NCBI GenBank assembly: GCA_031277165.1
Contig: JAISLT010000066.1
Coordinates: 1-41,034, forward strand
DNA: 41,034 bases
Reading direction: 5' to 3'
Source: Spirochaetaceae bacterium
GTDB lineage: Bacteria > Spirochaetota > Spirochaetia > Treponematales > Breznakiellaceae
In this document: positions 1 through 41,034 of the stretch, in pieces
How the letters are laid out: each line of letters opens with the position of its first letter
How positions within the stretch are numbered: position 1 is the stretch's first letter
Notes under the pieces: generated by a model
What the model saw: the letters and a program-made list of their open reading frames with translations, nothing else
What the model was told of the DNA's origin: nothing
Database searches by the model: none
Made by a program: the position numbers and the translations under genes

Positions 1-26
1 GATTAAATCTGTGGATTTGGGCGCAT

Positions 27-100
27 CCGGCCTACGGGCCGGACCGGGCTATCCGCTCCAATTCCTCAGCCCCCTTCGGGGGCTTGCGGGATTTCCGCTT
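27..100. repeat. Hairpin-flanked dispersed repeat at left edge
   Basis: This stretch has a 6-bp hairpin (27-32 with 37-42), the motif GCTATCCGCTC (48-58) and a 7-bp hairpin (68-74 with 78-84). It is followed by a near-copy of the motif on the minus strand, AAGCGGAAATCCCGC around 86-100. The same GCTATCCGCTC motif recurs at 32508-32518 inside another G/C hairpin, so this is a dispersed intergenic element. No convincing gene is visible between 1 and 602. Confidence 0.5.
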
Positions 101-176
101 CTATCCCTTGCGCTTCGCCGTGTGATACGGCCTTCTCCGGGAAGCAAAACCACATTTTCATAGCTGCCGGGATACT

Positions 177-203
177 AGAATAAAATGCGCCGCATTTTAT
201 TCT
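177..203. repeat. 27-bp perfect palindrome
   Basis: Two perfect 13-bp arms (177-189 and 191-203, AGAATAAAATGCG and its complement) surround one central base. The palindrome is more AT-rich than its surroundings. It could form a cruciform or RNA hairpin, or bind a dimeric protein. No function can be assigned. Confidence 0.6.
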
Positions 204-377
204 TGAACAGTTCCTAAGGGCCGGCGCGGAAATAACCGGCATGGCCATTTATTCGCGCGCGGGTTCTAACGCGCGGCGGTAAGTATACCAGCAAGCGGCG
301 TCTTGGCCTATAGTTTGAAGGGAAAGTCTGAAAGCCCGGTTTCACCCGGCCCCTGAAAAGCAGGGCGGAAGAAAAAG

Positions 378-434
378 CCCTGACGGCTGTCCCGATGAGG
401 GCATAGGCGCCCGCCGTCAGGGTGTGGATTTTTT
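378..434 (+). terminator. Hairpin with downstream T-run
   Basis: A perfect 10-bp stem, CCCTGACGGC (378-387) with GCCGTCAGGG (413-422), has a 25-base loop and is followed by a T6 run about ten bases on. It looks like a plus-strand terminator or a small structured RNA end. No gene is visible immediately upstream in the window. Confidence 0.35.
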
Positions 435-448
435 ACGCTTGACGCCGA

Positions 449-560
449 ACAAAATCCCGATTACCGGGGCTGCGCGGGCCTTTGGCCCGAACGGAGTTTG
501 CGGGGTAAAAAACCGCCTGACCGGCGATTTTTTGGGGTTTTACATGCGAAGCGCAACAAA
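449..560. repeat. Dispersed repeat copy with embedded terminator hairpin
   Basis: This segment matches 32611-32711 (CGGAGTTTGC, then GGTAAAAAA, CGCCTGA, CGATTTTT and AAGCGCA in the same order). The hairpin at 507-533, with A/T-rich flanks, would act as a terminator for flgM read on the minus strand. Both copies lie downstream of a minus-strand gene, which fits a mobile or amplified terminator module. Confidence 0.5.
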
Positions 561-602
561 ACCTAGGAGCCTGTGACACTTCGTGGATGCCCCCTGCCGC
601 TT

Positions 603-893
603 TTACAGGCCAAAGGCATCCATAATTTTATCTGCCGTGGCCTGGATGATCGTAGCGTTAATGTAGGAAGGATCGTTAATTTTTGCCTTAAGCTCGGCGA
701 CCCTTTCGGCCCGCACATCCTCCGCGGCGGAAGCCAGATCCATGGTCCGGTACAGCTCGGCCTTTTCTACCGCTTCTGAAGAAAGAGAAATAGAATCGGC
801 TTCTTTGCCTTTTTCTGCCAGACCGCTCCGCCCGGTCTTTTTTCCGGGTTGCAGGGGCTCCAGATTATTTATTCTATCGATCGTCATACTCAT
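603..893 (-). CDS. flgM: FlgM, anti-sigma-28 factor
   Basis: FlgM binds sigma-28 (FliA) in the cytoplasm and holds late flagellar genes off until the hook is finished; it is then exported. The 96-residue product has the typical FlgM build: a disordered, charged first half with the LSSEAV segment, then a sigma-binding C-terminal part with VRAERVAELKAKI and TADKIMDAF near the end. The length fits the family. The start could be the first ATG (893) or the ATG at 887, which is better spaced from a TAGGG ribosome site. It follows rsmI on the same strand after 47 bases. A repeat-derived terminator lies downstream. The family call is strong. Confidence 0.92.
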   Translation of the reverse strand: MSMTIDRINNLEPLQPGKKTGRSGLAEKGKEADSISLSSEAVEKAELYRTMDLASAAEDVRAERVAELKAKINDPSYINATIIQATADKIMDAFGL

Positions 894-940
894 ACCCTAC
901 CTGCCTTTATTATCGGCAACTTCAATAATAAGTTTAAACC

Positions 941-1621
941 TTATTTGTGTTTATGCCCAGAGACATACACGGCAAATTCACCCATTTGGCGATCTTTTTC
1001 CAAAAAAAATGCGTAAATTTCCGCGGCGGAGCCCCGTTTATACTCTTCGTGTATTTTGGTCATCTCCCTGCCCACGCAGATGTAGCGGTCCCTATCAAGA
1101 TCGGCCAATTCTTCTAAAAGTTTAAGAATTCTAAAGGGAGATTCGTACAGTACAAAGGCCCAGGCCGTATCCAAAAGCTCCTTAAGCCGGGCCCGGCGGC
1201 GGCCGGGTTTGGGGGATAAAAAGCCTTCAAAAAGTACCGTTTTGTCCCTTCCTCCGGCCACGGAAACCAGGGCCGAAAAGGCCGAAGGGCCCGGTATGGG
1301 GATAACCTGGTGGCCCGCCGCGGCGGCCGCCGCCGCCAACACTGCCCCGGGGTCGCTTATGGCGGGGGTTCCTGCGTCGCTGGCATAGGCCACGGTTTTT
1401 CCGTCATCCAGGGCGGCAATTATCCGGGCGGCGGCGGCCCCTTCGTTGTGGGCCCGGCAGGAAAGAAGGGGTTTACGGAGGCCCAAATGGGTAAGCAGAC
1501 GCAGGGTACACCGGGTATCCTCGCAGGCGACTAAATCCGCGGATTTAAGGGTCTCTGCCCCCCGGAATGTTAAATCCCCCAGATTTCCGATGGGGGTGCC
1601 GATAATATACAGTATTGCCAC
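941..1621 (-). CDS. rsmI: RsmI, 16S rRNA (cytidine-1402-2'-O)-methyltransferase
   Basis: RsmI uses S-adenosylmethionine to methylate the ribose of C1402 in the 30S decoding centre. The 226-residue protein opens with the family signature LYIIGTPIGNLGDLT, followed by ACEDTR and the glycine-rich YASDAGTPAISDPG SAM-binding segment; PIPGPSA and FEGFLSPK follow. It is shorter than E. coli RsmI (about 286 residues) and lacks the extra C-terminal domain, as in many bacteria. Translation appears to start at a GTG at 1621 with a poor ribosome site. It is divergent from the 1658 gene across 36 AT-rich bases and probably co-transcribed with flgM. Confidence 0.93.
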   Translation of the reverse strand: MAILYIIGTPIGNLGDLTFRGAETLKSADLVACEDTRCTLRLLTHLGLRKPLLSCRAHNEGAAAARIIAALDDGKTVAYASDAGTPAISDPGAVLAAAAAAAGHQVIPIPGPSAFSALVSVAGGRDKTVLFEGFLSPKPGRRRARLKELLDTAWAFVLYESPFRILKLLEELADLDRDRYICVGREMTKIHEEYKRGSAAEIYAFFLEKDRQMGEFAVYVSGHKHK

Positions 1622-1657
1622 CGGTATTCAGTATATATTTAAGGTAACGGCGCGTAA

Positions 1658-2086
1658 ATGGCGGCTTTTATTCAAATACTATTTCTAACTGTGGCGGGAG
1701 TGATCCTTCTGTGGTTTGGGTTTACCCTGTTTTTTGCCCTCCCCGGCGGTTTTGCCCTCCCTGCGCTGCGGCGAAGGCGCCGGAAAAAACAAGCCCGGGG
1801 CGAAAGCTTTCCCGGAGCGCCCCGGACCTGCCCGGTCTGTTCCGCCCGGCTGGAAAGGGGGGAGCGGGTTAAATCTTCGGTGTTTCCTTCCATGGGCGGG
1901 GCGGACCGGCTTATGCACATCGCCGGCTGCGTGTATTGTCTGGAGGGAACCCGGCGCCGGGTATGTCCTGTCTGCGGGGCGGTGCTTCGGACGGATGATT
2001 TCCTGGTCGCCCGGCTTTTTGAAAAACCCCACCGATCCCATGTCCATGTTTTTGGCTGTACCCGGTGTAAAATGCGGCGAAAATAG
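1658..2086 (+). CDS. Membrane-anchored zinc-ribbon protein, unknown function
   Basis: I do not recognise a named family. The 142-residue product has one hydrophobic N-terminal helix (about residues 4-30), a very basic RRRRRKK stretch that should stay in the cytoplasm, then two CPVC knuckles paired with CVYC and CTRC. These eight cysteines, plus nearby histidines, look like two treble-clef or zinc-ribbon metal sites. It lies 15 bases before ccdA and may share its transcript. An assembly or quality-control role at the membrane would fit the redox neighbours but is only a guess. The start is weakly supported because AAGG is about 14 bases upstream. Confidence 0.6.
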   Translation: MAAFIQILFLTVAGVILLWFGFTLFFALPGGFALPALRRRRRKKQARGESFPGAPRTCPVCSARLERGERVKSSVFPSMGGADRLMHIAGCVYCLEGTRRRVCPVCGAVLRTDDFLVARLFEKPHRSHVHVFGCTRCKMRRK

Positions 2087-2101
2087 ATTAGTATGTAAGG
2101 T

Positions 2102-2869
2102 ATGATAGAACCTTCGGTTCCTCTGGTTTTTGCTGCCGGGCTTCTTTCGTTTCTTTCTCCCTGTGTACTGCCCCTGATCCCCTCCTACCTAAGCATTTTG
2201 GGCAGCGCCAGGAAAGGGGCGGACGGTAAACCGGCCCTGTTTGTAAGCGCCCTAAGCTTTGTCCTGGGCTTCAGCGCCGTCTTTATTGTACTAAGTATGC
2301 TTATTTCAGGAACTTTTCTGTTAATGGGGGGAGTTTCAAAGTACCTTCGCATAGCCGCGGGAATTATCGTGATCATCCTGGGACTCAATGTTATTTTTAA
2401 TTTTCTAAAGGTTTTAAATTACGAAAAACGGATTCGCCAGTCCGGACGCCCCGGAGGAATGGCGGGGAATTTTATCGCCGGGGTCTGCTTTGGTACGGGC
2501 TGGACCCCTTGCATAGGGCCGGTTCTTACCAGCGTCCTGCTTTTGGCGGGGCAAAGCGGTAAAACAACCGTGGCGATACTGTACCTGGGGGTATACTCCG
2601 CCGGTCTGGGTCTGCCCTTTCTGGCGGCGGCCCTTTTTTTTGACCGCTTTTTGGTTTCGGCAGGGTGGTTCCGCTCCCACCTTGGGCTAATCCAAAAGAT
2701 AAGCGGCATCCTTCTGATCTGTTTTGGCCTGATGATTTTAACCGGCGGTTTTTCCGTCTTGAACATTCTTATCCAGAAGTGGCAATATCAGTTTATTACA
2801 TGGGCCGGGGATAAATCGCCGGTGTTCCGGTTTTTGGCCGGCTGGTTAAGCTGGGTTTCGGGTATATAA
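2102..2869 (+). CDS. ccdA: CcdA-type thiol:disulfide transmembrane transporter
   Basis: CcdA/DsbD-type proteins carry reducing equivalents from cytoplasmic thioredoxin across the inner membrane to periplasmic thioredoxin-like partners. The 255-residue product has about six membrane helices. It carries the first redox cysteine in LSPCVLPLIPSYLS (C21) and the second in GWTPCIGPVLTS, the pair that defines the family. The length matches stand-alone CcdA rather than three-domain DsbD. The TlpA-like gene begins 16 bases downstream, so the natural partner sits in the same operon. No cytochrome c maturation genes are nearby, so general envelope thiol reduction is more likely than haem attachment. Confidence 0.92.
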   Translation: MIEPSVPLVFAAGLLSFLSPCVLPLIPSYLSILGSARKGADGKPALFVSALSFVLGFSAVFIVLSMLISGTFLLMGGVSKYLRIAAGIIVIILGLNVIFNFLKVLNYEKRIRQSGRPGGMAGNFIAGVCFGTGWTPCIGPVLTSVLLLAGQSGKTTVAILYLGVYSAGLGLPFLAAALFFDRFLVSAGWFRSHLGLIQKISGILLICFGLMILTGGFSVLNILIQKWQYQFITWAGDKSPVFRFLAGWLSWVSGI

Positions 2870-2885
2870 GGAGACAGGAGACAAC

Positions 2886-3437
2886 ATGAAAAAAAGTTTT
2901 GCCCTTATTTGTGTGATATTTTTGTTTCTTCTTCCTGCGGCCGGACAGAGCGGCCTTTCCCGGGAGATTGAACAGGCCTTTGCGGAGGCGAATCTTCCGG
3001 TGCTGCGGCAGCGGGCCTTTCCGCCGGATTTTTCCCTGTCCCTTCTTGGATCGGGGCAGATCACCCTTTCCCGTCTTAAGGGAAAGGTCGTTATCCTTAA
3101 TTTTTGGGCCACCTGGTGCCCCCCTTGCCGGATGGAAATGCCCTCCATGGAGGCCCTGTACGGACGTTTTAAAAACCGGAACTTTGAAATACTTGCGGTG
3201 GACTGTGCCGAAAAGGCCCCGGTTGTTCAACGTTTTATTCAGAACAACAAATACAGCTTTCCCGTGGCTTTGGACAGCTCCGGGGAAGTAAGCAGCCAAT
3301 ACGGAATAAGCGGAATTCCCACTTCGTATATACTTGACCAGGAAGGACGGATAGTTCACCGGGTCGTGGGCAGCCTGGATTGGAATAACCGGAAAATTGT
3401 TGCCGCCATAGAGGCCCTGCTTAACAGCGGAAGCTAA
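2886..3437 (+). CDS. TlpA-like periplasmic thioredoxin
   Basis: The protein is predicted to be an exported thiol-disulfide oxidoreductase receiving electrons from CcdA. Residues 1-20 form a signal peptide ending near AAGQ. The thioredoxin fold follows with the active site WCPPC (C78 and C81) and the cis-proline loop GISGIPTSYILD. The preceding LKGKVVILNFWATW and following AVDC segments are typical of the TlpA/ResA group. At 183 residues it is of normal length. A ribosome site (GGAGACAGG) precedes the ATG. The partner substrate cannot be deduced. Confidence 0.9.
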   Translation: MKKSFALICVIFLFLLPAAGQSGLSREIEQAFAEANLPVLRQRAFPPDFSLSLLGSGQITLSRLKGKVVILNFWATWCPPCRMEMPSMEALYGRFKNRNFEILAVDCAEKAPVVQRFIQNNKYSFPVALDSSGEVSSQYGISGIPTSYILDQEGRIVHRVVGSLDWNNRKIVAAIEALLNSGS

Positions 3438-3441
3438 AGAA

Positions 3442-3478
3442 CATTCCTCAAAAATTGAAGGTTTGCGAAAGCCCCTTT
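3442..3478. repeat. Short dispersed hairpin repeat
   Basis: An AAAAATTGAAGGTTT core flanked by ATTCC and GAAAGCCCC resembles elements at 9721-9759, 23769-23800, 29541-29573, 33629-33664 and 40138-40175. It probably ends transcription after the TlpA-like gene. A TATACT box near 3500 may drive the downstream importer operon. Confidence 0.4.
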
Positions 3479-3577
3479 ATATTGTTCATTTTTTTGTGAT
3501 ATACTTACCAAAATGAACGGCCAAGGCCCCCTGTTATCTGTTGGCTAAGGCGCTTCACTATTTGAGGAGTATACACA

Positions 3578-4564
3578 ATGAAAAAAATCACCCTTTGTTT
3601 ACTGGGAGCATTGGCCCTGGCGGGTCTTGTTTCATGCGGAGGATCCGGCGATACAGACCGGCGGGTTATTATCTACACCAGCACCGAAGATTTTCGGACC
3701 GAGCACATGCAGGAACTTTTAAGCCGGCAGTTTCCGGATTATGACATAGTTCTGGAGGTGCTTTCCACGGGAAACCATGCGGCTAAAATAAAGGCCGAGG
3801 GAACATCCACCGAGGCGGATATAATTCTTAACCTGGAAACGGGCTACATGGAAAGTCTTGAGGATATATTTGCCGATCTGTCGTCCTTTAATACGGAGCC
3901 CTTTCTTCCTGAACTGGTGCCCCCTTCAAAAAAGTTCCTTCCCTGGGATAAATCTTCCGGGGCCATTGTTATTAACCGGGATAAGCTGACGGAACAGGGT
4001 TTGCCGGCGCCATCGTCCTATGCGGACCTGCTTAAACCCCTTTATAAAGGACTTATTTCCATGCCCAACCCAAAAAGTTCCGGCACGGGGTATATGTTTT
4101 TGGTGAGCCTGGTGAATGCCTGGGGCGAAGATGCGGCCTTTGAATACTTTGACAAACTGGCGGATAATATACTCCAGTTTACCACCTCCGGTTCCGGTCC
4201 GGTGAACGCCCTGATCCAGGGCGAAGCGGCCATTGGCCTGGGCATGACCCTAACGGCCACCCAGGCTATCAACAGCAGAAACGTACCCCTGGAGATGCTC
4301 TTTTTTCAGGAAGGGGCCCCCAGTATTACCACCGGCATGGCAATTATTAAGGGCAGGGAAGAACGGCCCATTATTAGGGAAGTCTTTGAATTTGCCATGA
4401 CCACCCTGGTTCGGGAAGACAAAGAATTGTACTGCCCCGAGCCTATTTTTAAGGATCAGCCCAATACGATTGCCAACTACCCCAGGGACATTCCCTATGC
4501 GGACATGACCGGCGTATACGATCAGGACAGGAAGGCCCTGCTTTTGGAACGGTGGAAGTACTAA
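3578..4564 (+). CDS. ABC importer substrate-binding lipoprotein (phosphonate/iron type)
   Basis: The product should be a lipid-anchored periplasmic binding protein. Residues 1-19 form a signal ending in a LVSC lipobox with Cys20. The mature part starts VIIYTSTEDF, the pattern of the class that includes ferric-iron and 2-aminoethylphosphonate (PhnS/AepX-like) receptors. Later landmarks are PNPKSSGTGYMFL and the acidic C-terminal half. The iron-binding tyrosine pair typical of FbpA is not evident to me. Because an HTH-nucleotidyltransferase gene follows in the same run, I favour 2-aminoethylphosphonate or a similar phospho-amino-alcohol as ligand; ferric iron remains the alternative. The ATG has GAGGAG nine bases upstream. 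Confidence 0.78.
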   Translation: MKKITLCLLGALALAGLVSCGGSGDTDRRVIIYTSTEDFRTEHMQELLSRQFPDYDIVLEVLSTGNHAAKIKAEGTSTEADIILNLETGYMESLEDIFADLSSFNTEPFLPELVPPSKKFLPWDKSSGAIVINRDKLTEQGLPAPSSYADLLKPLYKGLISMPNPKSSGTGYMFLVSLVNAWGEDAAFEYFDKLADNILQFTTSGSGPVNALIQGEAAIGLGMTLTATQAINSRNVPLEMLFFQEGAPSITTGMAIIKGREERPIIREVFEFAMTTLVREDKELYCPEPIFKDQPNTIANYPRDIPYADMTGVYDQDRKALLLERWKY

Positions 4565-4663
4565 GCCTTGGAACCGCCGTATAACCGTGGTATAGTTTAA
4601 CCATAGTGGTGGTTTTACCTGCGCAGGGGTTTAACCGTACATGACGGAACCTAAGGAACAGAA

Positions 4664-5458
4664 ATGGCGGAAAAACTTGAAGTAAAGGAACTGGTCCAGG
4701 TTTTTAATAACCAGGAGGTGCTGCACCGGATTAGTTTTTCCGTTAAGGACGGAGAATTTCTTTCGATTCTGGGGCCTTCCGGCTGTGGTAAAACAACGAT
4801 ACTGCGGATCCTTATCGGCCTTTTGCGGCCCAGTTCCGGACGGATCCTTAAGGACGGCAGGGACATTACGGACCTTCCCGCGTCCAAGCGGAACATGGGT
4901 ATTGTTTTTCAAAACTATGCCCTGTTCCAAAATATGACCGTTTTAGACAATGTGGAGTACGCCTTAAAATTTACCAAGGAATACGGAGGCTCTTCCCGGT
5001 CCAGGGCCGAGAGCCTTATTGAACAGGTGGGGCTTACGGAACATATCCGAAAAAAGCCCCACAAGCTTTCCGGCGGTCAGCAGCAACGGGTGGCCATTGC
5101 CCGGACCCTGGCCATGAACCCGGAAATAATCCTTTTTGACGAACCCATGTCCGCCCTGGATGCCGCCACCCGGCTTTTACTTAGGGACGAAATCAAAGAG
5201 ATACAGAAAAAGTTTCATTCCACCATGATCTATATTACCCATGATCAGGAAGAATCCTTTAGCCTTTCGGACCGGATTATGGTGATGAACCACGGAGTAA
5301 TCCACCAAATCGACACCCCCGGGGAGATCATCAAAAATCCTGCGGGGGACTTTGTCCGGGATTTTGTGATCACCAACCTGCAAAGAAAGGTTAATTCCCT
5401 GGCCAAATATATGGGGATAAACGCCCCGGATAATGGGAAGCCTGTTCATGGCATTTAG
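4664..5458 (+). CDS. ABC importer ATPase
   Basis: The 264-residue protein is the cytoplasmic ATP-hydrolysing subunit of the importer. It has a Walker A motif GPSGCGKTT near residues 38-46, a Q-loop FQNYALFQ, the signature LSGGQQQRVAIART and Walker B IILFDEP followed by MSALDA and the switch histidine in THDQEE. These features match the PotA/FbpC/PhnT class. A 99-base gap separates it from the binding-protein gene, which would allow more of the receptor than the transporter to be made. Its 3' end overlaps the permease gene. AAGGA lies nine bases before the ATG. Confidence 0.92.
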   Translation: MAEKLEVKELVQVFNNQEVLHRISFSVKDGEFLSILGPSGCGKTTILRILIGLLRPSSGRILKDGRDITDLPASKRNMGIVFQNYALFQNMTVLDNVEYALKFTKEYGGSSRSRAESLIEQVGLTEHIRKKPHKLSGGQQQRVAIARTLAMNPEIILFDEPMSALDAATRLLLRDEIKEIQKKFHSTMIYITHDQEESFSLSDRIMVMNHGVIHQIDTPGEIIKNPAGDFVRDFVITNLQRKVNSLAKYMGINAPDNGKPVHGI

Positions 5459-7049
5459 AGGGTCCGGCGGCTTAGGCGTTCCGGTTAAGCTGGTTTTGGG
5501 GGTTTTTTTAACATTTTCTCTGATCCTGCCCCTGGCCGGAATGCTCTACAACATGTCCGGCACGGACATGGCTTCGGTGGTATCCTCTCCCCGGTTTAGA
5601 GAAGCCCTGGTTCACTCGGTAATTTCCGCCGGAACGGGGACGGTAATTTCCATTGTCTTTGCCTGGTTCTTTGCCCTGGCGGTGGTACGCAGCAAAATGC
5701 CCTTCCGCACTATTTTTGCCGTACTGGGGACGGTCCCCATGCTGATCCCTTCGATTTCCCACGGCATGGGACTGGTACTTTTGCTGGGTTCCAACGGGGT
5801 TTTAACCCGGTTCCTGGGGCTTCCCCACCCTATCTATGGCTTTTGGGGCATTGCCGCCGGTTCTGTACTGTATGCCTTTCCCGTGGCTTTTTTAATGTTG
5901 GCGGATATTCTTACCTACGAGGACGGCTCCCCCTACGAAGCCGCCACGGTTTTAGGGATCCCCAGGATCAGACAGTTTTTGTCCATCACCTTCCCCTATC
6001 TTAGAAAGCCCTTGATCTCCGTGGTCTTTGCCGTTTTTACCTTGATTTTTACCGATTACGGCGTACCCCTTATGATAGGAGGACGCTACACCACCCTTCC
6101 GGTATTGATGTACCAGGAAGTGATCGGCCTTCTTAACTTTAACCGGGGCAGCGTCATAGGCTCTTTTCTTCTTATTCCCGCCCTGGGGGCTTTTCTCTTT
6201 GATGTATTTAACAAGGACCGGGGAAATCAAAATTTTACCGCCCAGGAAAAGGCCCTTTCCGGCAAGCCCCTTAGGGATGGACTGGCCATGAGCTACTGTA
6301 TAATTGTTTGCTCTGTTATAGCGTCTCCCCTTGCTGTGTTTGCCTTTTTAAGCATAATCAACAAGTATCCCACGGATATGTCCTTTTCCTTTGCCAATAT
6401 TCTGCGGACCATGGACCTGGGGGCGGGACGGTATCTGATCAACTCCATCAGCATTGCCCTGGGGGTTTCCGTACTGGGGACGATCCTTTCCTATACGATT
6501 GCCTGCTTTACCGCCCGGACTCCGGGAAAATCCTCGAAGGCGCTTCACCTTATCTCCATCACATCCCTGGCGGTGCCGGGGCTGGTGTTGGGCATATCCT
6601 ATGTGCTTTTTTTTAAGGGATCGATCCTCTATGGGGGAATCGGAATGTTAATCCTGGTAAATACCATCCACTTTTTAGCGTCCCCCTACCTTTTGGCCTA
6701 TAATTCTCTGGGTAAATTGAATCCCCATCTGGAGGACGTGGGGCAAACCCTGGGGGTGGGACGGTTTTTTATTATCCGGGATGTGCTTATTCCCCAAACC
6801 CGGCAGACAATTCTGGAAATGGCTTCTTACTTTTTTGTCAATTCCATGATGACTATTTCTGCGGTATCTTTTTTAAGTACCGTGCGGAATAAACCCGTCT
6901 CGTTAATGATAAACCAATTCGAAGCCCAGCTTTTTCTTGAAGGGGCGGCCTTTGTTTCTATCCTTATCCTGGGATGTAATTTAACCGTAAAATTGATAGT
7001 ATATTTAATTAAGAGGTTTACAGTTGAATCTTTCACGGCCTCAATTTGA
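5448..7049 (+). CDS. ABC importer permease with two fused transmembrane halves
   Basis: This roughly 533-residue inner-membrane protein holds about twelve helices in two homologous halves. Each half carries an EAA-type loop: EAATVLGIPRIRQFLSITFP in the first and the LEDVGQTLGVGRFFIIRDVLIP region in the second. Fusion of both halves is usual for ferric-iron and some 2-aminoethylphosphonate importers. I chose the ATG at 5448, with GGGAAG seven bases upstream; an in-frame ATG at 5433 is possible. It overlaps the ATPase gene and the following regulator/transferase gene, so all four cistrons are probably translationally coupled. Confidence 0.88.
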   Translation: MAFRGSGGLGVPVKLVLGVFLTFSLILPLAGMLYNMSGTDMASVVSSPRFREALVHSVISAGTGTVISIVFAWFFALAVVRSKMPFRTIFAVLGTVPMLIPSISHGMGLVLLLGSNGVLTRFLGLPHPIYGFWGIAAGSVLYAFPVAFLMLADILTYEDGSPYEAATVLGIPRIRQFLSITFPYLRKPLISVVFAVFTLIFTDYGVPLMIGGRYTTLPVLMYQEVIGLLNFNRGSVIGSFLLIPALGAFLFDVFNKDRGNQNFTAQEKALSGKPLRDGLAMSYCIIVCSVIASPLAVFAFLSIINKYPTDMSFSFANILRTMDLGAGRYLINSISIALGVSVLGTILSYTIACFTARTPGKSSKALHLISITSLAVPGLVLGISYVLFFKGSILYGGIGMLILVNTIHFLASPYLLAYNSLGKLNPHLEDVGQTLGVGRFFIIRDVLIPQTRQTILEMASYFFVNSMMTISAVSFLSTVRNKPVSLMINQFEAQLFLEGAAFVSILILGCNLTVKLIVYLIKRFTVESFTASI

Positions 7050-7932
7050 GGTTCTAACAATACTGGAAAAATTTCTCCGGGAAAATAACAAAAAGAACGG
7101 AATTACCCAGCGGATACTGGCGGCTCAAACGGGCCTTTCGGTGGGGACCATTAACAAAACCGTAACCCAGTTGGAAGAGGCGGAATTTACAAAAAAAAAT
7201 CAAATTACCCCCAGGGGGCTCGAGGCCCTGGATCCCTTCCGGGTAAAGCGGGCAATTTTTATAGCCGCGGGGTTTGGCTCCCGGCTGGTCCCCATTACCC
7301 TAAATACCCCCAAGCCCCTGGTTAGGGTTAGGGGTGTCCGGATTATCGACACCCTGCTGGATGCGGTACAAGCCGCAGGAATTGAAGAGGTGGTTATTGT
7401 CCGGGGTTATTTTGGGGAACAGTTTGATCAGCTTCTTTATAAGTACCCGCAGGTTAAATTTTTAGAAAATCCCTTTTATAACGAATCCAACAACATTTCT
7501 TCTGTTATGTGCGTGCGGTACCTCTTAAAAAACGCCTATGTGCTGGAATCGGACTTGTATTTAAATAATCCCGAATTAATTACCAAATACCAATATACCA
7601 GCAATTATCTGGGGGTTCCCGCGGAGGTAACCGACGATTGGTGTTTTGAAACCAAAAACGGCTATATTTCCAAGCTAAAGGTGGGGGGTAAGAACTGTCA
7701 TCATATGTTTGGCATTTCCTACTGGGATGAAAAAGACGGCGCTAAAATGGCGGAACATATTAAAGAGGTATATCAGATGCCCGGCGGTAAGGAACGGTAC
7801 TGGGATCAGGTAGCACTGGAATATTTTATCAAAGATTATAACATTGAAGTTAGGGAATGTTCTTTTAAAGATATTATTGAAATTGATACATTCACCGATC
7901 TAAAACGGCTTGATCGTACCTATGCGGTATGA
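7024..7932 (+). CDS. Winged-helix / LicC-PntC-like nucleotidyltransferase fusion
   Basis: Residues about 5-65 form a MarR-like winged helix (TQRILAAQTGLSVGTINKTVTQLE). From about residue 75 a sugar-phosphate nucleotidyltransferase fold begins with AIFIAAGFGSRLVPIT, then PKPLV and a metal-binding ESDLYLNN. LicC activates phosphocholine with CTP; PntC activates 2-aminoethylphosphonate the same way for attachment to lipids or glycans. Lying directly behind a phosphonate/iron-type importer, it suggests that the imported compound is activated rather than degraded. Translation starts at TTG, supported by AGAGG seven bases upstream and a 26-bp overlap with the permease. The N-terminal domain may regulate this operon. 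The fold is clear; the substrate is inferred. Confidence 0.8.
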   Translation: MNLSRPQFEVLTILEKFLRENNKKNGITQRILAAQTGLSVGTINKTVTQLEEAEFTKKNQITPRGLEALDPFRVKRAIFIAAGFGSRLVPITLNTPKPLVRVRGVRIIDTLLDAVQAAGIEEVVIVRGYFGEQFDQLLYKYPQVKFLENPFYNESNNISSVMCVRYLLKNAYVLESDLYLNNPELITKYQYTSNYLGVPAEVTDDWCFETKNGYISKLKVGGKNCHHMFGISYWDEKDGAKMAEHIKEVYQMPGGKERYWDQVALEYFIKDYNIEVRECSFKDIIEIDTFTDLKRLDRTYAV

Positions 7933-7943
7933 AGGAGAAAACG

Positions 7944-8741
7944 ATGACTAAAAATAAGACCGGCGGCATTTTGCACAGGGTATTTGCATGCGGTATTTTG
8001 CTGGTCTGCGGATTTGTGTTGACCAGTGTGGATGATTGTGAAAGCGGCTACCTGATGGAACAAGAGCAGAACACCAGGCTTGCAAAGGCCGAACAGGAGC
8101 GGGCCGCCCAACTGGAGCGTGAGCGGGCCCTGCGGGCCGAACGGGAACAGGCCGCCCGGACAGAAGGACAGTCCGGCCGCCAGGCCGCCGGGGCTACGGA
8201 AGGTTCCGGGTCAGCGGAGAACCGGGGCGGCGGCTCCTCCGGGCAGGGGGCTTCTTCCGGGACATCCGCTAGTTCAGGGACAGCGGCAAGGTCCGGGTCA
8301 CCCGCAGCGGGCTCCGGGGCTGCTGTAACGGGTTCCGGGGCTGCCGCCGAGTCCGGTGATATAAGCGCCCTTCGGGGAAAAAATTGGAAACTTTCGGAGC
8401 TGCGTTTCTCAAATAGGATTGTTGTCATTGACCGGAATAAACTAAATGCCGATGGCATGGGGGACCTTTTTACCCTTACCGTGGACGACGGCCGGGTCAG
8501 TGGAAAGGCGGCGCCTAACCGGTATACGGCGCCCTATCAGGCCGGGGCAAATAATTCTTTAACCATAAATCCCCCCGCCGGGACCTTGATGGCTTCTGTC
8601 TATGATCCCGAGCGGCTTCGGGAACAGGAGTATTTTCAGTATCTGATCCGGGTAAAGAGCTGGAAAATAAACCAGGGGCGGCTGGAACTGTATACCACCG
8701 ATGCAAATAACCGCGAGGCCGTACTGGTTTATGTCAATTGA
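7944..8741 (+). CDS. Secreted META-domain protein with low-complexity linker
   Basis: The product has an N-terminal membrane/signal segment, then a charged helix rich in Glu, Arg and Ala (about residues 40-75). A Gly/Ser/Ala-rich linker follows to about residue 135, and then a C-terminal domain beginning LRGKNWKLSELRF with LTVDDGRVSGKAAPNRY. That last part resembles the META/HslJ domain, often found in heat-shock or envelope lipoproteins. I set the start at 7944 because AAGGAG lies six bases before it; that ribosome site overlaps the previous stop codon. It is probably co-transcribed with the importer genes but its role there is unknown. Confidence 0.65.
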   Translation: MTKNKTGGILHRVFACGILLVCGFVLTSVDDCESGYLMEQEQNTRLAKAEQERAAQLERERALRAEREQAARTEGQSGRQAAGATEGSGSAENRGGGSSGQGASSGTSASSGTAARSGSPAAGSGAAVTGSGAAAESGDISALRGKNWKLSELRFSNRIVVIDRNKLNADGMGDLFTLTVDDGRVSGKAAPNRYTAPYQAGANNSLTINPPAGTLMASVYDPERLREQEYFQYLIRVKSWKINQGRLELYTTDANNREAVLVYVN

Positions 8742-9249
8742 AAAGGTCCGGAAGTATTTAAAACAATGGAACCGGGATGGGGATATTATTGAACTAGCCG
8801 CTTCCACCGCCACGGTGGCCGAGGCTGCCGCGGCCCTGGGAGTAGAGGGGGGACGAATTGCAAAAAGTATCTCCCTTAAATATACCGGCGGCGAAAATGC
8901 CGGGGGCAAGGCCGTTCCCCTGGAAGCGGGAAGCGGCGTGTTTATTGTCGTTACCGCCGGAGACATGAAGCTGGACAACCGCAAATTTAAGGATCACTTT
9001 GGGTTTAAGGCAAAGATGCTTAACCCGGAAGAAGCCCTGGAATACACCGGCCATGCGGTGGGTGGAGTTTGCCCCTTTGGACTGCCTCCGGGCGTGGCGG
9101 TGTACCTTGATGTTTCCCTCCAACGGTTTACAACCGTTTATCCCGCCTGTGGTAATGCAAATTCGGCGATAGAGTTGACCATTGATGAACTTAACGAATA
9201 TGCAGGGAATAAGGGGTGGGTGGATCTATGCAGGTTAATTGAAGGATAG
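8731..9249 (+). CDS. YbaK/EbsC-family aminoacyl-tRNA deacylase
   Basis: YbaK/ProX-type proteins hydrolyse mischarged aminoacyl-tRNA in trans. The 172-residue product begins MSIEKVRKYLKQW and shows the family core: a conserved lysine in GRIAKSISLK, the FIVVTAGDMKLDNRKFK strand-helix, the A..YTGHAVGGVCPFG loop and a C-terminal NSAIELTIDEL. The ATG at 8731 lies inside the end of the META gene; an upstream in-frame ATG at 8701 would add ten residues and is less likely. The amino acid proofread cannot be told from sequence alone. Confidence 0.88.
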   Translation: MSIEKVRKYLKQWNRDGDIIELAASTATVAEAAAALGVEGGRIAKSISLKYTGGENAGGKAVPLEAGSGVFIVVTAGDMKLDNRKFKDHFGFKAKMLNPEEALEYTGHAVGGVCPFGLPPGVAVYLDVSLQRFTTVYPACGNANSAIELTIDELNEYAGNKGWVDLCRLIEG

Positions 9250-9253
9250 GGCT

Positions 9254-9280
9254 GTTCCAAAACCGGCCGGGTTTTGGAAC
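9254..9280. terminator. Bidirectional hairpin between convergent genes
   Basis: A perfect 11-bp stem, GTTCCAAAACC (9254-9264) with GGTTTTGGAAC (9270-9280), lies between two converging genes. It lacks a clear T-run, so it may be an mRNA 3' end protector. Its GGGCTGTTCC lead-in recurs near 19851. Confidence 0.5.
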
Positions 9281-9294
9281 AAGTCCGGCCGGCC

Positions 9295-9696
9295 CTAATA
9301 TTCAATAATAAGCCTGCGCCGCGCCCCCTCGGTTCTGATGTCGCACAGATCGATCCTAATCTTGTTTCCCTCATAGGCCGGCATATAGGCAAAGAGGTTG
9401 CTGCCCGATGTTCCGGAAGCTTCCCGGATAATGACGGTCCTGAATACGCCATGGCCGCCAAGAAACGTAAAATTTTCCAGCTTAATATGCTCCGGTTCGG
9501 CGCCGTCTTTCCGGTATAGAACAATCTCCCAGGTTTGGTTCTCGTCGTCGACAAGCAATTCGGCCTTGGTATATTGGTTGGCCGTTTGCCTTCGGCTGAT
9601 CTGGTAAGAGGCCACCTTAAACACTATGGGGGCGGATTGGGCAAAACCCGTCCAGGTAAAAAATCCCAGTACCAAAAGCAGGATCAACTTCTTCAT
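9295..9696 (-). CDS. Small secreted protein, unknown function
   Basis: I recognise no family. The 133-residue product has a clear signal peptide (MKKLILLLVLGFFTWTGFAQ) and a mature part of about 113 residues, predicted mostly beta strands, with no cysteines. It resembles the many small periplasmic or surface proteins of spirochaetes. GGAG lies upstream of the ATG. It is followed tail-to-tail by the ybaK-like gene, and its promoter region contains the parS site. Confidence 0.6.
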   Translation of the reverse strand: MKKLILLLVLGFFTWTGFAQSAPIVFKVASYQISRRQTANQYTKAELLVDDENQTWEIVLYRKDGAEPEHIKLENFTFLGGHGVFRTVIIREASGTSGSNLFAYMPAYEGNKIRIDLCDIRTEGARRRLIIEY

Positions 9697-9720
9697 TATA
9701 CGATTGCTCTCCTGTATGCG

Positions 9721-9759
9721 GGGGCATTTCCAAAAACTGAAGTTTTTAAGAAAGCCCCT
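9721..9759. repeat. Short dispersed hairpin repeat
   Basis: GGGGCATTTCC, AAAAACTGAAGTTTTT and GAAAGCCCC form a hairpin with complementary ends. The same order of blocks occurs inverted at 23769-23800 and in degenerate form elsewhere in the window. Confidence 0.45.
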
Positions 9760-9791
9760 GTAAACTCCGGTTTTTCCGGATCCGGTATTTT

Positions 9792-9807
9792 TGTTTCACG
9801 TGAAACA
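9792..9807. promoter_or_regulatory. parS: parS, ParB-binding chromosome partition site
   Basis: TGTTTCACGTGAAACA is an exact copy of the 16-bp palindromic consensus bound by ParB/Spo0J. It sits in a non-coding gap between two minus-strand genes, where chromosomal parS sites are tolerated. Such sites cluster near oriC in most bacteria that have ParABS. ParA and ParB genes are not in this window. A second, unrelated 8-bp inverted repeat (9811-9818 with 9826-9833) follows directly. Confidence 0.88.
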
Positions 9808-9935
9808 GTGTACCATGGGGGCCTTCCATGGTAAACCGTATTTTGACCTCGAGCAGTTTGTTGCGCCGTGGATTTTTATACTATATCGTACACGAAGCGC
9901 AACTCCTGGGTCTGTATTCTTAGCGGCGGGAAGGC

Positions 9936-10364
9936 TCATTCTTCGCCGGTGGGACTGCGCCGGCGGGCCTTTACTTCGCCATGGTGATGCTTGGTCCGGA
10001 GCCGTCTTTCCCGAACGGCCTTTGAAGGTTTCGTGGGCCGGCGCTTTTTGGGGATCCGGGCGGCGGTACAGATAAGGGCTTCCGCCCTGGCATAGGCCCT
10101 TTCCAGATTTACCTTTTGGGACCGTTCTTCGCTGGAGGAAAGAACCAGCAGGACTTTTTCCCCGGAATGGGAAAGCCGGGAGCCCAGGGTCTCTTCAAGC
10201 CGGGCCGCTTCTGCCCCGGAAAGCCCCTCGAGATTTTCCAAAGCCAGGCGCAGGGTTACCTTGGTGTTAAGTTTGTTTACGTTTTGCCCGCCGGGCCCCC
10301 CGGATCGGGAAAAAATCACCTCGGCAAAGGCATGAATTGACTGGCGAAGCAGGAATGTATCCAC
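9936..10364 (-). CDS. arfB: ArfB-like ribosome-rescue peptidyl-tRNA hydrolase
   Basis: ArfB (YaeJ) enters stalled ribosomes and releases the peptide with its GGQ loop. The 142-residue product has SRSGGPGGQNVNK near residues 27-39. It ends in a strongly basic tail (KKRRPTKPSKAVRERRLRTK, then KARRR) like the mRNA-channel tail of ArfB. There is no codon-recognition domain, so it is not RF1 or RF2. I place the start at a GTG (10364) because AAGGA lies six bases upstream; a GTG at 10388 would extend it by eight residues. Confidence 0.88.
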   Translation of the reverse strand: MDTFLLRQSIHAFAEVIFSRSGGPGGQNVNKLNTKVTLRLALENLEGLSGAEAARLEETLGSRLSHSGEKVLLVLSSSEERSQKVNLERAYARAEALICTAARIPKKRRPTKPSKAVRERRLRTKHHHGEVKARRRSPTGEE

Positions 10365-10410
10365 CGGGTTTCCTTGGCATTGCCCCACGCTCTGTACCGG
10401 CGTGGGATTT

Positions 10411-11580
10411 TTAGTTTACCGCCTTCTTCAGTTCTTCGGCCTTATCGGTTTTTTCCCAGGGAAAATCGTTACGGCCAAAATGCCCATATGAAGCGGTTTT
10501 TTGGTAAATAGGCCGCCGCAGGTTCAGGTCTTTAATAATTCCCGCGGGGCTTAGGTCGAATATCTTTTTGACGGCGTTTTCGATCCGCTGCTCATCGGTC
10601 TTGGCGGTTCCAAAGGTATCAACCATTACCGAAACGGGGAAGGGAACGCCAATGGCATAGGCAAGCTCCACTTCGCAGCGTTCGGCTAGTTTGGCGGCCA
10701 CCACGTTTTTTGCCACATACCGGGCGGCGTAGGCGGCGGAACGGTCCACCTTGGTGGGGTCCTTGCCGGAGAAAGCGCCGCCGCCGTGGCGGCCCATGCC
10801 GCCGTAGGTGTCCACGATGATCTTGCGGCCCGTAAGACCCGTGTCCCCAAAGGGACCCCCCACCACAAAACGTCCGGTGGGATTAATGTAGTACTTGGTT
10901 TTTGCATCCAAAAGCCCCGTTGGTTCCAAGACCGGTTTTATAATGCTTTCAATAATCCCCGATTCAATGTCTTTGTACGAAACATCCGGATCGTGCTGAT
11001 GGGAGACCACCACCGCATCGATCCGGACCGGTTTATACCCTTCATATTCCACCGTAACCTGGCTTTTTGCATCGGGCCTAAGCCATTTGATGGTTTTGTT
11101 TTTTCGCAGTTTAGTGGCCTGGATTAGGATCTTGTGGGCCAGGGTAATAGGCAGGGGCATAAGTTCTTTAGTTTCGTTACAGGCAAATCCAAACATCATC
11201 CCCTGATCCCCGGCGCCCTGCTGTCCCTTGTATTTCTTTAGCCCCGTGCCGGAAACGCCCTGGCTTATGTCCGGGGATTGACTGTGGATCATGTCCAGCA
11301 CCGCCATGGAATGGAAATCCAAACCGTAGTCCGGGTTGGTGTAGCCAATTTCTTCCGCCACACGACGAACCACATCCTGAAAATCCACAAAGGTCTTGGT
11401 GGTTATTTCCCCCCCTATTAAGACCATGGAGGTGGAGGCAAAGGTTTCGCAGGCAACCCGGCTTTGCGGATCTTCCTTTAGGCACGCATCGAGGATCGCA
11501 TCCGATACCTGGTCGCATAATTTATCGGGGTGGCCCTCTCCTACCGATTCGGATGTAAAAAAATAACGGCGATTTTGCAT
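10411..11580 (-). CDS. metK: S-adenosylmethionine synthetase
   Basis: MetK makes S-adenosylmethionine from methionine and ATP in the cytosol. The 389-residue protein has [21 protein letters not shown] at the N-terminus, [12 protein letters not shown] in the middle and the [19 protein letters not shown] phosphate loop, all diagnostic, at normal family length. It starts at an ATG with AAGGA upstream. It sits alone with its own sigma-70-like promoter and a pair of direct repeats. No SAM riboswitch is evident in the short leader. The product would also supply the SAM users seen here (RsmI and the radical SAM protein). Confidence 0.97.
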
Positions 11581-11638
11581 AGTAATAATTCCTTGTTTTC
11601 CTGTAGATTAAGTATGATAATAAATCACTACCCTAACT

Positions 11639-11703
11639 AGTATACCCGCAAGTAAAGAATAATTCAAGGAATTGTGATTACCATGTGCATCATTCAAGGA
11701 ATT
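11639..11703 (-). promoter_or_regulatory. metK promoter with two direct repeats
   Basis: On the minus strand, TTGAAT (11662-11667) and TATACT (11639-11644) are 17 bp apart, a good sigma-70 pair. The repeat ATTCAAGGAATT occurs at 11662-11673 and again at 11692-11703, exactly 30 bp apart. The first copy covers the -35 box, so a regulator could bind both on one helix face. Confidence 0.55.
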
Positions 11704-11748
11704 TGTTCAAGGGTGTTAAGCGCCGGAGATACGGTGGAACCATTCCGC

Positions 11749-11771
11749 AAAAAAAAACCGCCCAACCGCGG
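11749..11771 (-). terminator. Terminator after LysM lipoprotein gene
   Basis: Read on the minus strand, CCGC and GCGG form a short stem (11758-11761 with 11768-11771) followed directly by nine T residues. It lies about 35 bases after the LysM gene's stop. Confidence 0.6.
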
Positions 11772-11803
11772 AGCGGAGGACGGCAGTTAAGGAGCGGCCT
11801 TGC

Positions 11804-12256
11804 CTACTTGGCAAGCCTGGAGGCCAGGTCTTTTAGAATTGCCGCCGCCTTGGGTTTACTTTGCCGTTCATACCGATCCGCGGTGCTAAGCATGGCGGCC
11901 CGGATTGCCGCATTGGCCCCCGCATCATCAAGGTTCCGTTGAAGATTGGGGATAGTAAGCCTATCGCCTATTTCAATTATGTCGGGATCCTTTACAATGG
12001 CAGGATTTGCAAGCTGGATAAGCGGAAAGAAATACCTGTTGGATGCTCCATACTTGCCGGCAGCAATTTCGGCTAATGTGTCGCCCCGGACAACGGTGTA
12101 GTTTGTGGCACCATCAAGGATAATGCCGCCCCTTGGGGCCTCCACAACCGGCGCGGGCGCAGGTTCAGCAGGGGCAGGAGCAGGCGCAGGGGTGGTGCAG
12201 GCAATAACTACAAACGAAGTTAAGACAACCAGTAAACCAAAGAGAACTTTTTTCAT
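11804..12256 (-). CDS. LysM-domain lipoprotein
   Basis: The protein is predicted to be lipid-anchored and to bind peptidoglycan or a related glycan. The signal peptide ends in a FVVIAC lipobox (Cys20). A Pro/Ala-rich tether of about 20 residues follows, then a LysM module (YTVVRGDTLAEIAAGKYGASNRYFFPLIQLAN and DIIEIGDRLTIP). A helical tail with STADRYERQSKPKAAAIL completes the 150 residues. I start at 12256 because GGAGG lies seven bases upstream; an in-frame ATG 21 bases earlier is less likely. The PII/DUF1538 genes upstream on the same strand are separated by 128 bases. Confidence 0.85.
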   Translation of the reverse strand: MKKVLFGLLVVLTSFVVIACTTPAPAPAPAEPAPAPVVEAPRGGIILDGATNYTVVRGDTLAEIAAGKYGASNRYFFPLIQLANPAIVKDPDIIEIGDRLTIPNLQRNLDDAGANAAIRAAMLSTADRYERQSKPKAAAILKDLASRLAK

Positions 12257-12384
12257 ATTTGTTCCTCCAAATACCAAATATGAACAAAAGGGACAAAAAA
12301 TTCAAGGCATGATCCCTATGAATTACCGTGTATGCAGCATCTAAATAGCCGGGAAAAGAAAGAGCGCTGGAATTGTACCGTGTA

Positions 12385-13182
12385 TTAGTCCAGATCCAGT
12401 CCGGTAATATTTTCCGCCGGCAGGCTAAAGACAATGCCCTGGGCTTTCGAGGCCATGCCAAAGCTCTGGCTTATGGCCTGCATAATAGGGACCCGTTTAT
12501 TCCGGCTGCTTAGGATGGTGATAATTTCTTTTTCGTCCTGGACGGAGATGCCAAAGAATTTTACCGGCCCCTTGTGAACCAACCCCCGGGCGCTGATTAC
12601 TGTACCCCCGGAGGCTCCCGCATCCCGGGCGCAGGCCATCAATTCGTCGCTGTAACCCTGGTTTATTACAATCACAATAAGATCGTGTTTTTTTTGTTCT
12701 ATTTTCTTTTGATCTTTCATAGGTTTATGTTCCTTTCGTTCTTCGTCGCTGATGTTCTTGTGTATGCTTTCTTTAAAAACCTGAAGTATGGGTTTGTTGA
12801 TCCCCGAAAGGGGGACGGTAAAGGCTATACCCGCTCCGGGATTATGGAGGCCCAGGCTCTTGCTCACCCGTTTAAGCAGAACCGGCACCATAAGGTCCTG
12901 TTCCAGGCAGATTACCACGGCCTTTTCGGTGGATCCTAATCCTAAAAGGTCCAGGACCTCAGAACTTGCCGTTCCCCGGCCCTTGCAGATAAAGTGAAAC
13001 CGGACATGGGATTCTTCGAGGATCTCCGTCATGTTTTTGGCCTTTAGCCAGTCGATGATAAAGACCACAAAGTGCAGAACCGGCATGCCCGAAGCGGCGG
13101 GAACGCCCCGGGCCTCCACCGCCGGAGCGGGGGTCTTTTTTTTCTTTGGCAGCTTTAGTTCGGCCCGGGGTTTTTTGTTCAT
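12385..13182 (-). CDS. Tandem PII-like signalling protein
   Basis: The 265-residue protein appears to hold two PII/GlnB-like halves. Residues about 35-130 contain GRGTASSEVLDLLG, AVVICLEQD and GAGIAFTVPL. Residues about 165-265 contain ARGLVHKGPVKFFG, EIITILSSR and AQGIVFSLP. The blocks match in order, so it is an internal duplication. PII proteins sense nucleotides and small metabolites and gate membrane partners. The first 25 residues are a Lys/Pro-rich tail. The gene overlaps the end of the DUF1538 gene by four bases (ATGA), so the two are translated together. The partner is therefore almost surely the DUF1538 protein. Confidence 0.75.
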   Translation of the reverse strand: MNKKPRAELKLPKKKKTPAPAVEARGVPAASGMPVLHFVVFIIDWLKAKNMTEILEESHVRFHFICKGRGTASSEVLDLLGLGSTEKAVVICLEQDLMVPVLLKRVSKSLGLHNPGAGIAFTVPLSGINKPILQVFKESIHKNISDEERKEHKPMKDQKKIEQKKHDLIVIVINQGYSDELMACARDAGASGGTVISARGLVHKGPVKFFGISVQDEKEIITILSSRNKRVPIMQAISQSFGMASKAQGIVFSLPAENITGLDLD

Positions 13183-14720
13183 AGAACCCCCTCATAATCG
13201 TATTCGATGATCACCGCCGAATCATCCAGGGCCATGGCTTCCAATTCGTCCTTGGAAAGCTCATCGGAGGTTTTAAGTTTGCGCCGGTAAACAAGGCCTA
13301 TCACCTGGATTACAATAAGGGGGGTCATGGCGACCATGGACACAATGCCAAAGGCGTCGATCATCAGGTCCCCCCCCAGGCCTTCGCAGACCCCCATGGC
13401 CAGGGGAAGCAGAAACGTAGAAGTAAGGGGGCCGGAGCAGACCCCCCCGGAGTCAAAGGCTATGCCGGTAAAAATAGCGGGGACAAAAAAAGTTAAGCCC
13501 AGGGCTATAATATACCCGGGAACCAAAAACCACAGCAGATGAATATCCAGAAGGAGCCTGAGCATGGAAAGTCCCAGGGCGCTGGCCATACCGATGGAAA
13601 ACCCCCGTTTAAGGACCTTGCGGGGAATGGCGCCGGAGGAAATTTCTTCCACTTCTTTGATAAGCACATGGACGGCCGGTTCCGCCTCCACAATAAAGTA
13701 CCCAAAGAGCATGCCCAGCGGAACCAGGATCCACCTAAAGGGCGCCACCGCCAGCTCCTCCCCCAAAAATTGGCCCACGGGGATAAAGCCCACATTTACC
13801 CCCGTAAGGAACACCACCAGGCCGATGAACGTATAAAAGAACCCCACGGCAATCCGGGCCAGCTGGTGCCGCTTATAGCGCCGGAAGATAAGCTGGAAAA
13901 TGATAAAAATGAACAGTACGGCCCCCAGGGCCTTAACCACTTCTTTGGAGTAGTGGGGAAACTGGACGGCAAAAATTTCCACCACATCCCTGGAGGTTTT
14001 TACCACCGGAACATGGTGGCTTTCTACCTGGCCCCCGCCGGGATCAAAAAAGGTCCCCAAAAGAAGCACCGCCAGGATAGGTCCCACGCTGCACAGGGCC
14101 ACCATGCCAAAGCTGTCGTTTTGGGAATTTTTATCGGTCCGCAGGGCTGCCACCCCTAAGCCCATGGAAAGAATAAAGGGCACCGTAATAGGGCCGGTGG
14201 TAACCCCCCCGGAGTCAAAGGCCACGGGAATAAAATTTGCCGGTGCAAAGAAAACCAGCCCAAAGGTGACAAGGTAAAATACAAAAAGCAGGATAGAAAG
14301 CCGTATTTTAAAGAGGATCCGCAGGATGGCCACCATAAAAAAGAAGCCCACCCCGCAGGCCACGGAAAAAACCAAATTTACCGGCGGAATCGAAGGGACC
14401 TGCCGGGAAAGTACCTGAAGGTCCGGCTCGGCAATGGTAATAACCACCCCCATGACAAAGCTTACCAAAAGGGCCAGGACAATATTAAAGGTCTTGGTCA
14501 GTTGGATGCCTATTCCCTCCCCCATGGGGATCATCGCCATGTCGGCCCCCAGGGTAAAAAAACCCATCCCGATAATCAGCAGGGAGGCCCCGACAATAAA
14601 GGTTAGAATAGTCCCCGTGGGCATGGGTACCAGGAACACGCTGGCCAGGAGCACAATGATTGTAATAGGAAGAACCGAAGAAAAGGCTTCCATTATTTTA
14701 CCATGTAGTATTTTGTTCAT
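13179..14720 (-). CDS. DUF1538 family membrane protein
   Basis: The 513-residue inner-membrane protein has about twelve hydrophobic helices in two related halves. The signature FDSGGV..GP occurs twice (AFDSGGVTTGPITVPF and AFDSGGVCSGPLTSTF), as expected of a duplicated transporter fold. The family is uncharacterised but is often found beside PII-like proteins. Transport of a small solute or ion gated by the downstream PII protein is a reasonable inference; the substrate is unknown. An acidic C-terminal tail (SKDELEAMALDDSAV) may contact the PII partner. The start at 14720 has no strong ribosome site; an ATG at 14693 is an alternative. Confidence 0.85.
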   Translation of the reverse strand: MNKILHGKIMEAFSSVLPITIIVLLASVFLVPMPTGTILTFIVGASLLIIGMGFFTLGADMAMIPMGEGIGIQLTKTFNIVLALLVSFVMGVVITIAEPDLQVLSRQVPSIPPVNLVFSVACGVGFFFMVAILRILFKIRLSILLFVFYLVTFGLVFFAPANFIPVAFDSGGVTTGPITVPFILSMGLGVAALRTDKNSQNDSFGMVALCSVGPILAVLLLGTFFDPGGGQVESHHVPVVKTSRDVVEIFAVQFPHYSKEVVKALGAVLFIFIIFQLIFRRYKRHQLARIAVGFFYTFIGLVVFLTGVNVGFIPVGQFLGEELAVAPFRWILVPLGMLFGYFIVEAEPAVHVLIKEVEEISSGAIPRKVLKRGFSIGMASALGLSMLRLLLDIHLLWFLVPGYIIALGLTFFVPAIFTGIAFDSGGVCSGPLTSTFLLPLAMGVCEGLGGDLMIDAFGIVSMVAMTPLIVIQVIGLVYRRKLKTSDELSKDELEAMALDDSAVIIEYDYEGVL

Positions 14721-14741
14721 AGAAGTTGTATATAGTATAAT
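14713..14741 (+). promoter_or_regulatory. Sigma-70-like promoter of malQ
   Basis: TTGTTC (14713-14718) and TATAAT (14736-14741) are separated by 17 bp, 20 bases before the malQ start. The -35 box overlaps the start codon of the divergent DUF1538 gene. Confidence 0.6.
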
Positions 14742-14761
14742 AACTGCGGGGGATAAAATCT

Positions 14762-16774
14762 ATGATCGAAAAGAACGTCATTGCAAAAAAAGGCCGGCTT
14801 TTTGGGACCGCCCTGCCCATAGGGGCCCTGCGGGGCGCAGAAAGTACCGGGGTCGGGGAGTTTTTGGATCTGATAGATTTTGCCAGCCTCTGCGCCGATA
14901 TGGGCATATCGTTGATCCAAATCCTTCCGGTAAATGACACGGGATATGAAAGTTCCCCCTACAGCGCCCTTACCGCCTTTGCCCTGCATCCCCTGTACAT
15001 TAGGCTTAACGCGCTGGAAGAGGCGGCTTCTTTTATAAAAGAGATTGAAGTGCTGGGTAGACAGTTCGCCCAGGAAAACCGCTTTCCTTACAATAAGGTC
15101 CTTAGGGCAAAGATGGATCTGCTGCGCCGGATATACAACACCTACAGACCCGTCATAGAGGAGGATGCCAAATCGGGGGCCCTATTCAGGTGGATCGAAG
15201 AGAATCCCTGGGTTAAAACCTATGCGGTGTTCCGGCGGCTTAAGGAAGCCAACGAAGAAAAGAGCTGGAAAGAATGGTCCCTTTACCGCCAGGTAAGTCC
15301 CGGGGATATTCAGTTTCTTTGGGAGGATCCGGTCCTGCGGGGGGAACATCTCTTTTGGGCCTGGCTGCAGAAGGCCCTGGACCGGCAGTTTTCCCGGGCG
15401 GCCAAGGCCATTCGGGATATGGGCCTTTTTCTGGAGGGGGATATTCCCATCCTAATGAACGAAGATTCCTGCGATGTCTGGGCCAGCCCGGATATTTTTA
15501 GGGCCGAACTGTCCGCCGGGGCGCCCCCGGATATGTACAGTCCCGCGGGGCAAAACTGGGGTTTTCCCATTTATAACTGGGAATTCCAGTCCCAGGATAA
15601 TTTTAGCTGGTGGAAGGCCCGGCTTAAAACCGCTTCCCGGTACTATGACGCATACCGGATCGATCATGTGCTGGGGTTTTTTCGGATTTGGGCTTCTTCC
15701 CGGTTTGACGATTCCTCTACTCTGGGCCGGTATATACCCTATGTGCCCGTGACTAAAGAAGACCTAGAAAGTATTGGATTTAACGGTGAAAGAATACGGT
15801 GGTTTTCCCTGCCCCATGTTCCTACCGGGGAAGTATGGGATGGCATCCGGAATAATTGGGGGGGGACCACTTCTTCCGGCGAGATTGCCGCGGAAGCGGG
15901 ACGGGTTTTTGACCTGGCCCTGGACCGGATTGGAAACGAGGAACTGTGGCTGTTTAAAAAAAACATCCGGGGCGAGAAGGATATTCGTTCCCTGGGTTTT
16001 AGGCCCCCCGCCGAGGGAGCTTTGATCCGCCTTTGGCACAACCGGCTTTTTTATGAATACGACGGGGGGGAATTTTTTCCCGTTTGGTATTACCGGGAAA
16101 GCCGGGCCTATAAATCCCTGGCCGGGGATGAACGGGCCGCCGTGGAGGAACTGTTAGCCCGGCGTAAAACGGAATCGGAGCGCATTTGGGAATCCGAAGG
16201 GCTGCGGTTTCTTTCGGTTCTGGCGGAATCTTCCCCCATGCTCCCCTGTGCGGAGGATCTGGGGGCGGTGCCGGACTGTGTACCCAGGGTTCTTGCCGCG
16301 TTGAATATTTTGGGACTGCGGGTTATCCGGTGGACCCGGCGCTGGGATCAGCCGGATCAGCCCTACGTACCCTTTAGCGAATACCCGGAACTTTCCGTCT
16401 GTACCCCGTCGGTCCACGACAGTTCCACCCTGCGGGAATGGTGGGACACCGAGGCGGATCAAGAAGCCTTTGCGGGCTTTCTTGGGGTGCCGTCGCTGCC
16501 CCGGGTGTACAACCCCGGTACGGCAAAGATCATTTTACGGCACGCCGCCGCCGCCGCTTCCCGGTTCCGGGTTTTCCAAATACAGGATCTGCTCCATCTG
16601 TCCCAGCGCTGGTATGCCGCCGATCCCGCCGGGGAACGGATCAACATCCCCGGTACCACCGGCGAATTTAACTGGACCTACCGGCTTCCCGCCTCTATCG
16701 AAGAGATTCGCTCCGATGCGGATCTTCTCCAGGCCATACGGGAACTGGCGGCGATAGAACCGGTAAAGAAGTAG
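14762..16774 (+). CDS. malQ: 4-alpha-glucanotransferase (GH77)
   Basis: MalQ transfers maltosyl units between alpha-1,4-glucans in maltodextrin and glycogen turnover. The 670-residue protein begins with LPIGALRG and QILPVNDTG as in the family. The catalytic residues can be placed: nucleophile D301 in YRIDHVLGFFRIW, acid/base E498 in CAEDLG and the third carboxylate D553 in SVHDSSTL. It is longer than the 500-residue Thermus type because of an insertion around residues 80-200 that contains helical segments. It has its own promoter and a strong terminator, with the debranching enzyme next on the same strand. Confidence 0.95.
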   Translation: MIEKNVIAKKGRLFGTALPIGALRGAESTGVGEFLDLIDFASLCADMGISLIQILPVNDTGYESSPYSALTAFALHPLYIRLNALEEAASFIKEIEVLGRQFAQENRFPYNKVLRAKMDLLRRIYNTYRPVIEEDAKSGALFRWIEENPWVKTYAVFRRLKEANEEKSWKEWSLYRQVSPGDIQFLWEDPVLRGEHLFWAWLQKALDRQFSRAAKAIRDMGLFLEGDIPILMNEDSCDVWASPDIFRAELSAGAPPDMYSPAGQNWGFPIYNWEFQSQDNFSWWKARLKTASRYYDAYRIDHVLGFFRIWASSRFDDSSTLGRYIPYVPVTKEDLESIGFNGERIRWFSLPHVPTGEVWDGIRNNWGGTTSSGEIAAEAGRVFDLALDRIGNEELWLFKKNIRGEKDIRSLGFRPPAEGALIRLWHNRLFYEYDGGEFFPVWYYRESRAYKSLAGDERAAVEELLARRKTESERIWESEGLRFLSVLAESSPMLPCAEDLGAVPDCVPRVLAALNILGLRVIRWTRRWDQPDQPYVPFSEYPELSVCTPSVHDSSTLREWWDTEADQEAFAGFLGVPSLPRVYNPGTAKIILRHAAAAASRFRVFQIQDLLHLSQRWYAADPAGERINIPGTTGEFNWTYRLPASIEEIRSDADLLQAIRELAAIEPVKK

Positions 16775-16817
16775 GGCCCAGAAAAAATCCCGCCAGGGCG
16801 GGATTTTTTCTGGGCCC
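16774..16817. terminator. Perfect 21-bp hairpin terminator after malQ
   Basis: Arms 16774-16794 and 16797-16817 are fully complementary with two bases between. The stem core CCCGCC/GGCGGG is followed by ATTTTTT, and A6 lies on the other side, so it can end transcription from both directions. It begins immediately after the malQ stop codon. Confidence 0.85.
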
Positions 16818-16999
16818 CGCAGTTACGCCTGTCTTTGCGGACCTTGAAATCCAAGACGGGCCATGCGGATGTTGTTAAACTGTTATCCCATGGCGGTAAG
16901 ATCAAATTTAATTTCCATTTTGTATTACTGAAAACTGCCGCGTCCGGCCCTGCGGTGGAACCTTGTCCAGCCCGCTGTTTCTGTAGTATATTGAAAGTC

Positions 17000-19162
17000 A
17001 TGGTCGATTTTGTGGTCGAGACCGGGAAGGCCCTGCCGTTGGGAGCGGAGCTAACCGCCGAGGGGGTAAATTTTTCTCTCTTTTCCCGGCATGCGCAGGC
17101 CATTACCTTACTGCTTTTTGAATCCGCAGAAAAAGACAGCCCCCTTAGGGAAATAAAACTTAAGCCCCAGTACAATAAAACCGGGGATATTTGGCACTGT
17201 CATATCCGGGGGATTAAGGACGGCGCCTGTTACCTGTACCGGGCCGACGGCCCCTACCAGCCCGAAAAGGGGTTCCGGTTTAATCCCCACAAGGCTTTGA
17301 TCGATCCCTATGCAAAGGCCCTTACCGGTTTAGCCGAATGGGATATTAGATCCTGCCTGGGGTACGATCCCAATGACCCCGCAGGGGATTTGTCTTTTTC
17401 TACAAAAGACGATATTCGCTCTTTGCCCCGCTGTGTTGTGGTAGACAATACCTTTGACTGGCAGGGGGATGTGCCCCTTAATTACCCGCTGCGATTCAGC
17501 GTTCTGTACGAAACCCACGTCCGGGGCATTACGGCCCATGAAAATTCCGGCGTAGAGCACCGGGGAACATACCGGGGGGTAATCGAAAAAATTCCCTTTT
17601 TAAAAGACCTGGGCGTAACCAGCCTGGAATTCCTTCCCCTGCAGGAATTTAACGAGGGGGAATTCCCCCGGCTTAATCCAAAAACCGGGGCGCTCCTTAC
17701 CAATTACTGGGGTTATTCCACCGTAGCTTTTTTTGCTCCCAAGGGTTCCTATGCGGCGGATAAAACCCCCGGCGGTCAGGTCCGGGAATTTAAAGAGATG
17801 GTTAGGGAACTCCACAGGGCGGGGCTGGAGGTTATTTTAGATATTGTGTTTAACCATACCGCCGAAGGAAACGAACAGGGGCCCACCTTTTCGTTCCGGG
17901 GTTTGGACAATTCAATTTACTATATTCTTAACGAAAACCGCCGGTATTACCAAAACTATTCCGGCTGCGGCAATACCGTTAATTGTAATCACCCGGTGGT
18001 GCGGAGTTTTATCATGGACTGTCTTCGCTACTGGGTAACGGAAATGCACGTGGACGGGTTCCGCTTTGATCTGGGCTCAATCCTGGGCCGGGACCAAAAG
18101 GGCCGGCTTATGGAAAATCCCCCCACCCTGGAACTGATTGCCGAAGACCCGGTGCTTAGCCATACGAAGATCATCGCCGAAGCCTGGGATGCCGGCGGCG
18201 CTTACCAGGTGGGGTGGTTCCCCGGAGGCCGCTGGGCGGAATGGAACGACCGGTACCGGGACGACATACGCCTTTACTGGCGGGGGGATCCCCATCAAAC
18301 CCGGCATTTGGCAACCCGCCTTTCCGGGTCCAGCGATTTGTATTTGCGGGATGGCCGCAAACCCTTTCATTCAATAAACTTTGTTACCAGCCACGATGGG
18401 TTTACCCTGCGGGATCTGGTTTCGTATAACGAAAAACATAACGAAGATAACGGAGAAAAAAACCAGGACGGCAATAACAACAACTACAGTTACAATAACG
18501 GCGTTGAAGGACCCAGTGCCGATCCCGCCGTCGAAAAAATACGGCAGCGGCTTATAAAAAATTTCATTGCCACCATGATGATTTCTTTGGGAACCCCGAT
18601 GATCCTGGGGGGCGATGAAATGGGCCGAACCCAGGGGGGGAACAACAATGCCTATTGTCAAGACAACGAAATCTCCTGGTACGACTGGTCCCTGCTTAAA
18701 AAAAATCCGGGGCTTTTCCGCTTTGCCCGGGAGATGATCGCCTTTCGCCTGCGGCACCATGGGTTTATGCGGCCCGAATTTTATACCGGCCGGGACGGAA
18801 GCTACAATGCCATTCCCGACATTACCTGGTTCAACGAAGATGGAAATATCGTCGATTGGGATAAAATAGGCTATTGCATGGCCCTGCGCATGGACGGCAG
18901 TAAGGCGGATATACTGGCGGACAAGGACGATAACGACTTTTTTATTATGTTCAACGCGGGAAACAAAAAGATCGCCTTTTCTGTCTGCGATCCCCTGGGT
19001 GGTAAAAGATGGTTCCGGGCGGTGGATACGGCCCTTTCCCCGCCGGAGGATATTCTTTTGCCCGGTACAGAAAAACCCCTGGATATGCCGGACTGTTACG
19101 TTGTGCGGGAACGGAGCATGGTTATTTTAATTTCAAAATCTCTTGATACTCCAACTAATTAA
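17000..19162 (+). CDS. glgX: Glycogen debranching enzyme, GlgX-type GH13
   Basis: The enzyme hydrolyses alpha-1,6 branches of glycogen or limit dextrins. From the ATG at 17000 it has 720 residues: an N-terminal CBM48-like domain (GAELTAEGVNFSLFSRHA), then the GH13 barrel. Catalytic residues are D357 (VDGFRFDLG), E394 (IIAEAWD) and D466 (TSHDGFTL). The region I recognise begins EVILDIVFNHTAEGNE. An in-frame ATG at 16835 would add 55 residues that do not resemble the family and would place the start next to the malQ terminator, so I reject it. Together with MalQ it forms a glycogen-mobilising pair. Confidence 0.93.
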   Translation: MVDFVVETGKALPLGAELTAEGVNFSLFSRHAQAITLLLFESAEKDSPLREIKLKPQYNKTGDIWHCHIRGIKDGACYLYRADGPYQPEKGFRFNPHKALIDPYAKALTGLAEWDIRSCLGYDPNDPAGDLSFSTKDDIRSLPRCVVVDNTFDWQGDVPLNYPLRFSVLYETHVRGITAHENSGVEHRGTYRGVIEKIPFLKDLGVTSLEFLPLQEFNEGEFPRLNPKTGALLTNYWGYSTVAFFAPKGSYAADKTPGGQVREFKEMVRELHRAGLEVILDIVFNHTAEGNEQGPTFSFRGLDNSIYYILNENRRYYQNYSGCGNTVNCNHPVVRSFIMDCLRYWVTEMHVDGFRFDLGSILGRDQKGRLMENPPTLELIAEDPVLSHTKIIAEAWDAGGAYQVGWFPGGRWAEWNDRYRDDIRLYWRGDPHQTRHLATRLSGSSDLYLRDGRKPFHSINFVTSHDGFTLRDLVSYNEKHNEDNGEKNQDGNNNNYSYNNGVEGPSADPAVEKIRQRLIKNFIATMMISLGTPMILGGDEMGRTQGGNNNAYCQDNEISWYDWSLLKKNPGLFRFAREMIAFRLRHHGFMRPEFYTGRDGSYNAIPDITWFNEDGNIVDWDKIGYCMALRMDGSKADILADKDDNDFFIMFNAGNKKIAFSVCDPLGGKRWFRAVDTALSPPEDILLPGTEKPLDMPDCYVVRERSMVILISKSLDTPTN

Positions 19163-19183
19163 GAACAACACTGGAGGAACATT

Positions 19184-19792
19184 GTGGATGAAAGCAGTTT
19201 TATTCTGGGGGTTGATCTTGACGGCGTGGTGGGGGATTTTTACGGCGCCATGCGAAAAATTGCCGCCGAGTGGCTTAATAAAAGCGAAGAATCCCTGACT
19301 AAAGACATAAGCTATGGCCTGGAAGAGTGGGGCCTGAACGAATGCGGCGGTTACGACAGGCTGCACCGTTTTGCGGTAACGCAGCGCAATCTTTTTAAAG
19401 AAATGCTTCCCATTAAGGATGCGCCGGTAACGCTGCGAAAACTTTCAAACCGGGGAGTGAGGATCCGTATTATTACCAACAGGCTTTTTCTAAAGTACTT
19501 TCATAAAACCAGTATTACCCAAACCGTGGACTGGCTTGACAACTATGATATTCCCTATTGGGATCTTTGTTTTATGAACGACAAGGTGGCGGTGGGGGCC
19601 CATGTGTACATAGACGATGCTCCGCAAAATATTACTCATCTGCGGCAGCAGGGCCAAAAAATAATCGTTTTTTCCAATTCTACCAACCGGGGGCTGCCGG
19701 GACCCCGGGCCGATTCCTGGCCTGAGGCGGAACGGATAGTTCTGGAGGCCATGGAAGAATGGAAAACCGGTACTACCAACTTATTTAACTAG
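19184..19792 (+). CDS. HAD-family 5'-nucleotidase (NT5C type)
   Basis: The 202-residue protein has the HAD nucleophile motif GVDLDGVVGDF (residues 9-19), a conserved threonine in IITNRL and a C-terminal VYIDDAPQN acidic motif. This arrangement is typical of cytosolic 5'(3')-deoxyribonucleotidase-like proteins, which dephosphorylate nucleoside monophosphates. The actual substrate is uncertain. Translation starts at a GTG with GGAGG seven bases upstream. It follows the debranching gene by 21 bases and could share its transcript. Confidence 0.8.
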   Translation: MDESSFILGVDLDGVVGDFYGAMRKIAAEWLNKSEESLTKDISYGLEEWGLNECGGYDRLHRFAVTQRNLFKEMLPIKDAPVTLRKLSNRGVRIRIITNRLFLKYFHKTSITQTVDWLDNYDIPYWDLCFMNDKVAVGAHVYIDDAPQNITHLRQQGQKIIVFSNSTNRGLPGPRADSWPEAERIVLEAMEEWKTGTTNLFN

Positions 19793-19886
19793 GGTCTATC
19801 CATGGGTTTTCCATACTGTAGACACGGTATAAACAGGCCCTAACTAATCGGGGCTGTTCCCAAGGGCAGATTCGGGAGTGCAGAAA

Positions 19887-21314
19887 ATGAAAAAAACCGA
19901 GCGGGTTGAACTGTTGGTATTGAACAAACCCGGCGTGTTAGGCCGGGTGGCGGGGCATATACGCCGCGAGGGCTGGAACATTAAACGGCTTATGGTGGAC
20001 GAGCTGGATGCCGAAGATTCCGGCGGCGCCGGGGATTACGCCGGAGTGTCCCGGATGGAGATAGACATCGAGGGTACCCATACTAAGCTTGCCCAGGTGA
20101 TGGACCGGGTTCTTAACCTGGACTGTGTGATCAGCATCAGCATGATCCAGGATGGAAAAAAAGCCGTCCGCAGCCGTCCCCGAGAAAAGGTCCTGCGAAG
20201 GGCCGATCTTGAACAAACAATTAAGGCCCCCGCAAAAAAAGAGGGGCGCTTCCGCATCCTGGCGATTAACCCCGGTTCGACCTCTACCAAATTCAGCGTC
20301 TACGATGACGAAACCTGCATACTTTCTAAAAAAATACAGCACGATTCGGCGCAGCTTGCCCGGTTTGGTTCCGTACTGAAACAAAAGGAACTGCGCCGGA
20401 ACTGTATTATAAAAAGCCTTGAAGAAGCGGAAATAGCCGTATCTTCCCTGGATGCCATTGCAGGCCGGGGCGGTCTTTTAAAGCCCATCGAAAGCGGAAC
20501 CTATAGCATTGGTCCCAAGATGCTGGAGGATCTTCACTCTGCCACCGCGGCAATTCATGCATCGGCCCTGGGGGCAATTATTGCCGCAGAAATGGCCGAA
20601 TCCTTTTCTATCCCCGCCTATGTGGTGGATCCCATTGTGGTGGACGAAATGGATCGCAATGCCAAGCTTACCGGCATGCCCGGGGTGGAACGGTCCAGTG
20701 TCTTCCACGCGCTGAATCAAAAGGCCATTGCCAGACGGCTTGCGGCGGAACTGGGAATGCCCTACGAGAACACCCGGTTTATTGTGGCCCACCTGGGCGG
20801 GGGAATTACCATTGGAGCCCACCGTTACGGCAGGGTCATTGACGTTAACGACGCCCTTTCCGGCGAAGGTCCCTTTACGCCGGAAAGAACCGGGGCCATT
20901 CCGGTTATTCCGGTTATCAACATGTGTTTTTCCGGGGAATATACCGAAGCGGAGATGATCGAGCGGGTCACCAAAAAAGGCGGAATGCGGGCTTATCTGG
21001 GTACGGAGGATATCCGGGTTGTACAGAAGATGATTAACGACGGGGATGAATTTGCTGCCCTGGTATTGGATTCCATGGCCTATCAGGTGGCAAAAGAAAT
21101 TGGCGCCATGGGGACGGTGCTGGAGGGCCTGGTAGACGCCATTATCCTTACCGGGGGCCTTGCCCATTCCACCCGCTTTACCGGAGCCATTAAACAGCGG
21201 GTGGACAAGCTTGCGCCGGTTCATGTTTTTCCCGGCGAAGACGAAATGATTGCCCTGGTGGAGGGAGTCCTTCGGGTGCTTGTGGGGAAGGAACAGGCTG
21301 CCCAGTATAGTTAG
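19887..21314 (+). CDS. ACT domain - butyrate kinase fusion
   Basis: Residues about 5-88 form an ACT domain like that of the acetolactate synthase small subunit (ELLVLNKPGVLGRVAGHIRR, NIKRL, SRMEIDIEG). After a basic linker, residues 121-475 form an acetate/butyrate kinase: phosphate motif LAINPGSTSTK (128-135), GRGG, the IHASALGAI region, IVAHLGGGITIGAH and AIILTGGLAHS. Butyrate kinases interconvert (branched) acyl-phosphate plus ADP with fatty acid plus ATP. Ordinary Buk is about 355 residues and lacks ACT. An ACT domain suggests control by a branched-chain amino acid. GGGAG is eight bases before the ATG; a GTG at 19878 is an alternative. The VOR genes nearby fit the same pathway. Confidence 0.88.
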   Translation: MKKTERVELLVLNKPGVLGRVAGHIRREGWNIKRLMVDELDAEDSGGAGDYAGVSRMEIDIEGTHTKLAQVMDRVLNLDCVISISMIQDGKKAVRSRPREKVLRRADLEQTIKAPAKKEGRFRILAINPGSTSTKFSVYDDETCILSKKIQHDSAQLARFGSVLKQKELRRNCIIKSLEEAEIAVSSLDAIAGRGGLLKPIESGTYSIGPKMLEDLHSATAAIHASALGAIIAAEMAESFSIPAYVVDPIVVDEMDRNAKLTGMPGVERSSVFHALNQKAIARRLAAELGMPYENTRFIVAHLGGGITIGAHRYGRVIDVNDALSGEGPFTPERTGAIPVIPVINMCFSGEYTEAEMIERVTKKGGMRAYLGTEDIRVVQKMINDGDEFAALVLDSMAYQVAKEIGAMGTVLEGLVDAIILTGGLAHSTRFTGAIKQRVDKLAPVHVFPGEDEMIALVEGVLRVLVGKEQAAQYS

Positions 21315-21315
21315 G

Positions 21316-21356
21316 GTTTGTCCATGGTGTAGAACACAGTACGGACAAACTTTCTT
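21316..21356 (+). terminator. Terminator after ACT-butyrate kinase gene
   Basis: GTTTGTCC (21316-21323) pairs with GGACAAAC (21343-21350) and is followed by TTTCTT. It starts directly after the stop codon. The sequence after the 5'-nucleotidase stop (from 19793) begins similarly (GGGT.T.TCCATGG), hinting at a shared element. Confidence 0.6.
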
Positions 21357-21405
21357 AAAAATCGCATTTTTGCCGCCATTAGGCGGGAAAATGCAGGGGG
21401 ATTTG

Positions 21406-22341
21406 TTACAGTTTGCAGGTCATCACTACGGCGGCCCGGTAGAATGTTAACCGCAGTGGATTTGAGCGGTCGATGTCCCGGCGGCGGTAATAAAGATCTT
21501 CCCAGTTTGCATTTTGATAATTCCGCCGGGTTTTGCACTGTACCAGCAGGGCGGCGCTTAGGTTCCCGGTAAGGGTAAAATTAAAAATCGCCGAAAAAAC
21601 CCAGTGCATTTTTTCGTCCCCCCACCGGGTCCGGTTTGGCGTATCGTAAAGGTAAAGGGTTCCTTCGGCAAGAAAGCCCGCCATAGTAAGGAAAACGGGC
21701 ATTTGATACCCCATAAGCAAATTCCCGTAGTAATTAAAACCGTTACAGTTTTCTCCGTCATCGTTTTCGTAATACCAGGATTCGCCGGAAGCCGCGGCGG
21801 TATAGCCCCTATGGTTAATTTCATGGTACGTTCTGGCCACCACATGATGCCAATCGCCGGGAATAAGGGCCGCCAGATCAAACTGCAGGGCCGCCCCGGT
21901 CTGGACCTTCCAGAGCAGGCCGTCAAAGGCAGCGCCTGAATGTTCCGCCCTTCCGGAACCGTCCTCCCGGTTAAGGCCTATGCCGTACAGGTTCTGCCCC
22001 AAAAGATGTACATTCCAGCCGGAACCTATTCTGCCCCCCGCAGAAAGGTTGAAAAACGCCGCAGGGGTCCAGACCGTTTCTGCCAGGACGTTTAGAGAAA
22101 CCGGGGAGATCTCGGCGGTTAGGGCCAGGGCGATGTTGTTGTCCGCGGTCAAAGGCCCCGTTCCCTGCAGAAGGGGAAAGGTAAGACGCTGGGTAAACCC
22201 CAGTTTTGCCTCCGGCAGTGAAGAGATTTGCAGGCTCAGCTCCCGGGAAGATGAAAACGGCGGTTTCTCCGCGGAAACTGTCCACGGGACAATCCATGCC
22301 AGTACGGTCAGGGCCGCTCCCCGTAAAATGTGTATCCTCAA
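21406..22341 (-). CDS. Putative outer-membrane beta-barrel protein
   Basis: I recognise no named family. The 311-residue product has a signal peptide (MRIHILRGAALTVLAWIVPWTVSA). The rest is a long series of alternating hydrophobic/polar strands rich in Gly, Tyr, Trp and Asn, such as LSAGGRIGSGWNVHLLGQN and FNFTLTGNLSAALLVQCKTR, typical of small outer-membrane barrels. The terminal residues (FYRAAVVMTCKL) could form the last strand but lack a terminal Phe. It stands alone, convergent with the kinase gene and divergent from the NlpC/P60 gene. Confidence 0.6.
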   Translation of the reverse strand: MRIHILRGAALTVLAWIVPWTVSAEKPPFSSSRELSLQISSLPEAKLGFTQRLTFPLLQGTGPLTADNNIALALTAEISPVSLNVLAETVWTPAAFFNLSAGGRIGSGWNVHLLGQNLYGIGLNREDGSGRAEHSGAAFDGLLWKVQTGAALQFDLAALIPGDWHHVVARTYHEINHRGYTAAASGESWYYENDDGENCNGFNYYGNLLMGYQMPVFLTMAGFLAEGTLYLYDTPNRTRWGDEKMHWVFSAIFNFTLTGNLSAALLVQCKTRRNYQNANWEDLYYRRRDIDRSNPLRLTFYRAAVVMTCKL

Positions 22342-22583
22342 AACAGCCTCGAAACAGGACCGGTATTTCCCGGATTCCCCGAGGGGGTACCCAGGGGCCT
22401 AAAATACGCATCGTCTGTCCGCAAAGCCGTTTACTCTGTGGACAACACTAACTATAGCCCGGATCCATGTTTTTTGCCAGTATTCGGTACCCCCGGCGGA
22501 TGTTTGCAGAGACGGGCCCCGGAGTACACCGGGGTACTGGGCAAAGCTGGAAAAAAATGATAATCTGCCGATATATAAACGTG

Positions 22584-23150
22584 ATGAAGAACGTATGGAT
22601 TGCCAGTCTTTTTCTCTTTTTTTCTTTTCCGCTTTGGTCCCAGGGGAATCCCCAGGGTTCTGCCGGCGGATCGGCGGAGCAGGCCGCTGCCGAAACGCCG
22701 GCGGCTGTAGCGGCGGCCGCTGTGGAAGAAGCGGAACTTCCCGAACTTGATATAGAGACCCTTCTTCGGCAGCGTATTACGGAACTGGCCCAGGAACACC
22801 TGGGGGTTCCCTATAAATATGCGGGGGTTACCCCCGAAGGCTTTGACTGCACCGGGCTGGTGTATTTTGTATACCGGGAGGCGGCGGGGATGGAAGTGTC
22901 CCGTTCCAGCGTGGGCATTTGGAACAGCGGAAAAAAAATTCCCCTGGCCCAGGTGCAGCCAGGGGACGTGCTGGTATTTACCACCGTCCGCCCCGGAGCC
23001 AGCCATGCCGGGATAGTCCTTGAAAACGGCCCCGGGGGGATACTTTTTATTCACGCCGCATCCCAGGGGTCTAAAACCGGGGTGATTATTTCCAACCTTA
23101 ACGAAAATTACTACAGGGCCCGGATTATGGGAGCCCGCAGCTATTTTTAA
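22584..23150 (+). CDS. NlpC/P60 peptidoglycan endopeptidase
   Basis: The enzyme should cut peptide stems of the cell wall in the periplasm. A signal peptide (MKNVWIASLFLFFSFPLWSQ) is followed by an Ala/Glu-rich spacer and then the NlpC/P60 domain: catalytic Cys in FDCTGLVYFVYR, His in SHAGIVL and the third polar residue His in FIHAAS. The length (188 residues) is normal for a minimal secreted member. I start at 22584 because the signal peptide begins there; longer in-frame starts would bury it. Its TAA stop overlaps the vorC stop on the other strand by sharing TTAA. Confidence 0.88.
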   Translation: MKNVWIASLFLFFSFPLWSQGNPQGSAGGSAEQAAAETPAAVAAAAVEEAELPELDIETLLRQRITELAQEHLGVPYKYAGVTPEGFDCTGLVYFVYREAAGMEVSRSSVGIWNSGKKIPLAQVQPGDVLVFTTVRPGASHAGIVLENGPGGILFIHAASQGSKTGVIISNLNENYYRARIMGARSYF

Positions 23151-23680
23151 ACCGTCCCAAAGCCCATCTTAATTGCTTCCACATTTTTGGGAATAAATTT
23201 GTGCTTATCCGGGGAAAAGAAGTTTTCCAGGATCCCCTCAATTTCTGTTAAGGCCAGGGCGCCGGTTAATTTTGCCATTGCCCCCAGGGCTATCATATTG
23301 GCAAAACGCAGGCTGCCTATCTTTTCGGCTAAGGCGGATGCCTCAAGCTTTACCACCCTAATGTTATCCCGGCGGGGATCTTCCTTAACCAGGCTGGAAT
23401 TTATGATCATAAGCCCCCCGTCCTTAAGGATCCCTTCGCAAATAGGAAGGGAATCGCCGTTCATTACCAGGGCCGAATCGGGGGTGGTCACCAGCGGGCT
23501 GGCAATTTCATCGTCGGAAACAATTACGCTGGCCCGGGCTACGCCGCCCCGTTTTTCCGCCCCATAAAAAGGAAAAAAGGTAACGTTTTTTCCTTCTTTC
23601 ATAGCGCAGTACACCCAGATCTGTCCCAGGGAAACGATCCCTTGGCCGCCGAATCCGGCAAAGAAGGATTTTTCTGTCAT
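23147..23680 (-). CDS. vorC: 2-oxoacid:ferredoxin oxidoreductase, gamma subunit (VorC-like)
   Basis: The gamma subunit of the pyruvate/2-oxoacid ferredoxin oxidoreductase family helps shape the CoA site. The 177-residue product has the hallmark FAGFGGQGIVSLGQI at the start, FFPFYGAEKRGGVARASVIVSDD and ALGAMAKLTG. I place the start at 23680; AAGGAG lies 12 bases upstream. Unlike the other subunits, it is separated from the gene before it by 240 bases of non-coding DNA, so it may have its own promoter or be kept on the transcript through several hairpins. Confidence 0.88.
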   Translation of the reverse strand: MTEKSFFAGFGGQGIVSLGQIWVYCAMKEGKNVTFFPFYGAEKRGGVARASVIVSDDEIASPLVTTPDSALVMNGDSLPICEGILKDGGLMIINSSLVKEDPRRDNIRVVKLEASALAEKIGSLRFANMIALGAMAKLTGALALTEIEGILENFFSPDKHKFIPKNVEAIKMGFGTV

Positions 23681-23920
23681 GTATGCTATATGCTCCTTAT
23701 ACACCGCAGATTTAATGAAAGGCCAAACCGGATTTTAGTCCGATTTAACCGGTTCTTCCAAGCGCAGTCAAAACCTAACCGGGTTTTGGGAAATGCCCCA
23801 GCTGTTTGCTGCACTCCGCATATAAATTGTATAAAAATTCACGGAAGTGAATATTTATACCCCGTACAACAGGCTCCCGGCATATGCGTTCCGCCGGCAT
23901 CTTCCTTTGAAAGGGGTTGT
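23681..23920. repeat. Hairpin- and repeat-filled gap inside the vor operon
   Basis: This 240-base gap has no gene. It contains a 32-bp inverted repeat (23829-23842 with 23847-23860, one mismatch), the dispersed hairpin repeat (23769-23800) and a copy of the AGCCTGTTGT element on the minus strand (23866-23880). It also has an AACCGG...CCGGTT hairpin at about 23725-23753. Elsewhere in the window these elements lie between transcription units, not within one. Confidence 0.55.
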
Positions 23921-24727
23921 TCATGCGGCGTCCCCGGCTTTTTGGCTTCCGGGGATTGCCGCGGCGGTTCGGACGGCCCCGGTTCCAAGGGTGTTTTTTA
24001 TTTCCCCCAGGGGAAATGCGGGGATCATGTTGTCTTCCAGCCATTCCACGGCCTGGCCGGGATCCATGCTCCAGTTTGTTGGACAGGGGGAAAGGATCTC
24101 TACCATGGTAAACCCAATCCCCGCCATTTGAGCTTCAAAGGCCTTTTTGATATAGCCCTGGGTTTTACGGGTATTGGCGGCGTTGTTTACCGACCCCCGG
24201 GCTATGTACCGGGTTCCGTCCAGTTGGGCCAGCAGCTCGCAGACCCGCATGGGGTAACCCATCCCGGCCTGGCCGGGATCCCTTCCATAGGGGGCGGTTG
24301 AAGCTTTCTGGCCCACCAGGGTTGTGGGGGCCATTTGTCCGCCGGTCATGCCGTAGATGGCGTTATTTACAAAAATAGTGGTGAACCGTTCGCCGCGGTT
24401 TGCCGCATGGATCATCTCTGCCGTACCAATGGCGGCCAAATCCCCGTCTCCCTGGTAGCAGATTACCAGATGATCCGGCAGGACCCGCTTAACTCCGGTG
24501 GCCGCCGCCGGGGTTCTGCCGTGGGGAGGCTGAACCGAGTCGAAGTTAAAGTAAAGGTCCGCCCAAATAGCGCAGCCCACGGGATTCGTTATTATCGCCC
24601 TGCTCCGCAGCCCCATTTCGTCGATCAGCTGGGCAATGATCCGGTGTATAACCCCATGGCCGCAGCCCCCGCAGTATTTTGTCTGAACCCGGCATAGGCT
24701 TTCCGGATATCCGTAGAGTTTTTTCAT
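23921..24727 (-). CDS. vorA: 2-oxoacid:ferredoxin oxidoreductase, beta (TPP) subunit (VorA-like)
   Basis: This 268-residue subunit binds thiamine diphosphate. It has the cluster/TPP-site cysteines in TKYCGGCGHG, the Mg-TPP motif GDGDLAAIGTAEMIHAANR followed by NNAIYGMTGGQ, and NPVGCAIWADLYF. These match the 3-methyl-2-oxobutanoate/2-oxoglutarate branch of the family rather than pyruvate enzymes. The start is the ATG overlapping the vorB stop (ATGA, 24724-24727); the upstream reading frame has no family resemblance. Ferredoxin is the electron acceptor, and the reaction is reversible in anaerobes. Confidence 0.9.
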   Translation of the reverse strand: MKKLYGYPESLCRVQTKYCGGCGHGVIHRIIAQLIDEMGLRSRAIITNPVGCAIWADLYFNFDSVQPPHGRTPAAATGVKRVLPDHLVICYQGDGDLAAIGTAEMIHAANRGERFTTIFVNNAIYGMTGGQMAPTTLVGQKASTAPYGRDPGQAGMGYPMRVCELLAQLDGTRYIARGSVNNAANTRKTQGYIKKAFEAQMAGIGFTMVEILSPCPTNWSMDPGQAVEWLEDNMIPAFPLGEIKNTLGTGAVRTAAAIPGSQKAGDAA

Positions 24728-25845
24728 TTTCCCAATATCCTCTTTATCTCTTGAAAAACTTCCTCTTCCGTGGGGATAACACCCCCGGAATGGCCCAGTA
24801 AATGCACCCCCTCCCGGGAAGAAGATCCTGGGGCTTCCAGGAGGGAAAGCCTTACGTCTTCTACAAGCTGCCCTAGGCTCATTTCCACCGTGAGGAGGGG
24901 AGCCCCTGCGGCGGCGATTTTTCCCAGGGCCTTGTACGGAAAGGGCCACAGGGTGATGGGCCTAAAAATAGCCGCCCTAATCCCCGCCTTTTCCGCAAGC
25001 TGTTTGGCCCCCAGGCAAACCCTGGCGCTGGTTCCGTAGGCCACCATGGTAATTTCCGCATCCGCAAAGGTTTCGCCCTCTCCGTAAAAAACCGTTCCGG
25101 CCTTAAAGGGCCCTGAATATTCGTAGCTGGTTTCCGCGGCTTTAATTTCATCGTACCGTTTGTACCGCTCCAGGGTGATCTGTTCAAGTTCTTCGGGAAC
25201 CAGATGGATCGAGGTGATATGCCGGGGATCCCGGTTCTGCATGTTTCCCACAACCCAATCCCTTCGGGGAAGTTCTGCGGGGGATTTTTCCCTGGGTAAA
25301 ACCACCCCTTCCATCATCTGGCCCAGCATGCCGTCGGCGAGGATGATCACCGGCATACGGTATTTGCCGGCCAGGTCAAAGGCCCGGTAGGTAAAATCGG
25401 CACATTCCTGAACGCTTTTTGGTCCCAGAACAATACAGTAATAGTCGCCGTGGCCCCCGCCCCGGGTAGATTGAAAATAATCCGCCTGGGAGGGGGCAAT
25501 GGAACCAAGCCCCGGACCGCCCCGGACCACATTAACCAGTACCAGGGGTATATCCGCCCCGGCGGCATAGGACATCCCTTCCTGTTTAAGGCTGATTCCG
25601 GGGCTGGAAGAACTGGTCATGGCCCGGCTTCCCGCACAGGATGCGCCGTAGACCATGTTGATGGCGGCGGTTTCGCTTTCGGCCTGGATAAATATCCGAT
25701 CCTTATCCAGCATATGCTTTGCCATATAGCTGGTGATCTCGTTTTGGGGCGTAATAGGATAGCCAAAATAAGCATCGCAACCGGCCCGGATGGCGGCCTC
25801 GCTTATCGCTTCGTTCCCCTTCATTAATACTTTTTCACTGTCCAT
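24724..25845 (-). CDS. vorB: 2-oxoacid:ferredoxin oxidoreductase, alpha subunit (VorB-like)
   Basis: The alpha subunit forms the substrate pocket with VorA. The 373-residue product begins MDSEKVLMKGNEAISEAAIR and continues with CDAYFGYPITPQNEI, TSSSSPGISLKQEGMSYA and VVRGGPGLGSIAPSQADYF, a pattern I associate with VorB (branched-chain 2-oxoacid) and with KorA. Substrate choice between 2-oxoisovalerate and 2-oxoglutarate cannot be settled by eye, but the nearby butyrate kinase favours a branched-chain role. I start at 25845 (GGGGG five bases upstream); an in-frame ATG at 25893 would add 16 atypical residues. Confidence 0.88.
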   Translation of the reverse strand: MDSEKVLMKGNEAISEAAIRAGCDAYFGYPITPQNEITSYMAKHMLDKDRIFIQAESETAAINMVYGASCAGSRAMTSSSSPGISLKQEGMSYAAGADIPLVLVNVVRGGPGLGSIAPSQADYFQSTRGGGHGDYYCIVLGPKSVQECADFTYRAFDLAGKYRMPVIILADGMLGQMMEGVVLPREKSPAELPRRDWVVGNMQNRDPRHITSIHLVPEELEQITLERYKRYDEIKAAETSYEYSGPFKAGTVFYGEGETFADAEITMVAYGTSARVCLGAKQLAEKAGIRAAIFRPITLWPFPYKALGKIAAAGAPLLTVEMSLGQLVEDVRLSLLEAPGSSSREGVHLLGHSGGVIPTEEEVFQEIKRILGK

Positions 25846-25911
25846 GGCGGCCCCCATACCGGCACGACTGGCCGGGAATAACGATGCCCCCATTACACAA
25901 GCGGCAGAGTT

Positions 25912-26142
25912 TCATGCTTCCGCTCCTTCCAATTCGTAGATTTCTATACACACATCCGGACAAACCTGGTAACAATTCCCGCAGGCGATACATTTTTCCG
26001 GGGATGCCACGACCGGCGGGTAAAGCCCCTGGGAATTTAACGACCGGTCTTTTTCCAGGATCTTTACCGGACAGGCCCTGATGCACAGGTAACAGCCCTT
26101 GCACAGTTCCCGGTCAATGATAATTTTTCCCCTTCTTGCCAT
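25912..26142 (-). CDS. vorD: 2-oxoacid:ferredoxin oxidoreductase, ferredoxin-like subunit (VorD-like)
   Basis: This 76-residue subunit carries two [4Fe-4S] clusters that pass electrons to external ferredoxin. Both binding motifs are visible: CKGCYLCIRACP near residues 14-25 and CIACGNCYQVCP near residues 52-63. It is the first gene of the vor operon. AAGGAGG lies 11 bases before the ATG. Longer in-frame starts would run through the leader hairpins and are unlikely. Confidence 0.9.
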   Translation of the reverse strand: MARRGKIIIDRELCKGCYLCIRACPVKILEKDRSLNSQGLYPPVVASPEKCIACGNCYQVCPDVCIEIYELEGAEA

Positions 26143-26198
26143 TTGGTAAACAGCCTCCTTGCCATGGGCAAACTTTGTATTTCCACCGGACAGCTTGC

Positions 26199-26245
26199 TG
26201 CGCCTGGCGCATACCCAAAAAACCGGCGGGATGCCGGGTTTTTTT
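26199..26245 (-). promoter_or_regulatory. Hairpins in the vor operon leader
   Basis: Read on the minus strand, a CCGGC/GCCGG hairpin with A7 before and T6 after (26217-26245) looks like an intrinsic terminator. It is followed by a TGCGCC/GGCGCA hairpin (26199-26211). They end 57 bases before vorD. Since the upstream gene is divergent, there is no obvious transcript to end other than vor's own, so an attenuator is plausible; a bidirectional barrier is the alternative. Confidence 0.4.
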
Positions 26246-26379
26246 CTTTGCAGACTGCGAAGGGATGCCTTCTTGCGGAGGGGTCCCATACCCTTGCCAA
26301 TCTGCGGCGGGACGGTTCATTCGCAGTGGGGAACAGTATATACAAATGGGTTTTTTTTATCTACCATGGGAACAAACAA

Positions 26380-27153
26380 GTGGATAAAAAAACATGGGCG
26401 GCCCTTGTTCCCCTTATAGGGCGGTATAGATCTTTTACCACAGAGCTTGACGCCGAGCTTCCCGGCCTGGCAGGGTTTGTACAGCGCTTGGTTGATGAAC
26501 GGAAGGGCCCTTCGTATACTGTAAAAAACCCCGTGGTGTATAACGGCGCATTGGACGATATCGATTCCCGGGATCAAATAAAAATGATCCTGGTAGGGGA
26601 TAATCCAGGCAGACGGGAACAGGAACAGGGACGTTACTTAATAGGACCTTCGGGAAAGATCGCCGAAACATTTTTTCGGAACCGTCCCGAGTTGGCCGTG
26701 GATTTTAGGAAAAACGTGCTTATCCTTAACAAGACCCCGATCCACACCCCCCGGACTGCGGAACTAAAGGAGCTGTGCCGGCTGGGGGGCAAGAAGCTTG
26801 CCGGGGCGGTGTTTTCTTCCCAGCGGACCATGGCGGACCTGCTGTATGAATTTTGGAAGGCCCTGGCCGGCTCGGGAAACGCCGGATCTTCAGGAACCGC
26901 AGGGAAGGGGCCGGTACTTTGGATCATCGGTTATTCGGAAATGAAGGCCGGAGGCATTTTTGAAGCCTATACAGAAAAACTTAAAGAGCTGTCCGGGGCG
27001 GATCGGCTGTTTAAAGAGGCGATCTTTTTTTTCCGGCATTTTTCTATGAACCAGTTTTCCATCGACCTGAATAAAAAAGCCCTGCCTAAAGAGCCGCTGC
27101 GCCAAAGCCTTGAACGAATCGGCGCCGAATACCGCCGGCGAATTCTGGGGTAA
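26380..27153 (+). CDS. Uracil-DNA-glycosylase-fold protein (putative)
   Basis: The 258-residue product has ILVGDNPGRREQEQGRYLIGPSGK near residues 70-93, resembling the GxxPG water-activating loop of the uracil-DNA glycosylase superfamily. NVLILNKTPIHTPRT and a C-terminal FFRHFSMNQFSIDL that could stand for the HPS-type motif follow. The usual iron-sulfur cysteines of family 4/5 enzymes are absent. DNA repair is therefore only suggested. I start at a GTG (26380, GGGAA upstream) because the ORF upstream covers the divergent promoter and vor leader. Confidence 0.5.
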   Translation: MDKKTWAALVPLIGRYRSFTTELDAELPGLAGFVQRLVDERKGPSYTVKNPVVYNGALDDIDSRDQIKMILVGDNPGRREQEQGRYLIGPSGKIAETFFRNRPELAVDFRKNVLILNKTPIHTPRTAELKELCRLGGKKLAGAVFSSQRTMADLLYEFWKALAGSGNAGSSGTAGKGPVLWIIGYSEMKAGGIFEAYTEKLKELSGADRLFKEAIFFFRHFSMNQFSIDLNKKALPKEPLRQSLERIGAEYRRRILG

Positions 27154-27281
27154 ACCGGTGTTCACAGAATATCCGGGGACAAACCGCCGCCAAACTGGGA
27201 AGCAGCCGGATAGTAACGGTTACCCCAGATCCTGTACTAAACTTGCCCTGTGTTGCACTTATTCGAAAGTCTGGTTTAATA

Positions 27282-27302
27282 CCCCGGAGCTCTGCTCCGG
27301 GG
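27282..27302. terminator. Perfect GC-rich hairpin before the SUMF1 gene
   Basis: CCCCGGAGC (27282-27290) pairs with GCTCCGGGG (27294-27302) around a TCT loop. It has no T-run. It lies 46 bases upstream of the next start and could be a 5' stem-loop or an mRNA-end structure for the UDG-like gene. Confidence 0.4.
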
Positions 27303-27348
27303 AGGCTCATTTCCACCGCTGGGGCGGATCTGCCCAAAGGAGAAGTTT

Positions 27349-28386
27349 ATGAACCATTTGAAAAAGATCGCCGGAGCGATCCTTGCCCTGCTGATGACCC
27401 TCTGCATCATGGCGCTGAGCGTCACCGCCTGCGCGAACCTTTCGGGCGGGCCCGGGGGAGGGGCTGCTATCATTTTTACCACCCCTGTCAAATACCGGGA
27501 AATGGTGTTGGCCACACCCAGTGTCGACAGTACCGTAACCATCACCGGAAATGCGGCGTATGATGCCAGTGATAATGATACGTTGTTTTCTTCGGGCCGC
27601 ACGGTAATTTTAAGTCCCTTTAAGATAGCGAAATATGAAACCACCTACGAGCTGTGGTACGAGGTGTATCAGTGGGCGACCGATGTTGCCCGTGGTGCAA
27701 ATGGATACATCTTTGCCAATCCGGGCAGAGAGGGGAAAGACGGTACAGACGGTGCGGCTCCTACCGCCGCCAAACTGGAACCGGTAACGACTATAAACTG
27801 GCGGGATGCGATAGTGTGGTGCAATGCCTACAGCGAGATGAGCGGGAAAGAGCCGGTATATTACACCGATACTAGCTATGGTACGGTACTGCGGATTTCC
27901 ACCAATGATAGTGGGACCGGTACGGCGGCGGACACGGCAAGGATGAAGTCGACTGCCAACGGGTACCGGCTGCCCACGGAGGCGCAGTGGGAATATACGG
28001 CCCGTGGCGGGGGAACCCCATCTACTAGCGGTTCCTTTGCGGATACGTGGGCAGGGACTAATACCAAGGCGGGACTAACAAATTACGCCTGGTATAGTGT
28101 TAATTCCGGTTCCACCACCAATGCTGTGGGCGGAAGGACGGCAAATACTCTGGGGCTGCATGACATGGGCGGAAACGTATGGGAATGGTGCTGGGACTGG
28201 TACGGCAGTACAGGCGGTACGGGAGAGGAGGATACGAACCCAGCGGGGGCCAATTCGGGTACGGACCGGGTGCTGCGGGGGGGCAGTTGGAATGGCAGTG
28301 CGTCGAGCTGTGCGGTGTCCTTTCGGGACTTAAACTACCCCGGTTACGGGTACTACGATCTAGGGTTTCGTGTGGTTTGTCCCTGA
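27349..28386 (+). CDS. SUMF1/formylglycine-generating-enzyme-fold lipoprotein
   Basis: The 345-residue product has a signal peptide with an SVTAC lipobox (Cys28), so it should be lipid-anchored. The SUMF1-type C-type-lectin fold follows: YETTYELWYEVYQWA, NWRDAIVWCNAYSE, YRLPTEAQWEYTARGG, LHDMGGNVWEWCWDWYG and RVLRGGSWNGSASSCAVSFR ending LGFRVVCP. Bacterial members often bind ligands rather than modify sulfatases, and in T. denticola a protein of this fold is the variable target of a diversity-generating retroelement. No reverse transcriptase is visible here. AAGGAG is six bases before the ATG. A broken second copy follows. Confidence 0.88.
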   Translation: MNHLKKIAGAILALLMTLCIMALSVTACANLSGGPGGGAAIIFTTPVKYREMVLATPSVDSTVTITGNAAYDASDNDTLFSSGRTVILSPFKIAKYETTYELWYEVYQWATDVARGANGYIFANPGREGKDGTDGAAPTAAKLEPVTTINWRDAIVWCNAYSEMSGKEPVYYTDTSYGTVLRISTNDSGTGTAADTARMKSTANGYRLPTEAQWEYTARGGGTPSTSGSFADTWAGTNTKAGLTNYAWYSVNSGSTTNAVGGRTANTLGLHDMGGNVWEWCWDWYGSTGGTGEEDTNPAGANSGTDRVLRGGSWNGSASSCAVSFRDLNYPGYGYYDLGFRVVCP

Positions 28387-28499
28387 GGTAAAAAAAATAT
28401 TTCACAGTTGTTCCTCTAAGAATACGGCCACCCATCGCCGGTGTTGGGGAAAGGCAAACAGGGCCGCCTTCCGGACGGACCGCCGGACATTGGCCGGGG

Positions 28500-28722
28500 C
28501 TGCATGACATGAGTGGGAACGTATGGGAATGGTGCTGGGACTGGGCGGCAGTATCGGTACGGGAACGTATCTCGGTCCAACGGAGCCACTTTGGGATCGG
28601 TCCGGGTGATCCGGGGAGGCGGTTGGGGCAGCGATGTGTCGAACTGCGCGGTTGTCTTCCCCTGTTCCATTCATAAACCATATCATTTTTTTGAATTCGG
28701 ATTGCTGTGTAAAAAATTATAG
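28500..28722 (+). pseudogene. Truncated 3' remnant of a second SUMF1-fold gene
   Basis: The first part encodes LHDMSGNVWEWCWDW, nearly identical to the neighbour's motif. After a one-base shift the frame continues RYGNVSRSNGATLGSVRVIRGGGWGSDVSNCAVVF and ends with YHFFEFG and a stop at 28722. Only the C-terminal third of the domain remains, and upstream of 28500 I see no homologous start. The tail resembles the intact copy in spacing but differs at many positions, including third codon positions. Confidence 0.7.
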
Positions 28723-28725
28723 GCA

Positions 28726-28754
28726 TTGACAAAATTGCAAGAATGAAATATATT
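28726..28754 (+). promoter_or_regulatory. Strong sigma-70-type promoter
   Basis: TTGACA (28726-28731) and TATATT (28749-28754) are exactly 17 bp apart, with AAGGAGG further downstream at 28763-28769 before the AT-rich gene. It is the best consensus promoter in the window and lies just after the SUMF1 remnant. Confidence 0.8.
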
Positions 28755-28774
28755 CAAAATTAAGGAGGAATACA

Positions 28775-29305
28775 ATGGAATACAATTTAAATGGAAAAGT
28801 CAGTTTAGATGATTATATTCAATTTAATAAATTCTATCAAAAACATGGATTTTTTGGAAAATTAAGGATACTGTTTTTTCTGGCATTATGTGTTTTTTTA
28901 GCCCTTGCTATTTTACCAAATCTCGATGCATTAATAGATGTATTTAAAGAATCACCACTTGGTTTTATAAAAATTTTCATGCCTGTAATAATATGTTTGA
29001 TTGTTTTTATAGTGTTCAATACAGTCGTGCAGCCTCTCATTTATAAAAAACATTATAACGCAAATAAAATGTTGCAGCAAAATCAAAATATAAAAATTAA
29101 TGAACAATTTATTTCAGTAACAACGGAAAAAGGAAATAACAAATTAACAAAATCAGACATAAATAAAATCAAATGTGATAAAGACTCGGTTTATATTTTT
29201 TTGGGCTTAAATATCGTAAATATATTAAAAAAAGGATTTCTTGATAATCCGAGTGATTTTGAGGACATGGTAAATTTTATAAAATTGAATTATGGAAAAA
29301 AATGA
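28775..29305 (+). CDS. YcxB-like membrane protein in an AT-rich islet
   Basis: The 176-residue product has two hydrophobic helices (about residues 30-50 and 64-88) and a soluble C-terminal part with INEQFISVTTEKGNNKLTKSDINKI and VYIFLGLNIVNILKKGFL. That resembles the YcxB-like domain of unknown function. Base and codon usage is strikingly AT-rich (many AAA, ATA, TTA codons) against the GC-rich neighbours, a strong sign of acquisition from elsewhere. It has its own consensus promoter and an AAGGAGG ribosome site. Its function is unknown; small membrane or immunity-type roles have been seen near such domains, but nothing here shows that. Confidence 0.75.
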   Translation: MEYNLNGKVSLDDYIQFNKFYQKHGFFGKLRILFFLALCVFLALAILPNLDALIDVFKESPLGFIKIFMPVIICLIVFIVFNTVVQPLIYKKHYNANKMLQQNQNIKINEQFISVTTEKGNNKLTKSDINKIKCDKDSVYIFLGLNIVNILKKGFLDNPSDFEDMVNFIKLNYGKK

Positions 29306-29325
29306 AGCTCCCGGGCCTGAAGCTC

Positions 29326-29369
29326 CCCAAGAACCCGCTTGCGCGGGGGAAGAAGGGCGGGTTCTTGGG
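29326..29369 (+). terminator. Hairpin downstream of the AT-rich gene
   Basis: CCCAAGAACCCGC (29326-29338) pairs perfectly with GCGGGTTCTTGGG (29357-29369), 20 bases after the gene's stop. The base composition is already that of the host, so the AT-rich insertion seems to end at about 29305. The rest of the gap to 29604 holds one dispersed hairpin (29541-29573) and no gene. Confidence 0.5.
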
Positions 29370-29540
29370 TACCAGATCCCACTGCGAATGAGGGTGCGTA
29401 CTGCACAGGGACTGTTTATGTTTTGGACCGCCAAACCATCGTCGAAGCATAGGTTCGCAACAGCCGGAACCGTGTAAAAATTCCCCCGAGCAAGGGCCGG
29501 CGGATGGGAAAAGGGATTGCAAAATTTAAATCTATGGAGA

Positions 29541-29573
29541 CCTTCCCAAAACTTCATTTTTTGGGAAAGCAGC
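29541..29573. repeat. Short dispersed hairpin repeat
   Basis: CCTTCCCAAAACTTC and ATTTTTTGGGAAAG form a CCCAAAA/TTTTGGG stem. The block order matches the family at 9721, 23769, 33629 and 40138. Confidence 0.4.
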
Positions 29574-29604
29574 TTTAGCCGTAGGATGTATAAGGAAAGA
29601 AGGG

Positions 29605-29982
29605 ATGAAGACAAAAAAATACCTGGGAATGCTGCCGCTGAATAAGATTGAAAAACGTCCTGGGAGCCCCCCGGAAAATACCGTGCCGTTTACCGGATAT
29701 CCGCGGTCCCTTCCCTCGGAAAAGGATAAACTCCTTTTGGTCCACGAACCCCTGGGGGTTAATCCCGTACTAATGGAGTTCCAGGTAAAGGACATTCTGT
29801 ATGTGGAAGAGATCCCCCAGGCGGTTACGGAGATGGGGGAGGGAATACCCCTGGTAAAGATCTGGGTTCGCCGGGGCGCCCGGGGGGTGCTTTTGGAGCC
29901 CTTTGAAGTGGACGATCCGATTCAGTTTATCAATAAAACCAGGGATACCCAGGGCCGGCTGCTGCTGGAATCCGGGGCATAG
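29605..29982 (+). CDS. Conserved-looking small protein, unknown function
   Basis: I do not recognise the family. The 125-residue product has no signal peptide, membrane helix or cysteine. A compact C-terminal half (ILYVEEIPQAVTEMGEGIPLVKIWVRRGARGVLLEPFEV) looks like a small beta-rich domain, while the first 45 residues are Pro/Lys-rich. It ends three bases before the radical SAM gene's TTG start, so the two are very likely translated together and may act together. GAAAGAAGGG lies just before the ATG. Confidence 0.6.
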   Translation: MKTKKYLGMLPLNKIEKRPGSPPENTVPFTGYPRSLPSEKDKLLLVHEPLGVNPVLMEFQVKDILYVEEIPQAVTEMGEGIPLVKIWVRRGARGVLLEPFEVDDPIQFINKTRDTQGRLLLESGA

Positions 29983-29985
29983 GGA

Positions 29986-31026
29986 TTGATCACCGGCCGG
30001 TTTTGTATTGCCGAGGGAGCGGCCCTCCGCTGCACCCTTTGCCCCCGGCGCTGCCGCCTTTTACCGGGTAAGACCGGCCTATGCCGGGTTCGGCGGGGAC
30101 CCGCCGAAGCAGCCCCGGTATCTGAAGCTTCCCGGGCCCTTCCGCCGGAGCCGGAGCTTCCCTACTATGGCTTTATCACCGCCCTGGCAAATGACCCCAT
30201 CGAAAAGAAACCCCTCTATCATTGGCGGCCCGGTTCCTTTATCGTATCCGCCGGTTTTGCGGGGTGTAACCTTCACTGTCCATTTTGCCAGAATTGGCAT
30301 ATTTCCCAGCTGGGCCGCGAAATACCGGGCCGCCGTCTGAGTCCGGAGGATCTGGTAGCGGTGGTGGAAGCCGAGGCTTCTTCCGCCCTGGCGTACACCT
30401 ATTCGGAGCCCCTGGTCCACGGGGAATTTATTGTGAATACCATGCAGATCGCCCGGAACCGGGGTATTGCCAATGTGCTGGTTACCAACGGCTGTGCCAA
30501 CCCTGGCTTGGCAAGGGAAATTCTGGCATTTACCGATGCGGCCAACATAGATCTAAAGTGCTTTTCAGAAAAAACCTACGCAGAAATTCTTGGGGGAGAT
30601 CTGCGGACGGTGTTGAATTTTATTTCCACCGCGGTAGAAATGGGGATACACACAGAAATTACCACATTGGTGGTGCCGGGGCTTAATGACCGGGGGGAAG
30701 AACTGGATGCCCTGGCGGACTTTATCGCAGACCTGGCCGGGCCCATCCCCTGGCACCTTTCCGCGTATCACCCGGACTGGAAATGGGACACTCCCCCCAC
30801 GGATCCCGCCGCTTTAACCGGCATTGCCCGCAGGGCCCAGGACCGCCGCGGGGAACTTAGGTATATTTATATTGGAAACACCGCCGCCCCGCCGGAATTT
30901 AGGGACACGGTCTGCCCGGCCTGCGGGGCGGTGCTGGTACGGCGCAGCGGGTACCGCATAGATACCCGGGGGCTTGCGGAGTCCCGGTGCAGGGTCTGTA
31001 AAGAGCCGGCACCCTTCCAAGACTAG
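29986..31026 (+). CDS. amrS: AmrS-like radical SAM enzyme (AmmeMemoRadiSam type)
   Basis: The 346-residue protein has an N-terminal cysteine set (CTLCPRRC..C, residues 16-33) and the radical SAM motif CNLHCPFC (C94, C98, C101). QNWHISQ, TYSEPLVHGEF and NIDLKCFSE follow. Near the end, CPACG...CRVC looks like an extra zinc or cluster site. The layout matches the AmrS/PflA-like group, usually found with AmrA and AmrB (MEMO-like), neither of which is nearby. Translation appears to start at TTG (29986) with a poor ribosome site, consistent with coupling to the preceding gene. Confidence 0.85.
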   Translation: MITGRFCIAEGAALRCTLCPRRCRLLPGKTGLCRVRRGPAEAAPVSEASRALPPEPELPYYGFITALANDPIEKKPLYHWRPGSFIVSAGFAGCNLHCPFCQNWHISQLGREIPGRRLSPEDLVAVVEAEASSALAYTYSEPLVHGEFIVNTMQIARNRGIANVLVTNGCANPGLAREILAFTDAANIDLKCFSEKTYAEILGGDLRTVLNFISTAVEMGIHTEITTLVVPGLNDRGEELDALADFIADLAGPIPWHLSAYHPDWKWDTPPTDPAALTGIARRAQDRRGELRYIYIGNTAAPPEFRDTVCPACGAVLVRRSGYRIDTRGLAESRCRVCKEPAPFQD

Positions 31027-31036
31027 CAGCCTGTTG
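31023..31036. repeat. CTAGCAGCCTGTTG dispersed element
   Basis: Fourteen bases are identical at 32562-32575. Close copies occur at 563-574 and, on the minus strand, at 23866-23880. This copy spans the amrS stop codon. Confidence 0.5.
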
Positions 31037-31071
31037 TGGAATTATAATTGTAGGCCTTTGGAATTCCCCGG

Positions 31072-32412
31072 CTATAGGCCCCTGGCGGCCAATTCTTTTA
31101 CGATGCGTAAATACAATTCCCGAATATCTATGCGTCCATAGTTAATCCTGTAAGAATCGACAATGCCCGCATGGGAAATCCCGGCTATTCCCCCGGTGGT
31201 AATTATTCCCTTAAAATCCCCCCATTTGGCGGATTCAATGGGGCATAATCCGTCATTATCCCCATCGGTTAGCCGCAGTAATACATAGGTAAAAATAAAG
31301 GGCAGATCCCCAAAAAAGTACTTTAATTTTGAGGCATAACTTTGATAATACACCCTTTCGTTGTCCGGATATTTTTTATTAAACGCTCCGCAGTGTTTTT
31401 CTGACAGATCCCTGCTGCTGGTAAAAAAGTCCGGGGTTTTATCCCCGGCAATTTTGCACACCCCGTTTACAAAAAAGGACACCCCCCGGTACAGCCAAAG
31501 GGGGAACCACAGGGCCATATTCATGGCCCGCACGCCCCTATGGGGTGTTGATATGGTTGTTAAGGATGCCACCGCATGGTCCATTTGCAGGGCCGTTATT
31601 AGGTACCGGCTTTCAAGGCCTCCCCTGGAATGGGCAATAATGTTAATTTTTCCGGCGTTATTTTCGCGAAGAATGGCGCCGATCTTTTCTTTAAGTATTT
31701 TCCCGTTGCTTTCTATAGAACCCCAGGCGTCGGTACCCCCAAAATATACCGGAATTCCCCGGCGCTGCAGGTATTCGGGGATACGGCCCCAGTAGTTAAG
31801 TCCCATTATGGTATCCCTAAATCCCGCTCCGTGGACAAATAAGACCGGGTATTTTAAACCTATCCCCGCATCGTTGGCTTGCTCTGCTTCGGGGCCAAAG
31901 GACCTTCGCAGCAGCAGTATAAGGCCGATTAGATCCAAGACAAAACAAAGCTGCAGTGCCAGATGGCACAGACATTCAAACCGCGGTACTTTTTTTTCTT
32001 TTTGCAGAAGAAAAATATAGCATAGGGTGTAGAAGGAGCTTGTTAAAAGAATAAGGTACGATCCCCCAATAAAAAAGGCCGTTGCAAAAAAGATAGATCT
32101 TTCCGCGGCGGCCGCCAAGCCTATGGATATGGCAGAGACCACAAAATGCAGTACCCAAAAAGGAACAAGCCCCCATTTTATTGTCCGCGAAAAAATGCGC
32201 AGCGCCGGAAGATCCCCCTGTTTGTACAGCCCCATGCCGTAGGTAAGGTTTATTATGGCCGTGATCAGAAATAAAACCGCCCATACTGCCCGCAGCAAAA
32301 ATACCAACTCCGCGGATCCGCCTGCGGACCCAAGGACCATGTACAAGGGGGATATGCTGTTAATGACAAGGCCTGTGTATACGGCCGCAAGGAATAATGC
32401 GGGTTTACCCAT
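31072..32412 (-). CDS. Membrane-anchored lipase/esterase-like alpha/beta hydrolase
   Basis: The first 180 or so residues hold about five hydrophobic helices. The rest is an alpha/beta hydrolase: YPVLFVHGAGFRD (oxyanion region), the nucleophile elbow IIAHSRGGLESRYLI, and later DGDNDGLCPIESAKWG (acid) and ISHAGIVDS (histidine). This order resembles bacterial triacylglycerol lipases of the LipA/LipB kind, here tethered to the membrane instead of secreted. The substrate is unknown; membrane lipid or lipoprotein turnover is possible. It is a single gene followed convergently by amrS. Confidence 0.8.
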   Translation of the reverse strand: MGKPALFLAAVYTGLVINSISPLYMVLGSAGGSAELVFLLRAVWAVLFLITAIINLTYGMGLYKQGDLPALRIFSRTIKWGLVPFWVLHFVVSAISIGLAAAAERSIFFATAFFIGGSYLILLTSSFYTLCYIFLLQKEKKVPRFECLCHLALQLCFVLDLIGLILLLRRSFGPEAEQANDAGIGLKYPVLFVHGAGFRDTIMGLNYWGRIPEYLQRRGIPVYFGGTDAWGSIESNGKILKEKIGAILRENNAGKINIIAHSRGGLESRYLITALQMDHAVASLTTISTPHRGVRAMNMALWFPLWLYRGVSFFVNGVCKIAGDKTPDFFTSSRDLSEKHCGAFNKKYPDNERVYYQSYASKLKYFFGDLPFIFTYVLLRLTDGDNDGLCPIESAKWGDFKGIITTGGIAGISHAGIVDSYRINYGRIDIRELYLRIVKELAARGL

Positions 32413-32490
32413 ACGATGTATCGAGTATAGAGCCTGGCCCCCCGCTTGTCAAACAAGGCCGTAAAAGGGTATGGCGGAATTGTCATGGAA

Positions 32491-32529
32491 GGTTCCCCCA
32501 GGGGGCTGCTATCCGCTCTCGGGGGAACC
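32491..32529 (+). repeat. G/C hairpin carrying the GCTATCCGCTC motif
   Basis: GGTTCCCCC (32491-32499) pairs with GGGGGAACC (32521-32529), followed by GTTTTACTTTTTA. The loop holds GCTATCCGCTC, as at 48-58. The 317-base gap from 32413 to 32729 contains only such elements. Confidence 0.5.
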
Positions 32530-32561
32530 GTTTTACTTTTTACCTGGGATTGTTCCAAAGC

Positions 32562-32711
32562 CTAGCAGCCTGTTGCCTTGTGGGTTTTATGGCTTTTTCG
32601 TTGGAAAAAACCATAAAACCCACGATTATTGGGCTGCTTTCGGAGTTTGCAAGGTAAAAAATCGCCTGATCGCGATTTTTAAAAGTTGTATGCACAAAGC
32701 GCAGCAAACTC
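32562..32711. repeat. Composite repeat block with terminator for pstS
   Basis: In order it holds CTAGCAGCCTGTTG (32562-32575), a perfect 13-bp stem (32580-32592 with 32611-32623) and a copy of the 449-560 repeat. The repeat includes AAAAATCGC/GCGATTTTT (32656-32664 with 32672-32680), a good terminator for pstS on the minus strand. Confidence 0.55.
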
Positions 32712-32729
32712 CCAGCGTTTGGAATACGA

Positions 32730-33542
32730 TTACTTTACAGAAATCCAGCTTGTTTTAACAATGGTCTGCCCCGGAGGAGTTAGAACCCAGGCAAGAAAAG
32801 CCCTGGTTTCCTGGTTAAGCCGCCTGCCCTTTTTGGTTAGAAGCAGGAAGGGCCGGGCAATCTTATAGCTGCGGTTTAGCACATTGGCGGTGGTGGCGGA
32901 AACCCCATCCACGTTCAGGGATTTAACGGAACTGTCCACTGAACCCAGGGAAATGTACCCGATGGCGTCGACGTTCCGGGAAATTTCGGCTTTTACGGCG
33001 CCGGTTCCGTCGAACTCAACCGCCCCCCGGACCAGTTTGTCCTGGAACTTGACAATTTCCTCGAAGGCGCCCCTGGTTCCGGATCCGCTTTCCCGGGAAA
33101 CCACGGCGATTTTTCCGGCCCGGCCCCCCACCTGGTTCCAGTTGGTAATGGTGCCGGTATAAATATCCCGGATCTGATCAATGGTTAGGTTGGAAACAGG
33201 ATTGCGGGCATTCACAATTACCGCAATGCCGTCGATGGCAATAAGATGTACATCGATGCCCGAGGCAATCTCCGCCGGACTTAGCTCCCGGCTGGACATG
33301 CCAATCTCGGCGGTTTCCGCCGGCACGGCCTTAATGCCGTCGCCGGAACCGGTGGCGCTGATGTTAAATTTTACATTGGGCCGGGTCTTGGCGTATTCGG
33401 CCGTCAACAGTTCCATCAGGGGACTTACGGAGGTGGAACCCGCCACGGTTACGGTATAGCCGGTATTATTTTGCCGTCTCTGGGCAAAAACGGACCCCAG
33501 AACCGTCAGAATTAACAAAAAGGCCACAGAAAATCGTTTCAT
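32730..33542 (-). CDS. pstS: PstS-like phosphate-binding protein
   Basis: PstS captures phosphate in the periplasm for the PstCAB importer. The 270-residue product has a signal peptide (MKRFSVAFLLILTVLGSVFAQ), AGSTSVSPLMELL at the phosphate loop, SATGSGDGIKA and SRESGSGTRGAFE, all standard. Length and motifs fit the short PstS form seen in anaerobes. PstC, PstA, PstB and PhoU are absent from the window, so it is an orphan or the transporter lies elsewhere. It is divergent from the MalT-like regulator; the 178-base region between them carries a TTTACCGGATTTTAA motif. Confidence 0.9.
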   Translation of the reverse strand: MKRFSVAFLLILTVLGSVFAQRRQNNTGYTVTVAGSTSVSPLMELLTAEYAKTRPNVKFNISATGSGDGIKAVPAETAEIGMSSRELSPAEIASGIDVHLIAIDGIAVIVNARNPVSNLTIDQIRDIYTGTITNWNQVGGRAGKIAVVSRESGSGTRGAFEEIVKFQDKLVRGAVEFDGTGAVKAEISRNVDAIGYISLGSVDSSVKSLNVDGVSATTANVLNRSYKIARPFLLLTKKGRRLNQETRAFLAWVLTPPGQTIVKTSWISVK

Positions 33543-33611
33543 AAAAAGACTCCTTAACGTAAAGATGTTTTAAATCTAGGGACATTCTGTTAGAAGGGTA
33601 TGAAGGAATTG

Positions 33612-33626
33612 TTAAAATCCGGTAAA
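33612..33626. promoter_or_regulatory. Candidate shared operator upstream of pstS and the MalT-like gene
   Basis: Read on the minus strand this is TTTACCGGATTTTAA. Similar 15-mers lie upstream of phnD (36315-36329) and the second phnE (39180-39194). A comparable AACCGGATTTTAG also occurs in the vor gap, so specificity is uncertain. Confidence 0.35.
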
Positions 33627-33628
33627 TT

Positions 33629-33664
33629 GAGCCAATCCTAAAAACCAGAGTTTTTGAAAACCCC
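33629..33664. repeat. Short dispersed hairpin repeat
   Basis: GAGCCAATCCTAAAAACC...AGTTTTTGAAAACCCC forms an AAAAACC-type hairpin. Its first 10 bases match 40138-40147. Confidence 0.4.
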
Positions 33665-33720
33665 AATTGAAACGGACTTACCCTGTTGACCTCTGCCGGA
33701 AGGAACCGTATAGTTTTCCT

Positions 33721-36303
33721 ATGGGTAAAACTGGACTTGTGTTCTCCCCGGGTATTTATTTGGAGCGGCCCCGGATAGACCGGCTGCTTGAAAAAGCCCT
33801 GGAAAGCCGGGTGGTTACGGTGGTGGCGGGAGAGGGGTACGGTAAAACCCATGCGGTAAACACCTTCCTTCAAGAAAGAAAACGGCAGACCGTTTGGATA
33901 CAGCTTTCGGAACGGGATAATCTGGGCTGGCGTTTTTGGGAGAACTACACCGGCGAAGTGGCCCGGCTTAAGCCGGAGGCGGCAAAAATTTTTTCCGATA
34001 TAGGATTTCCCGAATCGGGCCGGCAGTTTGACCGGTACCTAAGCCTGCTGGAAAACCGGGTTATAAGCAAGGAACGGTACGTGGTCGTCCTGGACGATTT
34101 TCATCTTCTTACCAATCCTACGGTGCTGTTGTTCCTGGAACGAACCTTAACCGCCCCCATTTCAACGCGTACCGTGGTCTTTATCTCCCGGACGGAACCG
34201 GCAATAAACACCCTTAATCTTTTGGCCAAGGGACTCCTTTCCCAAATTACCGTGGACGATCTGCGGTTTACCAGGGAAGAAACCGGCAGTTATTTTCGTC
34301 TTCATACGGTTTCCCTTGAGGAAGAGGATCTTACCCGGATTTTCCACGAGACCGAAGGCTGGGCCTTGGCGCTGGGGCTTATTCTGCAGGAAATAAAAAC
34401 AGTAAAGGACAGCGGGTACCGGTGGGACCGGGCGATGCAGCCCATTAGGGAAATGGAAGAGGATATTTTTTCTACCATGGAAGAGGAGCTGCAGAAATTT
34501 CTTATTAAACTTTCCCTTATTGAACGCTGGCCCCGGAATCTTTTGGAGCGGCTTGAACCCGGCGGAAAAAGCATTGCGGCGATGGAAAAATTTAGCTCCG
34601 TTATCCGTTTCGACGTTTACCTCCACGGCTTTAGGATCCATCACCTCTTTCTGGACTTTCTGCGGGAAAAACAGAAATTCCTTTCCCATGAAGAGATCCG
34701 GGATGTCTGCCGAGAAGGCGCCCAGTGGTGCATCGAAAACAACCTTCCCACCGACGCCGCCGTAAGTTATGAACGGGCCCGGGACTACGGAGGCTTGGGC
34801 CGGCTTATTGAGTCCCTGCCCCGGATGATGCCCCGGACCATGGCGGTTTTTTTTCTGGAAACCGTGGAACGGCTAATGGCCGAAAATCCCGGGGACGGAG
34901 AAGACGAGGATTTTTTGTTTTTACGGTTTATAATCCGGCCCCGGCTTTTGACTTTTCTGGGACGTTTTGATGAAGCCTTCGACGGATGCCGGGGGGCGGT
35001 CAGTTATTTCGAGGCCCAGCCCCCGGATCCCCGCCGGTCCCGGATCCTCACCGCCGCATACAATAACCTGGGAATTTTATGCATCCTTTCTTCCCGGAAG
35101 ACCCATGATTACGATTTTGTCCACTGGTTTGAAAAGGCCCATCATTATTACCTTGAAAATCCCAACCCGGTTCACGGACAGCTGTCCCAAACCAATATAG
35201 GCGCCTACATAATCCAGACGGGGGTTCCCGCCGGACCGGGAGAAATCGACGCCTTTATCAACGCCGTTTCCCAATCGGTACCCCACATTGCCGCTTCCCG
35301 GTCGGGGTTTCTCTATGGCATCGATTTTCTGGTCCGGGCCGAGCTGGCCTATTACCAGGGAGACCTGATTAGGGCGGAACAATTTGCCCTCCAAACGGTA
35401 TACCGGAGCAGGGAAAAAAAACAGTACGAGGTGGAAAACCGGGGCCTTTTTTACCTTATGCGGATAGGGGTTCATAAGGGGGATATTACCGGCATTCAGG
35501 AAATTGAACAGCAGCTTAATGCCCAGCTTGAAAATTCCGAATACCTTTACCGGTATACGACCCTTGATATTTTAATTGGCCGGTTTTATTCCCGCCTGGG
35601 CTTAACCGAAAAAGTTGCATCCTGGCTTAGAAACGAAGACGAAGCGGGGGAGTTTAAAACCCGGCTCCGCGGCTTTGATACCCTAATAATGGCCCGGTGT
35701 TTGCTTTGGGAAAAGAACTATTCGGCGGCTTTGCAGGCCCTGGTAAACGAAAAAAGCGATCTGGCAGGTTTTATCCTGGGGTTCCTGGAAATGAAGGCCC
35801 TGGAGGCGGTAATTCACCATCAGCTTGGGGATAAGGACCGCTCCTTTAACATCCTAAAGCAGGCCTATGATGCGGCCCAACCCAATTCTCTGGACATGCC
35901 CTTTATCGAAATGGGAGAGCACATGGCCGCCCTGGTTAATGCGGTCCTTAAAGAGGGGGAAAATAAAAAGGGCGAAGATCCCCCCGGGAAAATTCCCAGA
36001 GCCTGGCTGCAAACCATACAAAAAAAAGCTTCTGCCTTTGCAAAAAAACGGTCGCTGGTGGCGGCCCATTATTTGGATCAAGAGACGGCGGAAGCTTCGG
36101 AATTTTCTGCCTGGGAATTGGAAATACTGAACAATCTTTCCCAGGGCCGCACCAGTGAAGAAATTGCCGGGAACATGAATACTTCTATTAATATGATTAA
36201 AAGCGCCGTTAGAAGCCTCTATGTCAAACTTGGGGCGGTAAACCGGGCCGGGGCCATACGGCTTGCCCTTAAAAAGGGCCTGCTGTCCGGTTCCGGCGGG
36301 TAA
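33721..36303 (+). CDS. MalT-like LuxR-family STAND regulator
   Basis: The 860-residue protein has the MalT layout. An N-terminal NTPase carries the Walker A loop GEGYGKT (residues 37-43) and Walker B-like VVLDDFH; a winged region and a long helical-repeat sensor (roughly residues 330-760, with TPR-like pairs) follow. A LuxR DNA-binding domain closes it (AWELEILNNLSQGRTSEEIAG, residues about 797-855). Such ATP-dependent activators respond to a small ligand. Placed between pstS and phnDCEE, its targets may be these importers. The ATG at 33721 fits the family start; a TTG at 33667 would add 18 atypical residues. Confidence 0.87.
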   Translation: MGKTGLVFSPGIYLERPRIDRLLEKALESRVVTVVAGEGYGKTHAVNTFLQERKRQTVWIQLSERDNLGWRFWENYTGEVARLKPEAAKIFSDIGFPESGRQFDRYLSLLENRVISKERYVVVLDDFHLLTNPTVLLFLERTLTAPISTRTVVFISRTEPAINTLNLLAKGLLSQITVDDLRFTREETGSYFRLHTVSLEEEDLTRIFHETEGWALALGLILQEIKTVKDSGYRWDRAMQPIREMEEDIFSTMEEELQKFLIKLSLIERWPRNLLERLEPGGKSIAAMEKFSSVIRFDVYLHGFRIHHLFLDFLREKQKFLSHEEIRDVCREGAQWCIENNLPTDAAVSYERARDYGGLGRLIESLPRMMPRTMAVFFLETVERLMAENPGDGEDEDFLFLRFIIRPRLLTFLGRFDEAFDGCRGAVSYFEAQPPDPRRSRILTAAYNNLGILCILSSRKTHDYDFVHWFEKAHHYYLENPNPVHGQLSQTNIGAYIIQTGVPAGPGEIDAFINAVSQSVPHIAASRSGFLYGIDFLVRAELAYYQGDLIRAEQFALQTVYRSREKKQYEVENRGLFYLMRIGVHKGDITGIQEIEQQLNAQLENSEYLYRYTTLDILIGRFYSRLGLTEKVASWLRNEDEAGEFKTRLRGFDTLIMARCLLWEKNYSAALQALVNEKSDLAGFILGFLEMKALEAVIHHQLGDKDRSFNILKQAYDAAQPNSLDMPFIEMGEHMAALVNAVLKEGENKKGEDPPGKIPRAWLQTIQKKASAFAKKRSLVAAHYLDQETAEASEFSAWELEILNNLSQGRTSEEIAGNMNTSINMIKSAVRSLYVKLGAVNRAGAIRLALKKGLLSGSGG

Positions 36304-36314
36304 AATCATACCAA

Positions 36315-36329
36315 TTTACCGGTTTTTTA
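36315..36329 (+). promoter_or_regulatory. Candidate operator upstream of phnD
   Basis: TTTACCGGTTTTTTA lies about 105 bases before the phnD start, in an AT-rich region with several A/T boxes (TTGATATAAC, GTTAATAAAAC). It resembles the motif near pstS and before the second phnE. Confidence 0.35.
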
Positions 36330-36432
36330 CGTTGATATAACAAAATCTTAACGATCTTTAGTTGTTAATAAAACTGTTTGAATGGCCCGCATGTTAAGCG
36401 GACCCTTATAGTTTATGGACAAGGAGATTGTT

Positions 36433-37368
36433 ATGAATTCTGCAAAAAAGGCCGGTTTGATCTTATCTGCGGGGATATTGGTTTTTGTCCTTTTGACAGG
36501 CTGTTCCCAGCGGGGTACGGAATCTGCCGGCGCATCCGGTGTGGTACCGGAAGAACTGGTGATGTGTTATTTGCCCAACGAGGCAAGCGAGGAACTGGCC
36601 GAATACCGGGGACTGCTGCAAGATGCCATGGGCAAAGCGGTGGGCATTAAGATCACCGAAATTAACGCCGCCGATTACAACGCCGTGGTCGAGGCCATGC
36701 GGACCAAACATGCGGACATCGTTTACTTTGGGCCGGTGTCCTACGTGCAGGCCGCCGAGCGTTCCGGCGCCGAAGCCATGGTAACCCCCGCTCCCTTTGG
36801 GGATAAAAGCCGATCCGGCTATACTTCCAAGGTTATTGTCAAGGCCGGAAGTTCCATTAAAACCCTGGCGGATCTAAAGGACAAATCCTTTGCCTTTGTG
36901 GATCCCGCTTCTACCTCGGGAAACTACGTACCAACCCTGGAGCTGATGAATCTCTTTCCCGGCATGACCAACGAGGATTTTCACACCAACGGAAAATTCT
37001 TTGCATCGGTAACCTTTTCCGGCAAACACCAGAACGGGCTTCAAGCGGTTGTCAACGGCGATATTGACGGAGCCCCCATTGCATCGGACATTCTGGATGC
37101 GGAAATTGCCGCCGGCAGGGTCAAGGCGGAAGACTTTGTGGTTATCCACGAATCCCCCCGGATCCCTTCGTCTCCCATAGCTATCCGCAGTGATATACCC
37201 GAAGATATCAAGGCCAAGGTAAAAGAGTTCCTTCTTTCGTATAAGGACCCTGCCTACTTTCAGTATATGCTGGGCCTTGCGCCGGAGCAGCAGCCGGAGT
37301 TTGTGGAAGCCCTGGATTCGGACTATGACTATGTCCGGGATTTAATGAACAAGGTAATGCCCCAGTAA
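36433..37368 (+). CDS. phnD: PhnD-type phosphonate-binding lipoprotein
   Basis: PhnD captures phosphonates (or phosphite and related ions) in the periplasm. The signal ends in a VLLTGC lipobox. The mature 290 residues have VMCYLPNEASEELAEYRGLLQD, ADIVYFGPVSYVQAAERSGAEAM, DLKDKSFAFVDPASTSGNYVP and FSGKHQNGLQAVVNGDIDGAPIASD, all matching PhnD. I start at 36433 because AAGGAG is six bases upstream; an ATG at 36415 would precede the ribosome site. C-P lyase genes are not in the window. Confidence 0.92.
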   Translation: MNSAKKAGLILSAGILVFVLLTGCSQRGTESAGASGVVPEELVMCYLPNEASEELAEYRGLLQDAMGKAVGIKITEINAADYNAVVEAMRTKHADIVYFGPVSYVQAAERSGAEAMVTPAPFGDKSRSGYTSKVIVKAGSSIKTLADLKDKSFAFVDPASTSGNYVPTLELMNLFPGMTNEDFHTNGKFFASVTFSGKHQNGLQAVVNGDIDGAPIASDILDAEIAAGRVKAEDFVVIHESPRIPSSPIAIRSDIPEDIKAKVKEFLLSYKDPAYFQYMLGLAPEQQPEFVEALDSDYDYVRDLMNKVMPQ

Positions 37369-37419
37369 GGGAGAGACCAATTTCAAAACCTGCGGGGGAT
37401 GAAATATTTTGGCAGAGTA

Positions 37420-37446
37420 TTCCGGGGAACTCTTTTTGCCCCGGAA
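37420..37446 (+). other. Intercistronic hairpin between phnD and phnC
   Basis: TTCCGGGG (37420-37427) pairs with CCCCGGAA (37439-37446). It lacks a following T-run, so it is more likely to protect or uncouple the phnD message than to end it, which would give more receptor than transporter. Confidence 0.45.
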
Positions 37447-37469
37447 ACTCCGTATTTTATGGGGATGTC

Positions 37470-38255
37470 ATGAACCGGATCCTTGAAGTTCGGAACTTAA
37501 AAAAAATATACCGGGGTACGGACCAGCCGGCAATAGAAGATGTTACGTTTACCGTCGAAGAAGGAGAGACCGTTGGGATCATCGGGCCATCGGGGGCGGG
37601 AAAATCGACACTGCTCCGGTGCATCAACCGCCTGGTAAACCCCACCGGGGGCCGGGTTTTTATTGAGGGGGAGGAAATTACCGGCGCCCGGGCGGCAAAG
37701 GTTCGCAGCCTGCGCCGCCGGGTGGGCATGGTGTTTCAACACCACAACCTGGTAGGCCGGCTTACGGTGATGCAGAACGTTATGCATGGACGGCTGGGGT
37801 ATATGGGCGTCATGGACGGAGTGCTGGGCCGGTATTCCGAAGAAGATAAGCAGCGGGCGGCGGCCATTCTGCGGCAGACCGGGCTGGGAGATTTTTTTTA
37901 TCACCGGGCGGGGGAACTTTCCGGCGGCCAGCGCCAGCGGGTAGGAATAGTCCGTGCCTTGATGCAGGAACCTTCCCTGCTCCTCTGCGATGAACCCATC
38001 GCTTCGCTGGACCCGGCCAGCGCCCAAATAGTAATGGAACTTATCCGGGATATATGCCGGAAACGCAGCATCGCCTGTATTGTGAACCTTCACCAGGTGG
38101 ATGCGGCCCTTAAGTATATGAACCGGATTATCGGCATGTACAATGGCAGGATTGTGTACGACGGCTCCGCAACGGACTTAACCGGTCCCATGATCGAGAA
38201 GATCTACAACAGGCCCATGACCCAGTTGATGATCGGAGGAGAACGAATTGGCTGA
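37470..38255 (+). CDS. phnC: PhnC-type phosphonate ABC ATPase
   Basis: The 261-residue cytoplasmic ATPase has Walker A GPSGAGKSTLLRCINRL, Q-loop FQHHNLVGRLTVMQNVMHGRLG, signature ELSGGQRQRVGIVRAL, Walker B LLLCDEPIASLDP and the switch histidine in NLHQVDAALKY. The long NVMHGRLGYM stretch is typical of PhnC. It overlaps the first phnE by eight bases, so the two are coupled. Confidence 0.95.
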   Translation: MNRILEVRNLKKIYRGTDQPAIEDVTFTVEEGETVGIIGPSGAGKSTLLRCINRLVNPTGGRVFIEGEEITGARAAKVRSLRRRVGMVFQHHNLVGRLTVMQNVMHGRLGYMGVMDGVLGRYSEEDKQRAAAILRQTGLGDFFYHRAGELSGGQRQRVGIVRALMQEPSLLLCDEPIASLDPASAQIVMELIRDICRKRSIACIVNLHQVDAALKYMNRIIGMYNGRIVYDGSATDLTGPMIEKIYNRPMTQLMIGGERIG

Positions 38256-39117
38256 TCCGCTGCGAAGGGTGCATACCCAAGAACCCGCTTACGGGGTTGT
38301 TGATTCAAAACAGACCGCCGCCAAGGGCAGGGAAAAAATTTTTCTTGCCTCCAAAGAAAGCCGCCGTATTTCTTTGATCTTTCTAATAGTACTGGTAATT
38401 CTTTTTGTTGTTTCCTCGGGTTTTACCCGGTTTAATCCTCTGGCGGCGCTTTTTGCCCAGGGCGAATTCTGGAATTTTATCCTTACCGATTTTGTTCCCC
38501 CCTATATGGGGAAGTGGGCTGCGCTGGCCCAAGCGGTGGTCCAGACAATCTGCATGGCCCTGGCTGCCTCGGGGATCGCTGCGGTACTATCCTTGGGCTT
38601 AAGCTTTCTGGGGACAAAGACCATTGTCCCTTCGCCGGTACTCAACGCCCTGGTTCGGGGGTTCGCTTCGATTTTAAGAAACATCCCCGATCTGGTATGG
38701 GCCTTTATTCTAGTGGCGGCCTTTGGCATCGGAACCGTGGTGGGGGTGCTGGCCCTTCTTATTGCCAGCACCGGCTCTCTAACCAGGTTCTTTATCGAAA
38801 CCCTGGACGAAGCGGCGGAGGAAAACATGGAAGGTCTTTTAGCCGCCGGTTCCGCCATGCCTCCGGTGATCTTCCAGGCCATTCTGCCGGCGGCAATGCC
38901 CGGCCTTATCGCCTGGATCCTCTACAGCGTGGAACTGAATATCCGGGCTTCCACAATCCTGGGCATGGTGGGCGCCGGCGGAATTGGACTTTTGCTTATG
39001 GGCTATATAAAACAGTACAACTACCCGGCGGCTTCCACGGCGATACTGGCGGTGGCGTTTATTATTATCGCCGTAAATATTCTTACCGAATACCTGCGGA
39101 AACTTATTTTACGGTAG
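38248..39117 (+). CDS. phnE: PhnE-type phosphonate ABC permease, first copy
   Basis: The 289-residue inner-membrane protein has about six helices. The coupling segment is EAAEENMEGLLAAGSAMPPVIFQAILP, and RNIPDLVWAFILVAAFGIGTVVGVLAL and ILGMVGAGGIGLLLMGYIKQYNY are PhnE signatures. It starts at TTG (38248) with GGAGGAG six bases upstream. It forms a heterodimer with the second permease, as in other two-PhnE systems. Confidence 0.93.
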   Translation: MADPLRRVHTQEPAYGVVDSKQTAAKGREKIFLASKESRRISLIFLIVLVILFVVSSGFTRFNPLAALFAQGEFWNFILTDFVPPYMGKWAALAQAVVQTICMALAASGIAAVLSLGLSFLGTKTIVPSPVLNALVRGFASILRNIPDLVWAFILVAAFGIGTVVGVLALLIASTGSLTRFFIETLDEAAEENMEGLLAAGSAMPPVIFQAILPAAMPGLIAWILYSVELNIRASTILGMVGAGGIGLLLMGYIKQYNYPAASTAILAVAFIIIAVNILTEYLRKLILR

Positions 39118-39120
39118 GGC

Positions 39121-39216
39121 CGGGCCGGGGCCAAAATTTTGGAAGGCCCGGTAAAACATTTATACACCATAACTTATTTTTAACCGGATTTTTATGGAAT
39201 TTTAACATTCTTCCGG
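39121..39216 (+). promoter_or_regulatory. Hairpin and candidate operator between the two phnE genes
   Basis: CGGGCC (39121-39126) pairs with GGCCCG (39145-39150) around a CCAAAATTTTGG palindrome. TTAACCGGATTTTTA (39180-39194) and CCGGTAA (39213-39219) follow as inverted relatives. The gap is unusual inside a transporter operon and could hold a second promoter. Confidence 0.4.
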
Positions 39217-39243
39217 TAATAAGAACCTATGAACGGAGGATAT

Positions 39244-40128
39244 ATGATCGATACCAGTGAACTTATTATACCCTACGGCGCCGCCCTTCCCACCGAAGGA
39301 GCCTTGGCAATCGACGCCGCCCGGTACGGCCCAAAACAACGGCCGCCCAAAATTCCCGTGGGGGATTTTAAGCGGGATTTGCCGGTGTACCTGTTTTTAG
39401 GGGGCCTGGCGGTTTTAACGATCCTTTCCCTGGGGATCCTGCGGCTTGACTGGGTAAAGGTGGTAAACCGGCTTCCCAAACTGGGACAGGTTTTTTACGA
39501 GATGGTCCATTTTTCGACCGAGCGTTTTCACCTGACCATGCTTACCTTAACCGAAACCATCACCGTGTCTCTTTTAGCGCTGATCTACGGCCTTTTGGCG
39601 GGCTTGGTTTTGGGAGCCCTGGCCGCCCGGAATATCACCCCCTGGAAGCCTCTGCCGGCGATTCTAAAGAGTTTCTTTTCGTTTATCCGGGCAGTGCCAA
39701 CCCCGGTGTGGGTATTGCTGGTACTGGCCTCGATGGGTTTTGGCATGGCCTCGGGGATCATGGGGCTGGGTTTTCATGTGGCAGGTTTTTTTGGGAAGGT
39801 GTTCTCTCAGATTTTTGAAGAGATTCCCGAGGAAACCGTGGAAGCCCTTAGGGCCGCCGGGGCCGGACGGATTCAAATTTTTTTTGGAGCGATTCTGCCT
39901 TCCTCCATATCGGGAATTATTGCGTGGACCGCCCTGCGGTTTGAAACCAACTATATAGAAGCTGCCATCCTGGGCATGGTAGGCGCCGGGGGCGTGGGCT
40001 ATACAATCCTTGCGGCCATGAACAGCTACAAACTAGGACGGGCCGGACTTGCCATACTTGTGGTTTTTGCCTTTGCCCTGGGGATCGAGCTTCTTACGAC
40101 CTTTGTTAAACGAAAAGTACGAATTTGA
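39244..40128 (+). CDS. phnE: PhnE-type phosphonate ABC permease, second copy
   Basis: The 294-residue inner-membrane protein resembles the first PhnE: FIRAVPTPVWVLLVLASMGFGMASGIMGLG, EETVEALRAAGAGRIQIFFGAILPSSISG and AAILGMVGAGGVGYTILAAMNSY. It has a longer hydrophilic N-terminus (about 45 residues) before the first helix. I start at 39244 because GGAGG is just upstream, although the spacing is short; an ATG at 39229 is possible. A 126-base gap separates it from the first permease. Confidence 0.92.
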   Translation: MIDTSELIIPYGAALPTEGALAIDAARYGPKQRPPKIPVGDFKRDLPVYLFLGGLAVLTILSLGILRLDWVKVVNRLPKLGQVFYEMVHFSTERFHLTMLTLTETITVSLLALIYGLLAGLVLGALAARNITPWKPLPAILKSFFSFIRAVPTPVWVLLVLASMGFGMASGIMGLGFHVAGFFGKVFSQIFEEIPEETVEALRAAGAGRIQIFFGAILPSSISGIIAWTALRFETNYIEAAILGMVGAGGVGYTILAAMNSYKLGRAGLAILVVFAFALGIELLTTFVKRKVRI

Positions 40129-40137
40129 CAAGCAATT

Positions 40138-40175
40138 GAGCCAATCCCAAAACTCTGTTAGTTTCGGGATTGGCC
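40138..40175. terminator. Inverted-repeat terminator after phnE (dispersed repeat family)
   Basis: GCCAATCCC and GGGATTGGC form the outer stem, with AAACT/AGTTT inside. It shares GAGCCAATCC with 33629-33638. Confidence 0.5.
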
Positions 40176-40179
40176 TTGC

Positions 40180-40440
40180 ATGCCGCTGTTTAATGGCATG
40201 GAATGCTGGTACAGCCCTTCTACCGGCAAGACGATCAGCGCAGCGCTGCGAGCGGCCGGCAAACGCCGGGAACTGGCCGTGCAGTGGTTGAAGGAATTGC
40301 TGCCTGAGCCGGCGAGCAGGGAATCGTTCCTTCTGATGGATTCGACCCACGTGAGGGGTATTGCCGGGTTCATAGATTTGCCGTTTTTCGGGTCTGCGTC
40401 CTGGGGAATCCGCTGGGGGTGTTGGACGAGTCCCCGGTGA
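40180..40440 (+). pseudogene. Transposase remnant (DDE type, probable)
   Basis: An 86-residue frame contains GKRRELAVQWLKELLPEP and RESFLLMDSTHV. A hydrophobic strand ending in Asp followed by S/T-H is the usual context of the first catalytic Asp in IS4/IS1634-like transposases. The reading frame lacks the N-terminal domain and the remaining DDE residues, and sequence after about 40362 looks unrelated. From 40441 to 40628 I see no gene. No terminal inverted repeats could be assigned. Confidence 0.4.
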
Positions 40441-40628
40441 ACGGGATAGACTACAGCGGTTCTCGGAGTGTCCCGGTGCCGGGGGCATGGACATAGGTCG
40501 GCGGGGCGGATACGGACCCTGACGGAGTATGGATATTTCGCAACAAATGAAGAACCCCGCCGCAAGCACTAAACTTGACCCACAAATACGAATGAAGATA
40601 AAAAACCACAAAGGCGCACGAAGGAAGG

Positions 40629-41011
40629 GTTAGAGAACGACTCTCCGTACTCCGGTTTTAAAGGGCTGTACATTGAAATTGAACAAAATCCCAGGGAAAT
40701 CCCGGAAAGCTTCAGATAGGGGAGCATTTGAGCCGGATGAACATCAGTGAACTCTTTTACCCCCTTGTTTTCTATGGGCAATTGACCGTGTTCGACCATC
40801 ATATCAATACAATAAGCGCAATCAAAGGCTGTTCCTTTGTATAAAACAGGGATTGATTTTTCATATTCCACAAAAATCCCCTGTTGTGTCACTTCATGCG
40901 GTAAACAGGTTTGGCAGGTACTCTCTAGTAAGCCCGGTCCCAGAAATGAATGGACTTCATATGCGCAATCCAGCACATTTTGGCGAGTTTTTCTTGTTCG
41001 CGCGTAATCAT
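40629..41011 (-). pseudogene. GxxExxY family gene broken by two frameshifts
   Basis: The central frame reads VLDCAYEVHSFLGPGLLEST, then PVLYKGTAFDCAYCIDMMVEHG and FTDVHPAQMLPYLKLSG, clearly the GxxExxY family (proposed nuclease-like fold, function unknown). The natural start MITREQEKLAK (ATG at 41011) is one base out of frame, in an A-run at 40978-40981. The natural end NFNVQPFKTGVRRVVL with stop at 40629-40631 is also one base out, near a GGG run around 40694. Either the gene is decayed or the assembly dropped two homopolymer bases. Confidence 0.75.
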
Positions 41012-41034
41012 CTTTCTTCCCCTTGTGCGCCTGC

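Follow-up and report, generated by a model that had tools for sequence, protein, structure and literature searches.

The window analysed here, a whole stretch of 41,034 nucleotides from a Spirochaetaceae bacterium, encodes a butyrate kinase that carries an N-terminal ACT domain of the AHAS small subunit type. This fusion is a real protein architecture. Comparative analysis demonstrates that the fusion is conserved and that both of its domains are intact; its kinase groups with the kinases of Ptb–Buk–VOR operons, and its ACT domain keeps the residues of a predicted AHAS-type ligand site. The best explanation, to which we assign a probability of about 0.55, is that the protein would be an allosteric kinase of short- or branched-chain acids that responds to branched-chain amino acids and was released from the Ptb operon.

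Organization of the fused gene

The gene occupies positions 19887..21314 of the + strand as one frame of 475 codons, from ATG 19887 to the stop codon at 21312-21314. The longest frame starts with GTG 19878; homologues start at or near ATG 19887, and a GGGAG stretch is located upstream of this ATG. The ACT domain (residues about 5-90) is encoded at 19899..20156, the linker (residues about 91-121) at 20157..20249, and the butyrate kinase domain (residues 122-475) at 20250..21311, all on the + strand. The earlier note had read this frame as an ACT domain joined to a complete butyrate kinase, and this holds: the PF22629 and TIGR02707 profiles match over their cut-offs, both parts fold accordingly in AlphaFold2, and 25 further loci carry a frame with the same two domains. 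Because the 26 fusions come from separate records, neither chance nor a frameshift or misjoined assembly accounts for the architecture.

The use of an internal start, which would make the two domains separate proteins and had been named as grounds for abandoning the fusion, was rejected for the region just before the kinase. The window has no ATG, GTG, or TTG among the 25 codons preceding the NPGST motif, and clade-wide there is no conserved position for an internal start near the kinase.

Profile and residue evidence identify the kinase as a butyrate kinase. The NCBIfam butyrate kinase equivalog TIGR02707 matches residues 123-471 with 495.1 bits (cut-off 289.1). A sequence search of the PDB with the whole protein returns only acetate, propionate, and butyrate kinases, and the kinase domain matches 1saz/1x9j with an E value of about 1e-105. 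In the AlphaFold2 model, residues 122-475 adopt the butyrate kinase fold (1saz, rmsd 1.4). The catalytic residues N128, S133, T134, R194, H224, D248, H274, H302, and R334 are invariant in the fusions, and the residues characteristic of ASKHA acyl kinases (NPGSTSTK, R194, H224, D248, H274, H302, and R334) are invariant or nearly so in both the fused and the unfused sets. Some replacements are specific to the fused clade; for example, residue 227, located after the H-A-S motif, is N in most unfused kinases and A, S, or T here, and D or P at residue 257 is replaced by R.

The ACT domain and its predicted ligand site

The Pfam family ACT_AHAS_ss (PF22629) matches residues 8-82 with 39.2 bits against a curated gathering cut-off of 27. 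The profile of the whole AHAS regulatory subunit, TIGR00119, reaches 35.2 bits against a cut-off of 56.9 and matches with its N-terminal half only; with this score and without the C-terminal domain, the whole protein was rejected as an IlvN. The earlier assignment of the domain to the IlvN-like type is borne out by PDB searches and by the site residues described below. The ACT part searched alone finds AHAS small subunits, and its profile likewise, together with one weak match to a hypothetical protein; the best six profile matches range from 6e-12 to 3e-6.

According to AlphaFold2, residues 4-88 follow the ACT order beta-alpha-beta-beta-alpha-beta (E4-12, H17-28, E32-40, E54-62, H68-76, E81-88). 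The mean pLDDT is 90.9 for the whole protein and 76.4 for the ACT part modelled alone, for which the alignment is shallow. The ACT model is superimposed on E. coli IlvH (2f1f_B) with a VIA Z of 11.8 and an rmsd of 2.0 over 81 aligned residues.

The passage of PMC11893703 that cites Kaplun 2006 lists L9, N11, L16, N29, and V35 as the valine contacts of E. coli IlvH. Both sequence and structure alignments place V11, N13, L18, N31, and V37 of the fusion at these positions, within a predicted amino-acid site segment (residues 11-37; 19917..19997, + strand). Four of the five are identical to IlvH and one is a change from L to V, and all are invariant in the alignment of 25 ACT sequences. As 23 of the 88 columns are invariant, five out of five would be expected by chance with a probability of about 9e-4, a figure that partly reflects the general ACT motif. 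The same valine-site pattern is present in the genuine IlvN of the window's genome. The N...G...N pattern is common to ACT domains of several specificities, so the residue match leaves the identity of the amino acid unsettled.

Structural scores similar to that of IlvH are also obtained with ACT folds of many specificities, and the invariant residues R26, E28, and W30 of the fused ACT family set it apart from IlvH. Together with the TIGR00119 score below its cut-off, this would fit a domain whose ligand is a different amino acid, a 2-oxoacid, or an acid, or whose main role is in oligomerisation or protein contacts. We consider this rather unlikely, since every PDB sequence match of the ACT profile with an E value below 1e-3 is an AHAS small subunit and none of the five IlvH valine positions varies.

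Distribution, selection, and genomic context

A scan of 84,980 species genomes, which required an exact peptide word and may therefore have let more distant fusions escape, yielded 28 relatives: 25 full fusions (62-88% identity) and three unfused kinases. With the window's own copy, ACT plus kinase is found at 26 loci in treponemes and Bacillota. By record name, the carriers are treponemes or other Spirochaetota, Oscillospiraceae, Christensenellaceae, Peptococcaceae, and one unplaced Bacillota. Many of their isolate names resemble gut metagenome bins, and many of these genomes are probably from termite gut. In the window's family, the fusion is present in 21 of 200 genomes, one copy being broken by contig ends; the 179 genomes without it show that the life style does not require it. 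It was not seen outside this family in a sample of the phylum, and the sampled Bacillota groups contain it only in genomes already known. The counts are 1/391 in the class of genome G074 (the query centre itself), 1/398 in the phylum of G078 (again the query centre), and G000 only among 393 genomes of its phylum; the absence of the fusion elsewhere holds for the genomes sampled.

In a quick tree, the fused kinases form one clade (SH-aLRT 87), to which an unfused treponeme kinase (L081, 57% identity) and an unfused Bacillota kinase (L061, about 55%) are nearest. The treponeme and Bacillota fusions are 62-72% identical, which points to transfer between phyla, in either direction. Every unfused match begins at about residue 98-124 of the fusion query and has no ACT domain, in agreement with the earlier statement that butyrate kinases otherwise lack one. 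The unfused treponeme kinase (L081 2868-3956, - strand; genome G245) has a start that resembles the end of the fusion's linker (KKQGAFRIL versus KKEGRFRIL). No ACT remnant was seen before this kinase, and no Ptb was found over the threshold in G245. The L081 kinase may date from before the fusion, or it may have lost its ACT domain later.

Purifying selection on the ACT core is as strong as on the kinase, while the linker drifts. In the 26 fusions, 47% of ACT columns 5-40 are invariant versus 41% of the kinase columns and none in the linker, where the mean pairwise identity is 30%. Comparison of the window with the two relatives in its genus gives dN/dS values of 0.04-0.07 for the core segments of the ACT domain and 0.07-0.09 for the kinase; a variable loop (residues 41-55) lifts the value for the whole ACT domain to about 0.1. 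For the linker, dN/dS is about 0.2-0.4 within the genus (0.22-0.28 for the window versus the two relatives), and its pLDDT is low at residues 101-105. The basic linker of the earlier note is indeed basic in the window; its sequence is not conserved across the fusions.

The most pronounced difference between fused and unfused kinases is in their association with Ptb. This gene lies beside the kinase in none of 26 fused loci versus 44 of 56 unfused loci (Fisher 1.6e-12; flanks of up to 8 kb for fused and mostly 1.5 kb for unfused loci), and the fusion cannot be classed as a Ptb–Buk pair. Among the 18 nearest Clostridia-type unfused relatives, Ptb is found within 1.5 kb in 16 and VorB in 14. For whole genomes, Ptb was assigned from profile scores, with kinase-adjacent matches at or above 260 bits, Pta-type matches under 70, and no Ptb match reaching the NCBI cut-off of 410. 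Within the family, the genomes that have Ptb on this basis are 3 of the 18 with only a fused kinase (fused-only), 13 of the 16 with only an unfused kinase (unfused-only), and 3 of the 163 lacking Buk (Buk-less); it was not detected in the window's genome, in 15 of the 18 fused-only genomes, or in any of the three genomes of the same genus (80-82% complete). Judged by gene order, the fused gene has left the Ptb operon.

In the fused-only genomes G021, G239, and G241, a Ptb gene lies at a distance from the fusion. Such kinase-distant genes are located at L082 5258-6208 (- strand), G239:C1:63451, and G241:C7:43105. Ptb and the fusion may cooperate in some genomes, because distant Ptb is commoner in fused-only than in Buk-less genomes (p 0.014).

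A VOR-like 2-oxoacid:ferredoxin oxidoreductase operon (gamma, beta, VorB alpha, and ferredoxin delta; 23150..26289, - strand) lies 2 kb from the fusion in the window, an arrangement seen only within the genus. VorB occurs in 118 of the family's 179 genomes without the fusion and in 16 of the 21 with it (p 0.46). Because VorB is as frequent without the fusion, the neighbouring operon is not specific evidence, and VOR as the specific partner of the fusion is unsupported, with co-occurrence not enriched and no synteny beyond the genus. The fusion has no conserved neighbourhood beyond near relatives, and no gene of fatty acid metabolism was recognised by eye among its neighbours. Nucleotide-metabolism genes near several loci (5'-nucleotidase, GMP synthase-like, and ribonucleotide reductase-like, mostly identified by eye) were taken as chance. 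Elsewhere in the window, an otherwise unassigned 336 aa frame at 26143-27153 (+) has a weak uracil-DNA glycosylase match at residues 144-207, just below the Pfam cut-off, and 5433-7049 and 39229-40128 (+) encode permeases related to phosphonate uptake, PhnU2-like and PhnE-like, respectively, below curated cut-offs.

The proximity of VOR, its presence in most of the family's fusion genomes (16/21), the reversibility of the kinase reaction, and the Ptb–Buk–VOR operons of the nearest unfused relatives would be compatible with feed-forward control of amino-acid fermentation, in which branched-chain amino acids activate the kinase and ATP is formed from VOR-derived acyl phosphates. We regard this as unlikely: no Ptb that would supply the acyl phosphate was detected in most fusion genomes, the window's included, and VOR is equally frequent without the fusion. 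A change of substrate, by which the kinase would have ceased to act on short-chain fatty acids and the ACT domain would regulate an unrelated step, is improbable. The consistent absence of adjacent Ptb from the fusion loci, the replacements at residues 227 and 257, and the lack of recognisable fatty acid genes nearby might suggest it, but the TIGR02707 equivalog score (495 versus 289) and the invariant catalytic and phosphate-binding residues speak against it.

Proposed function and comparison with known systems

The preferred reading, an allosteric acid kinase responsive to branched-chain amino acids, would work as follows. The enzyme would catalyse the reversible reaction of a short- or branched-chain acid and ATP to acyl phosphate and ADP, presumably in the direction of acyl-phosphate formation. 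ACT domains from two subunits would pair, and a branched-chain amino acid, most likely valine, would bind at their interface via N13, L18, N31, and V37. The flexible linker would pass the change on to the kinase and alter its activity, probably by inhibition rather than activation. Branched acids (isobutyrate, 2-methylbutyrate, and isovalerate) are the likelier substrates, because the nearest unfused relatives are in Ptb–Buk–VOR operons. That the gene has left this operon and would usually work without Ptb is more readily reconciled with acid activation under product control than with a Ptb–Buk pair that yields ATP at the end of a fermentation. Pta is the only candidate found for the enzyme that would take over the acyl phosphate.

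The window's genome encodes IlvN followed by LeuA of the de novo route, as well as Pta and an acetate-kinase-like gene. An apparent branched-chain amino acid ABC transporter cluster, recognised by eye, is located on the same contig as ilvN-leuA (L088 1989-5371, - strand). Because IlvN and LeuA are present, a salvage role is not required. The core of the gate between branched fatty acids and amino acids proposed in the earlier note survives, and a specific gate of this kind is plausible from the comparative data; Ptb being mostly missing, VOR not enriched, and the genome having its own IlvN and LeuA weigh on the other side. It is a tentative and somewhat doubtful extension that, in gut treponemes and some Clostridia, a Ptb-independent acid kinase gated by branched-chain amino acids controls how short branched acids are salvaged, and that it moved between phyla as a unit. 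If true, it would be a regulated entry point of acyl phosphates not described before. The conserved fusion with loss of the transferase would place the handling of short branched acids under allosteric control by amino-acid status and would be a natural sensor–enzyme fusion for acyl-phosphate metabolism.

To our knowledge, short-chain acid kinases are usually regarded as enzymes that work near equilibrium and have no dedicated allosteric domain. A literature search, with subscription papers and domain-architecture databases outside its scope, found no paper describing a butyrate kinase with an ACT domain. The nearest known role is that of Listeria Buk/Ptb, where, according to PMC10026030, exogenous branched acids are activated to branched acyl-CoA primers; as in our proposal, an acid kinase would act on outside acids. 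That paper describes a two-gene system with Ptb and makes no mention of ACT, whereas Ptb was not found in the window's genome.

When compared with IlvN/IlvH (TIGR00119; PDB 2f1f, 5ypp, and 2fgc), the fusion shares the ACT fold, the profile match, and the five valine-site positions. However, IlvH has a C-terminal domain, whereas the fusion has only the N-terminal ACT domain, in cis with a kinase and below the TIGR00119 cut-off, and the window's genome has a separate true IlvN besides it. Thermotoga maritima Buk2 (TIGR02707; PDB 1saz/1x9j) is matched over the whole catalytic domain with about 49% identity, the fold TM being 0.91-0.93 on the target and the catalytic residues being kept. Ordinary butyrate kinases normally adjoin Ptb, whereas the fusion never does; Buk2 and every unfused match are without an ACT domain, and to this kinase the fusion adds an N-terminal ACT domain and a linker.
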